From the NCBI GenBank assembly GCA_009846005.1, contig VXYL01000070.1:196947-260946 (forward strand): 64,000 nucleotides of DNA, written 5' to 3'. Below the pieces are notes generated by a model that saw nothing but the letters and a program-made list of their open reading frames with translations, searched no databases and had not been told where the DNA came from. Made by a program: the position numbers and the translations under genes. The DNA is from Gammaproteobacteria bacterium. GTDB taxonomy: Bacteria > Pseudomonadota > Gammaproteobacteria > Pseudomonadales > Azotimanducaceae. Below, piece by piece: positions 1 through 64,000 of the stretch (within the stretch, counting starts at the first letter, position 1; every line of letters begins with the position of its first letter).

Positions 1-1
1 G

Positions 2-691
2 GTCCCCGCATCAGAGAACAGGCGGTACTGGAAGGACTCATACGTCGTGTGCGGTCTGGCGGTTAGAACGACGAGTCAATGGTTCGAGAGCAACCGCGAC
101 CCCTTCGAGCAGTACCTGCTGGACAAGGGAATCGCCACCGAAGCCGACCTTGCGGATCTCGGGAACGTATCGTCACGGCAGGGCAGCGACGATGCGAAGC
201 GAAGTCCGGCGGGACGGGCAAACACGCGCTACAAGGGCAACGCGATCGGGAACGCGCAGAACTACCTAGTGCGGAACATACTGAGCAACCTGGGCGAGGA
301 GTCCTTCGGGGAGTCAGCCTGGGAGAAGACCAAGGAGCGTTTCGGCCAGCGGTGCGTCTATTGCGGAACCGGGGAAGAGCTGGTCATGGACCACGCCGTG
401 CCGATCAACCGCACCTCTCTTGGCGAGCACCGCCTCGGGAATCTCGTTCCGAGTTGCCGTAAGTGCAACTCGCGGAAGTCGGACGACGGGTACCGCGAGT
501 TCCTTGGCGACGATAGCGATCGGATCGAAGCGATTGAACGCCATATGGAAGAGGAGGAATACGTGCCGCTCGGCGACAACTGCGTCGTGCGCATGATTCT
601 GGATCTGGCCCACGAGGAAGTTGCCAAGGTTGCGGATAGGTATGTCGTGGTACTCAACTCGGTGCTCGAGGGCCGCTCAGGTTCGACGTGA
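2..691 (+). CDS. HNH endonuclease, 5'-truncated by window edge
   Basis: The frame is open from the left edge, so the gene begins outside the window; the first in-window start codon is a GTG at 47. Counting from that GTG, an HNH zinc-nuclease module sits at about residues 103-145: a CVYC pair (103-106), MDHAVPINR with the catalytic His (116), Asn in GNLVP (132) and a second pair CRKC (137-140). HNH domains cut DNA or RNA and are common in restriction, homing and defence proteins. The stop overlaps the GTG of the next gene (GTGA), so the two are probably translationally coupled. Substrate and exact role are unknown. The HNH call is firm; the family is not. Confidence 0.85.
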   Translation, partial: VPASENRRYWKDSYVVCGLAVRTTSQWFESNRDPFEQYLLDKGIATEADLADLGNVSSRQGSDDAKRSPAGRANTRYKGNAIGNAQNYLVRNILSNLGEESFGESAWEKTKERFGQRCVYCGTGEELVMDHAVPINRTSLGEHRLGNLVPSCRKCNSRKSDDGYREFLGDDSDRIEAIERHMEEEEYVPLGDNCVVRMILDLAHEEVAKVADRYVVVLNSVLEGRSGST

Positions 692-3078
692 ACCAATCTT
701 CGTTACCGCGCCCCATGCCCGTCCGGTGGACGTTCGAGGAACTGCAACCAGCGCATGTCGCGGCAGGTCTCGGCGCAGCTGACCGTGAGTTCCTGTCGGT
801 CTGCCTCGGCATCTTCGACGATGCCGCGTTGATGAATCAGCTGAAGCTCGCCGCCAAGAAAGGGATCAAGTTCGCCAAGGCGGGCGGGATACCCCTCCCG
901 GACCTCGATACGGAGGTGCGGCACGCCGCGGACCGGTGGCGCGACCAACAGCTGACCTGCAACCACCTCCGGGCAGTTCTCTGGATCAGGCTCCAGAGCG
1001 CCTTTGCCATCGACCCGAATGCCACCCGATCCGTGCGCGGATGCGAACGACTCGCGGACGACCTGGTCGCCGCCGCCTTGAGGGTTCCCCCAGACGGTCT
1101 GTCAAAAAAAGTGCGAAGGGGGATCTCGACATCGTTCCGCTGCGCACGGGAAAAGCTCCAGGGGAACTCGAGCAGCTCGCGAGACCTCCCCGAGAACGAC
1201 GAAGTGCCAACAACCCTCGGAACCCTCGCTGCCCCCTTGTTAGTGGAGATGGTCGGAAACGCGTTGGGCGAGAAATCCAAGATGCCGCAAGAGGATAGGG
1301 ACCGCTTCGTCGCCGAGACCGCCGCGAGACTCAGTGAGGACGAGAGACAGGTGTTTCTGGGTGAGCTCAGTGGCCCGGACTTTGATCGCGCGCTGAGGAA
1401 TTGGATTGCCGCTGGCGGCGTCTACGGCGCAGTCGGCGGAGCCGTGGCTGTATCCGGGTTTGCCCCCTACATCCTAGCCGCACAGGCCTCGGCATTCGTT
1501 CCGTTCGTCAGCGGCCCTGCTTTGGTCTCCCTTCTCTCCGTTCTAACCAACCCCCTAATCATCTTGGCAGTGGTCGGCGGGTTCGGCTACCACTGGGCAC
1601 AATCTGCCAATAAACAAGCCGCCGCCAAGGTAGCGTTGCACGTGATCTCGCTCCTCGCCTGCGACGGGATCGGGCGTTCTCGCGTTTCCCTTGAGGAACT
1701 GGTGGCGAGCTTCGCCAAGATACCCGATCTCCCGGAGGACGTCTTCGGGAGCCCGCGGGAACGGAGAAGCTGCCTAGCGCGTTGGCGTGAACTCGACTCG
1801 GTTTCCCAACCTGCTCCCAGAAGCAAACGTCCTGTCGTCGCCGACGACTGGGAGAGTACCGGTGTCAACCGCGCCAGCGTGGGTGTCGCTGCCGTATCAG
1901 TGGGCGACCTCCTCTACTCCCTTGCGGCCATCGACCCCGATGTGGTTGCCGCCGCAGACTTCTCCAGCAGCGGCGAAATCGAGGACTCCTTCGACTTCGC
2001 CGTGAACCTGTTGGCACAAATGGACGATCAGTGGCGTGGTCGGGAATCGCTCGACGGACTCGTCGAGAGCCAGAAGGGCTACCTCATGGAACAGTTGGCG
2101 GCGACCAAGCTGGCCGCCGACGGTCACGTCGTCGAAATTCCCGACACCGCGAACCAACCCGGGTGGGACTTGATCGTGGACGGTCAACCCTTCCAAGTGA
2201 AATGCCTGGCAGACTCGCGCGGTCTGGCGGATCACTTCGAGAACTACCCGGACATTCCCGTGCTCGCGAACAGCGACCTGATCGGGGACTACGAAAACTG
2301 GGCTGCAGACTGGCAGGACAACGTCTTCTTCCTAGAAGGCCACACAAACGAGTTGCTCGCGCGCGTCACCGAGCGATCATATCTGGAGGCCAAGGACCTA
2401 GCGGATAACGACGTTCCGGAGATAGCGTTGGCCTACGTGGCTGCACGACAGGTGTGGAAGCTTAAGACGGGCGAGGTCACGGCATCGCAGGCGGCGTCCC
2501 ACTTGTTGATCGAGGGGTCGGCCAGGGTCGGATTGGCTGTTACGGGAGGCGTCGTGGGTACTTCGATCGGACTCCTGGTGCTCGGTCCCGCCGGCGCGCT
2601 AGTCGCGGGTGCGCTTGCGCCGATCATTGCCCAAGCCGGAGCCGGTCGGCTGGCTGCCTGGCTTCGGGAAGTCGGCGGTCTTCAATCGGAGACGTACAGG
2701 GAGATCGAATCCAAGTCCAACGCGCTCCTGTTAACCGTCCAGAACGCGATCAACGAGAAGCTCGCCGTTCTGCGGGTCAAGTATCGCCGGGCGGGAAACG
2801 GCGTTGCGGGTAGGTACGTTCGCCATCGTATTGCCGACGAAGGCCGTCATCTGCACGAGTGCAAAAGCGAGGTAGTGCGGTTGCGTGACAACGAAAAAGG
2901 GAAACTTGACAGTGCCGTCTCGATCATTCGCGTAGCTCTGCGTTCGGTCCATCCATCCCGTTACCAAGCACAGCTCCGGGATCTGCTAGATGTCCTCCAA
3001 GTGAACGGTCACGCTGGGGCTCGTTCAAAATGGACGGCCACGGGTGAAGGCCGACCACCAAGGAGGTTTAATCCATGA
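688..3078 (+). CDS. Membrane protein with PD-(D/E)XK-like nuclease core and glycine-rich hairpins
   Basis: A 796-residue protein whose family I do not recognise by name. Residues 1-235 are mostly helical and polar. Residues about 242-305 form hydrophobic, glycine-rich membrane segments. About 455-560 looks like a restriction-endonuclease fold: Glu468 in YLMEQLAA, Asp494 in PGWDLIVDG, then QVK (503-505), the usual D...(E/Q)xK spacing; PVLANSD follows. A second glycine-zipper-like membrane hairpin lies at about 613-655, followed by a charged helical tail. A nuclease core placed between two membrane hairpins is unusual. GTG start at 688 overlaps the preceding TGA; the 3' end overlaps the next gene by ATGA. 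Nuclease assignment is motif-based inference. Confidence 0.75.
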   Translation: MNQSSLPRPMPVRWTFEELQPAHVAAGLGAADREFLSVCLGIFDDAALMNQLKLAAKKGIKFAKAGGIPLPDLDTEVRHAADRWRDQQLTCNHLRAVLWIRLQSAFAIDPNATRSVRGCERLADDLVAAALRVPPDGLSKKVRRGISTSFRCAREKLQGNSSSSRDLPENDEVPTTLGTLAAPLLVEMVGNALGEKSKMPQEDRDRFVAETAARLSEDERQVFLGELSGPDFDRALRNWIAAGGVYGAVGGAVAVSGFAPYILAAQASAFVPFVSGPALVSLLSVLTNPLIILAVVGGFGYHWAQSANKQAAAKVALHVISLLACDGIGRSRVSLEELVASFAKIPDLPEDVFGSPRERRSCLARWRELDSVSQPAPRSKRPVVADDWESTGVNRASVGVAAVSVGDLLYSLAAIDPDVVAAADFSSSGEIEDSFDFAVNLLAQMDDQWRGRESLDGLVESQKGYLMEQLAATKLAADGHVVEIPDTANQPGWDLIVDGQPFQVKCLADSRGLADHFENYPDIPVLANSDLIGDYENWAADWQDNVFFLEGHTNELLARVTERSYLEAKDLADNDVPEIALAYVAARQVWKLKTGEVTASQAASHLLIEGSARVGLAVTGGVVGTSIGLLVLGPAGALVAGALAPIIAQAGAGRLAAWLREVGGLQSETYREIESKSNALLLTVQNAINEKLAVLRVKYRRAGNGVAGRYVRHRIADEGRHLHECKSEVVRLRDNEKGKLDSAVSIIRVALRSVHPSRYQAQLRDLLDVLQVNGHAGARSKWTATGEGRPPRRFNP

Positions 3079-4016
3079 CGAATCGCGAACGCGTGTTGGC
3101 GTTGATCCGGTCCGAGCCGGATGGAATCACGGACTCCGAAATCCGCAAACGAACCGGCATCCGGCCGCACCAGCAGGTGAACCAAATCTGCCGGAAGCTT
3201 GCGCAAGCCGGCCTCACCTTGAGGCAACGCGGCAAGGAGGGATTACTCGTCAACCTCCGAGCAAGTTCTCCGCGAGGAAATCAACCGAACGAACGCAGTG
3301 TGACCGGCGCTAGACCGAGCGCGCATTCTCTTCGGCGCGCTCGTTCCAGCGAAGGGGATGAGATCCCGCCATTGTCCATACCAAGGACCCTCTTCGTCCT
3401 ACCGTGTTCTGGAGCAAAGGAAGAGGGCGGGCGACGCGCGGCCGGTCGCCAACCCTCCATCCTCGACTCACTTCCCCGTCGCTTGGCTGAAGAGTTGGTC
3501 ACAAAGCGCTCCGCCAATAGACGGGCGGCGAAGGTTAACGATGTGGCGCTTCTGCCCGCTGCGGCGCGCTACAGCGGCACTCTGTATCGGGAAGCCGGCC
3601 ACGCAATTGACGGCCTGCACGCAGCAGGAGCCCACTCGCTTATCATCTCCGGCGGCTACGGTGTCGTCCTCCCTGCCGAGCCGATTGGGTGGTACAACCA
3701 GGAATACCGGAACGCGATGTGGCCGGATGCTTTGGTCCCGCGATGTCTCAGCGCCTACGCGGAGGCGACCAGGGCGAGTAGTGTGGTCGGTTTGCTTTCG
3801 GCGACAACCCAATATGCCCGGGCGTTCCGGGCGGCCCGCTGGCCGGTCGAGATCGAAAATGTCTTCCTTGCTTGTCCGGAGCCGAAGCCCGGGGCCATGG
3901 TCAAGACCCCTCGTGCTATAGGCGAGGCGTTGGTAGCGCTCAGTCAAGACCACCGACTTCGTCCTGGTTGGAAGAGCAGCGACGGCCTCGCTATGCAGGT
4001 GGCGAAACTGAAGTGA
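3075..4016 (+). CDS. Winged-helix plus YaaA/DUF6884-like protein
   Basis: Residues 1-60 look like a winged helix-turn-helix DNA-binding domain (RERVLALIRSEPDGITDSE onward). After a basic, low-complexity linker, residues 104-313 resemble the DUF6884/YaaA (DUF328) fold: FVLPCSGAKEEGG at the first strand, RYSGTLYREA, then SLIISGGYGVVLPAEPIGWY. YaaA relatives are implicated in DNA binding, and a YaaA-like protein (DpdC) acts in 7-deazaguanine DNA modification; that is family knowledge, not shown here. A strong Shine-Dalgarno, AGGAGG at 3060-3065, lies inside the previous gene, whose stop overlaps this ATG. The stop in turn overlaps the GTG of the GIY-YIG gene. Confidence 0.75.
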   Translation: MTNRERVLALIRSEPDGITDSEIRKRTGIRPHQQVNQICRKLAQAGLTLRQRGKEGLLVNLRASSPRGNQPNERSVTGARPSAHSLRRARSSEGDEIPPLSIPRTLFVLPCSGAKEEGGRRAAGRQPSILDSLPRRLAEELVTKRSANRRAAKVNDVALLPAAARYSGTLYREAGHAIDGLHAAGAHSLIISGGYGVVLPAEPIGWYNQEYRNAMWPDALVPRCLSAYAEATRASSVVGLLSATTQYARAFRAARWPVEIENVFLACPEPKPGAMVKTPRAIGEALVALSQDHRLRPGWKSSDGLAMQVAKLK

Positions 4017-4591
4017 ATCGTCGTTCCGCGATTCAAAGAGTCGCGTCATTGCTTGCCGACCGAACCCGGTCGGAAAGCCCGCGGGAGTTTCCAGGGGATA
4101 CGGACGGCGCTGCCAAGGCAGGACTCTACTCCTGGTGGGCGGACGGGGAAGCCCGCGAACTGTTCGAGAGTGTAGGACGGGCTCCGGTCGGGGCGCTGGT
4201 CTACGTCGGTCAAGCAGGCGCGAGATCCGGGCTCTCGGGCAAAGAGTCAACGGCTACTCTAAAGAGCCGAATACGGAGTAACCACATCCGGGGCAATCTG
4301 TCTTCTTCCACCTTTCGGCTCACGATCTCGGCCATGCTTCGTGGGCCGCTCAACTTGCGCCTGGAACGCCCCGGTAAGCTTGTGTCGGCGGAGAACCATC
4401 GGGTAACCCAATGGATCGAGAGTCACCTGCGGGTCTCGATTGTCCCGTGGAACCACCGCGATTCACTCGGCTGTGTCGAGCAAGCTGTCCTCGACGTGCT
4501 CGATCCCCCGTTCAATCTTGACGGGCGACCCCCAACCGCGCTCCGTCAGCGCCTTACGGATCTTCGCCGCGCGATCACACAGGGGAAGTAG
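4013..4591 (+). CDS. GIY-YIG nuclease family protein
   Basis: A 192-residue protein with the GIY-YIG signatures in order: GLYSWW (37-42) for GIY, LVYVGQAG (62-69) for YIG, Arg in SRIRSNHIRG (86/88), Glu in CVEQAVLD (156) and Asn in DPPFNLD (168). These are the metal- and DNA-handling positions of the fold. An upstream ATG at 3872 is in frame but would overlap the previous gene by 145 bases and adds no conserved sequence; GTG at 4013, overlapping the preceding TGA as GTGA, matches the style of this operon and is preferred. It is the last gene of the four-gene set. Likely a DNA nuclease; target unknown. Confidence 0.82.
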   Translation: MNRRSAIQRVASLLADRTRSESPREFPGDTDGAAKAGLYSWWADGEARELFESVGRAPVGALVYVGQAGARSGLSGKESTATLKSRIRSNHIRGNLSSSTFRLTISAMLRGPLNLRLERPGKLVSAENHRVTQWIESHLRVSIVPWNHRDSLGCVEQAVLDVLDPPFNLDGRPPTALRQRLTDLRRAITQGK

Positions 4592-4615
4592 GAATGGCGG
4601 GTGGCCGGTAACACC

Positions 4616-4771
4616 GTGGGGAGGGATGGGCTTCCCCTGCCCGCCGGTACTATATCCGCACTGCCGCAACGAGTAACGGGCGACCACAAGGGTCGCCCCT
4701 ACGGCCGTGGCGAAGGGCCCAGCACGAACAGCTGAACGGCGACCGCAGGGTCACCCCAGGGTAGCGCCTAC
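4616..4771. repeat. REP-like palindrome cluster (one intact, two degenerate)
   Basis: The intact copy at 4678-4704 reads, on the minus strand, GTAG head, stem GGGCGACC, loop CTTGT, stem GGTCGCCC. A degenerate copy lies at about 4616-4643 on the plus strand and another at about 4738-4771 on the minus strand. The latter supplies the TAG stop (4768-4770) of the LVIVD-repeat gene. The cluster fills the gap between two convergent genes. Confidence 0.8.
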
Positions 4772-7719
4772 GGGCCGGTGACGAAGGGGGCGCGGACAAC
4801 CTTTACGGTGTAGTTTCTTCTCGCCTCGCCGTCTTCGGCAGTAACCTCGATTTCGAGTGAGTTCATCCCGATCGCGAGATCCATCTGGTGGCCATCGACG
4901 GTGGCGTCGGCATCGTCCCGGCCGATTGCATACGTAGCCCCTGCAGCCGCCTCCGCCGATACCGTCGTTCGTGCGACCTGCGGCCCCACGGTCGCCTCGT
5001 AGTCGGCAATGTCGGTGTTGAACTCCAAATCGATGCCGCTCAGTTCGAGTTCCATCAACATGGCGTCGCGCGACAGGACGACCGGTTCGTCGCCGATCGA
5101 GAAGCTGACCACAAGCGGCTCGCCCGAGACGCCACCAAGGTTGCTCTGCGTATACGGCGTGGCTCGCAGTGTGTATTCGCCTTCCGGCGAGTCGCCGAGG
5201 ACGTGGAACACGTAGGGTGCTTCGTTGTCGGTGTGCGTGTCGTCGGCACCGTCGACTGTCAAGCCCACGCTGCGTACATCATCCGGTTTCCTGACTTCGA
5301 CTCGAATGCCCGTGTTGCCCGGCACGGCATCCGTGGCGAGTCGCATGCCATCTGTTATCGGCTGCAGGTCTTGCCCGGGCGCGTCGTCGAACAACGTGAA
5401 CCCTGTGACCGCCATGCCGTCTGCATTGATTTCGACGACGAGGCGGTCGTCCGAGAGGGTGGCACCCGTGGGCGACGACAGGCGGATCTCGAACTGTTCC
5501 GCGAGTTCTTCGTCGTTGTCCTCCACCAACGGCACGACGATGGTCCGCGCTGTTGCGTCGCCGTCCGCCCAGGACAACTGACCGGGTTCGACTTCGACGT
5601 AGTCCGAGCCTGGCACGGCGGACAACGAGCCGACCTCGTACTCGACCGACACCTCGCCCAATGGACTTCCCAAACGCCGCACCGTGGCGAGCAGCCGTTT
5701 GGCGGTCTCGTCGATCGCGTTCCGCGTGTCGGCGAAACCCACGGATGCTCCCTGGCCGGGATCGGCAACAAACAGGTACGCCATGTTGATGTCCGCCAGC
5801 ACGGCACCGCCGGCGGGATTGCTGAGTCGGACGAAGGCGCGCTCTATGGGCTCGGCCACGTCGTCGCGGAGTAGGGGGACCGACAGGCTCTCTACATCAA
5901 CGGAATGGCCGTCCGTGGACGGCCAGTGCAACGTTCCCGAGGAAGTCGTCAAATCCGTAATCCCCGCCGAGCCGGCGAGAACGGTGTAATCCACCGAAAC
6001 GGCACCACCGGCACCGCGGCGGACAACCTCGATCGACAAGTCCTCGCCCTCTTCACCGCCGAACGTTGGTGATGCGAATCCGATCTGGATGTGGTCCGAC
6101 GACCGCGTGCGATCCCCGACGACGTAGAGCCCACCCCGGATGTCGCTGATCAGGACGTTGCCGCTCGGCAGGAAGGGGTAGACCCCCCAAGCGCCGCCGT
6201 AGTACTTGTCGTCGGAAGCCGGATGGGTGTCGAACAAACCGACCTCGATAGGCTGCAGCGGATCGGTGATGTCCAGCACCGTGAGACCCCGCGAATACGT
6301 CGACATGTAGTAGCGATTGCCCCGTACATAGCCGTTGTGGTCGATAGCTCCCGTTGGGCCCGTCCATGTGTGAACGAGTTCGGGGTTTCGGAGGTCGGCG
6401 AGATCGAACACCCGAACCGTGGTATTGAGCTCGGCATCTCGCTCATCGAACTCGTCGTGCACGAACAGGAACCGGCTGTCCTCGGACCACCAGCCCGAAT
6501 GCACGTACCCCGCGTTGTCATAGGTCGTGGAACTCAGCAGTTCGGGTGCGCGCTGGTCGCTGTAGTCCCAGATCTCGATGTCCGTTTCGTTGAAGTCCAG
6601 CAGGACCTCGCAGACCTCCTGTTTCGCCTTGCAGACAGCGGCGCGCTCGTCGGACACCCACATCGAGGTGGCATCATGGCTGTAGCCGCCGCCCGTAGCG
6701 GCGACCTGCCGCACCCTTAAGGGGTCCTGCACGTCGAACGTCCGGGCCGCACCGCGATCTACTGGACTTCCCAGGACCTGCAAAACCGGCGGTGCGCGAG
6801 ACTCGTCCAACGGCACGCCGGTGGTGTAGTCCACGTTGCTGACGTAGACGTTGTGGGCGGAGGTGTCGGAGCGGCGGGCGAGTCGCACGTGGTTCGGCAG
6901 TTCCGTGAGATCGACGACGACGAGCCGGCCGCCGTATTCCGTGCTGACGTACGCGTAGGTGTTCCAACGGTCCTCGCCAACGTCGTAGCGTTGCGTCACC
7001 TTGACGTCCCGCCAGCCGGAGAGCGCGCCAGGCACGGTCCCGACTTCGACCGGCGCCGTCGGATCGGTGACGTCGACCACCGCGAGACCATTCATCATGC
7101 CGAGAAGCGCGTATTCCCGTTCGGTGTTGAGATCGACGAATCCCCAGACGTCCGCAATGCTCGCGGGACTCGACGACAGGTCGCTGCGCGCCAGGTGGGA
7201 GAGCAGGTCGACATCTTTGCAGGGGTACTCGCCGGCGGCATTGTCTCGACAAGGTGCAGCGCCCTGCCCAGCCTGAGTGACCTGGAAACCCTCGATTGCT
7301 GCCCTGTCGGTCGCGCCGATCGTCTTGCGGTCGGCGACGACGTGAAACCCGAGTGCCTCCAGGTGGGCTCGGAGGGCAACGGGTACACCGACCAGGGATG
7401 TTCGGTTGGTTGTCGGCGACTGCTGCAGGAAGTGGTCGAAGCGATCGAAACCGCCTCGCACGTCCACCGCACTCCCGACGATTGCCAAGGCATCGCCAAC
7501 GTCGGTTAGCTGATAGGCGCCTCCCGCCACGCGCACCTGATCGCCTTTCCCGGCGACGGAGAGCGCGTACTGGACGGTTCGGCAGGGCCGCACCGGCAGC
7601 GAGCAGTCGCCGCGGTCCTCGCCTTGTTGGGCGACATACCGGGGTATAGCATCGTCGCCGCGTGCGACGTCGGCGAGCAGTAGCGGGACGAGCAACGCTA
7701 TGACCAGAGCGCGGGTCAC
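4768..7719 (-). CDS. Secreted LVIVD-repeat / Calx-beta protein (choice-of-anchor B type)
   Basis: A 983-residue secreted protein. GTG at 7719 is chosen because it has GGAG seven bases upstream and starts a good signal peptide (TRALVIALLVPLLLADVARG); the frame runs further upstream without either. An N-terminal segment (RYVAQQG...PCRTVQYAL) resembles a parallel beta-helix start. LVIVD-type blades follow (GLAVVDVTDPTAPVEVG, RLVVVDLTELPN, GLTVLDITDPLQPIEVG), then two Calx-beta domains and a C-terminal cadherin-like beta-sandwich. Probably an extracellular or outer-surface binding/adhesion protein. Its TAG stop comes from a degenerate REP. It is divergent from the MbnP/MbnH pair, which may be functional linkage or chance. 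Confidence 0.85.
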   Translation of the reverse strand: MTRALVIALLVPLLLADVARGDDAIPRYVAQQGEDRGDCSLPVRPCRTVQYALSVAGKGDQVRVAGGAYQLTDVGDALAIVGSAVDVRGGFDRFDHFLQQSPTTNRTSLVGVPVALRAHLEALGFHVVADRKTIGATDRAAIEGFQVTQAGQGAAPCRDNAAGEYPCKDVDLLSHLARSDLSSSPASIADVWGFVDLNTEREYALLGMMNGLAVVDVTDPTAPVEVGTVPGALSGWRDVKVTQRYDVGEDRWNTYAYVSTEYGGRLVVVDLTELPNHVRLARRSDTSAHNVYVSNVDYTTGVPLDESRAPPVLQVLGSPVDRGAARTFDVQDPLRVRQVAATGGGYSHDATSMWVSDERAAVCKAKQEVCEVLLDFNETDIEIWDYSDQRAPELLSSTTYDNAGYVHSGWWSEDSRFLFVHDEFDERDAELNTTVRVFDLADLRNPELVHTWTGPTGAIDHNGYVRGNRYYMSTYSRGLTVLDITDPLQPIEVGLFDTHPASDDKYYGGAWGVYPFLPSGNVLISDIRGGLYVVGDRTRSSDHIQIGFASPTFGGEEGEDLSIEVVRRGAGGAVSVDYTVLAGSAGITDLTTSSGTLHWPSTDGHSVDVESLSVPLLRDDVAEPIERAFVRLSNPAGGAVLADINMAYLFVADPGQGASVGFADTRNAIDETAKRLLATVRRLGSPLGEVSVEYEVGSLSAVPGSDYVEVEPGQLSWADGDATARTIVVPLVEDNDEELAEQFEIRLSSPTGATLSDDRLVVEINADGMAVTGFTLFDDAPGQDLQPITDGMRLATDAVPGNTGIRVEVRKPDDVRSVGLTVDGADDTHTDNEAPYVFHVLGDSPEGEYTLRATPYTQSNLGGVSGEPLVVSFSIGDEPVVLSRDAMLMELELSGIDLEFNTDIADYEATVGPQVARTTVSAEAAAGATYAIGRDDADATVDGHQMDLAIGMNSLEIEVTAEDGEARRNYTVKVVRAPFVTGP

Positions 7720-7740
7720 GAATACTCCGGCAACCCGTTG

Positions 7741-8556
7741 ATGGGGTCGCAAATTACCAAAACGGCACCCAATACGCAGCTTCCACGCCGCACGGAGATC
7801 ACATCCTGGACACGCCGCCGTCACGCCGTCGGTTGCCTGTTGGCAACAATCTCGCTCGGTCTCGTTGCTTGCCATCCACCCGAGAGCCCCGTCCGGCTCG
7901 CGTTCGAGATGCACACCAACCACGCGGAAGACGCCCTGATGCGGTTCTACCTATCGGACCTGGCGATGATCGACGCCCAGGGTCTTGCCGTGCCGGTACG
8001 CCTCCATGCGAACGAATGGCAGGACGACAGCACCGCCCTCGTCGCGCTCGGTGGCAGTAAAGAGAACCGCGTGATAGCCGGCCACGTCGCCAAAGGGCGC
8101 TACGTGGCCATCGAGTTTCTTCTCGGGGTCCCTTTCGAGCGGAATCACGGCAATCCCTTGGCCGTCGCGCCACCCCTCAACGTGCCTTCCATGTTCTGGA
8201 CCTGGCAGTCCGGCTACAAGTTTGTCCGCCTCGACATCGGCAACGACTGGTCCTTCCACCTCGGCAGCACCGGATGCGTCTCGGCTTCCGCGGTGCGCCC
8301 GCCCGGGGAGCCCTGCCGGGAGCCCAACGCCGCACGCATTCGCCTGGCAAGCGAGGCGCCCGAGGTGGGGACCATTGCCATCGACCTCGATGCCCTCCTG
8401 GCGCACGTCGACACGACGGTGGCGGACAATTGCATGGCGGCTTACACCGAGAGCGAGGCATGCCGCGCCCTGTTGGCCAATCTCGGTTTGAATCCTGCCA
8501 CCGGGCGGTGCCTCGACGGCTGCGGCACCCAGACGGTGTTCCGTTTCGCGCCGTGA
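7741..8556 (+). CDS. mbnP: MbnP-family copper-binding lipoprotein (metallo-mystery pair four-Cys protein)
   Basis: Lipoprotein signal with lipobox LVAC after LLATISLG. The body has family hallmarks: RFYLSDLAMID, AIEFLLGVPFERNHGNP, NVPSMFWTWQSGYKFVRLDI, FHLGSTGC, and Cys-rich C-terminal segments (PGEPC, DNC, SEAC, GRCLDGC). MbnP proteins bind copper in the periplasm, and in characterised cases the partner MbnH oxidises a Trp of MbnP to kynurenine; the conserved MFWTW is a candidate site. ATG 7741 gives a rather long basic N-terminus, so the true start may be a later non-ATG codon. The stop overlaps the next start (GTGA). No methanobactin genes are nearby, so this is a stand-alone pair. Confidence 0.85.
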   Translation: MGSQITKTAPNTQLPRRTEITSWTRRRHAVGCLLATISLGLVACHPPESPVRLAFEMHTNHAEDALMRFYLSDLAMIDAQGLAVPVRLHANEWQDDSTALVALGGSKENRVIAGHVAKGRYVAIEFLLGVPFERNHGNPLAVAPPLNVPSMFWTWQSGYKFVRLDIGNDWSFHLGSTGCVSASAVRPPGEPCREPNAARIRLASEAPEVGTIAIDLDALLAHVDTTVADNCMAAYTESEACRALLANLGLNPATGRCLDGCGTQTVFRFAP

Positions 8557-9689
8557 ACGCCATCCGTTTCACCGCAGGATCGGCGTTGACCGTGACGTTG
8601 GTCTGCGGTGGCTGCGAGACCTCCGACAAGTATGCATGGAACATCCCGGAGGGGTTTCCGAAGCCTGCGGTGCCCGAGCACAACCCGATGACTGCCGCCA
8701 AGGTCGAACTCGGCCGACACCTGTTCTACGACGCCCGACTCTCGGGCAACGGCACGCAGGCCTGCTCGAGTTGCCACCGACCCGAGTTCGCCTTCACCGA
8801 ACCGCGCAATCGAGCCGTGGGTTCGACCGGCGGGGTCAATCGGCGCAACACGCTGGCACTCGTGAACGTGGCGTACAACGACACCCTGATGTGGGCGCAT
8901 CCCGGGCTTCGGACGATCGAACAACAGCTACTGATCCCCATGTTCGGCGACAACCCCGTGGAACTCGGCATCGCCGGTCGCGAGGCCGAGGTTCTCAGTC
9001 GTCTCCGCGAGGATCCCGTCTACGAAGCGCTCTTCACCGACGCGTTTCCCGAGGGGGAACACCTAGCGTTCACCCACATCGTCGATGCGCTCGCATGTTT
9101 CGTCAGATCGCTGGTCTCCTTCGAGTCGCCCTTCGACGCCTATGCGTACGCGGGACATGACGATGCGCTCGATACGGCCGCGATCAACGGACTGCAACAT
9201 TTCTTCTCGGAACGATTCGAGTGCCATCACTGTCACGGCGGCTTCAACTTCACCCAGTCGAGCACCCACGACAGCGTCGCCATCCTCGACAACGCCTTTC
9301 ACAACACCGGGCTCTACAACGTCGGCGACGAAAACGCGTATCCGCGCGTAGACCAGGGATTGCACGACCTGACCGACGACCCTGGCGACCGGGGCAGGTT
9401 TCGAGCACCGACCTTGCGCAACATCGCCCTCACGGCGCCTTACATGCATGACGGCAGCCTGACCGATCTCGGCGCGGTACTCGACTTCTATGCAGCCGGC
9501 GGACGCAACATCGAGACCGGTGAACACGCGGGCGACGGCCGGACGAACATCTACAAGAGCCAGTTCGTCCAAGGGTTCGACATGACGCCGACAGAACGCG
9601 CCGAGCTTCTGGCCTTTCTCGAAGCCCTGACGGACCCGACGTTTGTGTCGCGAGCCGAGTACCAAGACCCGTTCCAACCAGACCGTTGA
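8553..9689 (+). CDS. mbnH: MbnH-family di-heme cytochrome c peroxidase-like enzyme
   Basis: A 378-residue exported protein with two c-type heme motifs, CSSCH (71-75) and CHHCH (224-228), in a di-heme peroxidase fold (VELGRHLFYDARLSGN; RAPTLRNIALTAPYMHDGSL). MbnH enzymes form a bis-Fe(IV) state and oxidise tryptophan in MbnP; activity here is inferred from the fold and from the adjacent MbnP. GTG 8553 overlaps the mbnP stop and is followed by a short hydrophobic signal with a Cys (LVCGGC), possibly a non-canonical lipobox. An in-frame ATG at 8274 lies deep inside mbnP and is rejected. Expected in the periplasm. Confidence 0.88.
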   Translation: MNAIRFTAGSALTVTLVCGGCETSDKYAWNIPEGFPKPAVPEHNPMTAAKVELGRHLFYDARLSGNGTQACSSCHRPEFAFTEPRNRAVGSTGGVNRRNTLALVNVAYNDTLMWAHPGLRTIEQQLLIPMFGDNPVELGIAGREAEVLSRLREDPVYEALFTDAFPEGEHLAFTHIVDALACFVRSLVSFESPFDAYAYAGHDDALDTAAINGLQHFFSERFECHHCHGGFNFTQSSTHDSVAILDNAFHNTGLYNVGDENAYPRVDQGLHDLTDDPGDRGRFRAPTLRNIALTAPYMHDGSLTDLGAVLDFYAAGGRNIETGEHAGDGRTNIYKSQFVQGFDMTPTERAELLAFLEALTDPTFVSRAEYQDPFQPDR

Positions 9690-9842
9690 TTTCCGAGGCG
9701 GTCTAGGTTCCTTGAGCGGCGCTGATGTTGACACACAGGTTGCATTTGGCGAGACGCTTGGGGTCGCTCTTGGACGGCTCTGGTACTCCAGAGACGCGCT
9801 AGCTATTGTCGGCTTGAGCGACGAGAAGAAGCGGAAACACCC

Positions 9843-11399
9843 ATGAACGCAGCCGCCGAACCCGCCCGCAGCGAGCTTCTCGGTCACCCCACGGGACTCT
9901 TCATCTGCTTCGCCACCGAGATGTGGGAGCGGTTCAGCTTCTACGGCATGCGGGCGCTCCTGGTGCTCTACCTCACGCAGCATTTCCTATTCGACGATGC
10001 GGTCTCGGCCGGTGTCGTCGCCACGTACGGTTCGCTGGTCTACCTGATGCCGATCATCGGCGGCTTCATCGCGGACCGGTATCTCGGGTTTCGCCGGGCA
10101 GTGACGTGTGGCGCGATCCTACTCTGCTGCGGCCACGTGCTGATGGCCTTCGAAGGCGAACCGGCCAGTGTGGTCGACGGCGTGCTGAACCGCGACGACG
10201 GAGCCCTGTCGATCATGTACCTGGCGCTGGCGTTCATCATCATCGGCGTCGGCTTCCTGAAACCGAGCATCTCGACCATCGTCGGCCAACTCTACGCCGA
10301 CGAGGATCCGCGCCGGGACCAGGGTTTCACGATCTTCTACATGGGCATCAACCTTGGTGCGCTGGCCGCCATCCTGCTGTGCGGCTGGCTGGGACAGGCC
10401 TACGGCTGGAAATACGGCTTCGGCCTTGCAGGCATCGGCATGCTGGCCGGATTGTTCTGCTTCCTTGGTGGCCAGCGACACTTCCACGGTGCGGGCGAAG
10501 CGTCGGAGCCTGCGCGTTTGGCGAGCCGGGTGGCGGGCATCACCAAGGAACACTGGATCTATGCGGCCAGCATCGTCGCGGTGGGATGCGCCTGGTGGCT
10601 GATGCAATGGCGTGATTTCGTCGGCGGCCTCTTGGCTCTCTCCGCTGGCGTGGCCATCCTCGGCATCGTTTGGTACGCGCTCGCGAAGTGCACCAAGGTC
10701 GAACGCGACCGCATGTTCGTCGTCTTGATGCTGACCGCCGTGTCGGTGGTGTTCTGGACGCTGTTCGAGCAGGCGGGGACCTCGATGGTGCTGTTCACCG
10801 AGCGCAACGTCGAGACCACCATCGTCGGGGTCGAGATGCAGGCTGCCCAAATGGGCTTCTTCAATCCCGCGTTCATCATCCTGCTGGCGCCCGCCTTCGC
10901 CATGGTCTGGGACATCCTGTCGAAACGCGGCATCGAACCCTCGACCCCCATGAAATTCGGCCTCGGCGTCTTGCAGGCGGGCCTGGGGTTCCTGGTGCTG
11001 GTTGTCGGCGCATCGTTCGCCGACAGCGCCGGGCAGGTCGCCGTGCTCTGGCTGGTGTTCGCCTATTTCCTGCACACCACCGGCGAACTCTGCCTGTCCC
11101 CGGTCGGCCTCTCCATGGTGACCCGCCTTTCCGCCGTGAAGGTGGTGGGCCTGATGATGGGCGTTTGGTTCCTATCCGGTGCGGCCGCGCAGTACCTGGC
11201 GGGCTGGATCGCGGGTTTCGCGGCCATCGACCGGGTACCCGGTACCGAGGTCGATCCGGTCGTGTCGCTACCGATCTACACCGACACGTTCGCCACCCTG
11301 GGATGGTGGGGCGTGGGTATCGGCATCGCGGTCATGGTGGTCGCCCCGTTGGTCAACCGCCTGGTCCACGAAGGAAGCGCAGCGACATCCGAACCGTAG
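9843..11399 (+). CDS. POT/PTR2-family proton-dependent peptide transporter
   Basis: A 518-residue, 12-14 helix inner-membrane protein of the major facilitator superfamily. The POT signature E-x-x-E-R is present in the first helix region (EMWERFSFYGMR), followed by YGSLVYLMPIIGGFIADRYLG and, mid-protein, GFLKPSISTIVGQLY. These carriers take up di- and tripeptides using the proton gradient. ATG 9843 follows a weak purine-rich stretch (GAGAAGAAG). The stop codon TAG (11397-11399) is the TAG of a REP head, so the natural 3' end may once have lain further on; the last residues (VHEGSAATSEP) are low-complexity. Confidence 0.9.
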   Translation: MNAAAEPARSELLGHPTGLFICFATEMWERFSFYGMRALLVLYLTQHFLFDDAVSAGVVATYGSLVYLMPIIGGFIADRYLGFRRAVTCGAILLCCGHVLMAFEGEPASVVDGVLNRDDGALSIMYLALAFIIIGVGFLKPSISTIVGQLYADEDPRRDQGFTIFYMGINLGALAAILLCGWLGQAYGWKYGFGLAGIGMLAGLFCFLGGQRHFHGAGEASEPARLASRVAGITKEHWIYAASIVAVGCAWWLMQWRDFVGGLLALSAGVAILGIVWYALAKCTKVERDRMFVVLMLTAVSVVFWTLFEQAGTSMVLFTERNVETTIVGVEMQAAQMGFFNPAFIILLAPAFAMVWDILSKRGIEPSTPMKFGLGVLQAGLGFLVLVVGASFADSAGQVAVLWLVFAYFLHTTGELCLSPVGLSMVTRLSAVKVVGLMMGVWFLSGAAAQYLAGWIAGFAAIDRVPGTEVDPVVSLPIYTDTFATLGWWGVGIGIAVMVVAPLVNRLVHEGSAATSEP

Positions 11400-11425
11400 G
11401 GGAGGGGCTTGTCCCCTCCCGTGCC
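11396..11425 (+). repeat. REP-like palindrome
   Basis: GTAG head, stem GGGAGGGG, loop CTTGT, stem CCCCTCCC. It sits between convergent genes and supplies the stop codon of the peptide transporter. Confidence 0.85.
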
Positions 11426-11427
11426 GG

Positions 11428-12243
11428 TCAAACCTCTTTGGATCGGCGCAGTTGTTCCTCCAACTCGGCGATACGCCGTTCCGCGAGCGCGGCCCTATTC
11501 TCCGCCGCTTCACGGGCTTCTGCTTCCGCCATCGCGTCTCCTTCCGCTTGACGGTACATGGCCACCGCCTCGTTGTAATAGGGGAGATCAAGGCCTGTCG
11601 CCGGGTCGTGCAATCGCAGCAAGGTGCCGTCGACGCGGATGCCGAGACCGAGGATCGCGCTGTGCCCAGTCAGGCCGTCTCCCTCGACGCGATAGCTGCC
11701 GTTGTCAAGGCGTCGTACAAGAAGCGGCGGGTCATCGCTGAGACGGTGCTGATCGAAGGACCAGTACTCGGCGATGCCAAGTGCTTCGTAAAGGTCCGGC
11801 TTGTCGCGCAGATCTTTCCGCCAAGTCCTGTCCGATAGCACCTCCACGACGAGATCCGGCGGTTTGCCTTCCTCCCAGATCTTGTACGAATTCCGGCTGC
11901 CGCCCTCAACCCCCAACGCGACGAGGACATCCGGCGCGACAAGGGCGGATCGATTGCCCTGTTCGAAATAGAGCCCTAAGTCGGCGTCCACGAACACGTC
12001 GTCCCGGTCGCCGTACCGGTCCCCCACCACGTACTTGATATAGCCCGCTACGACGTTGTGGTCCGAGTTGTCCACGGTCGCAGAGTCCTCGTACGGATAG
12101 CCGTCGTCGTCACAACCAACCGGCGGCACCGGTTGGTACAGCGCCGCGGCGTGGACTACCGACAAGGGTTCTGCAGGCGAGCGACGGGCAGCTCTGCCTT
12201 GTCGCACACCTGTCGACGGGGTGTTCTGGTGGGTTGGTCGCAT
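11428..12243 (-). CDS. Uma2-family (DUF820) PD-(D/E)XK protein with C-terminal coiled coil
   Basis: Uma2-type restriction-like fold: VAPDVLVALGV and PPDLVVEVLSDRT give the Asp and Glu of the active site, followed by DKPDLYEALGIAEYWSFD. ATG 12243 is preferred over upstream in-frame ATGs because the earlier stretch shows no conserved features. The N-terminal ~25 residues are basic. The C-terminus (about 45 residues, EAREAAENRAALAERRIAEL) is a predicted coiled coil, common in this family. Uma2 genes are numerous in cyanobacteria and many other bacteria; their biological role is not established. It is not obviously coupled to its neighbours. Confidence 0.82.
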   Translation of the reverse strand: MRPTHQNTPSTGVRQGRAARRSPAEPLSVVHAAALYQPVPPVGCDDDGYPYEDSATVDNSDHNVVAGYIKYVVGDRYGDRDDVFVDADLGLYFEQGNRSALVAPDVLVALGVEGGSRNSYKIWEEGKPPDLVVEVLSDRTWRKDLRDKPDLYEALGIAEYWSFDQHRLSDDPPLLVRRLDNGSYRVEGDGLTGHSAILGLGIRVDGTLLRLHDPATGLDLPYYNEAVAMYRQAEGDAMAEAEAREAAENRAALAERRIAELEEQLRRSKEV

Positions 12244-12448
12244 GGAACCTACTTCCGGGTGTTGTTCGCCGGCATCGCCGACCTGCGACCGTGGAACGGT
12301 CGCATCGCGCATGGCCGAAACGTACCACAATTCGATCTCTCGGAGCCGTGCCAATGGACTGACCATGGTCGTCATCGGGGTTCCCCAGCGGTAGCGAAAG
12401 AGACCGGTGATGATGTGCGAATCGGCGGAAGGTGCCGGGCGATATTAC

Positions 12449-14094
12449 CTACAAGGGCTCGATTCGACGTGTCACCGCATGTGTCGAGCCGCCGAACGTG
12501 GGCAGAACGGCCGAGTGGCGTCCCGCGCCGCCGGCGACCAGCACGATCAGTTGGTCCGGGTCGGTCACGAACCGCACCCCGTCGGCGGCACGTTCCCCGC
12601 GCAGCTGCGCGGGATTGCGATCCGCCACGGCATCGACCATGGCGTCGGAGACAACCCCGCGCGGCACGATCGCGCGTTCGCTCAGGAACCGTTTCACGTC
12701 AGTCTTGGAGAAGCCGTCGGCCGCGATGACTTCGGCATGCTCTGGTCCAATGACCACCACGGGCTGCCCCGCTAGGTAGAAATTGTTCGCCCCCGGCGAC
12801 GCCAGGGTTCCGGCGATGGTCAGCAGGATTTCCTCGCCGGTACGGCCGTAGTGGTCGTTGACGTTGTGGGGACCCTCCACGCCGAACACCGTGACGTGGC
12901 TGTCGGCCGGGTCGAGTCCCATCTCCTCGTGATAGGAAGGCCAGGGGCTTGCCTCCAAGTTCTCCGCGAAGCACAGGGCGTACTTGGCGGGCGATCCCAT
13001 GGTCGACCGGTCCAGCGCTCCGGGCGAGGCACCGCCAATGTTGGTGAGCACGAGGCGAATGGCGCGGCCGATCGCCGCGTTGGCGTGGCTGCCTTGGCCG
13101 AAGGCGTTGTACGACCCGTTGACCTCGAGTTCGTCCGCTACGGGTCCGCCCACGAGGCACGCCACGGTGCACGGATGCGTCGTCGACTGCAGGGCCTTGA
13201 GGTTGAAGCTCTCGTCGATCATGGCCCGGACAGCGGCGAGAACGACGGCGAAGTGCGCCGGCTCGCACCCTGCCATAACCGCGTTCGCTGCGATCTTGCC
13301 CAATGTCGCTCGGCCCAGCCGGGGTTCGACGAGCCCGGCCAGCTCGTCGGGATTCCGCCCGGCAAGCATTGCCTCCACACGCCCTGGGGTTGGCGCAGCA
13401 CGGGCAATCCGTCCGTCCAGCCACGTCTGTAGAACACCCGGTTCATGGCTTCGATGGAATCCGGCCCCCTGAAGGTCAGCGGTGCATCCGGCGCGTTGAA
13501 CTCGCTCTCGAAGAGCGACCTGTAGCGACGCCGGCCACGTGCCTGGACGGTCTTGTCGCGGTACTTCGCTGCCAGCGAAGCGGAATCGGCGGTCAGCGCT
13601 TCTGCAATCTCTCCGAGCACGCCTGCGGCGAATTCACGGCATTCCTCGGTGTTTCGTTTCGCCAAGGGATGCGGAACCACAGCGAGCGGCAATCCCGGCA
13701 TGTCCCAGCCCATCGCCTCGGTTTTCGCCAAGGCGAAGAACTCGTCGGTGCACACGGCCACGGTCGGGATGCCGCGTTTCTCGAGTTCGATGCAGTCATG
13801 GATACACCACGACGTGCAGGATCCTCAGTCGCAGACGGCCCCCACCACCGCGTGGCATTCGGCGATGAACTCGTCCGTGAACGCCGCCGGCTGGGTCGCT
13901 TCCTTGCGGAACCAGCGGAACCGTTCGACGCCATAGGACTCCCGAAGCCCCCGCCCAACGTGTTCGAGAAGCACATCGGCGTTCTTCTTGTCGTTGGCGA
14001 AGAGACCGACAGTCGCACCCGGACCGAACTCGATGCGGGGTGCGAGCGGGGTCGATTTGACGTCGAAGGCGCCGCAGGGGTTCATCAATTCCAT
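12449..14094 (-). CDS. UGSC-family (seleno)protein: in-frame TGA at the UGSC motif, plus a -1 frameshift
   Basis: Three pieces of one conserved gene. Segment 1 (14094-13828) ends ...VGAVCD; the next codon is TGA (13827-13825) followed directly in the same frame by GSCTSWCIHDC, so the TGA is the U of the UGSC motif that names this family, and selenocysteine is the straightforward reading. Frame 1 continues to GWTDGLPVL near 13396. There one base appears missing: the conserved continuation (PTPGRVEAMLAG...KIAANAVMAGC) is in another frame down to 12449. Adding one G after the CTG at 13398-13396 restores DGLPVLAPTPGRVEAML. ATG 14094 has AGAGGA upstream. Function of the family is unknown; a redox role is plausible. 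The shift could be a real mutation or an assembly error. Confidence 0.78.
13391..13398 (-). other. Frameshift site in the UGSC-family gene
   Basis: The upstream frame gives GWTDGLPVL then loses homology; the alternative frame picks up PTPGRVEAMLAG with no gap. A single missing G next to the CTG codon (minus strand) explains the change. Beyond the site the upstream frame stops being conserved at once. Confidence 0.7.
13825..13827 (-). other. Candidate selenocysteine codon (TGA)
   Basis: In-frame TGA between VGAVCD and GSCTSWC. A short stem closed by GGAT/ATCC can be drawn in the 25 bases just after it, with GU in the apical loop, but the loop is nearer the TGA than in classic bacterial SECIS elements, so this hairpin is only suggestive. 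No selA/selB/selC is in the window. Confidence 0.7.
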
Positions 14095-14180
14095 CACGAG
14101 TCCTCTCGTCCAGATTGACCAACGCGCTCTTATACCACCGAGCGATTTGGGCCGCAGACAGGCGATCGGGTCGATGCATC

Positions 14181-14207
14181 GCGGGCGGGGACAAGCCCCG
14201 CCCCTAC
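14181..14207 (-). repeat. REP-like palindrome
   Basis: On the minus strand: GTAG head, stem GGGCGGGG, loop CTTGT, stem CCCCGCCC. Its TAG (14204-14206) is the stop codon of the DUF4097 gene. Confidence 0.85.
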
Positions 14208-15142
14208 GGGGTACGTAGTCGTATTGACCCGCTGGTGGTACGTAGAGTCAGTTTCGGTCCGCCGCCATTGACTGCGGTCACCAATGCCGATTTCGATTCG
14301 GAAACCGGTGCCGACGCAGGCAGATCCGACGACACGCCGCCACCCGTCGTCCGGGCGTCGACGGTGAGCTTGATGTCCTCGGCCAAGGCGAGATCGATGC
14401 TGCCACCGGTGGTGCGCAAGCTAGAGTCGCCCTCCGGTTGTCGTACTAGCGTGGCCCGGACGGAACCGCCCGTGGTCTTCGCGTCGAGCGTGCCGCCGAC
14501 CTCGCCGAGTCTGATGGATCCCCCGGTCGTACGGGCCGAAACTGATCCGTGGGCATCGTCGATGTGGATCGATCCACCGGTCGTCCGAGCATGCACCGGA
14601 CCGCCGACGCGGCCTATCCGAATCGTGCCGCCCGAGGTTCCGGCATCGACGGCGCCCGTCGCATCGTCGATGCGGATGGAACCACCGGCGGTCCGCCCGT
14701 GGACCGAACCCGCCACCTCGCCGATCTCCAGGCTCCCGCCGGCCGTGCGGGCGGCGACCTCGCCGTGAATGTCCGCGATGCCGATCTTGCCCCCGGCCGT
14801 CGTCAGATCGAGATCGAATCGTCGCGGCACCGTGATCTGGAACAACGGCGCATTGTCGGAACGGAACCACCCGAAGATGCCGCGTTCTTTCTTACGCGCA
14901 CGAACGGTGACCGTCCCCTCCTGCTCGTCGAACTCGAGGGACTCGAGCTCGTCGGTCCGTTCGACGGAGACATCCACGGCATCGCGGTCCCAGGTCTCGA
15001 CCTCGACCTTGCCCCAGTCGGCGTCGAGCACGAAACGTCCTCCCGCCGCTGCCTCGAACGACCGTTGTTCGGTCTCCGCCATCGCTCCGGTCGCCATCAA
15101 GGCAACCACCACGGATGCGGTGCAAGCATGAGCCTTTCGCAT
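14204..15142 (-). CDS. Exported DUF4097-type beta-repeat protein
   Basis: A 312-residue protein with a clear signal peptide (MRKAHACTASVVVALMATGAMA). From about residue 110 it is built of regular ~17-residue repeats of the type ARTTGGSIRIDDAHGSV, at least eight in a row, expected to fold as a short beta-solenoid like other DUF4097/putative-adhesin proteins. The preceding region (DWGKVEVETWDRDAVDVSVE) is typical of the family. ATG 15142 has AAGGAG six bases upstream. Role unknown; localisation periplasm or outer surface. The last codons RTP* are set by a REP insertion, whose head supplies the TAG. Confidence 0.85.
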   Translation of the reverse strand: MRKAHACTASVVVALMATGAMAETEQRSFEAAAGGRFVLDADWGKVEVETWDRDAVDVSVERTDELESLEFDEQEGTVTVRARKKERGIFGWFRSDNAPLFQITVPRRFDLDLTTAGGKIGIADIHGEVAARTAGGSLEIGEVAGSVHGRTAGGSIRIDDATGAVDAGTSGGTIRIGRVGGPVHARTTGGSIHIDDAHGSVSARTTGGSIRLGEVGGTLDAKTTGGSVRATLVRQPEGDSSLRTTGGSIDLALAEDIKLTVDARTTGGGVSSDLPASAPVSESKSALVTAVNGGGPKLTLRTTSGSIRLRTP

Positions 15143-15269
15143 GGAAACTCCTTCGTTGGTGCTGCGTCCATGCCGCTTGCTATCAAGACCCGTGCCAGAA
15201 CAACAATTCCAAGATAAACAGCATCATAAGGAGACCACACTGGCAACTGATCGTGCGTCCGACCAACTC

Positions 15270-15290
15270 ATGTGGCGAGATTAGCCACAT
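15270..15290. other. 7-bp inverted repeat downstream of sulfatase
   Basis: ATGTGGC / GCCACAT with a 7-base spacer, 17 bases beyond the sulfatase stop and about 130 bases before the DUF4097 start. There is no T-run, so it may be a processing/terminator hairpin or an operator; the sequence does not decide. Confidence 0.4.
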
Positions 15291-15306
15291 TCAACACGAT
15301 CGTGGC

Positions 15307-16785
15307 TCAGTTGAACCGACGAAGGAGATCACGGGCAAAGGTGTCGCGGTATTGCCCCCTCGCCAAGCGGCGTTTGAACGCATCGAGCTTGGCGGCATCG
15401 AAGCCAAGCGCCGGAAACGCTTCCTCCAGGAAACGATCACGGACGGTACGGTGGCCGGATTCGAACACGAGGTTCGCGAGTTCGCACGGATCTTCGAGCA
15501 TGTCATAGAGTTCGACCGGGCGGCGGGACGCGGAGTCCACCGTCATCTTGTAGCGGTCGTCGCGCGCCATGGAATAGTAGGACTCGACTTCGCTCCACAC
15601 GTAGCGCTTGCCCGAATCGTCGTCGACGACCTCCATGCCCGTGACGAACGAACGACCCGGGCTCTCGCCGACCGCTCCGGCACCCGCCGCCTCGGTCAGG
15701 GAAGCACAAATGTCCACGTGGTCGGTTAGCTGCTTCGTGCGTCTCGCGGAGGTGCCGCCGGGCGGGCGGACGATCAGCGGGATCCGCGCCGCGCCTTCGT
15801 AGAACACCTTCTTCTGCTTCAGCCGGTGGTCGCCCAGCATCTCGCCGTGGTCCGAGGTGTAGATCACCCAGGTGTCGTCCAAGATCCCCTTGTCGGCCAA
15901 AGCGTCAAGGACCATGCCGACGCCGTGGTCGATCAAGGTCACTTTCGCGTAGTAGTGGCTGACCATCATGCGGGCGTGTGTCTCGGTCATGCCGTCGAGA
16001 CGGGCCGACTTGAGCATCTGCGCCACCTGCGGCGAGACCGGACTATCCGGGGCGGCGAGAATCGGTAGCGGCACCTCTTCCGGCTTGTACAAGGATCGGA
16101 AGTCGGGGGGCGCGTCAAACGGCGTATGGGGACCTGTGAAGCACACCTGCAGGTAGAACGGCCGACCTCCTGGGTCGTCGCGAATCCACGACGCCGCCTG
16201 GGACGCGCAGTAGACGTCGATGTGCTCGTCGGTGGGCAGCGGCGACGGCGGGTCCTCCCAGGGCTGCGCACCCCGAAAGGCGCCCGTCCACCATAGCCGC
16301 GTGTAGTCCTGGTAGACGCCGAGACGCCCGCGTTCGGCGAGGAAGTCCGCGTAGTAGCAGGAACAGCGTTTCGACGGCACCACGTCGCGCAGTTCGTGGA
16401 TGTCCTGGTAGCCCCAGTGCTGGAGCTTGTGGGCATGTTCCCGGGTATGGCCGTCGTTGCGGTGATTGGGGTAGAGGTGGGTCTTGCCGATGATCGCCGT
16501 GCGGTAGCCGGCATCGCGGATGCTCCGCACATGGCTCGGGCCGTGACGGTCGGCTTCGACAAGGTTGTTGCCCCAGACGCCGTGGGCGTTGACCGGCAAC
16601 CCGGTAATCAGGGAAGCCCGGGCCGGCATGCACAGCGGCGAACTCGTGTAGCAGCGCTCGAACAGGACCCCGCTATCTGCCAAGCGGTCGAGGTTCGGAG
16701 TCTGGACGACAGGGTTCCCGTCGCACCCCAGCGCGTCGCCCCGGTGCTGGTCGGGAAAGAACAGGACGATGTTTGGTCGGGACAC
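15307..16785 (-). CDS. Type I sulfatase (arylsulfatase A family)
   Basis: A 492-residue sulfatase. The N-terminus PNIVLFFPDQHRGD carries the metal-binding aspartate of the alkaline-phosphatase fold; LCMPARASL (Cys52) is the C-x-P-x-R motif whose Cys becomes formylglycine. Metal ligands recur in YTSDHGEMLGDHRLKQK. No signal peptide is evident, so it may be cytoplasmic. GTG 16785 has GGGGAG eight bases upstream. It is divergent from the cyclase gene with 65 bases between. The formylglycine-generating enzyme at 27.7 kb could mature it. Substrate (sulfated polysaccharide, sulfate ester or other) cannot be read from sequence. Confidence 0.9.
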   Translation of the reverse strand: MSRPNIVLFFPDQHRGDALGCDGNPVVQTPNLDRLADSGVLFERCYTSSPLCMPARASLITGLPVNAHGVWGNNLVEADRHGPSHVRSIRDAGYRTAIIGKTHLYPNHRNDGHTREHAHKLQHWGYQDIHELRDVVPSKRCSCYYADFLAERGRLGVYQDYTRLWWTGAFRGAQPWEDPPSPLPTDEHIDVYCASQAASWIRDDPGGRPFYLQVCFTGPHTPFDAPPDFRSLYKPEEVPLPILAAPDSPVSPQVAQMLKSARLDGMTETHARMMVSHYYAKVTLIDHGVGMVLDALADKGILDDTWVIYTSDHGEMLGDHRLKQKKVFYEGAARIPLIVRPPGGTSARRTKQLTDHVDICASLTEAAGAGAVGESPGRSFVTGMEVVDDDSGKRYVWSEVESYYSMARDDRYKMTVDSASRRPVELYDMLEDPCELANLVFESGHRTVRDRFLEEAFPALGFDAAKLDAFKRRLARGQYRDTFARDLLRRFN

Positions 16786-16850
16786 CAGGCGCTCCCCTTT
16801 GGCCTCACGGGCTTATCATCGCTCATTCCATAGCGTCCCACGGGGGAGAC

Positions 16851-17786
16851 ATGCGGAACATCCACGTACTAGGCGCACTACTGGCGCTCGCTACAGCTAC
16901 ATCCGCCGAGGAGGCGGACTGGTATCCATCCGTGCATGGCGAAGGCGATACGCTCGGTGCCATCAACCACCTGTCACCGGACAAGGTCGTCGAGGCGGCC
17001 CGGTTGGTCAAGACCGGCAAGACCTATGCGCTCGGCGTGGTCACGGGCTGGGAGTCGCCCGCCTATCCGCCGCGGCACTACGCGATCACGGTTATTCAAC
17101 CCGGCCAGGACCTTGGACCCACCATGGGCGCGAATCGGGCGACAGGCAACGACGACCTGCTCTATACCTGGATGGGCATCGGCAGCCAGATCGACGGCCT
17201 GGGCCACATGGGGATCGACCACGTCTACTACAACGGGTTGCACGCCAAGGACTTCGTCACCACCAAGGGGCTCACGGCGCTTTCCATCGAGAAGATCCCG
17301 CCGATGGTCGGCCGCGGCGTGCTGCTCGACATGACCCGCCACTTCGGCGAGAACCCGTTGCCGGCAGGCACCGTGTTCAACGAGGCCGAAATCAAGGCGC
17401 AGGCCACCGCACAGGGCGTCGAGATCGGCAAGGGCGACGTGGTGCTCTTCCACACCGGCTGGCTCAACCTCGCCGGGGTGGACAACGAGACCTTCATCGG
17501 AGGCGAACCCGGCCTCGGCATGGGCGGCGCCAAATATCTCGCTGGTCTAGACGTGGTCGCGGTGGGCGCCGATACCTGGGGCCTCGAGGCGGTACCTCAC
17601 GAGAACCCCGAGTTGATGTTCCCGGTCCACCCCGAACTGCTGGCCAAGAACGGCATCTACATCCTGGAGAATATGGACGTCCGGGCGCTGGCGGCGGACG
17701 AGGGCTGGGAGTTCCTGTTCGTGCTGGGACAGCCGCGCTTCGAAGGCGCGGTGCAGGCGGTGATCAATCCGGTGGCGATCAGGTAA
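16851..17786 (+). CDS. Cyclase/KynB-like metal-dependent hydrolase, exported
   Basis: A 311-residue PF04199-type protein with a signal peptide (MRNIHVLGALLALATATSA). The metal-site region reads SQIDGLGHMGIDHVYYNG, the variant found in the long-chain subfamily in place of HxGTHxD; GDVVLFHTGWLN and VAVGADTWGLEAVPHENPE also match. Members include arylformamidase and isatin hydrolase, but the substrate of this subfamily is not fixed. ATG 16851 has GGGGGAGA just upstream; in-frame codons further up (16773) lie in the divergent promoter and are rejected. Expected in the periplasm. Confidence 0.88.
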   Translation: MRNIHVLGALLALATATSAEEADWYPSVHGEGDTLGAINHLSPDKVVEAARLVKTGKTYALGVVTGWESPAYPPRHYAITVIQPGQDLGPTMGANRATGNDDLLYTWMGIGSQIDGLGHMGIDHVYYNGLHAKDFVTTKGLTALSIEKIPPMVGRGVLLDMTRHFGENPLPAGTVFNEAEIKAQATAQGVEIGKGDVVLFHTGWLNLAGVDNETFIGGEPGLGMGGAKYLAGLDVVAVGADTWGLEAVPHENPELMFPVHPELLAKNGIYILENMDVRALAADEGWEFLFVLGQPRFEGAVQAVINPVAIR

Positions 17787-17823
17787 CCAACGGGAGAACA
17801 AGCAAGGGATCACTCAAGACACA

Positions 17824-17862
17824 ATATTGATAATTCGGATGCGGACTCCGAATTTTCAATAT
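17824..17862. promoter_or_regulatory. Long palindrome, probable operator/promoter of the DUF4143 ATPase
   Basis: Arms ATATTGATAATTCGGA and TCCGAATTTTCAATAT (16 bp, one mismatch) around a 7-base spacer, ending 11 bases before the ATG at 17874. It is a markedly AT-rich patch in GC-rich DNA. Position and symmetry suggest an operator or an untranslated hairpin controlling the ATPase gene. Confidence 0.65.
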
Positions 17863-17873
17863 ATAGTCCAGGG

Positions 17874-19037
17874 ATGCTTCCTCGTGCGGACTATCTTGAG
17901 CAACTAGCGCGTGCTACAGCGCGATCGCCCGTCACCGCGTTGTTGGGACCGCGCCAATGCGGCAAGACGACGCTGGCGCGTGCTTTCGCGGACACCCGCG
18001 AGTCGAACTTCCTCGATCTCGAGTCCGAGGTCGACCTGCGCCGCCTCGCCAATCCCGAGATGGTCTTGGGTTCGCTCGCCGGCCTCGTGGTCCTCGACGA
18101 GATCCAACGCGCTCCACATCTGCTCAATGTCCTCCGGGTTCTGGTCGACCGACCCGATGCCGACACACGCTTCCTGATCCTCGGCAGCGCATCGCCGGAT
18201 CTGGTACGTGGCGTCTCCGAGTCCCTGGCCGGTCGCGTGGAATTCGTCGAACTGGCCGGATTCGGTCTGTGCGAGACCGATGTCGAGAACTGGCGGGAAC
18301 TATGGGTCCGGGGCGGACTCCCCCGGTCCTATCTGGCCGCGTCAGACGACGACAGCCTAGCCTGGCGAGACGGATTCGTGCGCACCTTCCTAGAGCGGGA
18401 CATTCCTCAACTGGGCATCTCCATTCCGGTACCGGCCATGCGCCGGTTCTGGACCATGCTGGCGCACTGGCACGGCCAGACGTGGAACGCCTCCGAACTC
18501 GGTCGTTCGATGTCCGCCAATGACAAGACCGTGCGCCGCTACCTAGACGTACTGACCGGCACGTACATGGTGCGGCAGTTGCAGCCCTGGTTCGAGAATC
18601 TCGCCAAACGGCAGGTCAAGGCACCGAAGATCTATCTACGCGACACCGGGCTGCTGCACGCGTTGCTGGGTACCGGCACCGAGGAGGCGCTCCTGTCCCA
18701 CCCCCGGGTCGGGGCGTCCTGGGAGGGCTTTGCGGTCGAACAGGTGCTGGCAGCGCTCCGCCCCCCGCAGGCTTGGTTCTGGGGTGCCCACGGCGGAGGC
18801 GAGATCGACTTGCTGATTCCGGACAATGGCCGTCGCCTCGGTTTCGAGATGAAATTCAACGAAGCGCCCGAGGTCACCAGGGTAATGTACAACATCGTTG
18901 ACACGCTGCGTCTTGACCACCTTTTCGTCGTTTCGCCCGGCAGGGACTCCTACCCAGTGGATCCGCGGATTAGCGTTCTCTCGGTCTTCGACTGCCCGGA
19001 CCTCGACCAACACATCCAAGACACGGTGAACGAGTAG
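17874..19037 (+). CDS. ATP-binding protein, AAA + DUF4143 family
   Basis: A 387-residue protein: Walker A GPRQCGKTTLA (about 26-36), Walker B LVVLDEIQRAP, sensor region RFLILGSASPDL, then the DUF4143 C-terminal nuclease-like domain (WEGFAVEQVLAAL, GAHGGGEIDLLI, GFEMKFNEAPE, where the D and ExK pattern resembles PD-(D/E)XK). These common genes are stand-alone in many bacteria and are often suspected of mobile or addiction-like behaviour; function is unproven. The start is ATG 17874 with little leader after the palindrome. The next gene follows after 3 bases. Confidence 0.9.
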   Translation: MLPRADYLEQLARATARSPVTALLGPRQCGKTTLARAFADTRESNFLDLESEVDLRRLANPEMVLGSLAGLVVLDEIQRAPHLLNVLRVLVDRPDADTRFLILGSASPDLVRGVSESLAGRVEFVELAGFGLCETDVENWRELWVRGGLPRSYLAASDDDSLAWRDGFVRTFLERDIPQLGISIPVPAMRRFWTMLAHWHGQTWNASELGRSMSANDKTVRRYLDVLTGTYMVRQLQPWFENLAKRQVKAPKIYLRDTGLLHALLGTGTEEALLSHPRVGASWEGFAVEQVLAALRPPQAWFWGAHGGGEIDLLIPDNGRRLGFEMKFNEAPEVTRVMYNIVDTLRLDHLFVVSPGRDSYPVDPRISVLSVFDCPDLDQHIQDTVNE

Positions 19038-19040
19038 CCT

Positions 19041-19950
19041 ATGAAAGTCGGAGTTCTCGGGAAAAACGCCCGGCAAGGCGCGTCGCTTGCGAGTCTCGTG
19101 GACGAAGTTGTCGGATACGAAGAGCAAGGTTTCTCAAGCTACTGGATGCAGCAGGCTAGCACGTTCCATGCGCTAACCATGATGGGGGTGATTGGCCATA
19201 GCACATCCAAAATCGAACTCGGAATCGCGACAATACCGACCTACCCTCGTCACCCCGGCGCGTTGGTGCATCAAGCCTGGACAGTGAATGTCTTGGCGGG
19301 CGGACGCCTGGTATTGGGTATTGGACACCGCTGAACCCGAGTACGAGGAATTGGGTTTGAGCTACGACAAATCCGTTGGACACATTCGTGACTATCTGCC
19401 GAGAGTCGAGGAGTCAGGGAACTCCGATGACGCTGAACTCGAAGACAAGGCAGACGCAGGAGTCGAGTTGGATTTCCCAGAACCCGAGCCATACAAGGTG
19501 GTTGTTTCCGCACAAACCCCAGAGATGCGAAAAGCCGCAGGCCGCCTCGCAGACGGCGCAGTGACATGGATGGTCAGTCAAGAAACCATTCGCAATCACA
19601 CGGTACCGGAGGTGACGAAAGCAGCCAAAGACGCGGGTAGAGACGCTCCACGGATTGCAGTCGGACTGCCGGTTTGCGTGCACGATGACAAAGAACAAGC
19701 CGTAGCGCGAGCCAACGAGATCTACGACATCTACGGCCAGCTACCGACCTACCGTCGTCAACTGGATGCGCAAGGAATCGGGAATCCCGGGGACATCGCT
19801 GTGGTAGGCAATGAGGGCGAGGTCGAGGCGCAGTTAGGGACCTTCTTCGACGCCGGTGCCACAGAGATCGTTGCCAGCATCTTTCCCGCAGGCAATGACC
19901 GTCGTGAATCGTTCGCAAGGTCCGCGGAGTGTCTGCGGAACCTTCTCTAG
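19041..19950 (+). pseudogene. F420/FMN-dependent luciferase-like monooxygenase, frameshifted
   Basis: The first part (19041-19334) encodes a proper LLM N-terminus (MKVGVLGKN..., GRLVLGIGHR) and then hits TGA. The rest of the enzyme continues in the +1 frame from about 19334 to 19950 (EPEYEELGLSYDKSVGHIR, GAVTWM, YGQLPTYR, VGNEGEVEAQLGTF). Relatives have about 12 residues between GIG and LSYD; only about ten codons plus one base are left here, so a small deletion broke the frame. The gene is less GC-rich than its neighbours. Probably non-functional unless the sequence is wrong. Confidence 0.8.
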
Positions 19951-19968
19951 AGATTCGACGGGACGCGC

Positions 19969-19995
19969 GCGGGACGGGACGAGCCCGTCCCCTAC
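19969..19995 (-). repeat. REP-like palindrome
   Basis: On the minus strand: GTAG head, stem GGGACGGG, loop CTCGT, stem CCCGTCCC. Its TAG (19992-19994) is the stop codon of the Rph-like gene. Confidence 0.85.
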
Positions 19996-22886
19996 TCGTC
20001 GAGCAGTTTCACGGTGCCGACGTCGCCGTCCACGCTGATCTCTTGGCCGTGCTTGATGCGCTGAGTGCTGGTGCCGGTCCCTACCACCGCCGGGATACCG
20101 TACTCCCGGGCGACGATGGAGCCATGGCCCAGGATGCCGCCCATGTCCGTGACCAGCCCGGATGCGTGCGCGAAGAGCGGCGTCCAAGCGGGATTGGTCA
20201 TCGGGCAGACCAGGATCGACCCGGGCCGCATCTGATCGAACTCGGCCGGCGAGTTGATGAGGCTCGCCGGCGCGGTGATCGTCCCGGGACTGACGGGCAC
20301 GCCGATCATCGTATCCGAGTTCGGGTCGTTGACAAATTGGGTCTCCTTGAACTTGACGCCCGGATCGGCGCTCGCGTCGAAGGGCACGGTGCCCGGCGGA
20401 TGCAAACGCTTGCGTTGCTCCCGGAGCTCGAACCGCTCCTCGGCCAGTTGGCGGAGTTCGGCAACGGCGTTGTCTTGCTTGCGGGCAGCGGCCGCCTGCT
20501 GCAGCTCGTCGAACCTGAGATAGAAGACGTGGTCCCGGTCCGGGAGGGTGCCGACATCCTTAAGCCGCTGGCCCAGTTCCAACGCCAGGGGCCGCAGCGC
20601 GGGCCAAGCCTGGTACAGGTAGAACATCACCTCTTCGCGGATGAAGTAGAAACGGTGGGTAAACCAGTGCCGGAAGCGGAACTGCCAGTATTGCAGACCG
20701 TCGAGTAGCTCGAGGATATCCGCCATCGCCTTCTCGCGTTTCCGGGTTGCCTCAATCTCGTGGTTCTTGGGGTTGTAGTTCTCGTCCGAGACCATCGTTT
20801 TCAACGTTGCCAGCAGGCCGGACGGATCCTCGAGGGGCAGCGGCTCCGCGAAGTCCAGGCTGTAGCCCAGGTGGCCGTAGATGCCCAGATAGCCGTTGAT
20901 CGCCTCGACGACCGATGCCGCCGCCGGGGTGGCCTCGAGCGTCTGCATCAACCGTTTCGCCGGCGTCGTAATGACCAGTTCCGTCAGGGCTTCGTCCTCG
21001 CGGATCTGGCTCGCGATCGTGAACAGGTGCTCATTGGCTTCCATGGTCTTGCCCTTGAATCCGGACAGGAACTGGCCGCTGGTGAAATTGTGGTCGGGCA
21101 ACGCTTCACGAAGGAACGCTTGCAGCTGATCGTCGGTCGACTTGGCCACACCGAACGTGTGGCCGCCGTTGCCGCTCCAGAAACTGCCGCCGGCGATGGC
21201 CAGTTCGCGGATCCCCTCGAGCAATTGGTCGTCGGACGCGTTGGCCACGTCCACCTGCTCCCACTTTTCCCGGGTCGCCAGGATCATGGGTTTCGCCCAG
21301 TCGTAGAAATCCTTGATCTGGTTCTCGTTGACCTGGGTCCGGTTGAAGGCACCGAAGGTCGGGTTCTGGCTCTCCGGTTTGGTGACGAGGGCGGTCACGT
21401 CGTTGAGGTCCGAAGAAGCCGCCCAGTCTTCGTAGGCCGAGCGGTCCTCGTCGGAGAGCGACTCCAGGAACAGGCCGATGTCGTGTTCGGCCATTTCGGC
21501 CTGTTGCGCTGCACCAGGCCGATGTGACGGTATCGCGCCGCCCTTCATTCGCTCGCTGAGCCTCTTCCCGGCCCGGTCCGTGCGACCCCGGTATCCCTCG
21601 GCCCCCGCCTCTTCCGCATCGGCCTTGATCTCGGCCGCATCCATTTCCGCCTCGGTCATCGCTTCGGTGAGCCGTTCCTTGCGCGCCTGGATGATGAAGG
21701 GCCAGTCGAAACGCTGAAAGGCATAGCCGTGCATGGAGATGAACATCGGACCGCCGCCTTCCATGATGCTCTTTCGCGGCTCGCCGTCCTTCCCGGTCTC
21801 GAGCCCCACCCACAGGTACATCTCGTCGAACAACGGCGTGCAGGGGTCCGGGATGTTCTCGACGATCTGCCGGCGCGCGAGTATCTGCGCGGGCGGCGGC
21901 GGCTCCCATTCGACCTCGATGGGTTGGGGCGGCAGATTGGTGATGGGCCGCGACTGCAGCATGAAGAGCCTGCCGCCGGCGTAGGCCCACTCGATGTCCT
22001 GGGGAACCCCGTCGAAATGCGCCTCGGCTTTGAGGGCGAGAGTCACGAGTTCCTCGATGGCTTCGTCCGACAAGGAGGATTCGCCACGTTCACTTTCGGC
22101 GATATCCTCAAGCTTCGTGCCCTGGTCGCCATCGGCAACGATCTTCTGTTCCTTGGCGCCGATGATCGTGTCCGTGGCTTGCATGGTTTCGCGATCGACC
22201 GTGTATGTGTCGGGTGTCACCTGGCCGCCGACAACGGCTTCGCCGAGACCGAAGCTGGCGTTGATGATCATCTCCGAACGCTCGCCGGTGGCCGGGTTGG
22301 CGGTGAAGAGAATGCCGGACACATCCGACGAGACCATCAACTGCACAACCACCGCCATGGCCACCGCATCGTGCTCGATGCCCATCTCGTGGCGGTAGGC
22401 CATCGCCCTGGGCGTCCACAGGGATGCCCAGCAGTTTCTTACGGCCGCGACGACCTCGTCGGCGCCCCGTACATTGAGGTAGGTGTCCTGCTGGCCTGCG
22501 AAGGACATGTCGGGCAGGTCCTCGGCATTGGCCGACGAGCGCACGGCCACTGCGGGGTTGTCGCCCTCGATAGCTTGGTACGCGGCAGCGATTTCCGCTG
22601 CCATCGCCTCGGACATGGCGTCGGATTGGAACAACGCCTGGATCGACTCGGAGGCCTGGTCGAAGGAGAGCGTGAACTCGCCGATCGTCGGCTTGGCCAG
22701 TTCGATGATCTTCGCCTGCAGGTCGTTGTCGGCGACGAAGCGTCGGTAGGCCGCGGTCGTTACGTAGAAGCCTCCGGGAACCGCGAGCCCGGCGTTTGCC
22801 ATTTCCGCGAGCGAGCGGCCCTTGCCGCCGACCACCTCGAGCGTGGCCTCGCCGGTATCGATGGGCAGAATGTTCGTGTTGGTCAT
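19992..22886 (-). CDS. PEP-synthase/rifampicin-phosphotransferase-like dikinase
   Basis: A 964-residue protein: an N-terminal ATP-grasp domain of the PPDK_N type (VGGKGRSLAEMANAGLAVPGG; AVRSSANAEDLPDMSFAGQ; VSGILFTANP), a long central region, and a C-terminal swivelling domain with the phospho-histidine motif GGILGHGSIVAREYGIPAV (His near residue 920). There is no PEP-binding TIM barrel after the His domain, so the layout is that of rifampicin phosphotransferase, not PEP synthase. The acceptor is unknown. ATG 22886 has GAGG ten bases upstream; an in-frame extension to 23015 enters the divergent promoter and is rejected. The gene ends on a REP-supplied TAG. Confidence 0.85.
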   Translation of the reverse strand: MTNTNILPIDTGEATLEVVGGKGRSLAEMANAGLAVPGGFYVTTAAYRRFVADNDLQAKIIELAKPTIGEFTLSFDQASESIQALFQSDAMSEAMAAEIAAAYQAIEGDNPAVAVRSSANAEDLPDMSFAGQQDTYLNVRGADEVVAAVRNCWASLWTPRAMAYRHEMGIEHDAVAMAVVVQLMVSSDVSGILFTANPATGERSEMIINASFGLGEAVVGGQVTPDTYTVDRETMQATDTIIGAKEQKIVADGDQGTKLEDIAESERGESSLSDEAIEELVTLALKAEAHFDGVPQDIEWAYAGGRLFMLQSRPITNLPPQPIEVEWEPPPPAQILARRQIVENIPDPCTPLFDEMYLWVGLETGKDGEPRKSIMEGGGPMFISMHGYAFQRFDWPFIIQARKERLTEAMTEAEMDAAEIKADAEEAGAEGYRGRTDRAGKRLSERMKGGAIPSHRPGAAQQAEMAEHDIGLFLESLSDEDRSAYEDWAASSDLNDVTALVTKPESQNPTFGAFNRTQVNENQIKDFYDWAKPMILATREKWEQVDVANASDDQLLEGIRELAIAGGSFWSGNGGHTFGVAKSTDDQLQAFLREALPDHNFTSGQFLSGFKGKTMEANEHLFTIASQIREDEALTELVITTPAKRLMQTLEATPAAASVVEAINGYLGIYGHLGYSLDFAEPLPLEDPSGLLATLKTMVSDENYNPKNHEIEATRKREKAMADILELLDGLQYWQFRFRHWFTHRFYFIREEVMFYLYQAWPALRPLALELGQRLKDVGTLPDRDHVFYLRFDELQQAAAARKQDNAVAELRQLAEERFELREQRKRLHPPGTVPFDASADPGVKFKETQFVNDPNSDTMIGVPVSPGTITAPASLINSPAEFDQMRPGSILVCPMTNPAWTPLFAHASGLVTDMGGILGHGSIVAREYGIPAVVGTGTSTQRIKHGQEISVDGDVGTVKLLDE

Positions 22887-23140
22887 GTGGCTAGGTCCTC
22901 GACCTTCTGTCAGTTCACTTGCAGTGGTTTTGCGTGCTCGGGCCGGAGATCCGCGAACGGCAACGCCGTGGTACGCGCTCCAGCGGCGTTGGGACTTCCA
23001 GCGCCCGCGCATCATAGAGCACGGGCGATCCGGGTCGAAATCGGAGTCTCCCCAAAACCGCCGGCCCCTCCGGTTGTGCCGCCTCCGTTGATCGAACTAT
23101 GCTCGCCCGCTTGCCGGATTCAACGAACACGAGGTGACAC

Positions 23141-24214
23141 ATGGGCCCGATTCCCAAGGGCGGCACGGTTGCGGTGACGGGCGCCGCCGGATTCATCGGC
23201 GGCTGGGTCGTTCGACGGCTACTGGACAAGGGCTACCGGGTGAGAGCTTGCGTCCGCGACGCCAGCGATCCGGAACGCACCGATTTCCTGCGCGCCATGC
23301 CCGGTTACGCATCGGGACGGCTCACCGTCCATTCGGCCGACCTGGACGAGGACGGCTGTTTCGACGACATCTTCCCCGGCTGCCACGGCGTCGCGCATGT
23401 CTCGCACGTGTCCACCTATAGCGACCACGACTACGTCAACCGGGTCTGCAACCACATAATCGAGAGCGTCAACAAGGCGCGGACGGTGCGCCGGGTGGTC
23501 GTGACATCAAGCGTCGCCGCGGTGATGTCCGATGCCGATATGAACGAGTTCGCTCGCCGGCCGGTGTTCTACGAGGACCGCTATCCGGACGAGTTCAACC
23601 CGAAGCGGACGCCGGAGCGACAGGGCTACTCGATGGCCAAGGTCATCGCCGAGAACGCGTTCTCCGACGCCGCCGAGAAAAACGGCGACTGGGAGGCCGT
23701 CACGTGCTGTCCCGCGGACAACGTCGGACCCATTCAATCGGCGCACCAGAAGAACAGGGGACCCTGGCAGCACAACATCGAGATGATGCTGCTCGGGGAA
23801 TGCGCCCAGAGCGGTGCCTATCGTCCCTGGATGACGGTTGACGTCCGCGACGACGCGGACTGCCACATCGGGCTCTTGGAGAGCGTCCACGTCAAGAACG
23901 GCGAGCGCTACATCGCCTGGTCCACGGACAAGGTGAACGTGGAGGACATCTGCGCCGGCATCGACCGGTTGCTACCCGAACTTGGCCACGACACGCCGGA
24001 AGTGACCGACAACTTCCCCGACTACATCAGGGAACGGGAAACCAAGTACCGCCGCATCTGGGCGGGATGCGAACTACGAAACGACCGCATGAAGGCGGTC
24101 ACCGGCGTCGAGTTCCGACCGTTCGACGAGTCGTTGAGGGATTGCGTCGAGTCGTTGCTAACGGTCGCGCAAGTAAAGCCGAAGCTGCGGGAAGGGTTCG
24201 AACACCGGTTGTAG
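23141..24214 (+). CDS. Extended SDR, NAD-dependent epimerase/dehydratase (dihydroflavonol reductase-like)
   Basis: A 357-residue Rossmann protein: GAAGFIGGWVVRRLL is the TGxxGxxG nucleotide-binding loop, VTSSVAAV the catalytic Ser strand, and YSMAK the YxxxK pair. Clearly paralogous to the SDR at 61.8 kb (shared RACxRDA... and DLxxxGxxDDxFxGCxG segments). Start ATG 23141 has GAGGTGA upstream. Reaction unknown; relatives reduce or epimerise keto/hydroxy groups of small carbonyl compounds. The stop TAG belongs to a REP head, and the last residues (GFEHRL) run straight into it. Confidence 0.88.
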   Translation: MGPIPKGGTVAVTGAAGFIGGWVVRRLLDKGYRVRACVRDASDPERTDFLRAMPGYASGRLTVHSADLDEDGCFDDIFPGCHGVAHVSHVSTYSDHDYVNRVCNHIIESVNKARTVRRVVVTSSVAAVMSDADMNEFARRPVFYEDRYPDEFNPKRTPERQGYSMAKVIAENAFSDAAEKNGDWEAVTCCPADNVGPIQSAHQKNRGPWQHNIEMMLLGECAQSGAYRPWMTVDVRDDADCHIGLLESVHVKNGERYIAWSTDKVNVEDICAGIDRLLPELGHDTPEVTDNFPDYIRERETKYRRIWAGCELRNDRMKAVTGVEFRPFDESLRDCVESLLTVAQVKPKLREGFEHRL

Positions 24215-24283
24215 GGGACGGGCTTGTCCCGTCCCGTCGCCTCAACGTCCCGCAGTTCGGGCGGCCACAAGGGCCGCCCCTAC
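24211..24283. repeat. Two opposed REP-like palindromes between convergent genes
   Basis: Plus-strand copy 24211-24238 (stem GGGACGGG/CCCGTCCC) supplies the TAG of the SDR gene. Minus-strand copy 24259-24283 (stem GGGCGGCC/GGCCGCCC) supplies the TAG of the serine hydrolase gene. The pair is arranged head-out, like a BIME. Confidence 0.85.
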
Positions 24284-25482
24284 GGGATCGAGGCGTAGAC
24301 GAGTCCCTTGAGCTTCTCCTGGATCGAGTTCGGCATGCCGATGAACTGGGGCATGAAAACCGCCACGAGTTCATGGCCGGGGTCGATCCAGAAGAAGGTT
24401 CCGGCAGCGCCGCCCCAGGAATAGGATCCACGGGGGGTGGAGCCGCCGTCCTGCGTGACCACGGCAAAGCCCAGACCGAACCCGCTGTTCGGCCAGAGGC
24501 CCTCCGGCAACTGGTCGGTGGTCATCAGCGCCACGGTCTCCGGTTGGAGCACACGGGTGCCGTCGAGCGTGCCGCCGTTCAGGATCATCTGGCAGAAGCG
24601 CACGTAGCTCTCCGTGGGCATCACCAAGCCGCCGCCGCCAGAGAGAAACGTGACGCCGATGAATTCGGGATCCTCGCGCGGGTTGTCCTGAACGACGAAA
24701 TTGCCGTCCTTAAACTCGTGGTCGGTGCCGAACCGGTGCACGACTTCGGCGGGCACGTCGAAATAGACGTCCTTCATGCCGAGCGGCTCGAACATGTGCT
24801 CATCGAGGAAGTCGTCCAACGGCTGCCCGCTCACGCGTTCGACGAGTTGCCCGAGAACGTCCGTCGAGAAGCTGTAGTGCCAGCGCGTACCGGGCTGGAA
24901 TAGGAGCGGAATGTCGGCGAGTTTTCGCACCAGGATGTCGGTGTCGCGGACGAGGTAGTCCCAATCGTCGATCAGGCCGGCTTCGCGATAGGCCTTGTCG
25001 ACCGGCGTGTTCCCGACGTAGCCGTAGCTCAAACCCGAGGTGTGCAGCAGGAGGTGCTTAGCGGTCACCGGCGGATCGACGGGAACGATCTCGTCGCCTT
25101 CGTAGGCGGTCTGGCCCTTCCACTCGGGAAAGAACCTCGTGACCGGTTCGTCGAGATCGAGCTTGCCGTCGTCGAGGAGCATCAGCGCGGCGGCGCTGGT
25201 GATCGGCTTGGTCATGGAGTAGATGCGGATCAGCGAATCCATCTGCATCGGCGCGCCGGTTTCGAGGTCGAGGGTGCCGGTCGCATGTTCGAAGACGACC
25301 TGGCCGCGCCGAGCGATCATCGCCGTCATGCCCACCAACTCGCCGTCGGCCACCAGCCGGTCCATCTCTGCTGCGACAGCGTTCAAGCCTTGCTTCGTCA
25401 TTCCCACCGCCTCCGGCTCGGCGCGCGGCAACTCCCCGGCGTTGGCCATCGTGGCGCAAACCAGCGCGCCTACATGGAACAA
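24280..25482 (-). CDS. Serine hydrolase, class C beta-lactamase / esterase fold
   Basis: PF00144-type protein. Catalytic SMTK (S-x-x-K) follows DSLIRIY; the Tyr motif is in LLLHTSGLSYGYVGNTP; the C-terminal region has SYSWGGAAGTFFWIDP. Family members are esterases, D-aminopeptidases or beta-lactamase-like hydrolases. The hydrophobic stretch LFHVGALVCATMANA looks like a short signal peptide, which favours TTG 25482 over ATG 25449; the start is uncertain because REP palindromes lie immediately upstream and may have removed the original 5' end. The stop is also REP-supplied, so this gene is bounded by REPs on both sides. Confidence 0.82.
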   Translation of the reverse strand: MFHVGALVCATMANAGELPRAEPEAVGMTKQGLNAVAAEMDRLVADGELVGMTAMIARRGQVVFEHATGTLDLETGAPMQMDSLIRIYSMTKPITSAAALMLLDDGKLDLDEPVTRFFPEWKGQTAYEGDEIVPVDPPVTAKHLLLHTSGLSYGYVGNTPVDKAYREAGLIDDWDYLVRDTDILVRKLADIPLLFQPGTRWHYSFSTDVLGQLVERVSGQPLDDFLDEHMFEPLGMKDVYFDVPAEVVHRFGTDHEFKDGNFVVQDNPREDPEFIGVTFLSGGGGLVMPTESYVRFCQMILNGGTLDGTRVLQPETVALMTTDQLPEGLWPNSGFGLGFAVVTQDGGSTPRGSYSWGGAAGTFFWIDPGHELVAVFMPQFIGMPNSIQEKLKGLVYASIP

Positions 25483-25487
25483 AACCC

Positions 25488-25599
25488 GTAGGGGCGACCC
25501 TTGTGGTCGCCCGCTCGACCCTTGTGGTCGCCCGCTCGACCCTTGTGGTCGCCCGCCTTGGGGGGCCGCGATACGGGACGGGACAAGCCCGTCCCCTAC
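25488..25599. repeat. REP-like palindrome cluster with a 21-bp tandem triplication
   Basis: A complete plus-strand element (GTAG head at 25488) is followed by two headless copies of its hairpin: three tandem 21-bp units at 25494-25514, 25515-25535 and 25536-25556, differing only at the first base. A minus-strand copy with stem GGGACGGG/CCCGTCCC follows at 25574-25599. Confidence 0.88.
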
Positions 25600-25668
25600 G
25601 GTTCGATTTCCCTTGCGCTGCCGCAGCAAATCCCCAAGACGCGACGGCGCGTTAGACTGCCGCCGCAC

Positions 25669-25953
25669 ATGACTCGATCGACGACCAAGCGCGCCCGCCT
25701 GCTGATCGGCGGCCGGGTCCAGGGCGTGGGATTTCGCTACTCGACCTATGTCGAGGCCGACTCGCTGGGCCTCAACGGCTGGGTCAGAAACCTGCCCGAC
25801 GGTCGCGTCGAAGTCGTCGCCGAAGGCCCGCAGGCCGCCGTCGAACGACTGGTCGAGTGGTGCCGACGGGGACCGCGCTATGCCTGGGTCCGGAACGTCG
25901 ATGTCGCCTGGGAGGTGCCCCACGACGAATCCGGTGGCTTCGGCGTTCGATAG
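25669..25953 (+). CDS. acyP: Acylphosphatase
   Basis: A 94-residue protein with the complete acylphosphatase signature: [11 protein letters not shown] with Arg23 and GWVRNLPDG with Asn41, the catalytic pair at the usual positions. It hydrolyses acyl phosphates such as acetyl-, carbamoyl- or 1,3-bisphosphoglycerate in the cytoplasm. ATG 25669 gives the standard length; longer in-frame reading runs into REP palindromes and is rejected. It is convergent with yacG, with 17 bases between stops. Confidence 0.95.
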
Positions 25954-25970
25954 CACTTCGCCTCGCGCCA

Positions 25971-26165
25971 TTATTCTTCCTCGATGTCGTCGGACGAGAC
26001 GTCTTCGAACTCCTCGCCCGGTATCCGGTGACGCTCGTTGGCCCAGTCGCCGAAGTCGATCAGCCGGCAGCGTTCCGAGCAGAACGGACGATGACGGTTC
26101 TCGCTCGACCACTTGACCGGCTTTCGGCAGGTCGGACAGGGAACGATGCGGACCGTCTCAGTCAA
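25971..26165 (-). CDS. yacG: DNA gyrase inhibitor YacG (zinc protein)
   Basis: A 64-residue protein with CPTC and CSERC zinc ligands, the [19 protein letters not shown] core and an acidic tail, all typical of YacG. YacG binds GyrB and inhibits gyrase. Family members often neighbour coaE and pilD in proteobacteria, but here it is next to acyP and divergent from a sulfatase gene. Size and motifs leave little doubt. Confidence 0.95.
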
Positions 26166-26272
26166 GTCGCAGCTACTCTTCGATCGTCACCGGCGCAGCA
26201 TAGCCCATCCACCCAGCACGGACCGCTTGTGGTTCAATCAACCGTTGCGAGGCCACCCAGCCACAGACCCGT

Positions 26273-27682
26273 ATGCCCCAAGCCAAGCCACCGAACGTGC
26301 TGTTGTTCTTCACCGACGACCAGCGCTTCGACACCATCCGCGCGCTCGGCAACAGCGCCGTCTCGACGCCGAACATCGACCGCCTGGTGGCCCGAGGCAC
26401 CACCTTCACCCACGCCCACATCCCCTGCGGAACCCATGGCGCGATCTGCATGCCGAGCCGGGCCATGCTGCACACCGGCCGGTCGTTGTTCCATCTGCAC
26501 GACTCCGGCAGCAGCATTCCGGACGAACACACCATGCTCGGCGAGGCGCTCCGGAGCCAGGGCTACCGAACCTGGGGCACCGGCAAGTGGCACAACGGCC
26601 GGGCGTCCTTCAACCGGGGGTTCGCGGAGGGCGACGAGATCATGTTCGGCGGCATGGCCGATCACTGGAACGTCCCCGTCTACCACTACGATCCGAGCGG
26701 CGCGTACGACACGCGCCTGGCCTACATTCCCAACCCGCCGGCCTTCGGCAACAACGAGATCCACTGGCGGGAGTGCGACCACATCCACTCGGGAAGGCAT
26801 TCCAGCGAGATCCTCTGCGACGCCGCGGTGGACTACATCGGCCGCCAGGACGGCAGCGTGCCGTTTTTTGCGTACGTCTCGCTGCTTGCGCCGCACGATC
26901 CGCGCACCATGCCGGAACGCTTCCGCACCATGTATTCGCCGGAAGAGGTCTCGCTGCCGCCGAACTTTCTCGGCGCGCATCCCTTCGACAACGGTGGGTT
27001 GCGCATCCGCGACGAACTGCTGGCCGAGTTTCCCCGCACACCGGAGGAGATCCGACGCCACATCGCCGAGTACTACGCGATGATCAGCCACTTGGACCAC
27101 GAGTTCGGCCGCGTGCTCGATGCGCTCGACGAGCGGGGCCTCACCGACAACACGCTGATCGTACTCGCCGGTGACAACGGCTTGGCGGTCGGGCAGCACG
27201 GCCTCATGGGCAAGCAGAACTGCTACGAGCACAGCGTGCGCGTGCCGCTTATCTTCGCGGGACCCGGTGTTCCCCAAGGGCGCCGGAGTGATGCCTATGT
27301 CTACCTTTTCGACATCTTCGCGACGCTCTGCGAGTTGACGGGGACGCCAAGACCCTCGACCGTCGGAGGTGAAAGCCTGGTTGGGGCAATGAACGATTCG
27401 AACGAGCGAGTTCGCGACACGCTCTACTTCGCCTACATCTCCTCGCAACGGGCGGTCAAGAACCGAACCCACAAGCTGATCGAATACGCCGTTCGCGACC
27501 GGCGGCGGCAAACCCAGCTATTCAATCTCCAAAACGATCCCTGGGAGACACACAACCTGGCCGAGGCTCCGGGTTCGGCGGACATCGTCGCGAACTTGAG
27601 GAACGAGTTGCTTCGCTACCGGGATGACTGGGAAGCCGGCTACACGGGCCGGGGTTCAAGCTATTGGACGCGATATGGCTGA
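26273..27682 (+). CDS. Type I sulfatase
   Basis: A 469-residue sulfatase: [14 protein letters not shown] (metal-binding Asp pair), ICMPSRAML (Cys59, the C-x-P-x-R formylglycine site), [19 protein letters not shown] (metal ligands and catalytic Lys). No signal peptide. It starts the operon sulfatase-FGE-sulfatase-TauD; its 3' end overlaps the FGE gene by 8 bases (ATGGCTGA). No clear Shine-Dalgarno precedes ATG 26273. The direct coupling to the maturation enzyme suggests co-translation of substrate and activator. Confidence 0.92.
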
Positions 27683-28607
27683 AGCCTGCTGCACGCCCGC
27701 ACGTCCCGTGGAGACGCACACTTCGTCCGCAATCGTCGAGGCCCGCGGCGATCCGGTCAGCGCGATGATCGAACTTCCCGGCGGCACCTTCCTCATGGGC
27801 TCCGAAGATGCCGATGCCCGCCCGGACGACGGTGAAGGTCCCGTGCGGGAAGTGTCCGTCGACGCATTCTGTATCGATATCACGACCGTCACGAACTGCC
27901 GCTTCGCCGAATTCGTGAACGCCACCGGCTACCGCACCGAAGCCGAGGCGTTCGGCTGGTCCTACGTGTTCCGAGGCCTACTGGCGAAGTCCAAACAACG
28001 CACGTTTGCGCGGGACGTGAAGGCCGTGCCGTGGTGGATTGCCGTGGACGGCGCGTTCTGGGCGAAGCCGGAGGGCCCGGGCTCGAACCTGAAGGGCCGG
28101 GTTCACCACCCAGTCGTCCACGTATCCTGGAACGACGCCACCGCTTATTGCCAATGGGCCGGTAGACGCCTCCCCACCGAAGCCGAGTGGGAGTACGCCT
28201 CGCGCGGTGGCCTCGCCGGCAAGCGGCTGCCTTGGGGCGACGAGTTGACGCCGGGCGGTCGACACCGCTGCAACATCTGGCAAGGGGCGTTCCCGGATAT
28301 CAACACGCAGGACGACGGCCACCTCGGCACCGCGCCGGCCAAGTCGTTCCGACCCAACGGCTACGGTCTCTACAACATGGCCGGCAACGTCTGGGAGTGG
28401 TGCGTGGACTGGTTCAGCGCGGACTGGCATCTCAGCCACTCGCCCGTCAATCCGACCGGTCCCCCGGCGGGCGAGGCAAAGGTGCTCAAAGGCGGCTCGT
28501 ATCTCTGCCACGACAGCTACTGCAACCGCTACCGGGTCGCGGCCCGATACGCCAACACGCCTGACTCCGCGACCGGCAACGCCGGGTTTCGGTGTGTGCA
28601 ATCTTGA
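27675..28607 (+). CDS. Formylglycine-generating enzyme (SUMF1/FGE family)
   Basis: A 310-residue FGE-sulfatase domain protein: [59 protein letters not shown], and near the C-terminus [13 protein letters not shown] with the two copper-binding active-site cysteines, which many SUMF1-like non-FGE proteins lack. It converts the sulfatase motif Cys to formylglycine using oxygen. ATG 27675 overlaps the upstream sulfatase by 8 bases; its stop overlaps the next gene as TTGA. It very likely activates the flanking sulfatases and perhaps the one at 15.3 kb. Confidence 0.93.
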
Positions 28608-29977
28608 GCGCGCAGCCGAACATCCTGTTCTTCTTCCCGGACCAGCACCGTGGCGACTGGACGGGATACAACGACACGCCGGGCGTGCGCACGCCGAATC
28701 TCGACCGTCTCGCCAAGAGGGGCCAGGCGTTTCGCAATGCGATGACGCCTTCGCCGCTGTGTTCGCCGGCGCGCGGCTGCCTGGCGGCGGTGGCGCCATA
28801 CGACGCCCAATCGGTGAAACACAATCTGCACGACGTGGATCCCAAAGACCCCAACCTCTATCAGGCGCTCCGCGAGGCCGGCTACCAGGTGCTCGGCTGC
28901 GGCAAGTTCGATCTCCTGAAGGCTTCCATGAATTGGGGAGAGGGCGGACGCCACGGGGACGGCCCCGACGCGGACCTCCATCGCCTCGGGTTCACCGACG
29001 GCATCGACAACGCCGGCAAGCACGACTTCGTCGCCGGCCACAAAAAGGGTCGCAGCGAGCCGTTCCAGGCGTTTCTCCGCAAGCACGGCTTGCTCGACAC
29101 CCACCTCGAGGACTACGCCGAGCGCACCGGAAAGGACCGCGCCAACTACACCAACACGGCACCCACGCCGCTGCCGGATTTCGCCTACTGCGACAACTGG
29201 ATCGCCGCCAACGGGTTGCAGCTGCTGGAAGCGGCGTCGAACGACGCGCCGTGGTTCCTCCAGGTGAACTTCAACGGTCCCCACGAGCCGATGGACGTGA
29301 CTGCGTCGATGCAATCGCGCTGGCTCGAGGCCGACCTGCCGCCGCCGGTCGCGTCGAGCGAGTACGATACGGAGCAGCACAACGCCATTCGCGCCAACTA
29401 CGCGGCCATGATCGAGAACATCGACGCGCACCTGGGTAGCTATCTGGAGTACCTAGCCGGTCGGAACGTCCTCGACGACACCGTCGTGATCTACGCCTCG
29501 GACCACGGCGAGATGCTCGGCGACCAGGACCGCTGGGGCAAGATCGTGCCCCATGAGCCATCCGTGCACATCCCGCTCGTGCTGGCCGGTCCCGGCATCG
29601 AGGCGCGGCCGGTTCGCGATCCGCGTGTCGATCTCGTAGACGTCGCCGCAACGATCATCCATCTCGCCGGCGCGGACTCTCCAAGCGGCAAGGGACAGGT
29701 ACTGACAGGCCCGGCGCTGGCGTCGCGGAAGACCGTCGGCCTCGGCGGTTGGCGGACGATCTACGAAGACGGATTGAAGTACGTGCACAACTTCGACCCC
29801 GAGTTCGGAGGCCGCGCCTGGAACGGCGAGTTCGACCCGGCCGACGGCGCACCGGCCGCGCTCTTCGACCTTGAGGTCGACCCAAGAGAGTTAACAAACC
29901 TCGCTGGCGACCAACCCGAAACCGCCGCGCGTTTGCGCAGCGCGCTACTCGACACGCTGGAGGCGAACGATGGCTGA
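28604..29977 (+). CDS. Type I sulfatase
   Basis: About 457 residues: PNILFFFPDQHRGD at the N-terminus, PLCSPARGCL (Cys53, C-x-P-x-R), YASDHGEMLGDQDRWGK for metal and catalytic residues. The start is either TTG 28604, overlapping the FGE stop (TTGA), or GTG 28592 four codons upstream; the conserved sequence begins just after both. Its 3' end overlaps the TauD-like gene by 8 bases with the same ATGGCTGA seen at the first sulfatase/FGE junction. Only distantly similar to the first sulfatase of the operon, so probably a different substrate. Confidence 0.9.
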   Translation: MSAQPNILFFFPDQHRGDWTGYNDTPGVRTPNLDRLAKRGQAFRNAMTPSPLCSPARGCLAAVAPYDAQSVKHNLHDVDPKDPNLYQALREAGYQVLGCGKFDLLKASMNWGEGGRHGDGPDADLHRLGFTDGIDNAGKHDFVAGHKKGRSEPFQAFLRKHGLLDTHLEDYAERTGKDRANYTNTAPTPLPDFAYCDNWIAANGLQLLEAASNDAPWFLQVNFNGPHEPMDVTASMQSRWLEADLPPPVASSEYDTEQHNAIRANYAAMIENIDAHLGSYLEYLAGRNVLDDTVVIYASDHGEMLGDQDRWGKIVPHEPSVHIPLVLAGPGIEARPVRDPRVDLVDVAATIIHLAGADSPSGKGQVLTGPALASRKTVGLGGWRTIYEDGLKYVHNFDPEFGGRAWNGEFDPADGAPAALFDLEVDPRELTNLAGDQPETAARLRSALLDTLEANDG

Positions 29978-30791
29978 CCCATACCGTCGCATCGAGGTCG
30001 AACCACTCACGCCCGGGATCGGCGCCATCGTCCACGGGGTCGATCTCGGGGCGCCTCTCGGGGACGACCTCATCGAGGAGATCCACGACGCCTGGATGCA
30101 GCACCTTGTCCTGTTCATGCGCGACCAGCACATGTCGCCGGCGCAACACCTGGCCTTCGGGCGTCGCTTCGGGGAATTGCATATCCATCCCGCTGCCCCC
30201 TACGCCCACGACGATCCCGCGCTGATGGTCATCCACACCGACAAGGACTCGCGGCGCAATAACGGCGCCGGGTGGCACTCGGACGTTTCCGCCGACGAGG
30301 AGCCACCGCTCGGCAGCATCCTGCACCTGCACGAAGTGCCCCGGCACGGCGGCGACACCCTGTTCGCGAACATGTACGCCGCCTACGAGGCCTTAAGCGA
30401 ACCGATCAGGAACCTGCTCGATACGCTCACCGCGCGCCACGAATCCGACTACGCCGGCTACTACGGCGACCACCCGCCGCAACGCGAATATCCGCGGGCT
30501 TCCCACCCGGTGGTCCGCACCCATCCCGTGACCGGGCGCAGGGCGTTGTACGTGAATGCCGGTTTCACCCGGCGAATCGAGGAGTTGCGCCGGTCGGAAA
30601 GCGAGGCGCTGCTCAACTTCCTGTTCGAGCACGTGAAGAACCCGGCATTCCAATGCCGGTTCCGATGGGAACCCCACTCGCTCGCCATGTGGGACAACCG
30701 CTGCGTCCAGCACATGGCGATCTGGGACTACTACCCAGCGACGCGCAGCGGCCTACGTGTCACCGTGAAGGGCGACCGGCCGTTCCACTGA
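29970..30791 (+). CDS. TauD/TfdA-family Fe(II)/2-oxoglutarate dioxygenase
   Basis: A 273-residue dioxygenase with the HxD iron ligands in GAGWHSDVSADEEPP, the distal His in NRCVQHMAIWDYYP and an Arg for 2-oxoglutarate in SGLRVTVKG. TauD-type enzymes hydroxylate small molecules, releasing sulfite from taurine or cleaving alkyl sulfates (AtsK). Co-transcription with two sulfatases and an FGE fits a role in organosulfur use, perhaps an alkyl sulfatase-like reaction; this is inference from neighbours. ATG 29970 overlaps the preceding stop. Confidence 0.9.
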   Translation: MADPYRRIEVEPLTPGIGAIVHGVDLGAPLGDDLIEEIHDAWMQHLVLFMRDQHMSPAQHLAFGRRFGELHIHPAAPYAHDDPALMVIHTDKDSRRNNGAGWHSDVSADEEPPLGSILHLHEVPRHGGDTLFANMYAAYEALSEPIRNLLDTLTARHESDYAGYYGDHPPQREYPRASHPVVRTHPVTGRRALYVNAGFTRRIEELRRSESEALLNFLFEHVKNPAFQCRFRWEPHSLAMWDNRCVQHMAIWDYYPATRSGLRVTVKGDRPFH

Positions 30792-30807
30792 TCCGGGAAA
30801 CCACGCC

Positions 30808-31509
30808 ATGAGCGATCGAACCGAACTCCACTTGCACGAACAATTGATGTTGCTGGCCTTGCGCGACGAGAAGGGCACTTTGGAGTCCAAGGCGACGATG
30901 TACGCCTACGCCTTGGGCGGAGCGATGCTCGCCGAGCTAAGCCTCAAGGGCAAGATCCGGATCAGCGACGACAAGAGGGCCTTCGTCGACCTCGTGGACC
31001 GATCGCCGCTTGACGAACCGGTGCTTGACGAATGCCTCGACAAGGTCGCGACGGCGAAGCGGCGGGCGCGTGCCACAACGTGGGTACGGCGCTTTGCGGA
31101 ACTCAAACGATTGCGGCACCGAGTAGCCCAGGGGCTTTGCCGGCGCGGCATCCTGCGCGACGACGAAGACAAGGTGCTGTTGTTCTTCACCCGCAAGCTT
31201 TACCCGACTATCGATCCGGTGCCGGAACGTCGTCTAGTCGATCAGTTGAGGAACGTTATCTTCGGGGACTCGACCTCGCCCGACGCTGAGACCGTCGTCG
31301 TCGTCGCCCTGGCCAACGCGACCGGGCTCCTGCCCATTCATTTCGACAGGAAGGACCTGCGGCGCCGCAAGCGGCAGCTCAAACGCATCACGGAAGGGAA
31401 CATCGCGGGCGCTGCCGCACAGCAGGCCGTCCTCGCCGCACAGCAGGCTGCGGTCGCTGCAGCCGTCGCCGCAAGCTCCGCAGCAGCGGTGAGCGCGTCG
31501 GGCGGTTAG
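30808..31509 (+). CDS. GPP34 (GOLPH3-like) phosphoprotein-family protein
   Basis: A 233-residue protein matching the bacterial GPP34 fold: LHLHEQLMLLALRDEKGT, YALGGAMLAELSLKGKI, VDRSPLDEPVLDECLDK, ATGLLPIHFDRKDLRRR. The eukaryotic relative GOLPH3 binds phosphatidylinositol-4-phosphate at the Golgi; bacterial members have no settled role. The last ~45 residues are an Ala/Gln/Val/Ser tail (AAVAAAVAASSAAAVSA) that looks disordered or helical. It follows the TauD gene after 16 bases and probably belongs to the same transcript. Confidence 0.88.
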   Translation: MSDRTELHLHEQLMLLALRDEKGTLESKATMYAYALGGAMLAELSLKGKIRISDDKRAFVDLVDRSPLDEPVLDECLDKVATAKRRARATTWVRRFAELKRLRHRVAQGLCRRGILRDDEDKVLLFFTRKLYPTIDPVPERRLVDQLRNVIFGDSTSPDAETVVVVALANATGLLPIHFDRKDLRRRKRQLKRITEGNIAGAAAQQAVLAAQQAAVAAAVAASSAAAVSASGG

Positions 31510-31524
31510 TCTGTCCGTACGCCG

Positions 31525-31613
31525 GCGGGCGACCGCGCGCCCTTCGGGCGCGATAGGGTCGCCCCTACGCGTGGTTCACATCGTCCGTAGGGGACGCCCT
31601 TGTGGCGTCCCGC
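31525..31613. repeat. Two REP-like palindromes, one with a nested hairpin
   Basis: The minus-strand element 31525-31568 has the usual outer stem (GGGCGACC/GGTCGCCC) but carries a second hairpin (GCGCGCCC-TTC-GGGCGCG) in place of the short loop. The plus-strand copy 31587-31613 has stem GGGACGCC/GGCGTCCC. They lie between the convergent GPP34 and ilvA genes. Confidence 0.85.
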
Positions 31614-31633
31614 ATTTGAGAAACCCCGACTAG

Positions 31634-33151
31634 TCAGCGAAGGAACAATTCCACCGCCGGGTTGCCCGTCTCCTCCCAATAGCGGTAGCCGATGCGATCC
31701 AGGTACGTGGCAAGGCTCGCCCGGTCCGCTGGCCGTGCCTCGAAGCCGGCGAGCACGCGTCCCCAGGCGGCACCGTGGTTGCGGTAGTGGAACATGGTGA
31801 TGTTCCAGTGGCTCCCGAGACCGTTCAGGAAGCGCAATAGGGCTCCGGGCCGTTCCGGGAACTCGAAGCGGTAGAGGAGTTCCGGTTTCCTCCCGAAGGC
31901 GCGGCCGCCGACCATGTGGCGGACATGCAGCTTGGCGGCCTCGTTGTCGGTCATGTCGGTTACTCCGTAGCCGGCCTCTGCCAGACCCGCCGCGACGCTC
32001 TGCCGGGTCTCGCCCGGGCTGATCTGCAAACCCACGTAGACGTGGGCTTCCTCGTCCGACGCATACCGGTAGTTGAACTCGGTCACGCCACGCTTGCCCA
32101 GGGCACGGCAGAATCGGCGGAAGCTACCTTTCTGTTCGTCGATGGTGACGCCGAAGATCGCTTCCCGGTGTTCGCCCAGTTCGGCACGTTCCGAGATATG
32201 CCGGAGCCGGTCGAAGTTGACGTTGGCACCGCTGACCACTCCCACGTACCGCTTGCCGGTCACGCGAGGATTCTCCTCGGCGTGCTTCTTCAGCCCCGCA
32301 ACCGCAAGCGCCCCGGCTGGCTCGGCGATCGACCGGGTGTCATCGAACAGGTCCTTTATGGCGGCGCAGATCTCGTCGATGGAAACCGTCACGACCTCGT
32401 CGACATGGTCTCTCGCAATTTTGAACGGCGCCAATCCGATTTGTGCGACGGATACGCCGTCCGCGAAGACATCCAGCGAGTCGAGGGGCAGCCGTACCCG
32501 CCGGCCCGCCTTGAGCGCCGCCGCCAGGCAGGCGGATCCCTCGGCTTCGACGCCGACGATCCGCGTCTCGGGGCGCAGGTATTTGATGTACGCGGCGATC
32601 CCCGCGATGAGTCCCCCGCCCCCCACCGGAACGAAGACGGCGTCCGGGCCCGGGTGCTGGTTCATGATCTCCATGCCGACGGTACCCTGGCCGGCGATTA
32701 CATCCGGATCGTCGTACGGATGCACGAGGATGTAGCCCCGGGTCCTGGCGAGCTTCGCCGCGTGATCGGCGGCCTGCTGGTAGGTGTCCCCCTGGAAAAC
32801 GATGTGCGCGCCCAAGCTCCGCACCGCATCGACCTTGATGCTGGGCGTGTTGCGGCCCATGACGATGTGCGACCTTATGCCAAGCTTCTGCGCCGCAAGC
32901 GCCACGCCCTGGGCGTGATTGCCAGCCGACGCGGCCACGACGCCCCGCTCTCGGTCCCTCGCCGACAGCCGCGCCATCTTGTTGTAGGCACCGCGCAGCT
33001 TGAACGAGAAGACCGGCTGCAAATCCTCCCGCTTCAGGGCGACCTGGTGGCCCAAACGCACCGATATGTTCGGAGCGTTCTGGAGCGGCGTCTCGACGGC
33101 GAGGTCGTAGACGCGCGAAGCGAGAATCTTCTTGACGAGCGGTTCGAGCAT
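31634..33151 (-). CDS. ilvA: Threonine ammonia-lyase, biosynthetic (threonine deaminase)
   Basis: A 505-residue PLP enzyme, full biosynthetic length. PVFSFKLRGAYNKM holds the PLP lysine (Lys51); VPVGGGGLIAG is the phosphate-binding glycine loop. Two C-terminal ACT-like regulatory domains follow (REAIFGVTIDEQKGSFRRF; PELLYRFEFPERPGALLRF), which bind isoleucine/valine in IlvA. It converts threonine to 2-oxobutanoate, first step of isoleucine synthesis. ATG 33151 gives the conserved start MLEPLVKKILASRVYD; the longer in-frame reading overlaps the VOC gene and is rejected. Confidence 0.96.
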   Translation of the reverse strand: MLEPLVKKILASRVYDLAVETPLQNAPNISVRLGHQVALKREDLQPVFSFKLRGAYNKMARLSARDRERGVVAASAGNHAQGVALAAQKLGIRSHIVMGRNTPSIKVDAVRSLGAHIVFQGDTYQQAADHAAKLARTRGYILVHPYDDPDVIAGQGTVGMEIMNQHPGPDAVFVPVGGGGLIAGIAAYIKYLRPETRIVGVEAEGSACLAAALKAGRRVRLPLDSLDVFADGVSVAQIGLAPFKIARDHVDEVVTVSIDEICAAIKDLFDDTRSIAEPAGALAVAGLKKHAEENPRVTGKRYVGVVSGANVNFDRLRHISERAELGEHREAIFGVTIDEQKGSFRRFCRALGKRGVTEFNYRYASDEEAHVYVGLQISPGETRQSVAAGLAEAGYGVTDMTDNEAAKLHVRHMVGGRAFGRKPELLYRFEFPERPGALLRFLNGLGSHWNITMFHYRNHGAAWGRVLAGFEARPADRASLATYLDRIGYRYWEETGNPAVELFLR

Positions 33152-33170
33152 GGGAACGGCGAGGTGCGGT

Positions 33171-33563
33171 CTACGTCCCCGGCACGGTCGAGGCCTCGAT
33201 CTTGTGGCCGTCGAGGTCGTAGACGAAGCAACCGTAGTAGTCGCCGTATTCCGGACGCGGACCCGGGGCGCCGTCGTCGACCGCGCCGGCGGCGAGTGCC
33301 GCCTCGTGGAACGCATGGACGGCTTCCCGGCTCGGCGCGATGAAGCTGAAGTGGATGCCGTTGCCCGGATTGGCGGCACCGCCATCGAGAGGAAGCTGTA
33401 CCCAGAACTCGGGGAAGTGCTTTCCGTAGGCCACGGCGACGCCTGGCACCTCGTGTTGGCGTTTGGCATCCACGGTCGCAAGCACGACATCGTAGAAGGC
33501 GAGCGCCCGGTCCAAGTCGTTCACGCCGACGGAGACGTGGCTCAAGATGCTCGGTATGTCCAT
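33171..33563 (-). CDS. VOC-family (glyoxalase/dioxygenase fold) protein
   Basis: About 130 residues with two beta-alpha-beta-beta-beta modules: ILSHVSVGVNDLDRALAFYD in the first, GIHFSFIAPSREAVHAFHEA and GCFVYDLDGHKIEA in the second. The His, His and Glu at SHVSVG, GIHFSF and KIEA are plausible metal ligands. VOC proteins include glyoxalase I, extradiol dioxygenases and antibiotic-resistance proteins; nothing here picks one. ATG 33563 begins at the conserved region; ATG 33590 is possible. It lies 19 bases upstream of ilvA and may be co-transcribed. Confidence 0.85.
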   Translation of the reverse strand: MDIPSILSHVSVGVNDLDRALAFYDVVLATVDAKRQHEVPGVAVAYGKHFPEFWVQLPLDGGAANPGNGIHFSFIAPSREAVHAFHEAALAAGAVDDGAPGPRPEYGDYYGCFVYDLDGHKIEASTVPGT

Positions 33564-33596
33564 CGCATTCCCGTACAGGGTCGTCGCCATGAAGCC

Positions 33597-34350
33597 GCGC
33601 AGTATGGGCCATAATGGTCGTTCGCACACTGATCGGAAGGAAGGACATGGTCCCTAGATTCGCGATCTTCGCCGCAGCAGCCCCGGCGCTCTTCGTGCTT
33701 GCCGCCTGCACCACACAACCCCCAGAGCCGCCACCGCCCCCGGCGGATCCAACGATGGATCTCTTCACAGCCGCTGCCGGAGGCAACATCGCGGAACTGG
33801 CGGCGAATAAGCACTCCGGCTCGGATCTCGACGCCCTATCTCCCGATATGCAGATCACGCCCCTGACGATGGCTGCCGTCGGCGGCCAAGCCAAAGCGAC
33901 CCAATGGCTGCTGGACAACGGGGCGGACGTCAACGGCAAAAACGGCGACGGAAGCACGGCCCTGAAAGCCGCGGCATTCCTAGGGCACGCGGGGGTAGCC
34001 AAGGTGCTGATCGACGGCGGCATCGACACCTCCGCTCGGGACTGGGAGGGGAATTCGGCGGCCGATATCGCGCGCATCGACTGGGACGCCACGGAATACA
34101 TCCTAACCACGCTTGTTCAACCTGCTGTCGCCAACATGCTGCAACTGGAGGTGGACCGGAAAACCATCGAGTCCGGACGCGCGAAGATCCTCGCCATGAT
34201 GGCCGAGACGTCCGAAGCCTAGACCGGCGGCGGTTACGAGGACCTCGCCTGCGCGACAAGAAAAGCAAGGCTTAGATCGCTAGAGATGCTCCGCGCGCAG
34301 CATGGGGCATAATGGCCGTTTGCACACCCCACCGGAGAGGAAGGACAAAT
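33597..34350 (+). repeat. Upstream unit of a tandem gene duplication (~702-bp period)
   Basis: Leader and coding start of the first ankyrin gene (33597-33650) closely match those of the second (34299-34352): both contain GCGCAGYATGGG, CATAATGG and GGAAGGAC just before ATG. The starts are 702 bases apart. The duplicated unit therefore includes the promoter region. Confidence 0.75.
33647..34222 (+). CDS. Ankyrin-repeat lipoprotein, shortened copy of a tandem duplicate
   Basis: A lipoprotein (lipobox LAAC after FAIFAAAAPALFV) with a TTQPPEPPPPP linker and ankyrin repeats (TPLTMAAVGGQAKATQWLLD, GSTALKAAAFLGHAGVAKVL). It is a near-duplicate of the next gene, to which it aligns through SGRAKIL. 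It stops (TAG 34220-34222) where the partner continues; just after the stop the DNA still reads as TGGGYEDL..., the partner's next segment, so this copy has been truncated by a stop and a deletion. Start ATG 33647 has AAGGAAGGA upstream. Outer-membrane or periplasmic binding role assumed. Confidence 0.82.
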   Translation: MVPRFAIFAAAAPALFVLAACTTQPPEPPPPPADPTMDLFTAAAGGNIAELAANKHSGSDLDALSPDMQITPLTMAAVGGQAKATQWLLDNGADVNGKNGDGSTALKAAAFLGHAGVAKVLIDGGIDTSARDWEGNSAADIARIDWDATEYILTTLVQPAVANMLQLEVDRKTIESGRAKILAMMAETSEA

Positions 34351-35257
34351 GGCCCCTCGACTCACGACCTGCGCCGCGACAACGCTGGTGCTCCTCGTTC
34401 TGACCGCGTGCACGACCCAGCCCCCGGAGCCCCCGCCGCCACCGCCGGAGCCCACCATGGACCTCTGGACCGCCGCCTACGAGGGCAACATCGCCGAATT
34501 GGCCGCCAACAAGCACGCCGGTTCGGATCTCGACGCGCTATCTCCCAATGAGATCCAAGCGACGGCTCTGACCATGGCCGCTGTCGGCGGTCAGGCCGAA
34601 GCGGCCCAGTGGCTGCTCGACAACGGCGCGAACGTCAACGGCCCCAACGGCGACGGCAGCACCGCGCTCAACGCGGCCGCGTTCTTGGGGCGTGCCGATG
34701 TCGCCAGGGTGTTGGTCGACGGCGGGGTCGATACAACGATCCGCAGTTGGGAGGGTCAGTCCGCGGCCGACATCGCTCGAATCGACTGGGAGACCACCGA
34801 GTACATCGCCGCCATGCTGCAACTGAACGTGGACCGGGAAACCGTCGAGTCCGGACGCGCCAAGATCCTCGAGATGATCGAGGGATCCTCCGGCGCCTCG
34901 ACAGGCGGTGGCGGCTACGAGGACCTCGCCTATGCGATCCTGACCGACGATGCCGGTGCAGCGAAGGCAGCACTTGCGGCAGGTGCCGACGCCAATTCAC
35001 GCGATCCCAACATCGGTGGCACGCCGCTGATCTTCGCCGCGTTGATGGGCCGCGCCGAGATCGCGAAGATGCTTCTAGCCGCCGGCGCCGACATCAATGC
35101 CACGGACAGCAACGGCACCAACGCGCTCACCGTCGCGGAACTCGACTGGCAGACCACGCAGGACATCGCGGCAATGTTCCAGATTCCCCTGACGAACCCG
35201 GAGGCCATCAAGAAAGGCAAGGTCCAGATCGCGAAGATGCTCCGAGCGAAAATGTAA
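34349..35257 (+). CDS. Ankyrin-repeat lipoprotein, full-length copy
   Basis: A 302-residue lipoprotein: signal with lipobox LTAC, a TTQPPEPPPPPPEP linker, then ankyrin-type repeats over two blocks separated by a Gly/Ser linker (SSGASTGGGG). The second block (YAILTDDAGAAKAALAAG, TPLIFAALMGRAEIAKMLL, ADINATDSNGTNALTVAEL) is missing from the upstream duplicate. Ankyrin proteins mediate protein contacts; function is unknown. Start ATG 34349 with GGAAGGAC upstream; the TAA stop overlaps the MaoC gene's ATG (TAATG), so the two may be coupled. Confidence 0.85.
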   Translation: MAPRLTTCAATTLVLLVLTACTTQPPEPPPPPPEPTMDLWTAAYEGNIAELAANKHAGSDLDALSPNEIQATALTMAAVGGQAEAAQWLLDNGANVNGPNGDGSTALNAAAFLGRADVARVLVDGGVDTTIRSWEGQSAADIARIDWETTEYIAAMLQLNVDRETVESGRAKILEMIEGSSGASTGGGGYEDLAYAILTDDAGAAKAALAAGADANSRDPNIGGTPLIFAALMGRAEIAKMLLAAGADINATDSNGTNALTVAELDWQTTQDIAAMFQIPLTNPEAIKKGKVQIAKMLRAKM

Positions 35258-35727
35258 TGTCCAACGCACTGCAAAACGCCTACGAGGCACTGACCGCGAG
35301 AATCGGCGAGGCGGGTACGCCGAGCGACTGGTTCGAGGTCACCCAGGATCGCATCAACGACTTCGCCGACGTGACGCTGGATCACCAGTGGATCCACGTC
35401 GACGAAGACCGCGCCAAGGCCGGGCCGTTCGGGACCACCATCGCGCACGGCCACCTGACGTTGTCGCTATTGGGGCACCTGCCGAGATCGGCTGCCGAGA
35501 ATGCGCCCCGCGTCGAAGGTCAGAAGATGGGCATCAACTACGGCTTCGACCGGGTGCGGTTCCCCTCGCCGGTGCCGGTGGGCGCCCGCATCCGCACCAC
35601 CAGCACGCTGAAGCGGGTCGAGATCAAGGGCGGCATGATCGAGACGATGAACGAGGTCGTCGTGGAGGTGGAAGGGCAGGACAAGCCCTGCTGCGTGGCG
35701 GAGAGCCTCGCCCGATTGGTGTTCTAG
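35257..35727 (+). CDS. MaoC-like dehydratase / (R)-enoyl-CoA hydratase
   Basis: A 156-residue hot-dog protein. TQDRINDFADVTLDHQWIHVDEDRA and GPFGTTIAHGHLTLSLL contain the hydratase-2 Asp/His catalytic pattern (Asp in VTLDH, His in AHGH). It hydrates trans-2-enoyl-CoA in beta-oxidation or PHA routes. Start ATG 35257 overlaps the ankyrin stop; the PhyH gene follows after one base, so this, PhyH and the convergent CoA-transferase form a neighbourhood of acyl-CoA metabolism. Confidence 0.92.
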   Translation: MSNALQNAYEALTARIGEAGTPSDWFEVTQDRINDFADVTLDHQWIHVDEDRAKAGPFGTTIAHGHLTLSLLGHLPRSAAENAPRVEGQKMGINYGFDRVRFPSPVPVGARIRTTSTLKRVEIKGGMIETMNEVVVEVEGQDKPCCVAESLARLVF

Positions 35728-35728
35728 C

Positions 35729-36838
35729 ATGCACCTCGCGGAGTCCATGACCCGCCAGCAGAAGCGGGACTTCTACCGCGACGGCTACGTAATCCTCAAG
35801 AACGTCGTGCCGCAGGCCATGGTGGACGCGGCCCACGCGCGCATCGAGTCCCGCGGCGAAGGCGAGAATCTCGCCAAGGCGCCGGAAATGACCGATCTGG
35901 TCAATGCCACCGCTGTCACGCCGATTCTGAACGATGCCATGGGCCGGTTCGACCCGCCGATCGCCTCGCAAGTCGCCGTCATTCCCAGGAGCCAGCCGGG
36001 CGGCCGCTTCAACAGCGTCGGCTATGTAGACAGGGATATGCCCTACTACGGCGCACAGACCCACGTCGACGGCAGCACCACAATGCCGGCACCGCAGGAA
36101 GTCCAAGAGGGCACGCCGGAGGAGATATACAGACGCTACTTCGCGACGGGCCCCAAGGGTGACTTGGGACGCAGCCCCGACGTGATCGGCATCAACATGG
36201 TGCCCCTGTTCGAAGACCCGGCGATGACCCTCGGACTCGGCAGCTTCACGGCTTTCGTCATCGTCTGCCTCAACGACCAGACCGTCGAGGGATGCGGTCA
36301 GACGGCCCTGTTGAAGGGAGCCCATCACTCGGTGGAACGCTTCTTCCGCTGGCAGTACGAGACCAACGGCCACTTGGGCCCCGAAGGTCCGGGCTGGCCG
36401 AGACTGAACTACGACGCGCCGAACCGCTGCGGGCTGGTCTACATACCCCCTGCGGTGGGGGAGGAGTTCATCGACGAGACGTCCGAATCAACGCCGGACG
36501 GCCGACGCTGGCCGCGACCCACCCAGATCCTCATGGAGCCCGGCGACGTGTGCATCACCATCTACCAGATTCCCCACTCGGGAACCCGCAACGAACGCGG
36601 CACCGAGTCCCGCAAGAACGTCATCTTCCGCATCCGCAACAAGAGCCGACAGCCGGACAAGCTGGTCAACGGCATCACCGACCACCCGGACCGCGGCCAA
36701 TATGGCGAATGGCTCGAGTACGAAGAAGGCAACGACCCCTGGGAGCGCTCCAAGTACGCCATGTGCCACATGTGGCACGAGTGGGAGGGAATGGGAGAGG
36801 TTGTCGCGGAGGTCGCACGCCCTGACGCGGGCGTTTGA
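35729..36838 (+). CDS. Phytanoyl-CoA dioxygenase (PhyH)-family protein
   Basis: A 369-residue PhyH-like Fe(II)/2-oxoglutarate oxygenase: FYRDGYVILKNVVP N-terminal helix, THVDG with the HxD iron ligands, and a distal His in TIYQIPHSGTRNERG with Arg for 2-oxoglutarate. Length is above that of simple PhyH proteins. ATG 35729 is one base after the MaoC stop; ATG 35747 (MTRQQKRDFYRDGY) is an alternative start. Substrate unknown. One of four 2-oxoglutarate dioxygenases in the window. Confidence 0.88.
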   Translation: MHLAESMTRQQKRDFYRDGYVILKNVVPQAMVDAAHARIESRGEGENLAKAPEMTDLVNATAVTPILNDAMGRFDPPIASQVAVIPRSQPGGRFNSVGYVDRDMPYYGAQTHVDGSTTMPAPQEVQEGTPEEIYRRYFATGPKGDLGRSPDVIGINMVPLFEDPAMTLGLGSFTAFVIVCLNDQTVEGCGQTALLKGAHHSVERFFRWQYETNGHLGPEGPGWPRLNYDAPNRCGLVYIPPAVGEEFIDETSESTPDGRRWPRPTQILMEPGDVCITIYQIPHSGTRNERGTESRKNVIFRIRNKSRQPDKLVNGITDHPDRGQYGEWLEYEEGNDPWERSKYAMCHMWHEWEGMGEVVAEVARPDAGV

Positions 36839-36844
36839 AGACGA

Positions 36845-38056
36845 CTACTTCCCCTCGCGCTGCCGGGCGATGCCGTCGTCGAGCATCGCGTTTATTTCGG
36901 CATCGTCAAAGCCGATCTCCTTCAGCACTTCAGTGGTGTGCTCGCCGATTCCCGGTGCCAGCCGAGGCGTGCGCTTCGACGCGCCGTTCATCCAGAACGG
37001 ACTGTTCACGGTGTAGGCGTAGAAGTGGTCGCCGGGCTCGACTTCGGTCAGCACGTCGTTGACGTACATCTGCTCGTCGTTGACGACCTCCGAGATGGTC
37101 TGTGCGACAGAATAGGTGATTCCCGCGCCATCAAGTCTGTCGCGCCAGGTTTGTACCGTGTCCGACCCGAACGCCGCGACCAGCGCTTCGTAGAGTTCTT
37201 CCCGATGTTCGTAGCGGGCGACACGGTCCACGAAGCGCGCATCGTCGACCCACTCCTCGTGGCCGAGGGCTGCCGCGAACTTCGGCCATTCCTTCTCGGG
37301 GTTCAGAATGCTGAGCAGGATCGTGCGGTCGTCGCGGGTTCGGTACATCGCGGCGAGCGGTGCCCGTGCCACGTCATCCGGTGACCGCTGGTCCGATAAA
37401 TCGAAGCCGATCAACGCGCCCTGGATCATCATGCAATGGGACCACGCCCCGTTGGCGAGTAGCGAAGTGTGCACGTGCGCCCCTTCACCCGTGCGCTGGC
37501 GGCGGTAGAGCGCGGCCATGATGCCGCCGAACAGCGACATGCTGGTGGGGTGATCGCCCATGCCCGGCGACGACACGGCGTGGGCACCGTTGGGCCGCCG
37601 TACGTGATCCATCAGCCCACTGCGCGCCCACCACGCGGTGGCGTCGAAGCCCGTACGGTTCGCGTCCGGACCGTCGAGACCGTAGGAGTTGACCTGGCCG
37701 TAGATCACCGATTCGTTCAGTGCGCGCACATCTTCGTAGCTGAGCTTGAGGCGGGCGAGCAGCTCCGGCCGGTAGTTCGTTATCACGACGTCAGAGCGGG
37801 CGATGAGACGGTCGATGGCATCCCGGCCTGCGTCGGTGGTGAAGTCGATGGAAAGACTGCGCTTGTTGCGCGAGTCCTGGTCCCAGAAGAAATTCGGGTA
37901 TTCCGCCAGCACGCCCCCTAACAGTGTTCGGTAGGGATCGCCCGCGAGGGGCTCGACCTTGACGATGTCCGCACCGAAATCCGACATCACCGTGGCCGCC
38001 GCAGGCCCAGCCACATACGAGCCGATGTCCAATACCCTGATGCCGCTTAGGAACAT
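36845..38056 (-). CDS. CaiB/BaiF-type (family III) CoA-transferase
   Basis: A 403-residue family III CoA-transferase: GIRVLDIGSYVAGPAAATVMSDFGADIVKVEP at the N-terminus, RNKRSLSIDF, and the catalytic-aspartate region ANRTGFDATAWWARSGLM. It moves CoA between acids through an aspartyl-CoA thioester in this family. ATG 38056 begins at the conserved FLSGIRVLD; an in-frame ATG at 38095 is possible. It is convergent with PhyH, with only 6 bases between stops, and divergent from the M16 peptidase. Confidence 0.92.
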   Translation of the reverse strand: MFLSGIRVLDIGSYVAGPAAATVMSDFGADIVKVEPLAGDPYRTLLGGVLAEYPNFFWDQDSRNKRSLSIDFTTDAGRDAIDRLIARSDVVITNYRPELLARLKLSYEDVRALNESVIYGQVNSYGLDGPDANRTGFDATAWWARSGLMDHVRRPNGAHAVSSPGMGDHPTSMSLFGGIMAALYRRQRTGEGAHVHTSLLANGAWSHCMMIQGALIGFDLSDQRSPDDVARAPLAAMYRTRDDRTILLSILNPEKEWPKFAAALGHEEWVDDARFVDRVARYEHREELYEALVAAFGSDTVQTWRDRLDGAGITYSVAQTISEVVNDEQMYVNDVLTEVEPGDHFYAYTVNSPFWMNGASKRTPRLAPGIGEHTTEVLKEIGFDDAEINAMLDDGIARQREGK

Positions 38057-38247
38057 CCCGTGCCGTGACCCATAGCGCCGCTCACCGAAACGCATGACCT
38101 TACCGCAATCTGACGACCTCGCGCCGCATCGGTGAACTCGAATACCGCCGCCATGCAAAGCCCTCACGCAATCGCCAAAGACCGCGTGATAGGCTTGCGC
38201 GCTCCGTTTTTTCGACATGCCGGGAAACCGGCTTCGGAGCACTACCC

Positions 38248-41019
38248 ATGAGATCGATCAAACCGCTCGCGGCGTTCGCCCTGGCGACCCTGGTTGCCGC
38301 CTACGCAACGGCAGTCGCAGCCGAAGAACAAGCGGCCGCCGAGGCCAGCGCCACGAAAGTGGCGAGCGTCGAGGGCATTACCGAGTACCAGCTAGACAAC
38401 GGGCTCAAGTTCCTGCTCTTCCCCGATCAGAGCAAGCAGCAGATCACCGTCAACATCACCTATCTCGTCGGCTCCCGCCACGAGGGTTACGGCGAGACGG
38501 GCATGGCGCACTTGCTCGAACACCTGGTCTTCAAGGGCACGCCCGACCACCCCGACATTCCCGCCGAACTGACCGAACGCGGCGCGTCGCCGAACGGCAC
38601 GACCTGGTTCGACCGCACCAACTATTTCGAGACCTTCCCGGCTACGGACGACAACCTCGAGTGGGCGCTCGACCTCGAAGCGGACCGCATGATCAATTCC
38701 TTCATCTCGGCGGAGGATCTCGAATCCGAGATGACGGTCGTGCGCAACGAGTGGGAGCGCGGCGAGAACGCCCCGGGCGGAGTCCTGCAGAAGCGGCTCA
38801 TGTCGACGGCGTTCCAGTGGCACAACTACGGGAATTCGACGATCGGCGCCCGGGCGGACATCGAGAACGTGCCCATCGACCGCCTCCAGGCGTTCTACCG
38901 GAAGTACTACCAGCCCGACAACGCCGTCCTCGTCATCGCCGGCAAGTTCGACCCGGAACGCGCCATCGAGCTGGTCGAACAAGAGTTCGGTCCGATTCCG
39001 CGGCCGGAGCGCACCGGCGCCAACCAGTTGTTCCCCACCTACACGGCGGAGCCCGCCCAGGACGGCGAGCGCAGCGTAACGCTACGCCGCGTCGGCGAAG
39101 TGCAACTGGCGATGGCTGCCTACCATGTCCCCGCAGGCTCGCACGAGGACTTCGCCCCCTTGGACGTCATGGCCTACGTGCTCAGCACACAGCCAGCAGG
39201 CAGGCTATACAAGAACGTCGTTGAAACGGGCCTCGCCGCCGGATCCGGCGCCTTCGCGTTTCAGCTGCGGGATCCGGGCGTCCTGCTCGCCAACGTCCAG
39301 GTGCGCAAGGAGGACGATCTGGTCAAAGCCACCGAGGCCATGCTTGAGACCTTGCACTCGCTGGTCGACGAACCGCCTACCGACGAGGAAGTGGAACGCG
39401 CCAAGTCGAACTTCGCGGCCAACTTCGAACTCGGTTTCAACAATCCGAATGCCATCGCGCGCCAACTCAGCGAGTGGGCAGCAATGGGCGACTGGCGGTT
39501 GATGTTCCTGCACCGGGACCGCCTCGCCGAGGTGACCCCCGAAGACGTCGTGGCCGTCGCCAGGAAGTACCTCAAGCCATCGAATCGCACCATCGGCTAT
39601 TTCTACCCCACCGACGAGACGCCGCCCCGCGCCGAAGTCCCCGCCACCCCCGACATCGCCGCCTTGGTCGGCGACTACAAGGGGCGCGAAGCGGTTTCCG
39701 CCGGCGAGGCATTCGAACCGACACCCGAGAACATCGCGGCCCGAACTACGACGATCACCTTGTCGAACGGCATCGAAGTGGCCCTGCTGCCCAAGGAGAA
39801 CCGGGGCGATGCGGTGACTGCTAGCTTCACCTTCCGGCACGGCACGGAAGAGTCGCTTAGGGCTAAGGACACGGCTGCCTCGCTGGCCGGGTCGATGCTC
39901 GTGCGTGGCACCGCCAAACGGTCCCGACAGGAGATCACCGACGAGTTCATTCGCCTCAAGATCGCCGGCGGGATCAACGGCGGAGCACTGTCCGTCGGCG
40001 GCTCCTCAACCACGGTGCGGGAGAACCTGCCGGACGCCATTCGGCTAGCCGCAGAGATCCTGCGCGAGCCCTCGTTTCCAGAGGAAGAGTTCGAGTTGCT
40101 TCGGGAGCAATCGCTCGCCGGAATCGAGGCGCAGCGATCCGAACCCCAACCCCGTGCGAGCAATGCCCTCAACCGGCATGTCAACAGCAATTACGGCAAG
40201 GACCACGTGTTCTATATGCCGACGTTCGACGAGCAGATCGAGCGCTACCAGTCGGTCACGGTCGAGCAGGCGAAGGATTTCTGGGCGTCGTTCTACGGCG
40301 CCGAGGGCGGGACAATCGCGATCGTCGGCGACTTCGATCCAGACGAGATCGTGCCGATTCTCGAGGAGGCGTTCGGCGACTGGGAAGCCAAGGAAGACTA
40401 CGCACGGGTGGATCGTCCCTATGCGGAAATCCCGGCGGCAATCGTGGACATCGAAACGCCCGACAAGACCAATGCGGTGATGTTTGCCTTCCAGAGAATC
40501 CAGATGCGCGACGACCATCCGGACTACCCGGCGATGGTGATCGGCAACTACATGCTCGGCGGGGGTTTCCTGAATTCCCGGCTTGCCACTCGGATCCGCC
40601 AGCAGGACGGCCTGTCCTACGGCGTGGGCTCACAGTTCAATGCCGGCTCCATCGACGAAATCGGCACATTCAACGGCTACGCCATCTTCGCGCCGGAGAA
40701 CGGCGACAAGGTCGTCGCAGCTTTCAAGGAGGAGATCACCAAGGTCCTCGACGATGGTTTCACGGAGGAGGAAGTCGAAGCCGCGAAACGCGGCTGGCTC
40801 GACGCCGTCCAGCGGCAACGGTCGAGCGATTCGACTGTCGCCTCGATCCTGAACTCCAACCTGTTCCTGGACCGGGACATGTCGTTCATCGCCAAACGGG
40901 AAGCGGCTGTCGCCGCACTCACGGCCCAGGACATCAACGCGGCGTTCAAGCGCCATGTCGACCTCGACAAGATGTCCATCTTCCGGGGTGGGGATTTCGA
41001 GAACAAGCTGCCGAAGTAG
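38248..41019 (+). CDS. M16-family zinc metallopeptidase, two-domain, exported
   Basis: A 923-residue protein with signal peptide (LAAFALATLVAAYATAVA). The inverted zinc motif HLLEH lies in GMAHLLEHLVFKGT, with the third ligand Glu about 76 residues on (TVVRNEWERGEN). The second half repeats the fold (RHGTEESLRAKDTAASLAG) without HxxEH, the normal arrangement of an active and an inactive half in one chain. Such proteins degrade peptides in the periplasm. ATG 38248 follows a 190-base gap shared with the divergent CoA-transferase. Confidence 0.93.
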   Translation: MRSIKPLAAFALATLVAAYATAVAAEEQAAAEASATKVASVEGITEYQLDNGLKFLLFPDQSKQQITVNITYLVGSRHEGYGETGMAHLLEHLVFKGTPDHPDIPAELTERGASPNGTTWFDRTNYFETFPATDDNLEWALDLEADRMINSFISAEDLESEMTVVRNEWERGENAPGGVLQKRLMSTAFQWHNYGNSTIGARADIENVPIDRLQAFYRKYYQPDNAVLVIAGKFDPERAIELVEQEFGPIPRPERTGANQLFPTYTAEPAQDGERSVTLRRVGEVQLAMAAYHVPAGSHEDFAPLDVMAYVLSTQPAGRLYKNVVETGLAAGSGAFAFQLRDPGVLLANVQVRKEDDLVKATEAMLETLHSLVDEPPTDEEVERAKSNFAANFELGFNNPNAIARQLSEWAAMGDWRLMFLHRDRLAEVTPEDVVAVARKYLKPSNRTIGYFYPTDETPPRAEVPATPDIAALVGDYKGREAVSAGEAFEPTPENIAARTTTITLSNGIEVALLPKENRGDAVTASFTFRHGTEESLRAKDTAASLAGSMLVRGTAKRSRQEITDEFIRLKIAGGINGGALSVGGSSTTVRENLPDAIRLAAEILREPSFPEEEFELLREQSLAGIEAQRSEPQPRASNALNRHVNSNYGKDHVFYMPTFDEQIERYQSVTVEQAKDFWASFYGAEGGTIAIVGDFDPDEIVPILEEAFGDWEAKEDYARVDRPYAEIPAAIVDIETPDKTNAVMFAFQRIQMRDDHPDYPAMVIGNYMLGGGFLNSRLATRIRQQDGLSYGVGSQFNAGSIDEIGTFNGYAIFAPENGDKVVAAFKEEITKVLDDGFTEEEVEAAKRGWLDAVQRQRSSDSTVASILNSNLFLDRDMSFIAKREAAVAALTAQDINAAFKRHVDLDKMSIFRGGDFENKLPK

Positions 41020-41030
41020 AACTGGCCACA

Positions 41031-41071
41031 CTCGTTCCTGCGGCGATCCTCGCGGTCGCTGCCGGAACGAG
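41031..41071 (+). terminator. Long hairpin after the M16 gene
   Basis: Arms CTCGTTCCTGCGGCGA and TCGCTGCCGGAACGAG pair at 14 of 16 positions around a 9-base loop, 11 bases after the stop. No T-run follows, so it may act as an mRNA-stabilising stem or a weak terminator. Confidence 0.55.
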
Positions 41072-41191
41072 CTTCCCAGACCGCAAGTACGTGGGCGGCG
41101 TCCGACCCCGTTGCAGCCCTCGAAGCCGCTGGCGCCATGCCGAACGCACGGTTTCGGGATGGCTCTTGCAGGGTCTTGTCCTCCAATCCTC

Positions 41192-41231
41192 GGCGACCGC
41201 GCGCCCGAAGGGCACGTTAGGGTCGGCCTAC
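41192..41231 (-). repeat. Degenerate REP-like element with nested hairpin
   Basis: On the minus strand: GTAGG head, decayed outer stem, and an inner hairpin (GTGCCC-TTC-GGGCGCG) like the one at 31525-31568. Its TAG (41228-41230) is the stop codon of the enoyl-CoA hydratase gene. Confidence 0.7.
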
Positions 41232-41983
41232 AGCGACGAGAAATCGGGTTTGCGCTTCTCCTGGAACGCCGCCACGGCTTCCCGGTTCGCAGGCCTGCCC
41301 TGCAGCTTTCGTATCGTGGCATTTTCGGTTTCGATCACGACCTTCAGGTGTTCCCGGCCCGGCCCCGCAATCAGGCGCTTGGCTTCGGCGAGCGACTCCT
41401 TGGGCAACGCCGCGAGTTTCGCCGCTTGACGGCGCACCGCGTCCAGGAAGCCGTCGTCGGCAAAGACGTCCAGCACGAGCCCGGCGGCTTTGCATTCGGC
41501 CGCGTTCATCCATTCCGAGCTCATCAGGAACCACATCGCCCGCTGCCGACCCATCAGCGCCGGGAAGGTCACCGTGCTGCCGGCTTCCGCGACCAGCCCG
41601 AGCTCGGAGAACGGCGCCCGCAACCGGGCACTCTCGGCCATGTATGCGAAGTCGGCAAGCCCGGTGAGCGTCGCGCCGAGGCCGACGCCGAGACCGTTGA
41701 TCGCGAGGACGAACGGCTTGGGAAAGTCCACGACGGTTCTTAGGAATCCCCGGATCCCGTGCGTCGGCCGGCGTGCGGTACGCGCGGCCTGAGACAGGTC
41801 GGCACCCGCGCTGAACGCCCGACCCGTTCCGGTCAGCACCAGTACCCGGCACGCGTCGTCGTACCCGGCCGCCAACAGCGCATCGGTGACCTCGTCGTAC
41901 TGCTGATTGTTCCAGGCGTTCAGCACGTCGGGGCGGTTGAGCGCAATGGTGCGCACGCCCTCGGTGTCGGTAATGATCAACAT
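41228..41983 (-). CDS. Enoyl-CoA hydratase/isomerase family protein
   Basis: A 251-residue crotonase-fold protein: GVRTIALNRPDVLNAWN, GTGRAFSAGADLSQ (oxyanion hole), KPFVLAINGLGVGLGATL, and FSELGLVAEAGSTVTFPAL with the Glu region. It acts on acyl-CoA thioesters, probably in fatty-acid or related acid breakdown. It is downstream of the acyl-CoA dehydrogenase gene in the same direction with 12 bases between, suggesting an operon. The TAG stop lies in a REP-like head. Confidence 0.92.
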   Translation of the reverse strand: MLIITDTEGVRTIALNRPDVLNAWNNQQYDEVTDALLAAGYDDACRVLVLTGTGRAFSAGADLSQAARTARRPTHGIRGFLRTVVDFPKPFVLAINGLGVGLGATLTGLADFAYMAESARLRAPFSELGLVAEAGSTVTFPALMGRQRAMWFLMSSEWMNAAECKAAGLVLDVFADDGFLDAVRRQAAKLAALPKESLAEAKRLIAGPGREHLKVVIETENATIRKLQGRPANREAVAAFQEKRKPDFSSL

Positions 41984-41995
41984 TCTCGCGTCCCG

Positions 41996-43222
41996 CTACA
42001 GCGGCAGGTCGCCGACCGCGTGGTTGACGCTGCCGGTCTCGTTGTAGGAACGCATCACCATTTCTGCGATACGCATCAAGTGCACCTCGTCCGAACCATC
42101 GGCAATACGGGACCAACGCGCCTGGATCAGCATTTGCGCCAACGGCGAATCGTTGGAATAGCCGAGCGCGCCATGGACCTGAAGCGCCCGGTCGACGGTC
42201 TTCCACAAAGTGTTGGCCACATGGTGCTTGGCCATCGACACTTCCGAGCGGAAGTCCATCCCGTTCTCGATCTTGTAGGCCGCGTGCAGAACCATGAGTT
42301 TCGAGGAATAGAGCTCAAGGGCACTTTCCGCCATCATCCACTGGATGCCCTGCTTCTCGGACAAGAGCGAGCCGTGGGCGTATCGCTTCTGGGCACGGTC
42401 GACCAGCATCTCAAGGGCCTGCTCGATGGTGCCCAGCCAGCGCATGCAATGGGCGAGCCGCGCGGGCCCGAGCCGCACCTGGCCGAGTTTATGCCCGCCG
42501 CCCTGCTCGCCGAGGATGTTGGCGTGGGGTACGCGGACGTCGTGGTAGCGGATCTCCGGGTGGCCGCCGCCTCCGCCCATGGTCGAGATGTCGCGCACGA
42601 TCTCGAAGCCGGGTGTGCTCGTTGGGACGATAAACGCGCTGTTGCGCGCCTGGGCGATCTCGGCATCCGGATCGGTCTTGGCGATGACGATGGCGAAGTC
42701 GGCGCCGTGGGCTCCGGAAGTGAACCACTTGTGACCATTGATGACCCACTCGTCGCCGTCGCGGACCGCCGAAGTCTGGATCTGCGTGGGATCGGAGCCC
42801 GCGACTTCCGGCTCCGTCATCGAGAAACAAGACCGCATGGTTCCTTCGCACAGCGGCTTGAGCCATTTCTCCTTCTGCTCGTCGGTGCCGAAGTGCAGAA
42901 GCGTATGCATGTTGCCTTCGTCCGGGGCTTGGCAGTTGATGAGATAAGGGCCCATGTTGGTCTTCACGGCCTCCGCGGACATCGCGGCCACAGCCGTCAC
43001 GCCGAGGCCCATGCCGCCCCATTCCTCCGGCATGTGCGGCGCCCAGAGCCCTTGATCCCGCGCCGTCTGGCGCAAGTCCTTGATGGCCGCCCGCCACTCG
43101 TCGCCCGACGCCCGGCGGCTCGACAGTTCCGCCATCCTCGGCCGGGCCACGTCACCCATGAAGCGCTTGACCAGTAGTCGCGCGTCTTCCACTTCGTCGG
43201 AGAACGTAAAGTCGATCGCCAT
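41996..43222 (-). CDS. Acyl-CoA dehydrogenase
   Basis: A 408-residue flavoprotein: MPEEWGGMGLG, CFSMTEPEVAGSDPTQIQT (FAD/substrate loop), VINGHKWFTSGAHGADFAIV, ALQVHGALGYSNDSPLAQ at the C-terminus. It oxidises an acyl-CoA to enoyl-CoA, feeding the adjacent hydratase. Start ATG 43222 has AGGAGG about 11 bases upstream; the in-frame extension to 43393 overlaps the divergent cupin gene and is rejected. Confidence 0.94.
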   Translation of the reverse strand: MAIDFTFSDEVEDARLLVKRFMGDVARPRMAELSSRRASGDEWRAAIKDLRQTARDQGLWAPHMPEEWGGMGLGVTAVAAMSAEAVKTNMGPYLINCQAPDEGNMHTLLHFGTDEQKEKWLKPLCEGTMRSCFSMTEPEVAGSDPTQIQTSAVRDGDEWVINGHKWFTSGAHGADFAIVIAKTDPDAEIAQARNSAFIVPTSTPGFEIVRDISTMGGGGGHPEIRYHDVRVPHANILGEQGGGHKLGQVRLGPARLAHCMRWLGTIEQALEMLVDRAQKRYAHGSLLSEKQGIQWMMAESALELYSSKLMVLHAAYKIENGMDFRSEVSMAKHHVANTLWKTVDRALQVHGALGYSNDSPLAQMLIQARWSRIADGSDEVHLMRIAEMVMRSYNETGSVNHAVGDLPL

Positions 43223-43307
43223 TGTTGCTTGATCCTCCTGTCGTTTCTCACCGAGCATACATGAGGAGTCGACACGGAAAACAAGCTTGGCGAAAAGGAG
43301 GAGCGCG

Positions 43308-43688
43308 ATGCAGGTTGTGAGGGTCTTTACGGGAGACGATGGCCGCTCCCATTTCGAGGATGTCGAGATTCCGCTCACGGACAACGGTCCCATCGGTCGG
43401 ATCTCGGAACTGATCCCAGGGCCCGGCGTAATGTTCCGCGAAGTGGGCGGCGACTACGATCTCGACTTCCACAACGCGCCGCGGCGGCAATTGGTGGTGA
43501 ACCTCAAGGGCTCCGTGGACATCGGCGTCGGCGACGGCACTGTGCGACGCCTCGGCCCGGGTGACATCCTGTTAGCCGAAGACACACAGGGCGAAGGCCA
43601 TACCAGTCGGGCCGTGGACGGCAAGCCCCGTCAGTGCCTCTTCATTCCTCTCGACAACACAGACATACAGCGAACAATAGAACCGTAG
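43308..43688 (+). CDS. Small cupin-domain protein
   Basis: A 126-residue cupin: FHNAPRRQLVVNLKGSVDIG gives the first cupin motif and RLGPGDILLAEDTQGEGHTS the second. Start ATG 43308 has AAGGAGG 7 bases upstream. The stop TAG is the head of a REP, after IQRTIEP. Function unknown; relatives bind small ligands or sugars. It is divergent from the acyl-CoA dehydrogenase with 85 bases between. Confidence 0.85.
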   Translation: MQVVRVFTGDDGRSHFEDVEIPLTDNGPIGRISELIPGPGVMFREVGGDYDLDFHNAPRRQLVVNLKGSVDIGVGDGTVRRLGPGDILLAEDTQGEGHTSRAVDGKPRQCLFIPLDNTDIQRTIEP

Positions 43689-43710
43689 GGGACGGGCTTG
43701 TCCCGTCCCG
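43685..43710 (+). repeat. REP-like palindrome
   Basis: GTAG head, stem GGGACGGG, loop CTTGT, stem CCCGTCCC. It supplies the TAG stop of the cupin gene and lies between convergent genes. Confidence 0.85.
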
Positions 43711-43789
43711 CGCCGAGGAGGCCGCACAACTCCTGCGGGCGACGACAAGCGAGAGTCCTACGACGTTCACACCATGCAAGGATCGCGAG

Positions 43790-45022
43790 TCACGACTCCG
43801 GCTGTCGCGCAACAAGCCCGGGCCACTTCATCGCCACGATCGCCAATGCCGCCAATCCCTCAACCGCCACGATCGTGCACGCCGTGCTGGCACCAAACCA
43901 GGACGCCAGCAAGCCGAGATGGGCGAGCCCAATGGGACCGCTGCCGATGCACACGGACAGGATCCCCATCATCTGCCGGCGGTTCTCGAGCGGCGTGTTG
44001 AGGAGCACGAGCGCGCTCTGCATGGCTGCGAACGCCGCCATGGAGATGCCGAGAAGAAGCAGCAGCGCACCAGATAGGACAGGCACCACGGAGTGTGCGA
44101 AAACAGTCGCGGCCGCCAAGTAGGTGAACACGCCGAAGAAGTAGAGCAACCGGTACTGCCGATTTCGGGCGAACGCAGCTAGGGCCAGGGCGCCGAGTAG
44201 GGAGCCCAGGCCCTCCATGCTCGCGAGGACACCCACTTCGAACGGCGCCAGGCGTAGCACGTCCGCACCGATCACCGGCACCATGGAGATGATCGGGAAC
44301 CCCCACACGTTGAACACCACGGTCACCGCGAGAACGCCCTGGAGCACGCGCACTCGGCGTAGAACGCGCAAGCCGTCTCGAATACGGTGCGCGACCTTGC
44401 CCCCGATGACGGTCCCATGTCCGGGGATGGGAGGGAGGCCAACGAGTATGGCAAACGCCAGCGCATAGGCACCCGCAGTCAGCAGGAAAGCGCCGTGCAT
44501 CCCCGCCACAGCGTAGAGCATCCCGCCCAACAGCGGTCCGACCATGCGCGTTCCCGAACTGGCCACGGTATCGAGGCTCATGGCGGACCCGAGCCGCGCA
44601 CTGCCGACGGCGTCGGCAAGCAGGGTGCGCCGCACCGGGAAGTCGACCACCCAGGCGAGTCCGGCGACGAAGGCAGCGAGACCGACATGCCAAACGGCAA
44701 GTCGGTCGAAGTAGGCGAGGCTTCCAACGACGACTGCAACGCAGAACATGAGGGCGAGTGTGGCCAAGAGGATCCGTTTGCGATCGAAACGGTTGGCGAT
44801 CTCTCCTCCGAACACGCCAAACAGCCCCATGGGAAGCATGCGCAACATCAACATCGCCGCCACGAGCCCCGCGGACGCCGTGACCTCGAAGACGAAGATG
44901 CCCACCGCCAGCATCTCCAGCCAGCGGGCGGTGGCGGCAAACGCGCCCGCAAACCATAGGCGCAGGAAATTCGGGTCGGCGATCAGCGGCCGCTGTACGT
45001 CGTCAACGCGAGAGTCGGTCAA
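43790..45022 (-). CDS. MFS transporter (enterobactin/drug exporter-like)
   Basis: About 410 residues, 12 hydrophobic helices: NFLRLWFAGAFAATARWLEM, GLFGVFGGEIANRFDRKRIL (loop 2-3 MFS motif), GLAWVVDFPVRRTLLADAVG. It belongs to the EntS/MFS_3 type of exporters; substrate unknown. No ATG is present at the right place; TTG 45022 (then TDSRVDDVQRPLIADPNF) is the most likely start, without a good Shine-Dalgarno, 17 bases after the peptidase E stop. The pair pepE-MFS is probably an operon. Confidence 0.86.
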   Translation of the reverse strand: MTDSRVDDVQRPLIADPNFLRLWFAGAFAATARWLEMLAVGIFVFEVTASAGLVAAMLMLRMLPMGLFGVFGGEIANRFDRKRILLATLALMFCVAVVVGSLAYFDRLAVWHVGLAAFVAGLAWVVDFPVRRTLLADAVGSARLGSAMSLDTVASSGTRMVGPLLGGMLYAVAGMHGAFLLTAGAYALAFAILVGLPPIPGHGTVIGGKVAHRIRDGLRVLRRVRVLQGVLAVTVVFNVWGFPIISMVPVIGADVLRLAPFEVGVLASMEGLGSLLGALALAAFARNRQYRLLYFFGVFTYLAAATVFAHSVVPVLSGALLLLLGISMAAFAAMQSALVLLNTPLENRRQMMGILSVCIGSGPIGLAHLGLLASWFGASTACTIVAVEGLAALAIVAMKWPGLVARQPES

Positions 45023-45039
45023 GGGAGGGCCGCGTTGGC

Positions 45040-45798
45040 CTAGCGACCGACCGATTCGAACATCGACTCGATCGGAAGGTACTCGGCAGTGGTGGCGAGC
45101 TTGCGTTCCATCAACTCGCCGCCCTGGATCCACAACGCATGGGCACCGGACCGCTCCTTGGTCTTGAGGACGCGGTAGCCCACGTCCGAGAACACCACCG
45201 CGCAGTGGTTGTCGATCCCCAGGCCGCAGCCGCCCTTGCGACGCATCATGGCGCGAAAGTCGCGGCGACGGGGGACGTTGTAGGTGCGGCCGTTGTAGTG
45301 CGGACACGCCATCCCCTTGACGAGCCCGAGACCCGTCACGGCAATGTAGTCCCAACGCTCGCTGTCGTAGTACGCCATCGAGTCGCTGTGGCCCCGCTCG
45401 AACCAGCAGATCGCGCCAGCGCTGACGCCGCAAAAGACGGCGCCCCGATCAAACGCCTTGCGGAGCAATCCGTCCACGCCCAGACGACGCCAGCGCCGCA
45501 TCATCTTGAGCGTATTGCCGCCGCCCACGTAGACGATATCCGCGCAGGCGATCTTGTCTCGCACAAGCGTGGCATCCGGCGCCGAGCCGAGCAGCAGCAG
45601 TTTATCCGTGAAGCATCCGTAGGTGTCGCCGTAGGCGTGTTGGAACTGCCGGCAATACCGGGCGGAGTCGCCGCTTGCCGTCGGAACAAAGAGCGCTCGA
45701 GGCTGCGACTTCCCCGTCAACCGAATGATCTCCCGGTCGATCGGCTCCGTCTCCCGATTGCGAATGCTCCCGCCGCCGATCGCGACGATGGTGCCCAT
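45040..45798 (-). CDS. Peptidase E-like (S51) serine peptidase
   Basis: A 252-residue protein of the class I glutamine-amidotransferase-like superfamily with the S51 nucleophile elbow GVSAGAICWFERGHSD (Ser in place of the amidotransferase Cys) and VYVGGGNTLKMMRRW. PepE hydrolyses Asp-X dipeptides; cyanophycinase is a relative. About 20 residues longer than E. coli PepE. It is divergent from the histidine kinase gene. Confidence 0.88.
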   Translation of the reverse strand: MGTIVAIGGGSIRNRETEPIDREIIRLTGKSQPRALFVPTASGDSARYCRQFQHAYGDTYGCFTDKLLLLGSAPDATLVRDKIACADIVYVGGGNTLKMMRRWRRLGVDGLLRKAFDRGAVFCGVSAGAICWFERGHSDSMAYYDSERWDYIAVTGLGLVKGMACPHYNGRTYNVPRRRDFRAMMRRKGGCGLGIDNHCAVVFSDVGYRVLKTKERSGAHALWIQGGELMERKLATTAEYLPIESMFESVGR

Positions 45799-45923
45799 GG
45801 TTGTTGTCCGTGGTAGGTGGAGTCGATAGAGTGCAGGAAGGACGCAGTTGCGGAAAGCGCCCGTATTCGGAGTGGGGGGACGCGCCGGCTTCGTCCGACA
45901 TCGCCCACAACCGAGAAATATGC

Positions 45924-46937
45924 ATGAGTGCCTCCGCCAAGGACCTGATCATTGGTGCCGTCGCCCTGGTCTTGATCGCCTTCCTGTTCGCTGTCGTCGA
46001 CCTCGTCGAGGTGGTGTTCAACCTCACCCGTGGCCAGGAGGGCTGGGATCTCGACGAGATCGTCGCGGCGGTCCCCGCCCTAATGCTTGTTGCCGCCTGG
46101 TTCGCCTGGCGGCGGTGGCGCGAGAGCGCGCACTTGAACGGCGAATTGGAACTGACGGTGTCCGAGCTTGAAGACGCCATCTCCGGACGCCGCGATATGG
46201 AGGAGCAACTCCGGGAAGGCTACAAGATGGCGGCCATGGGTACCCTCGCCGGCGGTCTGTCCCATGAACTCAACAACGTGCTGCAGCCGGTCATCACCCT
46301 GGCCCAGTTCGGCTTGGACCGCGATCACGTGTCCGAGCAGGAACGCAAGGCGGAGATGGCCCAAGTGCTAAATGCCGCTGAACGCGGAGCGGAGATCGTC
46401 AAGAACGCGTTGGCGCTGGCACCGGGCGGAAGCCGGGAGACCGACGACATCGAACCGTGGGGCTACCTCGGCGAAGTAGCGGCCCGAGCGAGGCGCAGCG
46501 TGGGATCGAACGTCGAGGTCGATGTCCGCGTCGGTTCACGCCGTGGCGAGATTCGCGTCAATCGCGTGGAACTCGACGAAGCCTTGAACAACCTTGTCAC
46601 AAATGCGGCCGAAGCGATGGATCGCGCCGGCAAGATCGTGTTGGCCGTCGAATCCGTCGACATTGAATCCGACCAGGCACGGGGGCGGGGCATGGTGCCC
46701 GGGCCTTACGTGAGGATCACCGTAGCAGACGATGGCCCGGGCATGTCGGCAGACGTGAGACAACACGCTTTCGATGCCTTCTTCACCACCAAGGCCGACG
46801 CCGACGCCATCGGTCTCGGGCTCTCGGTTGTCTACAACCTCGCACGGGGATGGGGAGGCGATGCCGCCGTCGAGTCGGAGCCCGGGGAGGGCGCAACGTT
46901 CGAACTACTGATTCCCAACGTGGCGAAGGAGGGTTGA
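45924..46937 (+). CDS. Membrane sensor histidine kinase (NtrB-like core)
   Basis: A 337-residue kinase: two membrane helices (about 8-32 and 47-62) with almost no periplasmic loop, a short coiled stretch, H-box GGLSHELNNVLQP (His114), N-box LNNLVTNAAEAMD, G1 VADDGPGM, F-box FDAFFTTK, G2 GLGLSVVYNLARGWGG. The lack of a sensory loop suggests sensing within or near the membrane. ATG 45924 starts cleanly at the membrane segment. The response regulator follows after 3 bases, forming a two-component pair. Confidence 0.93.
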   Translation: MSASAKDLIIGAVALVLIAFLFAVVDLVEVVFNLTRGQEGWDLDEIVAAVPALMLVAAWFAWRRWRESAHLNGELELTVSELEDAISGRRDMEEQLREGYKMAAMGTLAGGLSHELNNVLQPVITLAQFGLDRDHVSEQERKAEMAQVLNAAERGAEIVKNALALAPGGSRETDDIEPWGYLGEVAARARRSVGSNVEVDVRVGSRRGEIRVNRVELDEALNNLVTNAAEAMDRAGKIVLAVESVDIESDQARGRGMVPGPYVRITVADDGPGMSADVRQHAFDAFFTTKADADAIGLGLSVVYNLARGWGGDAAVESEPGEGATFELLIPNVAKEG

Positions 46938-46940
46938 TCG

Positions 46941-47312
46941 ATGGCGACGCTACTGCTGGCCGACGACGACGCCATCGTTCGATACGCCTTCGCGCTACTG
47001 CTTCGCAGCAACGGCTACCACGTCCTCGAAGCGCCATCAAACGATGCGGCACTGGCCCTGGCGAAGGAGAACCCGGATGCGATCATCACCGACGTCAACA
47101 TGCCCGGGATGACGGCCCTCGAGATTCTCGAAGAACTGAAGAAGACCAATCCAGATATCGGCATCATCGCCCTGTCCGGCGGCGCCATGCACCAGCGTCC
47201 CGGTCTGGCCGAGAGTTTCGCCGAGACCGGCGCCGCCAACCGGGTGCTTCAAAAGCCCGTTAGGAACGACGTGCTGCTGCAGGAAGTCGAGGCGGTGCTA
47301 TCGGGAGACTAG
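46941..47312 (+). CDS. Single-domain (CheY-like) response regulator
   Basis: A 123-residue receiver: acidic pocket ADDDA (8-10), phosphoacceptor Asp51 in IITDVNMPG, Ser in IIALSGGAM, Lys in VLQKPVRND. No output domain, so it must act through protein contacts or a phosphorelay. It sits directly behind the histidine kinase and is its probable substrate. Confidence 0.93.
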   Translation: MATLLLADDDAIVRYAFALLLRSNGYHVLEAPSNDAALALAKENPDAIITDVNMPGMTALEILEELKKTNPDIGIIALSGGAMHQRPGLAESFAETGAANRVLQKPVRNDVLLQEVEAVLSGD

Positions 47313-47510
47313 CTTGGGGCGCTTTGCAGCCACTCCAAGGCACGTCCATCGGCATTGCGAAGAGTCGCGGGGGGCAACGGGCTCCAGCGGTCGCCGTCCT
47401 GCCCGCCCATTTCGGAGTTCAATGCCGTCCAATTCAGAGTGTATCGTCGTCCAATTCGGAATCATGCGGGCGATGAAAGGCGCACGCGGCTGGCGGCAGC
47501 GATGAATCCG

Positions 47511-49919
47511 TCAGAACGCCAATCTGGCACCTAGATGAATCGACCTCGGCGCGCCGGGACCGAGAAACCGCACGTCGTCGCCGATATCGCCCAACCCGAC
47601 GACTTCGTCCGGCTCCTCGCCGATCAGCCCGAAGTTCTCGTAGTCCCCGTCTAACAGGTTCTCCACCAGCAGGAACGCTTCGAAGCGATCGGTCCGATAG
47701 TTCCCTCGCATGTTGACCACCGCATAGCCGTCAAGCTCGTCGAGTTCGTTGGACTCGTCGCCCCGGAGATGGCTGCCGGAAACGGCGATCATGTCCGCGC
47801 CGATGGTGACACGCTCGGTAAGGGACCAGGCCAGATTCGCCTTGAGGAGGTGCGCGGGGATGCCCGGGATGCGGTCGCCCCGTTCGACCGGACGCGTTGC
47901 CGGGCCCTCGTCGTCCTCCTCGTCGTCGTCCGCCGTCGCGTTCGCCGGGTGGTTCGGGCTCAGCACGTCGAAGTCGTCGTCGAAGGTGGCGACGACGTAG
48001 CTGTAGTCGAGTTGCCAACGCCACGTACCGCCGGCCTTGGCGATCGATGCCTCCACGCCCCGCCGACGGGTGCCGTCGACATTCCTGAACAGCCCGTGGG
48101 CCCGGGTCGCCCCGGTCTGCCAGATGATGTCGTTGTCGTTGTAGGCGTGGAACAGTCCCATCGACCACTGCCCACCCGCCCGGATCGTGCCGCGCGCGCC
48201 CAGTTCGATGCTCCTCGCCACGACCTCCTCGAGAGGCGGATCGGCGAGAAAGGCGTTGGGGAGACGACATTCCTCCATCTCGCCCGTCTCGGGATTGCGG
48301 GCGAGCGCTTCGCTGCAGGCCAGTTCGATGGGCGTCGGCAACCGGCTCGACTGGCTGATTGCGGCGAACAGATCCCGGCCGTCCCATCGACGGACGACGC
48401 CCGCACTCCAGTTGAAGCCCCTGAAACCGTGGGTCCCGTTCAACTGCGGCTGTCCCCCGGTGCGATCCCGGAGACTCACTTCGCTGTCGTGGAAGAAACC
48501 GGCCAGATTCACGACCCAAGCATCGTCAAGCGAGAAGCTGTCGCGCAGGTAGACGTGCAATCGCCGGACACCGGTGGCGATGTCGGTCCGTTCGTCGGCG
48601 AAACCGCCCGTGACCGCATCCGGCGCGACGGTGGATCGCAAAGCCGGGTCGAGGAGGGCGAACTGCACGCGCGAGTCGAAGCCGCTCTCACCCCGGTAGT
48701 AGCCAATCCCCGCGTTGACGTCGTGCTCGGTGCCCATGAGGTCGGTCGAGAGGCGTAGTTCGGCCACGCCGCCCTGAGAATCCTGGCCTCGGACACTCAG
48801 GTTGTTGACGGCCGCACAGCCCGTCTCCTCGACGGCTTCCTCGAAGTCGTCGTCCCCGGCAGCGGCGAGGTCAAGTATCTCTTCGTCTCGGCAGCCGCCT
48901 AGTAGGGCCGCCGATAGGGCTTGGCTGCCGCCGAACCCATCGATCAACTCGTCGATGTCGTCTTCCTCGATGCCGTCGCCGTTGAAGGACATGGTGGTGT
49001 TATCGCGAACATGCACATGTGCGACAAGCGTGGCGTTCCTACCCAGAACCGTCCTTCCTCCGATCCGCCAAAGTCTGGAATCGTTCTCGGTGATGTCCGG
49101 TGCGGTGAAGATCGCCGTACGGTCTCGAGCCAGCAGACCGACCGGAGACAGGCCGTTGCCGGTGAGATCCGAAGTGCCGCGGAGGTGGTCGATGCGGAGC
49201 GTGCGTCCCGCGACGCGCCAGCCGACGTTGCCGTAGATTACTTCCGAGGTGGACGGCGACAGGTCGCGCCAGCCGTCCTCCCAAAACCGGTTCGCATTCA
49301 GGTAGTAGGCCATCGATCCATTGCTGGCACCGCTTTCGACGCTGCCGATGAACCGCCCGTGGGACCCCCCCTCGACACCGACAGCGTGTCCGCCGTGGTC
49401 GAAGCCGGTTTTCATGTTGAGCACGATGGACCCGCCCAGCGTGTTGAGCCCGTACAAGGGATTCGAGCCGCCAAGCAGACTCAACCCGGCGACGGCGCGC
49501 CTCGGGATCAGATCCCAGTTGACCGAATCGCCCAAGGGTTCGTTGAGCCGCACGCCATCCTGGTAGACGGTGAGTCCCATGGGCAGGCCGAGCAACGGCG
49601 AGGCGGCGTAGCCGCGGTAGTAGAGATCGGACTGCAGCGGGTTGCCCTGGGCCGAGTTGATGTGCACGCCCCGGGCATATCGGAAGAGGTAACTCGAAAT
49701 GTCCGCACTGCCGCTTGCTCCAAGGTCGTCTGCGTCGGCGGTCTGGACGCTACCGGGGAAATCACGGACGTCTAGATCGTTGTCGCTCGCTGGCGTCGTG
49801 CCCACGACCGTGATCGTTTCGATCTCGTTGGCCCCGGCGAGCTGCGCCGCGAGGTGCAGGCAGGCGGCTGCCACCGCTCGGGCTGACATCTTCCTTGACT
49901 TGCGCATACGTTCGGTCAT
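47511..49919 (-). CDS. TonB-dependent outer-membrane receptor
   Basis: About 802 residues: signal sequence after a basic start (MTERMRKSRKMSARAVAAA), TonB-box-like ETITVVG, plug domain (VRDFPGSVQTADADDLG; QSDLYYRGYAASPLLG; NPLYGLNTLGGSIVLNMKTG) and a 22-strand type barrel ending in ARLAF with a terminal Phe. Close in style to receptors for iron chelates or small organic ligands. ATG 49919 is chosen as the start of the signal. It is divergent from a second receptor with 75 bases between, so the two may share control. Confidence 0.92.
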   Translation of the reverse strand: MTERMRKSRKMSARAVAAACLHLAAQLAGANEIETITVVGTTPASDNDLDVRDFPGSVQTADADDLGASGSADISSYLFRYARGVHINSAQGNPLQSDLYYRGYAASPLLGLPMGLTVYQDGVRLNEPLGDSVNWDLIPRRAVAGLSLLGGSNPLYGLNTLGGSIVLNMKTGFDHGGHAVGVEGGSHGRFIGSVESGASNGSMAYYLNANRFWEDGWRDLSPSTSEVIYGNVGWRVAGRTLRIDHLRGTSDLTGNGLSPVGLLARDRTAIFTAPDITENDSRLWRIGGRTVLGRNATLVAHVHVRDNTTMSFNGDGIEEDDIDELIDGFGGSQALSAALLGGCRDEEILDLAAAGDDDFEEAVEETGCAAVNNLSVRGQDSQGGVAELRLSTDLMGTEHDVNAGIGYYRGESGFDSRVQFALLDPALRSTVAPDAVTGGFADERTDIATGVRRLHVYLRDSFSLDDAWVVNLAGFFHDSEVSLRDRTGGQPQLNGTHGFRGFNWSAGVVRRWDGRDLFAAISQSSRLPTPIELACSEALARNPETGEMEECRLPNAFLADPPLEEVVARSIELGARGTIRAGGQWSMGLFHAYNDNDIIWQTGATRAHGLFRNVDGTRRRGVEASIAKAGGTWRWQLDYSYVVATFDDDFDVLSPNHPANATADDDEEDDEGPATRPVERGDRIPGIPAHLLKANLAWSLTERVTIGADMIAVSGSHLRGDESNELDELDGYAVVNMRGNYRTDRFEAFLLVENLLDGDYENFGLIGEEPDEVVGLGDIGDDVRFLGPGAPRSIHLGARLAF

Positions 49920-49994
49920 GATCGGAATATGGGGTAATAGCACACGATGTCGATGCCCGCCCATGGTCGACGCATGTCACGGGGAGGGATTGAC

Positions 49995-52919
49995 ATGGTA
50001 CTCGGAATCTCGGGTCGTCTACTCGCGACCGCCATTCTTGTATTCGGGGCTCCGGCATGGGGCCAGGACGTCGATACGGACGAAGCCGACGGCGACTCGA
50101 CGCCGGAGGGCGTGGACGAAGCGGATGACGTCGAAACCATCGTAGTAACCGGCTCGCGGCTGGCCAAGGGCGACCCCACGGCTTTCGTCTACAGCCTCAC
50201 CGTCGAGGACTTCGAAGCCCGGGGCGTGTCGAGCGTCGAAGAACTGATGCGCACGCTACCCTGGGCCTATCATTCGATTACGCAGCAGACCTCCGCGATC
50301 GACAGCAACGCCCTCGCGCCAAGCGACGTGGACAAGAACCCGAGAAACGTCGACAACTCGTCTACGGGCCTCATTCTGTTCGAGGTCATCACGGGCTTCG
50401 GCACTTCGACCGCCAACCTCCGCGCCTTGGGCTCGGCCAACACGCTGGTGCTGGTAAACGGACGACGGGTCGCGGGCCGGGCGGGGGACGAGGAGGGCTA
50501 CGCCAACCTCCTGAACGTGCCGCTCTCGGCCATTGAACGGGTCGACGTGCAGTTGGACGGCGGCTCGGCCGTCTACGGCGCGGACGCCATCGGCGGCGTG
50601 ATCAATTTCATCACCAAGAAGAACTACACCGGCTTCGGGGTGAAGGTCCGCCACGACGTCAGCTCAACCGGCGCTGACAGAACGAACGCCAGTGTTCTGG
50701 GCGGTTACGGTTGGGGAACCGGCCAGGTGACGGGAACATTGCAGCGAACGTCGCAGGATCCCATCATGAACGCCAAGACCGGCTGGACCACCAATGACAA
50801 CCGCAGCTTGTTCGGTCCGGAGTTCGACGACCGCGACACCACCAAGGGCCAGCCCGGCGTGGTGCGTAGGGTCTGCCAATACTCCTGGGGAAGCTACCCT
50901 TGCGGCGACAGGCTTCAGCTTCCCGCCGGCCACAGCGGCCAAGGCGCAACGGCCGACGACTTCACAACGGACATCGCTCCAGTCGACTACGTGCCGCCAC
51001 AAAACGGCGAAGACGCCAGCAATACGTCGTTGACGGTGTTCATTGAGCAATCTATCACCGAACACTTCCGGGTCTTCGCGGATGTTCTCTACTCCGAGCA
51101 CGAGGCCTACCAGGAATACCGAACCGACTTGAGCGGCTACACCGTGCCGGCAAGCAATGCCCACAACCCCTTCGGCCAGGATGTCGTGGTGAACTATCTG
51201 CCCGAGGTGGAGGTGGAGGCCGGCCTGCTGCCCGGTGCCTATCACGAATCCAGGAACGAACAGCGCACCGTCAACGCCGGGTTCATTTGGGATTTCGTGG
51301 ACGACCACCAATTGGAACTCCAGACCGGAAGCTCGGAATCGGAGAACTTCGGCTGGCAGGTTGGCTACGTCAGACCCAACTGGTTGGAGGATGGCGACCC
51401 GGCGAAAGCGAGGGTGGAGGAAGTGCTCGCCAGTTCCGATCCCGCCGTGGCGATCAACCTGTTCGGCGACGGCTCCGCCCAGAATGCCAATCTGGGCGAA
51501 CTCGCGTCGCCCTGGATCGGGCCGCATCGGGGTGCCACGGAGACCAATACCTACGATTTGCTGGTGCGTGGACAGTTGTTCGCGTTGCCGGGTGGTCGGG
51601 TCGGCTATGCGGCCGGATTCCACCAGCGAGAGGAACGCATCCGCCTAATCCACGAAGAACATACCGACCAAGCGGGGCGCATCGAAACCAGAGGCCTAGA
51701 AGTGCTTTTTGGCGTGGACAAGCCCAAACGCGATCTCTCGGCGTATTCCGTCGAATTCTCGTTCCCCTTGGTTGGCGAGAACAACGCTCGGCCTTGGCTG
51801 CACTCCCTGTTGCTGAACGTGCAGGCGCGGCATGACACCTACGACGCAACCGGTGCCGTCGGCGGTGTTACCCGGGTCCGCCAGAGCGGTCGTTGGACGC
51901 ATGTGGGCGAGCCCAATATCGTCACGCTGACGCACACGCACACCAGCCCCCGGATAGGTTTGCACTACGAGCCGACGGAGAACCTGACGTTCCGAGCATC
52001 CTGGGCGGAGTCGTTCCGCCCGCCGGTTTTCAGCGATACGTTTCACATCGTGGAGCCCCGGGAAGACACGGTCTACGTGCAGGATCCCTACGATGTGCCG
52101 GGCGGCCCGACCTGTCTCGCCTTTGGGTGTCCGGTCCGCCGAGCGACGATCTACGGCGTCGGGGACGACTTGCGCCCGGAAACTGCGGATACCTACTCGG
52201 TCAGTTTTGATTGGACGCCCGATGCCCTGCCCGGTTTGCGTTGGACCGTGCACTGGTCGAATGTCGACTTCACGGACAAGATCGAGTTTTCCTACAACCT
52301 CCTCTTCTCCGATCCGGAAGTCGCGTTCACGCTTCCTTCGATCATCGAGCGCGACGCGGAAGGCAACGCGATCAAGGCGTTCGCGAGGTATATCAACCTG
52401 TCCGAAAAGGTCAGCGAGCTACTCACCACCGAACTGGAGTACAGCTTCGTCAACGACTTCGGCGCGTTCAGGCCGCGGCTCAGTTACACGCGTGTGCTCG
52501 ACGAGCATTTCACGATCATCCCGGGAGCGGCACCGGCAAACCGCGTGGGCACAGCGTGGGGCAGCAACGAATACGGGCTCGTGGGATCGCTGGCGTGGTC
52601 GTCCGGCAAATACGCCGCGGATCTATTCGTGCGCTATACGCCGAGCTACGAGAACGACCGGACCGGTACCTGCCTGGTGGTGGTTGGCCGTTGCGACCGC
52701 CTCTACGTCGCGCGGCCGTCGATGACGGTCGACTCATACACCACTGTTGATCTCACCGTGAGCTACCGCTTCGAGAACGGGCTTCGGCTGCGCGGCGGCG
52801 GACGTAACCTGTTCGATGCCGACCCGCCGGCTACGCCGTGGGGAGGACGTCCCTACGATCTCACTCGCTACGACGCCCGCGGCCAGGTGCTGTTCGCAGA
52901 GGTCAACTGGGAGATGTGA
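49995..52919 (+). CDS. TonB-dependent outer-membrane receptor, large
   Basis: A 974-residue receptor: signal peptide (MVLGISGRLLATAILVFGAPAWG), an acidic linker, TonB box ETIVVTGSRL, plug (GTSTANLRALGSANTLVLV, NGRRVAG, IERVDVQLDGGSAVYGADA, IGGVINFITKK), then a long barrel with the C-terminal domain (RGGGRNLFDADPPATPWGG) and a final aromatic pattern LFAEVNWEM. It resembles the large receptors used for complex carbohydrates or peptides. Strong Shine-Dalgarno GGGGAGGG at 49981-49988 decides the start. Confidence 0.93.
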   Translation: MVLGISGRLLATAILVFGAPAWGQDVDTDEADGDSTPEGVDEADDVETIVVTGSRLAKGDPTAFVYSLTVEDFEARGVSSVEELMRTLPWAYHSITQQTSAIDSNALAPSDVDKNPRNVDNSSTGLILFEVITGFGTSTANLRALGSANTLVLVNGRRVAGRAGDEEGYANLLNVPLSAIERVDVQLDGGSAVYGADAIGGVINFITKKNYTGFGVKVRHDVSSTGADRTNASVLGGYGWGTGQVTGTLQRTSQDPIMNAKTGWTTNDNRSLFGPEFDDRDTTKGQPGVVRRVCQYSWGSYPCGDRLQLPAGHSGQGATADDFTTDIAPVDYVPPQNGEDASNTSLTVFIEQSITEHFRVFADVLYSEHEAYQEYRTDLSGYTVPASNAHNPFGQDVVVNYLPEVEVEAGLLPGAYHESRNEQRTVNAGFIWDFVDDHQLELQTGSSESENFGWQVGYVRPNWLEDGDPAKARVEEVLASSDPAVAINLFGDGSAQNANLGELASPWIGPHRGATETNTYDLLVRGQLFALPGGRVGYAAGFHQREERIRLIHEEHTDQAGRIETRGLEVLFGVDKPKRDLSAYSVEFSFPLVGENNARPWLHSLLLNVQARHDTYDATGAVGGVTRVRQSGRWTHVGEPNIVTLTHTHTSPRIGLHYEPTENLTFRASWAESFRPPVFSDTFHIVEPREDTVYVQDPYDVPGGPTCLAFGCPVRRATIYGVGDDLRPETADTYSVSFDWTPDALPGLRWTVHWSNVDFTDKIEFSYNLLFSDPEVAFTLPSIIERDAEGNAIKAFARYINLSEKVSELLTTELEYSFVNDFGAFRPRLSYTRVLDEHFTIIPGAAPANRVGTAWGSNEYGLVGSLAWSSGKYAADLFVRYTPSYENDRTGTCLVVVGRCDRLYVARPSMTVDSYTTVDLTVSYRFENGLRLRGGGRNLFDADPPATPWGGRPYDLTRYDARGQVLFAEVNWEM

Positions 52920-52944
52920 GACGCGCAACGAACAAACCGGACCC

Positions 52945-53133
52945 GTCGGGGACGGCTTGTCCCGAGCCGTTTCCGACCTAACCGTCGCGGCGGGCGGGCG
53001 ACCGCAAGGGTCGCCCCTACGGGCACGGCGTTGCGGAACGGATCGATCGGGTCGTCGGGTCTGGGCGGGCGACCGCAAGGGTCGCCCCTACGGGGCTGTG
53101 GCGTTGCCGAACGGATCGATCGGGTCACGGACC
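52945..53133. repeat. REP-like cluster with an imperfect ~71-bp tandem repeat
   Basis: A degenerate plus-strand copy (52945-52969) is followed by two minus-strand copies (52994-53020 and 53065-53091, stem GGGCGACC/GGTCGCCC, loop CTTGC). The two copies together with the sequence to their right (ending GAACGGATCGATCGGGTC) form two units of about 71 bp; the second unit runs into the 3' end of the sulfurtransferase gene (stop 53125). Confidence 0.8.
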
Positions 53134-53988
53134 GGTTTCCATCGGCAGCGATTCGTCGCGCACCCACTCGGCCATGGAGCCGTCGTAGACGGCAACATCG
53201 GTGTGCCCTAGGAGCAGGCATGCGAAGGCGTCGACCGTCGCGGAGATGCCGCCACCGCAGTAGGCGATGATCCGGGGCGCGTCGAGCAACCCCTTTGCAT
53301 CCAGCGCACGGCGCAGGGCGGCGTCCTCCTTGAAGATCCCGTGATCCATGAGATCGTCGTAGAAGACGTTGACGCTGCCCGCGATGTGCCCTTTGCGACC
53401 GTAGTGCATCCGGCCCTCGCCCGAGAACACATCGGGCGACAAGGCGTTTACAGTGCAAACACCCGGATTGCCGATCGCGGCCAGCACGGCCTCCTTGTCC
53501 GCGAACAGTGCGGGCTGCGGTCGCGCCACGAAGTTTCCCGCTGGCGGAGGCGAGACCTCGCGCGTGGTCGGGTGGCGACCCTTGCGCCATGCCCGAAAGC
53601 CGCCGTTCAAGACCTTGGCGTTCCGGTGGCCGCAATAGCGCAGCAGCCACCAGGCCCGGGTCGCCCACATCATGTGTCCGGTACTGTAGAACACCACCTC
53701 GCTGTCGTTGTCCACTCCCAGGCTTTGGAACAGGGACTCCAACTGGCTGACCGCAGGCAGGCTGAAACCCAATCCGGTACCGGTGTCTGAGGCCGCTTCG
53801 ACCAGATCAAGGAATTGCGCCCCCGGTACGTGGCAGGCCTTGAACTTGGCCAACCCGGAGTCCGCCCGATAGCCCCTCGACGCGGGCGTGAGGTACACCG
53901 TCGCATCGAGAACGCGACGGGTCGGATTGTCGAGATCGGCTGCCAACTCCGCCGGCGAGATCAGGTACTCCGGGTGGGCGTATGGCAT
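53125..53988 (-). CDS. Two-domain rhodanese-like sulfurtransferase
   Basis: A 287-residue sulfurtransferase with two rhodanese domains: the N-terminal inactive half (RVLDATVYLTP, KFKACHVPGAQFLDL, VVFYSTGHMMWATRAWWLL) and the C-terminal half with active-site loop IAYCGGGISAT (Cys persulfide). It moves sulfane sulfur from thiosulfate or 3-mercaptopyruvate to acceptors. ATG 53988 has TAGGAG upstream. The active loop CGGGI differs from CRxGx of classic rhodanese/MST, so donor preference is uncertain. The cupin gene lies just upstream in the same direction. Confidence 0.9.
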   Translation of the reverse strand: MPYAHPEYLISPAELAADLDNPTRRVLDATVYLTPASRGYRADSGLAKFKACHVPGAQFLDLVEAASDTGTGLGFSLPAVSQLESLFQSLGVDNDSEVVFYSTGHMMWATRAWWLLRYCGHRNAKVLNGGFRAWRKGRHPTTREVSPPPAGNFVARPQPALFADKEAVLAAIGNPGVCTVNALSPDVFSGEGRMHYGRKGHIAGSVNVFYDDLMDHGIFKEDAALRRALDAKGLLDAPRIIAYCGGGISATVDAFACLLLGHTDVAVYDGSMAEWVRDESLPMETGP

Positions 53989-54014
53989 CGTATGAACTCC
54001 TAATCTGAAGGTCG

Positions 54015-54527
54015 TCAATCCTGCGCGTCGGGTTCCCCGTCCCAATAGTCCCGGGAGTCCTCCGGGCGACCGACGAAGCCAAACTCCAGTTCCCCGAAGT
54101 GCGTCCACACGCCGAACTTGCCACTGTCCGGGTATTCGCAGACATCGGTGGCCGACCGCGTCGAGATGGCCAGGTATTTCAACGTCGAGTCGCCGGTATT
54201 CGTCAGCTTGTGGGCAAACTCCGCGCCGCCGCAGGGCGCACCGAGCACGTCGCCCGGTCCGACTTCGTAGATCGCCTCCCCGAACCGGTACGAGCCTTTG
54301 CCTTCGAGGACGAAGAACATCTCCTCTATGACATGATGAACGTGAAAGGGGAAGGCCGACCTGCCGGGCGGAACCTCGATGTAGCGCGCGCCGATCTTCG
54401 ATAATCCGACGGCATCCGAGAACCCGGCGTGCGCGGCTTCGTAGCCAGATCCCTGTCGGGAAGTCTGAAGCCGCAGAGCGCCAAGGTTGGCGACCGGATT
54501 CAAAGCGCCGGCCGAGTCATTCGACAT
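54015..54527 (-). CDS. Cupin-domain protein
   Basis: A 170-residue cupin with classical motif 1 (FPFHVHHVIEEMFFVLEGKG: two His, Glu as metal ligands) and motif 2 (GPGDVLGAPCGGAEFAHKL). Likely binds a divalent metal; may be an isomerase, dioxygenase or sensor. It precedes the sulfurtransferase gene by 26 bases in the same direction. It is divergent from the reductase gene at 54652. Confidence 0.88.
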   Translation of the reverse strand: MSNDSAGALNPVANLGALRLQTSRQGSGYEAAHAGFSDAVGLSKIGARYIEVPPGRSAFPFHVHHVIEEMFFVLEGKGSYRFGEAIYEVGPGDVLGAPCGGAEFAHKLTNTGDSTLKYLAISTRSATDVCEYPDSGKFGVWTHFGELEFGFVGRPEDSRDYWDGEPDAQD

Positions 54528-54651
54528 CGAAGGTCCCCTCCCACCGAGTCGTCCGAGTGTGGTTGCCGCGTCCGCGCAGTGTCAACGCCAGCCGCAGCAT
54601 CCGCTAAGCTTTATGGCACGACCCGGCCAATGCAGACAGAGAGGATCCCGC

Positions 54652-55653
54652 ATGGAAAACCGCCAAATCGTCATCGTGTCGTTGCCCACCGACAAGCTTG
54701 AGGCCAGCCATTTCGCAATGCGCACCGTCCCCATGCCGGAGCCCGGGGACGGCGAAGTCCTGTGCCGCACCCTCGCACTCACCGTCGGCGCCGGTCAACG
54801 CGCCGGGCTCCAAGGCAGCGCGAGCTACGCCGCCGCGCCGAAGAGCGGGATCGTGATGGGCGGAACAGCGGTGGCGCGCATCGAGGCGTCCAACGCCGAC
54901 GATCTCGATGTCGGCGCGTTGGTCACGTGTCCGTCGGGCTGGCAGGACTACGCCGTCCACAAGGCCGGCGGTGTTCACGCGGTTGAAGCCGGCGGCGATC
55001 CCGCCCACCACCTCGGCGTCTACGGCACAAACGGGCTGACGGCCTACTTCGGTCTGTTCGATCTGGGCGAACCAAAAGCCGGCCAGACCGTCGTCGTCTC
55101 CGCAGCCGCCGGATCCGTGGGCCATATCGTGGGCCAGATGGCGAAGATCACCGGTTGCCGAGTCGTCGGCGTGGCGGGCAGCGACGAGAAGTGCCACCTG
55201 CTCACCGACGACCTCGGCTTCGACACCGCCGTGAACTACAAGAGCCCCGACTTCCGCCAAGAGTTCCGCGATGCCTGCAGCGACGGCATCGACGTCTATT
55301 TCGACAATACCGGCGGCGAGGTCCTCGGCGGTGCCTTGCGCCGGATGAAGCCCCACGGCCGCATCGTCTGCTGCGGGGTCGTGTCCCAGTACGACACCGG
55401 CAATCCCGCGCCGGGGCCGCGCGGCATTCCGGGACTCCTCGTCAACAACCGGATCCGCATGGAGGGCTTTCTCGTGTTCGACTACGCCGACCGCTACGGC
55501 GAAGCGCGAACCCAGATGCGGGAATGGGTGGAATCAGGGAAACTCAAACCGCTGCAGGACGAGTTCCACGGCTTGGACGAAGCCCCTAGCGCTTTCATCG
55601 ACATGCTCGCCGGCGGCAACGTGGGGACACGCATCATCCGTGTCGCTGACTGA
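54652..55653 (+). CDS. NADP-dependent medium-chain reductase (zinc-independent MDR)
   Basis: A 333-residue MDR protein of the prostaglandin/leukotriene-reductase type: VYGTNGLTAYFGLFDLG, VVVSAAAGSVGHIVGQMAKI (AxxGxxG nucleotide loop), GVAGSDEKCHLL, IDVYFDNTGGEVL. No zinc-binding cysteines in the catalytic position. It reduces conjugated double bonds of enals/enones. ATG 54652 has GAGAGGA upstream; the in-frame extension to 54487 overlaps the cupin gene's 5' end and is rejected. Confidence 0.92.
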   Translation: MENRQIVIVSLPTDKLEASHFAMRTVPMPEPGDGEVLCRTLALTVGAGQRAGLQGSASYAAAPKSGIVMGGTAVARIEASNADDLDVGALVTCPSGWQDYAVHKAGGVHAVEAGGDPAHHLGVYGTNGLTAYFGLFDLGEPKAGQTVVVSAAAGSVGHIVGQMAKITGCRVVGVAGSDEKCHLLTDDLGFDTAVNYKSPDFRQEFRDACSDGIDVYFDNTGGEVLGGALRRMKPHGRIVCCGVVSQYDTGNPAPGPRGIPGLLVNNRIRMEGFLVFDYADRYGEARTQMREWVESGKLKPLQDEFHGLDEAPSAFIDMLAGGNVGTRIIRVAD

Positions 55654-55800
55654 TGGAGTTTGACTAGGGGCCGTCACCCACCGGCGGCCTTCCTCACCAA
55701 CCGCAAGAGTCTGCGGCTCAAGTCATGATATAACGTATCCAATAGGGTCGCGCGGCATCCGGTCTCGCCAGCAGAGGGGTTTTCTGATGATTCGATCTGG

Positions 55801-57228
55801 ATGTTGTCCCAGACTCTCGGCGTAGCCGCAACGCAGCTCAGCCTAATGTGGCGCGAGCGGCGCTTGCTCTGGCTCGCGCTCTCGGTCCTGCTCCTCGCTG
55901 GCGCTTCGGTCGCCACGAGCGCGGCCCGTTTGTCTGCCCAAGCCGAGGAGCGACGCGCCGTCGCTGAGGAGGAGGCCCTGCTCTGGGACAGCCAGGGCGT
56001 GATCGATCCCCATCGCGCCGCCCATGTGGGCCGCGCCGTGCCCGCACCGGTGCGGCCACTGGCGGCCTTCGATCCGGGACTGTCCGACTTCGTCGGCACA
56101 TCGGTGTTCGTCGAGGGCCACTCGCAGAACCCGGCCCGGCATAGGCCGATCGAGGGAGGCGCCGCTATCAGCCGCTTCGGCGGATTCTCGGCGGCCTGGA
56201 CTCTGCAGATCGTCGCGCCGGTGCTGATCATTCTCGCCGGGTTCGCAACCATGTCCGGCGAAGTCGCGCGGGAACGGCTTCGACAGGAACTCGGCGCTGG
56301 GGCCTCGGCTTCGGTCCTGGTCGGGGGACGACTGGTCGCTTTGGCAATCGCGGCAGGATTGCTGGCGCTCGTCATGATCGGCGTGAGCTTTCCGGCGATG
56401 CTCCTGCAGGGCGCGAACGAGCCCCAAATAGCGGCGCTTGCGGCCATCGGCGGCGCCTATGCGTTTTATCTGCTGGTGTTCTGCGCCGTCACCGTTGCCG
56501 TCTCGGGCCTGTTCGCTTCAGCGCGGGCCGCCCTGGTCGTTCTGCTTGCCTTCTGGGCAGTATCGACCCTGCTCGTGCCGCGTATCGCGCCCGCTGTGGC
56601 TGAGACCTTGGCACCCACGCCCTCCGTCCCCGCGTTCAGAGCGGCCGTCACCGAGGAGGCGAGGAATGGTGTCGACGGTCACGATCCCGCTGACCAGCGG
56701 CTGAATGCCGTAAGGGACGAGCTATTGGCGCGCTATCAGGTCAGCGACGTCGAGGATCTGCCGGTCAACTTCAGGGGCGTCGCGCTGGAGTTTGGCGAAA
56801 AGAACTCCACTGAGACCTACAACCGGCACTTCGAGCGGCTCTACGCCGTGTATCGCCGCCAAGAGGTCGTGCAACGCGCATTCGCCATCATCTCACCGAC
56901 CGTTGCCCTGCAACCCTTCTCGCGCGCATTCGCCGGCACCGACTTCGGCGCCCACCTCGCCTACCTGCGCGGCGTCGAGGACTTTCGCTACCGGCTCATC
57001 CAAACACTGAACCGGGAGGTTGCGGCCAACAAGCCACCGCCCGGCGAGCGATTCCACCTCGCCGATATTGCAGCCGTCACGCGCGATGTCGTCTATGCGC
57101 CGCCTACAGTGCGCCTGTCCGAGGTTGTGACGGCGCAAACGCCCAACCTCGCAATCCTGCTGGGCTGGGCCGTGCTCGCCATCGGCCTGGCCGCCGTCTC
57201 GGCGCTGCGTCTGGGCCGCCGTTCGTGA
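55801..57228 (+). CDS. ABC transporter permease (DUF3526 type), first subunit
   Basis: A 475-residue membrane protein: one helix near the N-terminus (LLWLALSVLLLAGASVATS), a ~100-residue exported loop, a bundle of about five helices (ILAGFATMSGEVARERLRQ; AIAAGLLALVMIGVSF; FYLLVFCAVTVAVSG), a second large exported domain, and a last helix. This is the layout of DUF3526 permeases, which in proteobacteria often sit near TonB receptors. Its stop overlaps the next gene's GTG (GTGA). Substrate unknown. Confidence 0.86.
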   Translation: MLSQTLGVAATQLSLMWRERRLLWLALSVLLLAGASVATSAARLSAQAEERRAVAEEEALLWDSQGVIDPHRAAHVGRAVPAPVRPLAAFDPGLSDFVGTSVFVEGHSQNPARHRPIEGGAAISRFGGFSAAWTLQIVAPVLIILAGFATMSGEVARERLRQELGAGASASVLVGGRLVALAIAAGLLALVMIGVSFPAMLLQGANEPQIAALAAIGGAYAFYLLVFCAVTVAVSGLFASARAALVVLLAFWAVSTLLVPRIAPAVAETLAPTPSVPAFRAAVTEEARNGVDGHDPADQRLNAVRDELLARYQVSDVEDLPVNFRGVALEFGEKNSTETYNRHFERLYAVYRRQEVVQRAFAIISPTVALQPFSRAFAGTDFGAHLAYLRGVEDFRYRLIQTLNREVAANKPPPGERFHLADIAAVTRDVVYAPPTVRLSEVVTAQTPNLAILLGWAVLAIGLAAVSALRLGRRS

Positions 57229-58589
57229 GCAGCTTTGCCATTGCGGGCTATGAGGTCCGCCGTCTCCTTCGTGACCCCGCCCTGCCGACGCTGCTGGTCC
57301 TGCTGATCGGGTTGGGCGGCTATGCGGCGTGGAATGGCGCCGACTGGGTCCACAAGCGCGAGGCAGCCATCGGTCTGATCAAGGCGGCGGAACAGGCGCG
57401 GTTGGCTGACAGTCGCGAGTTCGTCGTCCAATCCTACCCATCGGTGATCCTGCCGATAACGCAGCCCGTGCTGCCGAGGGCAGCGATGGCGCCGCTGTCG
57501 GTCGGTCAGGCGGATGCCTATCCTTTTGCTGCTGACACTGTTCCGCTGGGTGACTACACGTCTCTGTTCAGGCGCGTGTGGGCGGACATTGGCAGTCCGA
57601 CCGTACGCGCCGCAGGCCGTTTCGACCTGGCCTTCGTTGTCGTTTTCCTGCTGCCGCTCGTGATCCTCGCCGCCACCTACGACCTGTGGTCGCGCGAGCG
57701 CGAACGCGGCGTCGCCGCCATGGTGCTGTCGCAGCCCGTCGCCGTCGGGCCGCTGATCGTCGTAAAGGCGCTGGCCCGTGGCCTGGTCGTCCTGCTCCCC
57801 TCGACGGCCATCATCCTGTCGGTCGCCGCCTTGGCAGGAGCGCGAGAATCGATCGGCCTCACGGCCTTGGCACTGGCGGTGCTGGCCTATGGTGGCTTCT
57901 GGCTGGCGGTTGCGGTGATCATCGGCCTCGTTGCCCGTCGCTCGACCGAGGCGGCGATTGCTGCCGGCGCCGTCTGGCTGTTGGTGGTGGTCATGGTGCC
58001 GTCGCTCTGCTTGGCAGCCGTTGATCTGGCCGCACCGGCACCGTCGGAGATGCACTTCGCCACCGAGGTGAAGGCCCGAACGGCCGAGATTAGCGAGCGC
58101 CAGCGCCTCTATCGCGAGGCCAATCCGACGCCGGCGCGCGTGCCGACACCCAGGATTCCCGATCGCCTGCGAGACCGCTACGCCGATCGCGTCGCCCTCG
58201 ACCGCGAACTTGCGGCGATGATCGCGGCACATCACCAAGCAAAAGACGCGAGGCGTCACGTGCTCGACACGGTGCGGTTCTTCCTGCCGTCGGTCGCCAT
58301 GCAGGATGCACTCGACCGCATTGCCGGCTCAGACGCCGACCGCGCGCTTGCCTTTGAGAGCCAAGCGCGCGCGGCCCAATCGGAACTGCGGCTCATGTTC
58401 AAGGACTACCTGGACCGCGATGCGCTAGTCACTCCCGCCGAGTACGACAACCTGCCGGCTTTCCGGTTTCGCGAATCGGGCGGCGCTTTCCAAGCAGGCG
58501 TATTGGCAGACCTCGCGGCGCTTCTCGTCGCCACCCTTCTCATCCTGATCGCCGCCCGGGCCCTGCGCGGCAAGGCAGAGACCCCATAG
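57225..58589 (+). CDS. ABC transporter permease (DUF3526 type), second subunit
   Basis: A 454-residue paralogue of the preceding gene with the same plan: N-terminal helix (LPTLLVLLIGLGGYAAW), exported loop, helices starting with DLWSRERERGVAAMVLSQP (the cytoplasmic coupling region just after the first core helix), a large exported domain and a final helix (LLVATLLILIAARAL). GTG 57225 overlaps the previous stop. The ATPase gene follows after 10 bases. The three make a complete ABC-2-like exporter. Confidence 0.87.
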   Translation: MSSFAIAGYEVRRLLRDPALPTLLVLLIGLGGYAAWNGADWVHKREAAIGLIKAAEQARLADSREFVVQSYPSVILPITQPVLPRAAMAPLSVGQADAYPFAADTVPLGDYTSLFRRVWADIGSPTVRAAGRFDLAFVVVFLLPLVILAATYDLWSRERERGVAAMVLSQPVAVGPLIVVKALARGLVVLLPSTAIILSVAALAGARESIGLTALALAVLAYGGFWLAVAVIIGLVARRSTEAAIAAGAVWLLVVVMVPSLCLAAVDLAAPAPSEMHFATEVKARTAEISERQRLYREANPTPARVPTPRIPDRLRDRYADRVALDRELAAMIAAHHQAKDARRHVLDTVRFFLPSVAMQDALDRIAGSDADRALAFESQARAAQSELRLMFKDYLDRDALVTPAEYDNLPAFRFRESGGAFQAGVLADLAALLVATLLILIAARALRGKAETP

Positions 58590-58599
58590 GGATTTCCAC

Positions 58600-59310
58600 A
58601 TGCTTTATGCAAACGCCTTGACCAAGGACTACGGCGCACACCGGGCGCTCGACGACGTCAACTTGACCGTGGAGTCGGGGGAAATCTACTCCTTGCTCGG
58701 GGCCAATGGCGCCGGCAAATCGACGACCATCAAGCTGTTCCTTGGCTTCCTTGAGCCGACTGCAGGCTGCGCCGAGGTGGACGGTCTCGATCCTCAACGA
58801 GAACCGCAGGCGGTGCGGCGTCGGCTGCTCTACGTCCCTGAGACTGTCGGCCTCTACGACGAACTGACCGGCTACGAGAACCTCGACTATTTCGCGCGGC
58901 TTGCCGGTGTGCAGGATCGCTCTCCCGATCGCCTCCGCGAGTCCCTCACGGCGGCCGGCCTCGCGTCCGACGCCTTCAATCGGCGGGTCAGCCACTATTC
59001 CAAGGGCATGCGCCAGAAGGTCGGCATCGCGCTTGCCACAATTAAGGAGGCCAAGGCCCTGCTGCTCGACGAGCCCACCTCGGGTCTGGACCCTGAGGCC
59101 TCGGCTGAGTTCCACGACCTGCTCTTGCGTCAACGCGACCGCGGCGCGGCGGTCCTGATGGCGACTCACGACCTCTTCCGCGCGCGGGAGGTGGCCACTA
59201 CGATCGGTCTCATGCAGGCTGGACGGCTGCGCCGGACCCTGGACGCCTCAAGGATCACGGCGAGCGACCTGGAGAGCCTCTACTTGGAGGAAATGGGCCG
59301 GCGGCCTTAG
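58600..59310 (+). CDS. ABC transporter ATP-binding protein
   Basis: A 236-residue ATPase: Walker A GANGAGKSTTIK, Q-loop region LLYVPETVGLYDELTGYEN, signature HYSKGMRQKVGIA, Walker B ALLLDEPTSGLDPEA, switch His in MATHDLFRA. It powers the two preceding permeases. The gene order (permease, permease, ATPase) is the reverse of the more common ATPase-first arrangement. Confidence 0.93.
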   Translation: MLYANALTKDYGAHRALDDVNLTVESGEIYSLLGANGAGKSTTIKLFLGFLEPTAGCAEVDGLDPQREPQAVRRRLLYVPETVGLYDELTGYENLDYFARLAGVQDRSPDRLRESLTAAGLASDAFNRRVSHYSKGMRQKVGIALATIKEAKALLLDEPTSGLDPEASAEFHDLLLRQRDRGAAVLMATHDLFRAREVATTIGLMQAGRLRRTLDASRITASDLESLYLEEMGRRP

Positions 59311-59367
59311 CGGGCCAGGGCCGCCTCAGACCGACGTGTGCGCCGATCGTCCGTGGACTAGATACGC

Positions 59368-59832
59368 CTAGTCAGACGCATCTGCAGATGACGCAGGAAT
59401 GTCAGGTACCTTGCCGAGAACCGCGTCGAACTTCTCGGGGTTTCCGCGTTTGGACCGTTCGGTCAGATACTCCTCGGTCATCAGCGCGGTTACCTTCTCC
59501 GCTGCGCACTTGCGATCAGCTGATTGATGGCTATGCCCTCGCGCCTGGCGAGGAGCCTCACTTGCCGGTGTAGAGAGTCCGGGCGGTGACAATACCCGGA
59601 CTCCGAACCGATCAGCGCCTATAAAGTCGCGTCTATTGAAGGTCACGATAGCTTCGCATCCACCGGCTACGGCGACCTCGAGGACGAGATCGTCGTTCGG
59701 GTCTCGTAGCATCGGTCGCCATAAGTAATACACCCTCGGCTTGTTGGCAACGGCACAAAGATAGTCAAGTACATCGTCTACGTCGTCTTCACCAAGGGGC
59801 GCCCTCCTCCGAAGGGCGGGCTTGGGCTGCAA
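59368..59832 (-). pseudogene. Decayed toxin/antitoxin pair: PIN toxin 3' part fused to RHH-antitoxin remnant
   Basis: The first half is the C-terminal part of a PIN-family toxin (VDDVLDYLCAVANKP, LWRPMLRDPNDDLVLEVAV, AIVTFNRRDFIGADRFGVRV); the N-terminus with the first catalytic Asp (normally VVLDTNVL...) is missing and a REP sits at the break. The second half ends like a ribbon-helix-helix antitoxin (AAEKVTALMTEEYLTERSKR). Its upstream part, PDSLHRQV...REGIAINQLIASA, is present in another frame; one missing base before AAEKV explains this. Both genes are therefore broken. The open frame through both is accidental. Confidence 0.8.
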
Positions 59833-59857
59833 CGGGACGCCGCAAGGGCGTCCCCTA
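59802..59857 (-). repeat. REP-like palindromes at the 5' end of the PhyH operon
   Basis: The minus-strand copy 59833-59857 has stem GGGACGCC/GGCGTCCC and loop CTTGC; a smaller hairpin (GCCCTCCTCCGAAGGGC) precedes it at about 59802-59818. The cluster overlaps the broken 5' end of the PIN toxin remnant. Confidence 0.75.
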
Positions 59858-59895
59858 CGGTAGTATTGGGGGTTGCCCGGCTTGGGGGAAAGCGC

Positions 59896-60948
59896 ATGGA
59901 AATCGGGGACTGGAAATCGACCGGCTCGGTCGCGCTGCTACACCGGGAGCTTAGGCAACTCGGGCTCGAATCGAACATCGCCGAGCTTTCGTCGTTCGGC
60001 TTCACGGTCGTGCCGCCGGAGAAGGTTGGGCCGCCCACGCTTGTCGAGGAGGTGCGGGAAGCGCTCGAAAAGACGATGCTACGCCGCTACGGCCCGGACG
60101 GGCTCGCGCCCGAGCGCTGGGCCAACGTCAACGACATCCAGCGTTTCATGCTCTGGGAGGATCCGGTCTTCGAGCGGCTGTCCTACAACCCGGCGGGTCT
60201 CGGGCTTGCCCAGTACCTGCTCGGCACGGATTGCGTGTTGAGCCTTTGCGCCGCCTGGGTGAAGGGACCGGGCGAAATCCGCACCGGCATCCACGGCGAC
60301 TACCTGGACCCCGCCATCAATGCCCAGCCCGATCGCGTCATCAACTGCAACATGCACTTCATGGTGACCGACTACACCAAGGACGACGGTGCCATCTCCT
60401 TCGTGCCCGGCAGCCATATGTGGCGCCGCCAGGTCACTGCGGGCGAGGCGGAGAAGTGGGCTGACCAGGCGGTCGCCGTGGAAGCGCCGGCCGGGTCCAT
60501 GGTCATCTGGGGCAACCACACCTGGCATGGTTCGTATCCGAAGAAGACTCCGGGACTGCGCATGACACTGCAGTGCGAATACATGCGCCGGCGCCACCAG
60601 ACGGAGGAGGCCTATCGAGAGACCGTCACCCAGGAAGCGCTCGATCGCAACCCGGTCCGTTTCGCCGGCCTGATGGACGTCTACAGCCTGTTCCCGTTCG
60701 GCAAGAGCGACTGGGACATCGAACGCCAAACCAACGCGGAACCGGGTTCCAAGGGCGGCCAGTCCATCAACGCCTACCGGAGCCTGTTCGACATGGAACC
60801 CGCCAACGGCCGTACCACGCTTCGCCCCCGATACGACTACATGCACCACGACGGCAGGATGACCTCCGAGCGGAACGCCGAACGCGCCCAGCGAATGAGG
60901 GCCGCCCAGAACGGGGCGCAAGACAAAGAGCGGCCCAAGTCGTCGTGA
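59896..60948 (+). CDS. Phytanoyl-CoA dioxygenase-family protein
   Basis: A 350-residue PhyH-like oxygenase: FGFTVVPPEKVGPP N-terminal region, GIHGDYLDP with His and Asp iron ligands, NCNMHFMVTDYTKDDGAISFVPGSH split over the core strands, distal His in WGNHTWHGSYPKKTPGLR with the 2-oxoglutarate Arg. ATG 59896 has GGGGGAA upstream. The stop overlaps the next PhyH gene's GTG (GTGA); the two are distant paralogues and probably act on the same pathway. Confidence 0.88.
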   Translation: MEIGDWKSTGSVALLHRELRQLGLESNIAELSSFGFTVVPPEKVGPPTLVEEVREALEKTMLRRYGPDGLAPERWANVNDIQRFMLWEDPVFERLSYNPAGLGLAQYLLGTDCVLSLCAAWVKGPGEIRTGIHGDYLDPAINAQPDRVINCNMHFMVTDYTKDDGAISFVPGSHMWRRQVTAGEAEKWADQAVAVEAPAGSMVIWGNHTWHGSYPKKTPGLRMTLQCEYMRRRHQTEEAYRETVTQEALDRNPVRFAGLMDVYSLFPFGKSDWDIERQTNAEPGSKGGQSINAYRSLFDMEPANGRTTLRPRYDYMHHDGRMTSERNAERAQRMRAAQNGAQDKERPKSS

Positions 60949-61808
60949 CGGAAGCAGTCGAGATGGCCGAGGACCTGATCGTCGACGGCCTGAACATCAC
61001 CGAGCGGGTTGGCGAAATCGAGGAGCGGGGTTTCACCCTCGTCGAGGACTTCATCACGCCGGAGGAAGTTGCGCGAATCCGCCACGCCTTCGACACGGAG
61101 GTCCACATCACCGAGATGCGTGCCATCGGCACCAAGACCGGCAAGACCTGGCGCGCCCACAACCTGCTCGCCAAGACGCGCGCCGTCGACTACCTGTTCC
61201 TGGATCCGCGCATCCGCGCACTCGTGGAAGGCGTACTCGGCAAGTACACGCAGGTCAACGTCACGACACTCTTCAACGTGCTGCCCGGCGAAACGCGCCA
61301 GTTCCTGCACCAGGACGACGGGCTGTGGCCCATCAGGCGCCCGCATCCGCACTTCGTCTGCAACGCGCTGATCGCGCTGGACGACTTCGACATCGAGAAC
61401 GGCGCCACCCACATCGTGCCGTACAGCCACAAGTGGTACGACCGGCCCGTGGACCAGGACATCGAAACCCTGCGCGTCGTGATGCGCTCCGGAACGATGC
61501 TGATGTGGGAGGGCGGCCTCTGGCACGGTGGCGGCGCGAATACGTCCAAGGACCGTGAACGCCTAGGCTTCTTCATGAGCCACAACGTCGCCTATTTGCG
61601 TCCCCAGGAGATCCAGTTGCTCTCGGTGCCTCGGGAAGTCGTCCGCGAGATGCCGGAGAAACTGCAGCGGCTTCTGGGCTACCACCGTTTCGGCCTCGGC
61701 GTCGACGGCCGCGACCCCGTCGACGTGTTGCAGGACGGCGTCGTGATCCATCCGACGGCGAAACTCGCCGAACATCACCGGGCAGACCCGCACGCGACGA
61801 ATTCCTAA
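60945..61808 (+). CDS. Phytanoyl-CoA dioxygenase-family protein
   Basis: A 287-residue PhyH-like oxygenase: ERGFTLVEDFITPEEVARIR, FLHQDDGLWPIRRP with HxD iron ligands, FDIENGATHIVPYSHKW, distal His in LWHGGGANTSKDRERLGF. GTG 60945 overlaps the preceding stop (GTGA); ATG 60963 is an alternative. The SDR gene follows after 26 bases. Members of this subfamily hydroxylate secondary metabolites, fatty acyl groups or ectoine; substrate unknown here. Confidence 0.88.
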   Translation: MTEAVEMAEDLIVDGLNITERVGEIEERGFTLVEDFITPEEVARIRHAFDTEVHITEMRAIGTKTGKTWRAHNLLAKTRAVDYLFLDPRIRALVEGVLGKYTQVNVTTLFNVLPGETRQFLHQDDGLWPIRRPHPHFVCNALIALDDFDIENGATHIVPYSHKWYDRPVDQDIETLRVVMRSGTMLMWEGGLWHGGGANTSKDRERLGFFMSHNVAYLRPQEIQLLSVPREVVREMPEKLQRLLGYHRFGLGVDGRDPVDVLQDGVVIHPTAKLAEHHRADPHATNS

Positions 61809-61834
61809 CGCTCCCACATTCCACGAGGTAGACA

Positions 61835-62950
61835 ATGCCAGCGATTTCACCCCAGGACGGCCCGGTGGCCGTCACCGGCTGTTCCGGGTTCACCGGCGGC
61901 CACATGGTCCGCGAACTGGTCATCCACGGCTACGAGGTCCGCGCCTGCATCCGGGATGCGAATTCCTGGCGCGGCAAGGACTGCGTCGACTACCTAAGCC
62001 GCCTGCCGAGGGTCGAGATCGTCGACGGTTGCGACCTTTTCACACGCGGTTCATACGACGACGCCTTCAAGGGATGCTCAGGCGTCTTCCATGTCGCCGC
62101 CGTACTGGGCAATTCCGCGGACGGCAAGTCGCAGCCGCTCGGCAGCGGCGACGTGTCCCAGGACGTCTACGACGGCGGCATGGTCGGCACGCAGAACGTC
62201 ATCGACGCCATCGATGCCAGCGGCAGCGTCAAACGCATCGTCTACACGAGTTCGATGGCCGCGGTCTCGGGTGCCCGGGTCGCGACGATGCCGAAAGGCC
62301 ACGAATGGACCGAGACCGACTGGGCGTCCGACGGCGTGGATCCGGAGCGCTGGCAGGGCCCGCGCAATGCCTACGCCCGCAGCAAGGTGGACACCGAGCA
62401 TCTGATCAATCGCGCCGCCGACTCGAGCGGCGGCCGATGGGACGCCATCACCATGAATCCCGCGATGATCTGCGGACCGATCCTGTTCAAGGCGCAGGTC
62501 GGCCAGTGGATCGAGCAGATCGGCCGCCTGGCGGGTGGACTGGAACCCAACTGGCCGTCCCGATACGACATGTACTACAACATCATCGACGTGCGCGACC
62601 TGGTGAAAGCCCATCGCCTCGCCGCGGAGTCGCCGGTGGACCACCGGGCGACCCACGGCGGCCCGCGCTACGTGATGCATGGCACCGGAGGCCGGTCGGC
62701 GATCCGTTTCGGCACCGAACTCGCCGAGATCCTCCACGAGTACTTCCCGTCGTACGTCCTCGGCAAGCCCGCCACCGTCACCAGCCAGGGAGAACCGATC
62801 ACGGTGGTTTCGAACATGGTCAACGACTGCAAGAAGGCGAAGGAGGTGCTTGGCGCCACGATCCGGCCCGTGGAGGACACCATTCGCGCAGTGGTGGAAA
62901 CGTCCGTGGAACTTGGGATAATTGACCCGCAGGTTTCCCAGTCCGTTTGA
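61835..62950 (+). CDS. Extended SDR, NAD-dependent epimerase/dehydratase
   Basis: A 371-residue Rossmann protein: AVTGCSGFTGGHMVREL nucleotide loop, VYTSSMAAVSGARV, NAYARSKVDTEH with the YxxxK pair, MNPAMICGPILF. Paralogous to the SDR at 23.1 kb. Start ATG 61835 has GAGGTAGA upstream. It ends the PhyH-PhyH-SDR run, which could hydroxylate and then oxidise or reduce a small carbon skeleton (inference). Confidence 0.9.
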   Translation: MPAISPQDGPVAVTGCSGFTGGHMVRELVIHGYEVRACIRDANSWRGKDCVDYLSRLPRVEIVDGCDLFTRGSYDDAFKGCSGVFHVAAVLGNSADGKSQPLGSGDVSQDVYDGGMVGTQNVIDAIDASGSVKRIVYTSSMAAVSGARVATMPKGHEWTETDWASDGVDPERWQGPRNAYARSKVDTEHLINRAADSSGGRWDAITMNPAMICGPILFKAQVGQWIEQIGRLAGGLEPNWPSRYDMYYNIIDVRDLVKAHRLAAESPVDHRATHGGPRYVMHGTGGRSAIRFGTELAEILHEYFPSYVLGKPATVTSQGEPITVVSNMVNDCKKAKEVLGATIRPVEDTIRAVVETSVELGIIDPQVSQSV

Positions 62951-62983
62951 AGTAGCGGTGCTATCGGGGAGCCGGGAGGACAT

Positions 62984-63517
62984 ATGTCGGACAACGCGCC
63001 GGGAACGGCGGGCGCACCGAGAACGGCGGAGATCATCCAGCTGTACGACGATGCGTCGCCCGAACTGAAGCGGGTGCTCGAACGCAAGCTGGGCAATGCC
63101 GCGGACGCCGAGGAGATCCTCCAGGACGCCTTCGAGAAACTCCTGCGGCTATCCGACCGGCAGCACATCCGGGACCTGCGCCGCTATTTCTTCACCATGG
63201 CGAACAACATGGCGCTGAACGCGCTGCAACACCGCGACGTCGAACACCGCTACCGGGCGGCCCAGTCCCTTGCGCACGAGGACGAACGGCACGACGCCCC
63301 GGGGCCCGAGCGAACGGTGTTGGCGAACGAGGAACTGCTGCGCGTTCAGGTCGCCCTGGCCGCGTTGCCGGAACGGACGCGGCATGTGTTCCTGCTGTTC
63401 CGGTCGGACGGTCTCTCCTACCGGGAGATCGCCGATCAGCTTGGCATCTCCCGCAAGGGCGTGGAATACCATTTGCGACGCGCCGTCGCGGCGGTCATGG
63501 ATGCGATGAAGGAGTAG
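62984..63517 (+). CDS. ECF RNA polymerase sigma factor (FecI-like)
   Basis: A 177-residue sigma factor: region 2 with AEEILQDAFEKLLRL and YFFTMANNMALNALQHR, region 4 with ALAALPERTRHVFLLF and SYREIADQLGISRKGVEYHL (helix-turn-helix). ATG 62984 has GGGAGGA upstream. A FecR-type gene follows in the same direction, the standard FecI/FecR arrangement in which a TonB receptor signals through FecR to the sigma factor; the receptors in this window are 10 kb away, so a downstream one outside the window is more likely. Confidence 0.93.
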   Translation: MSDNAPGTAGAPRTAEIIQLYDDASPELKRVLERKLGNAADAEEILQDAFEKLLRLSDRQHIRDLRRYFFTMANNMALNALQHRDVEHRYRAAQSLAHEDERHDAPGPERTVLANEELLRVQVALAALPERTRHVFLLFRSDGLSYREIADQLGISRKGVEYHLRRAVAAVMDAMKE

Positions 63518-63607
63518 CTCGACGTTGGTCACTAGGCCCAACCCGGTCTCAACTGTCGTAACTGTTGCCGGAAAGCAGTTTGCTTAAACCCGTAGGCGAT
63601 ACGCCCT

Positions 63608-64000
63608 ATGCGATTGGTCACAAACAAAACACCTGACGATTCGGCCACGGGCTGGTTCGTGCGCCTCAATTCGGGTGACGTCACCCAGTCGACGCGCCAG
63701 GAATATGAAGCCTGGCTGGCGGAGGACGACCGCAATCGAGAACGGTTCGAAGCCGTAGCGAACTCGATGCGCGACCTGGCACCGCTAGATGACTGGATGC
63801 GTACCGAAGCCAACCGGTTGAACGCCCGGGTCATGGCCAGACGCGCGCGGCGCACGAAGGGCTTGATCGGGGTTGCCAGCGCCGCTGCCGCCGTGGCCGC
63901 GGTGAGCGTATGGATCACCACGAATCCGGCGGGCTCCTACACCACCGAACCGGCCGAACAACGGGAAATCTCCCTCGACGACGGCTCGAGAATCCACCTC
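63608..64000 (+). CDS. FecR-family anti-sigma/transmembrane regulator, cut by window end
   Basis: A 131-codon 5' part of a FecR protein: DUF4880-like N-terminus (ATGWFVRLNSGDVTQST, QEYEAWLAEDDRNRERFE), one membrane helix (LIGVASAAAAVAAVSVWI) and the start of the FecR domain (AEQREISLDDGSRIHL), running off the right edge with no stop. FecR proteins span the inner membrane and control the partner ECF sigma factor. ATG 63608 is the first in-frame start; its leader is weak. It lies 90 bases after the sigma gene. Confidence 0.88.
   Translation, partial: MRLVTNKTPDDSATGWFVRLNSGDVTQSTRQEYEAWLAEDDRNRERFEAVANSMRDLAPLDDWMRTEANRLNARVMARRARRTKGLIGVASAAAAVAAVSVWITTNPAGSYTTEPAEQREISLDDGSRIHL

Follow-up and report, generated by a model that had tools for sequence, protein, structure and literature searches.

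On the minus strand of the window, the stretch of 64,000 nucleotides analysed here, a gene was identified that codes for a two-domain protein, with a UGSC domain at the N-terminus and a conserved partner domain at the C-terminus (Table 1). Translation of the minus strand from 14094 to 12449 gives ...VVGAVCD*GSCTSWCIHDCIELEKRGIPTVAV..., in which the asterisk stands for an in-frame TGA. This codon is flanked by VGAVCD and GSCTSWC, and the motif reads VCD-TGA-GSCTSW, that is, Sec followed by GSC, by which members of the UGSC family are recognised. With the TGA read as U, the domain scores 158.5 bits in Pfam PF24696 (UGSC; cut-off 25) and also exceeds the cut-off of 125 bits of the NCBIfam model NF041046 'UGSC family (seleno)protein', both matches extending across the TGA. 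Translation and profile matches thus bear out the original prediction that the TGA provides the U of the UGSC motif. The locus is a member of the UGSC family, above the Pfam and the NCBIfam cut-offs; that another member would be found here had also been predicted, and it was expected rather than surprising, since the family has had its name since 2008 and is covered by a curated NCBIfam model.

With translation table 11, the gene appears as three open reading frames (13825-14097, 13219-13761 and 12449-13378). The splitting into three by automatic callers was anticipated correctly, but the TGA accounts for only the first of the two breaks; at the second, the frame changes inside the C-terminal partner domain, which gives rise to the third open reading frame. 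The earlier description of the gene therefore holds for the UGSC part, and it missed the partner domain and the one-base frame change. In nine related loci (L051-L056, L058, L059 and L063), the reading is intact through both domains with the TGA as the sole stop, and the frame runs about 370 residues beyond the UGSC domain. A single Sec codon together with a single change of frame is thus enough for a mechanical ORF call to miss a gene that encodes about 545 residues. In the window, the gene is neighboured by genes for a Uma2-type protein (11428-12375, minus strand), a sulfatase (15307-16785, minus strand) and a putative cyclase (PF04199; 16773-17786, plus strand).

Table 1. Features of the UGSC-partner locus, in positions of the window.
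Feature	Positions	Strand	Basis or remarks
Two-domain selenoprotein gene (predicted), UGSC and partner domain	12449..14094	-	ATG 14092-14094, stop 12449-12451
UGSC domain, residues 3-168	13591..14088	-	PF24696, 2.4e-46; NF041046, 136 bits
Predicted Sec-encoding TGA, U of UGSC	13825..13827	-	translation, relatives
Predicted bacterial SECIS hairpin	13791..13818	-	core stem at 13795-13813; G-U contained in the apical loop of 5 nt, UGUAU
Frame-change stretch	13379..13424	-	single-base gap near 13394 compared with intact relatives
Partner domain, beginning with the conserved MNRVFYRRGWTDGLPV block and including the C-terminus	12449..13460	-	start at about 13460 set by eye

UGSC domains were identified in 25 of the 38 genomes searched, the own genome included. 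Of the 59 UGSC rows, the 53 that score best (E ≤ 5.4e-36) have exactly one in-frame TGA apiece; the remaining six comprise one row without stops and others that are short, split or degenerate. An in-frame TGA that recurs in this way is not a chance event. The U-containing motif was also found in all 30 loci designated L011 to L040. A further 80 loci of named genomes were fetched by the partner domain, these being the top-ranking ones among more than 500, and UGSC is carried by 73 of them, with 81 hits that correspond to 79 genes after two genes, each split in two, had been merged by hand. The column of the TGA is occupied by TGA in 74 of these 79 genes, by Cys in four (L096, L104, L120 and L127) and by TAG in one (L110), in agreement with the original prediction, which expected Sec or Cys in homologues at this position. 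The TAG was identified in Blastococcus (L110:4549-4551), where the same hairpin is present downstream and the partner is encoded next door. Two divergent relatives depart from the Sec/Cys rule, namely a homologue with Ser at the Sec column (L065:3476-3952) and a broken copy in which Cys takes the place of Gly after the TGA (L069:3579-3887); a partner was found in neither stretch. The motif reads UGxCTP in a divergent subfamily of fused proteins (L090:8481-9911, L122:1219-2691 and L124:184-1344), which is set on a long branch in the partner tree.

If the TGA is read as Sec, a bacterial SECIS element is expected after 13825 on the minus strand, and the stretch located there fits the published bSECIS model. 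According to the excerpted text of a 2026 review (PMC13188914), this model describes an apical loop of 3-9 nt, a stem of 4-16 bp, a distance of 16-37 nt from the UGA and a minimum free energy of -7.5 or below, with a G within the first two loop positions that is mostly followed by G or U. The window hairpin agrees with it in every respect, having a loop of 5 nt with G at loop position 2, a core stem of 7 bp, a start 18 nt past the TGA and a folding energy of -14.9 kcal/mol. This energy, calculated for a 39-nt segment, was reached by 5 of 200 shuffles (z = -2.25), and for a 48-nt segment (-18.6 kcal/mol) by 2 of 200 (z = -2.72). Among 96 distinct segments, the counts of which are non-independent trials because the sequences are related and protein-coding, 90 have G-T at positions 23-24 (counted from the T of TGA as 1) and six lack it. 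In E. coli fdhF, these positions hold the G and U that are essential in the loop. At this site, the codon is AGT in all 77 segments encoding Ser and TGT in all 13 encoding Cys; elsewhere in the same domains, Ser is encoded by AGT in 256 of 3229 cases and Cys by TGT in 245 of 1173. Such a synonymous constraint at the apical G-U is hard to explain by the protein sequence. U24 is absent from all four Cys homologues examined, and in three of them one of the four consensus pairs is broken as well, most of the stem being kept. With L143 excluded, 95 segments were available for the stem; pair 21-27 is formed by G-C in 71 of them and by C-G in 23, and 27 double changes were counted over the four stem pairs, compared to a mean of 6.3 and a maximum of 14 in shuffles.

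The genome to which the window belongs, a draft of 4.96 Mb in 106 contigs, contains the complete machinery for selenocysteine. In profile searches, selA (528 bits), selB (377 bits, immediately after selA) and selD (246 bits) were identified above cut-off, as was tRNA-Sec (selC), the score of 69.5 bits exceeding the gathering score (47). The original prediction that the organism makes selenoproteins is thereby supported by all four components. In a control panel of 14 well-known genomes, matches over cut-off were obtained for selA in one, selB in two, selD in two and tRNA-Sec in five; the same models also give matches below cut-off in further control genomes, and only matches over cut-off are used for the machinery here. 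As the tRNA-Sec model exceeds its cut-off in five of the 14 controls, the ARAGORN call of a tRNA-SeC with anticodon tca (UCA) in the own genome serves as a second line. The selD gene (L048, contig C72:17291-18193, minus strand) lies inside an open frame of 755 residues with a CGGC motif, in front of which an NADH-dehydrogenase-like domain was recognised by eye; an Ndh-SelD type of this kind is reported to be common in marine samples in passages of PMC2398784. The TGA is almost certainly decoded as selenocysteine, which would be inserted in vivo by SelA, SelB, SelD and tRNA-Sec reading the codon under the guidance of the hairpin 18 nt downstream.

It is highly improbable that the TGA acts as a normal stop codon in a decayed, twice-broken pseudogene. 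The frame change of the window copy would suit this explanation; it is opposed by the 53 top-scoring rows out of 59, from the own and from related genomes, every one of which has a single in-frame TGA, and by the TGA in 74 of 79 UGSC genes elsewhere, together with the full Sec machinery and the SECIS. Codon differences from four congeneric copies are also mostly synonymous. In comparison with these copies (L051, L052, L054 and L056), the window copy is 89-95% identical and contains one single-base gap near 13394, which is the sole indel in three of the four pairwise alignments and the sole frame-breaking one in that with L054, where additional frame-neutral indels are present. Synonymous and non-synonymous codon differences from the four copies amount to 57/27, 87/25, 81/44 and 105/43. 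The gap is absent from the relatives and the differences are mostly synonymous; therefore, the frame change is either a recent mutation or an assembly error. Programmed frameshifting was ruled out, since the four relatives compared have no frame change. A genuine break, by which only the UGSC domain and the linker are produced from the gene in this strain, deserves serious consideration without being the favoured outcome: the change is present in the assembled sequence, but it is the sole frame-breaking indel relative to four relatives, conservation persists on both sides of it, and the window belongs to a draft assembly of 106 contigs. The strain as assembled would make the UGSC domain with the linker and would have lost the partner domain.

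The partner domain comprises about 350 residues and contains the near-invariant motifs DGLP, NAVMAGC and IGRA. No convincing named family was found for it in Pfam or NCBIfam with 61 members at E ≤ 0.1, the matches at this threshold being chance-like, with one or two members per family and a best E-value of 0.0031. In the own genome, exactly three partners and three UGSC domains are present, paired one-to-one. The two other UGSC paralogues are stand-alone genes with the partner in the adjoining gene, at 41% and 38% identity to fused copies. In the loci L011 to L040, a partner was identified within the fetched stretch in 29 of 30, L017 being the one without it and L011 having it on the opposite strand. 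Conversely, seven of the 80 loci fetched by the partner are without UGSC (L071, L076, L077, L125, L128, L130 and L141). In L071, L076 and L128, the partner lies within about 250 bases of a contig end, which is not so for the other four; L017, L077, L125, L130 and L141 thus have one part without the other in the fetched DNA. Two haloarchaeal plasmids carry the pair with the annotation 'UGSC family (seleno)protein' beside 'hypothetical protein'.

For 116 partner rows, 31 were found to be fused to UGSC, 75 adjacent to it (UGSC within 1.5 kb on the same strand) and ten neither, so that 106 of the 116 are paired. On a quick tree of these rows, the fused label changes 11 times, and at least seven of the changes are forced by starred branches; the label 'fused' was assigned manually to the window row, where the script misses the fusion on account of the frame change. 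The same two parts have thus been joined and split repeatedly, which is strong evidence for a joint function, and UGSC and its partner very probably constitute one functional unit. One Chloroflexi MAG contains a tandem of three fused UGSC-partner genes (L132:512-5873). An extra partner-like copy follows the UGSC-partner pair in L107 (two more copies), L111, L114, L115, L118 and L133, and in the partner tree most of these copies belong to a branch that is divergent. Three MAG contigs titled Bordetella parapertussis (L113, L142 and L145) group with environmental betaproteobacterial MAGs in this tree, and their titles are probably mislabelled.

A model of the fused protein of L072 was obtained with AlphaFold2 from 95 rows (pLDDT 95.6, pTM 0.94). 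Its UGSC half consists of five alternating strand-helix units, and the Sec, residue 89 and modelled as Cys, is placed between strand 81-87 and helix 90-105. The UGSC domain is thus modelled as Rossmann-like alpha/beta and not as thioredoxin-like. In a Foldseek comparison of the fused model with the PDB, no match was obtained at E ≤ 1e-3; several of the 50 listed matches are Rossmann- or flavodoxin-like, every score being weak, and no thioredoxin by name is among these 50 matches of the predicted model. The partner alone (pLDDT 95.7) likewise gave no PDB match at E ≤ 1e-3, with a best TM-score of 0.27-0.28. Fumarases and cyclic amide hydrolases were its best hits and were rejected as partner folds, their TM-scores of about 0.2-0.28 being too weak. 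Sequence searches of solved structures gave no match at E ≤ 10 for the partner profile and nothing useful for the window UGSC domain (best E-value 0.33).

TIGR01917 (GrdB) is matched by 18 of 34 UGSC domains at E ≤ 0.1 (best 1.9e-6), GrdF by eight, TIGR01918 by seven, GrdH by seven and PrdB by three (best 4e-5); at the same threshold, unrelated families are matched by one or two members each, with a best E-value of 0.0032. In the window protein, residues 72-150, with Sec at 91, align to positions 327-400 of the 431 in TIGR01917. The matched region of GrdB and PrdB is presumably the part bearing their own Sec. The window domain scores 21 bits against the cut-off of 602.2 in TIGR01917 and 13.7 against 65.45 in TIGR01918, and Pfam GRDB is matched by none of the 34 domains at E ≤ 0.1. 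As judged from the profiles, the similarity to GrdB and PrdB is remote and stays short of membership. GrdB itself was searched for in 200 genomes at E ≤ 1e-30 and gave no match, the controls likewise being without one; at E ≤ 1e-8, Pfam GRDB was matched in one of 299 genomes.

In one paralogue lineage, comprising the copy on contig 16 of the own genome and its relatives, a thioredoxin-like domain precedes the partner at the N-terminus. By tblastn, this domain was identified in 16 locus rows, representing 14 distinct genes; CPTC is present in 11 of the rows, and the other five alignments begin past this site. Three of these domains match AhpC-TSA with E-values of 9e-5 to 1.4e-3, below the Pfam gathering cut-off. 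On a Variovorax plasmid, thioredoxin reductase (trxB) is encoded about 2 kb upstream of a partner gene and a Cys-type UGSC gene. Other neighbours code for organic-acid binding proteins, CoA transferases, RraA-like proteins and MmgE/PrpD proteins, which suggest a role in the catabolism of carboxylated compounds. A cluster represented by a TctC-type binding protein is present in 20 of the 80 loci, and it was given little weight because betaproteobacteria contain many such proteins. Clustering of the gene neighbourhoods of the 80 loci yielded mixed neighbours and named no substrate.

The locus as a whole is rather probably explained by a TGA that is read as Sec, in a functional unit of UGSC and partner acting as a thiol-driven two-component selenoenzyme reductase. 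The product would be a UGSC domain fused to the partner domain, which elsewhere is usually encoded by a neighbouring gene; the two would form a complex and act together in catalysis. The partner would hold and polarise a small organic-acid substrate, and the Sec selenolate, by analogy to GrdB and PrdB, would attack the substrate held in this way. The conserved Cys after the Sec could give rise to a Se-S intermediate, and thioredoxin-type dithiols would reduce the Se-S or Se-substrate adduct, completing the reductive cleavage and regenerating the Sec. That the pair is a reductase of the GrdB/PrdB type is, by this analogy, a possibility at near-even chances. Somewhat more tentatively, UGSC and partner are proposed to be a two-component selenoenzyme, with a Sec domain that shares a common ancestor with those of glycine and proline reductase, which reduces a probably carboxylate-bearing substrate with thioredoxin as donor; its users would be proteobacteria, Chloroflexota, Rokubacteria and actinomycetes, with haloarchaea employing a form with Cys. 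An alternative, considered unlikely, is that UGSC is a thioredoxin-like redox protein, with the partner as its redox substrate or client enzyme instead of a co-catalyst. The spacing of the UGSC motif speaks for it, but the predicted strand-helix order with the Sec before helix 90-105 differs from that of thioredoxin, no thioredoxin is named among the 50 listed and weakly scored PDB matches, and the remote similarity to GrdB and PrdB covers the very stretch that contains the Sec.

The UGSC-containing family and a UGSC/Unknown_1 fusion were described by Zhang and Gladyshev in 2008, with a Trx-like fold being suggested (excerpts of PMC2398784). In the same ocean survey, 255 Sec-containing UGSC sequences and 21 Cys homologues were reported, which placed UGSC among the more abundant selenoprotein families. 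UGSC is listed with NF041046 in the 2026 review, among selenoproteins of largely uncharacterised function (excerpts of PMC13188914). The window protein corresponds to the family as defined by NF041046 and PF24696 in passing both cut-offs, in its UGSC motif and in the mostly present Sec with Cys in some members; it differs in being fused to a second domain, and this copy is frame-changed. It shares with the UGSC/Unknown_1 fusion the joining of UGSC to a conserved domain of undescribed function. If the partner is Unknown_1, it is distributed far beyond the 'limited number of aquatic organisms' mentioned in the excerpts of PMC2398784. For Geodermatophilaceae, UAG-decoded UGSC selenoproteins have already been published (excerpts of PMC5330540); they belong to the same family, and Blastococcus L110 with its TAG at the U fits them, whereas the own genome uses UGA. 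No account of an adjacent partner gene or of a tie to GrdB was found in the excerpts of PMC2398784, PMC13188914, PMC9312934, PMC5330540, PMC1794560 and PMC7539508.

With GrdB, GrdF and GrdH of glycine, sarcosine and betaine reductase and PrdB of D-proline reductase, UGSC shares the remote similarity across its Sec and the UxxC spacing, the GrdB motif being given as UxxCxxC in the excerpted review (PMC13188914). It differs in lying far below the family cut-offs and in being much shorter than the GrdB model of 431 positions, and its partner is not recognisable as GrdE or PrdA; a GrdE- or PrdA-like role of the partner is unsupported, since no confident structural match was obtained for it. The UGSC family and the UGSC/Unknown_1 fusion have thus been known since 2008, and the near-constant partner, the tie to GrdB and the link to thioredoxin go beyond this. 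Together, the near-constant partner, the remote tie to glycine and proline reductase and the thioredoxin link provide a testable two-protein assay for UGSC.
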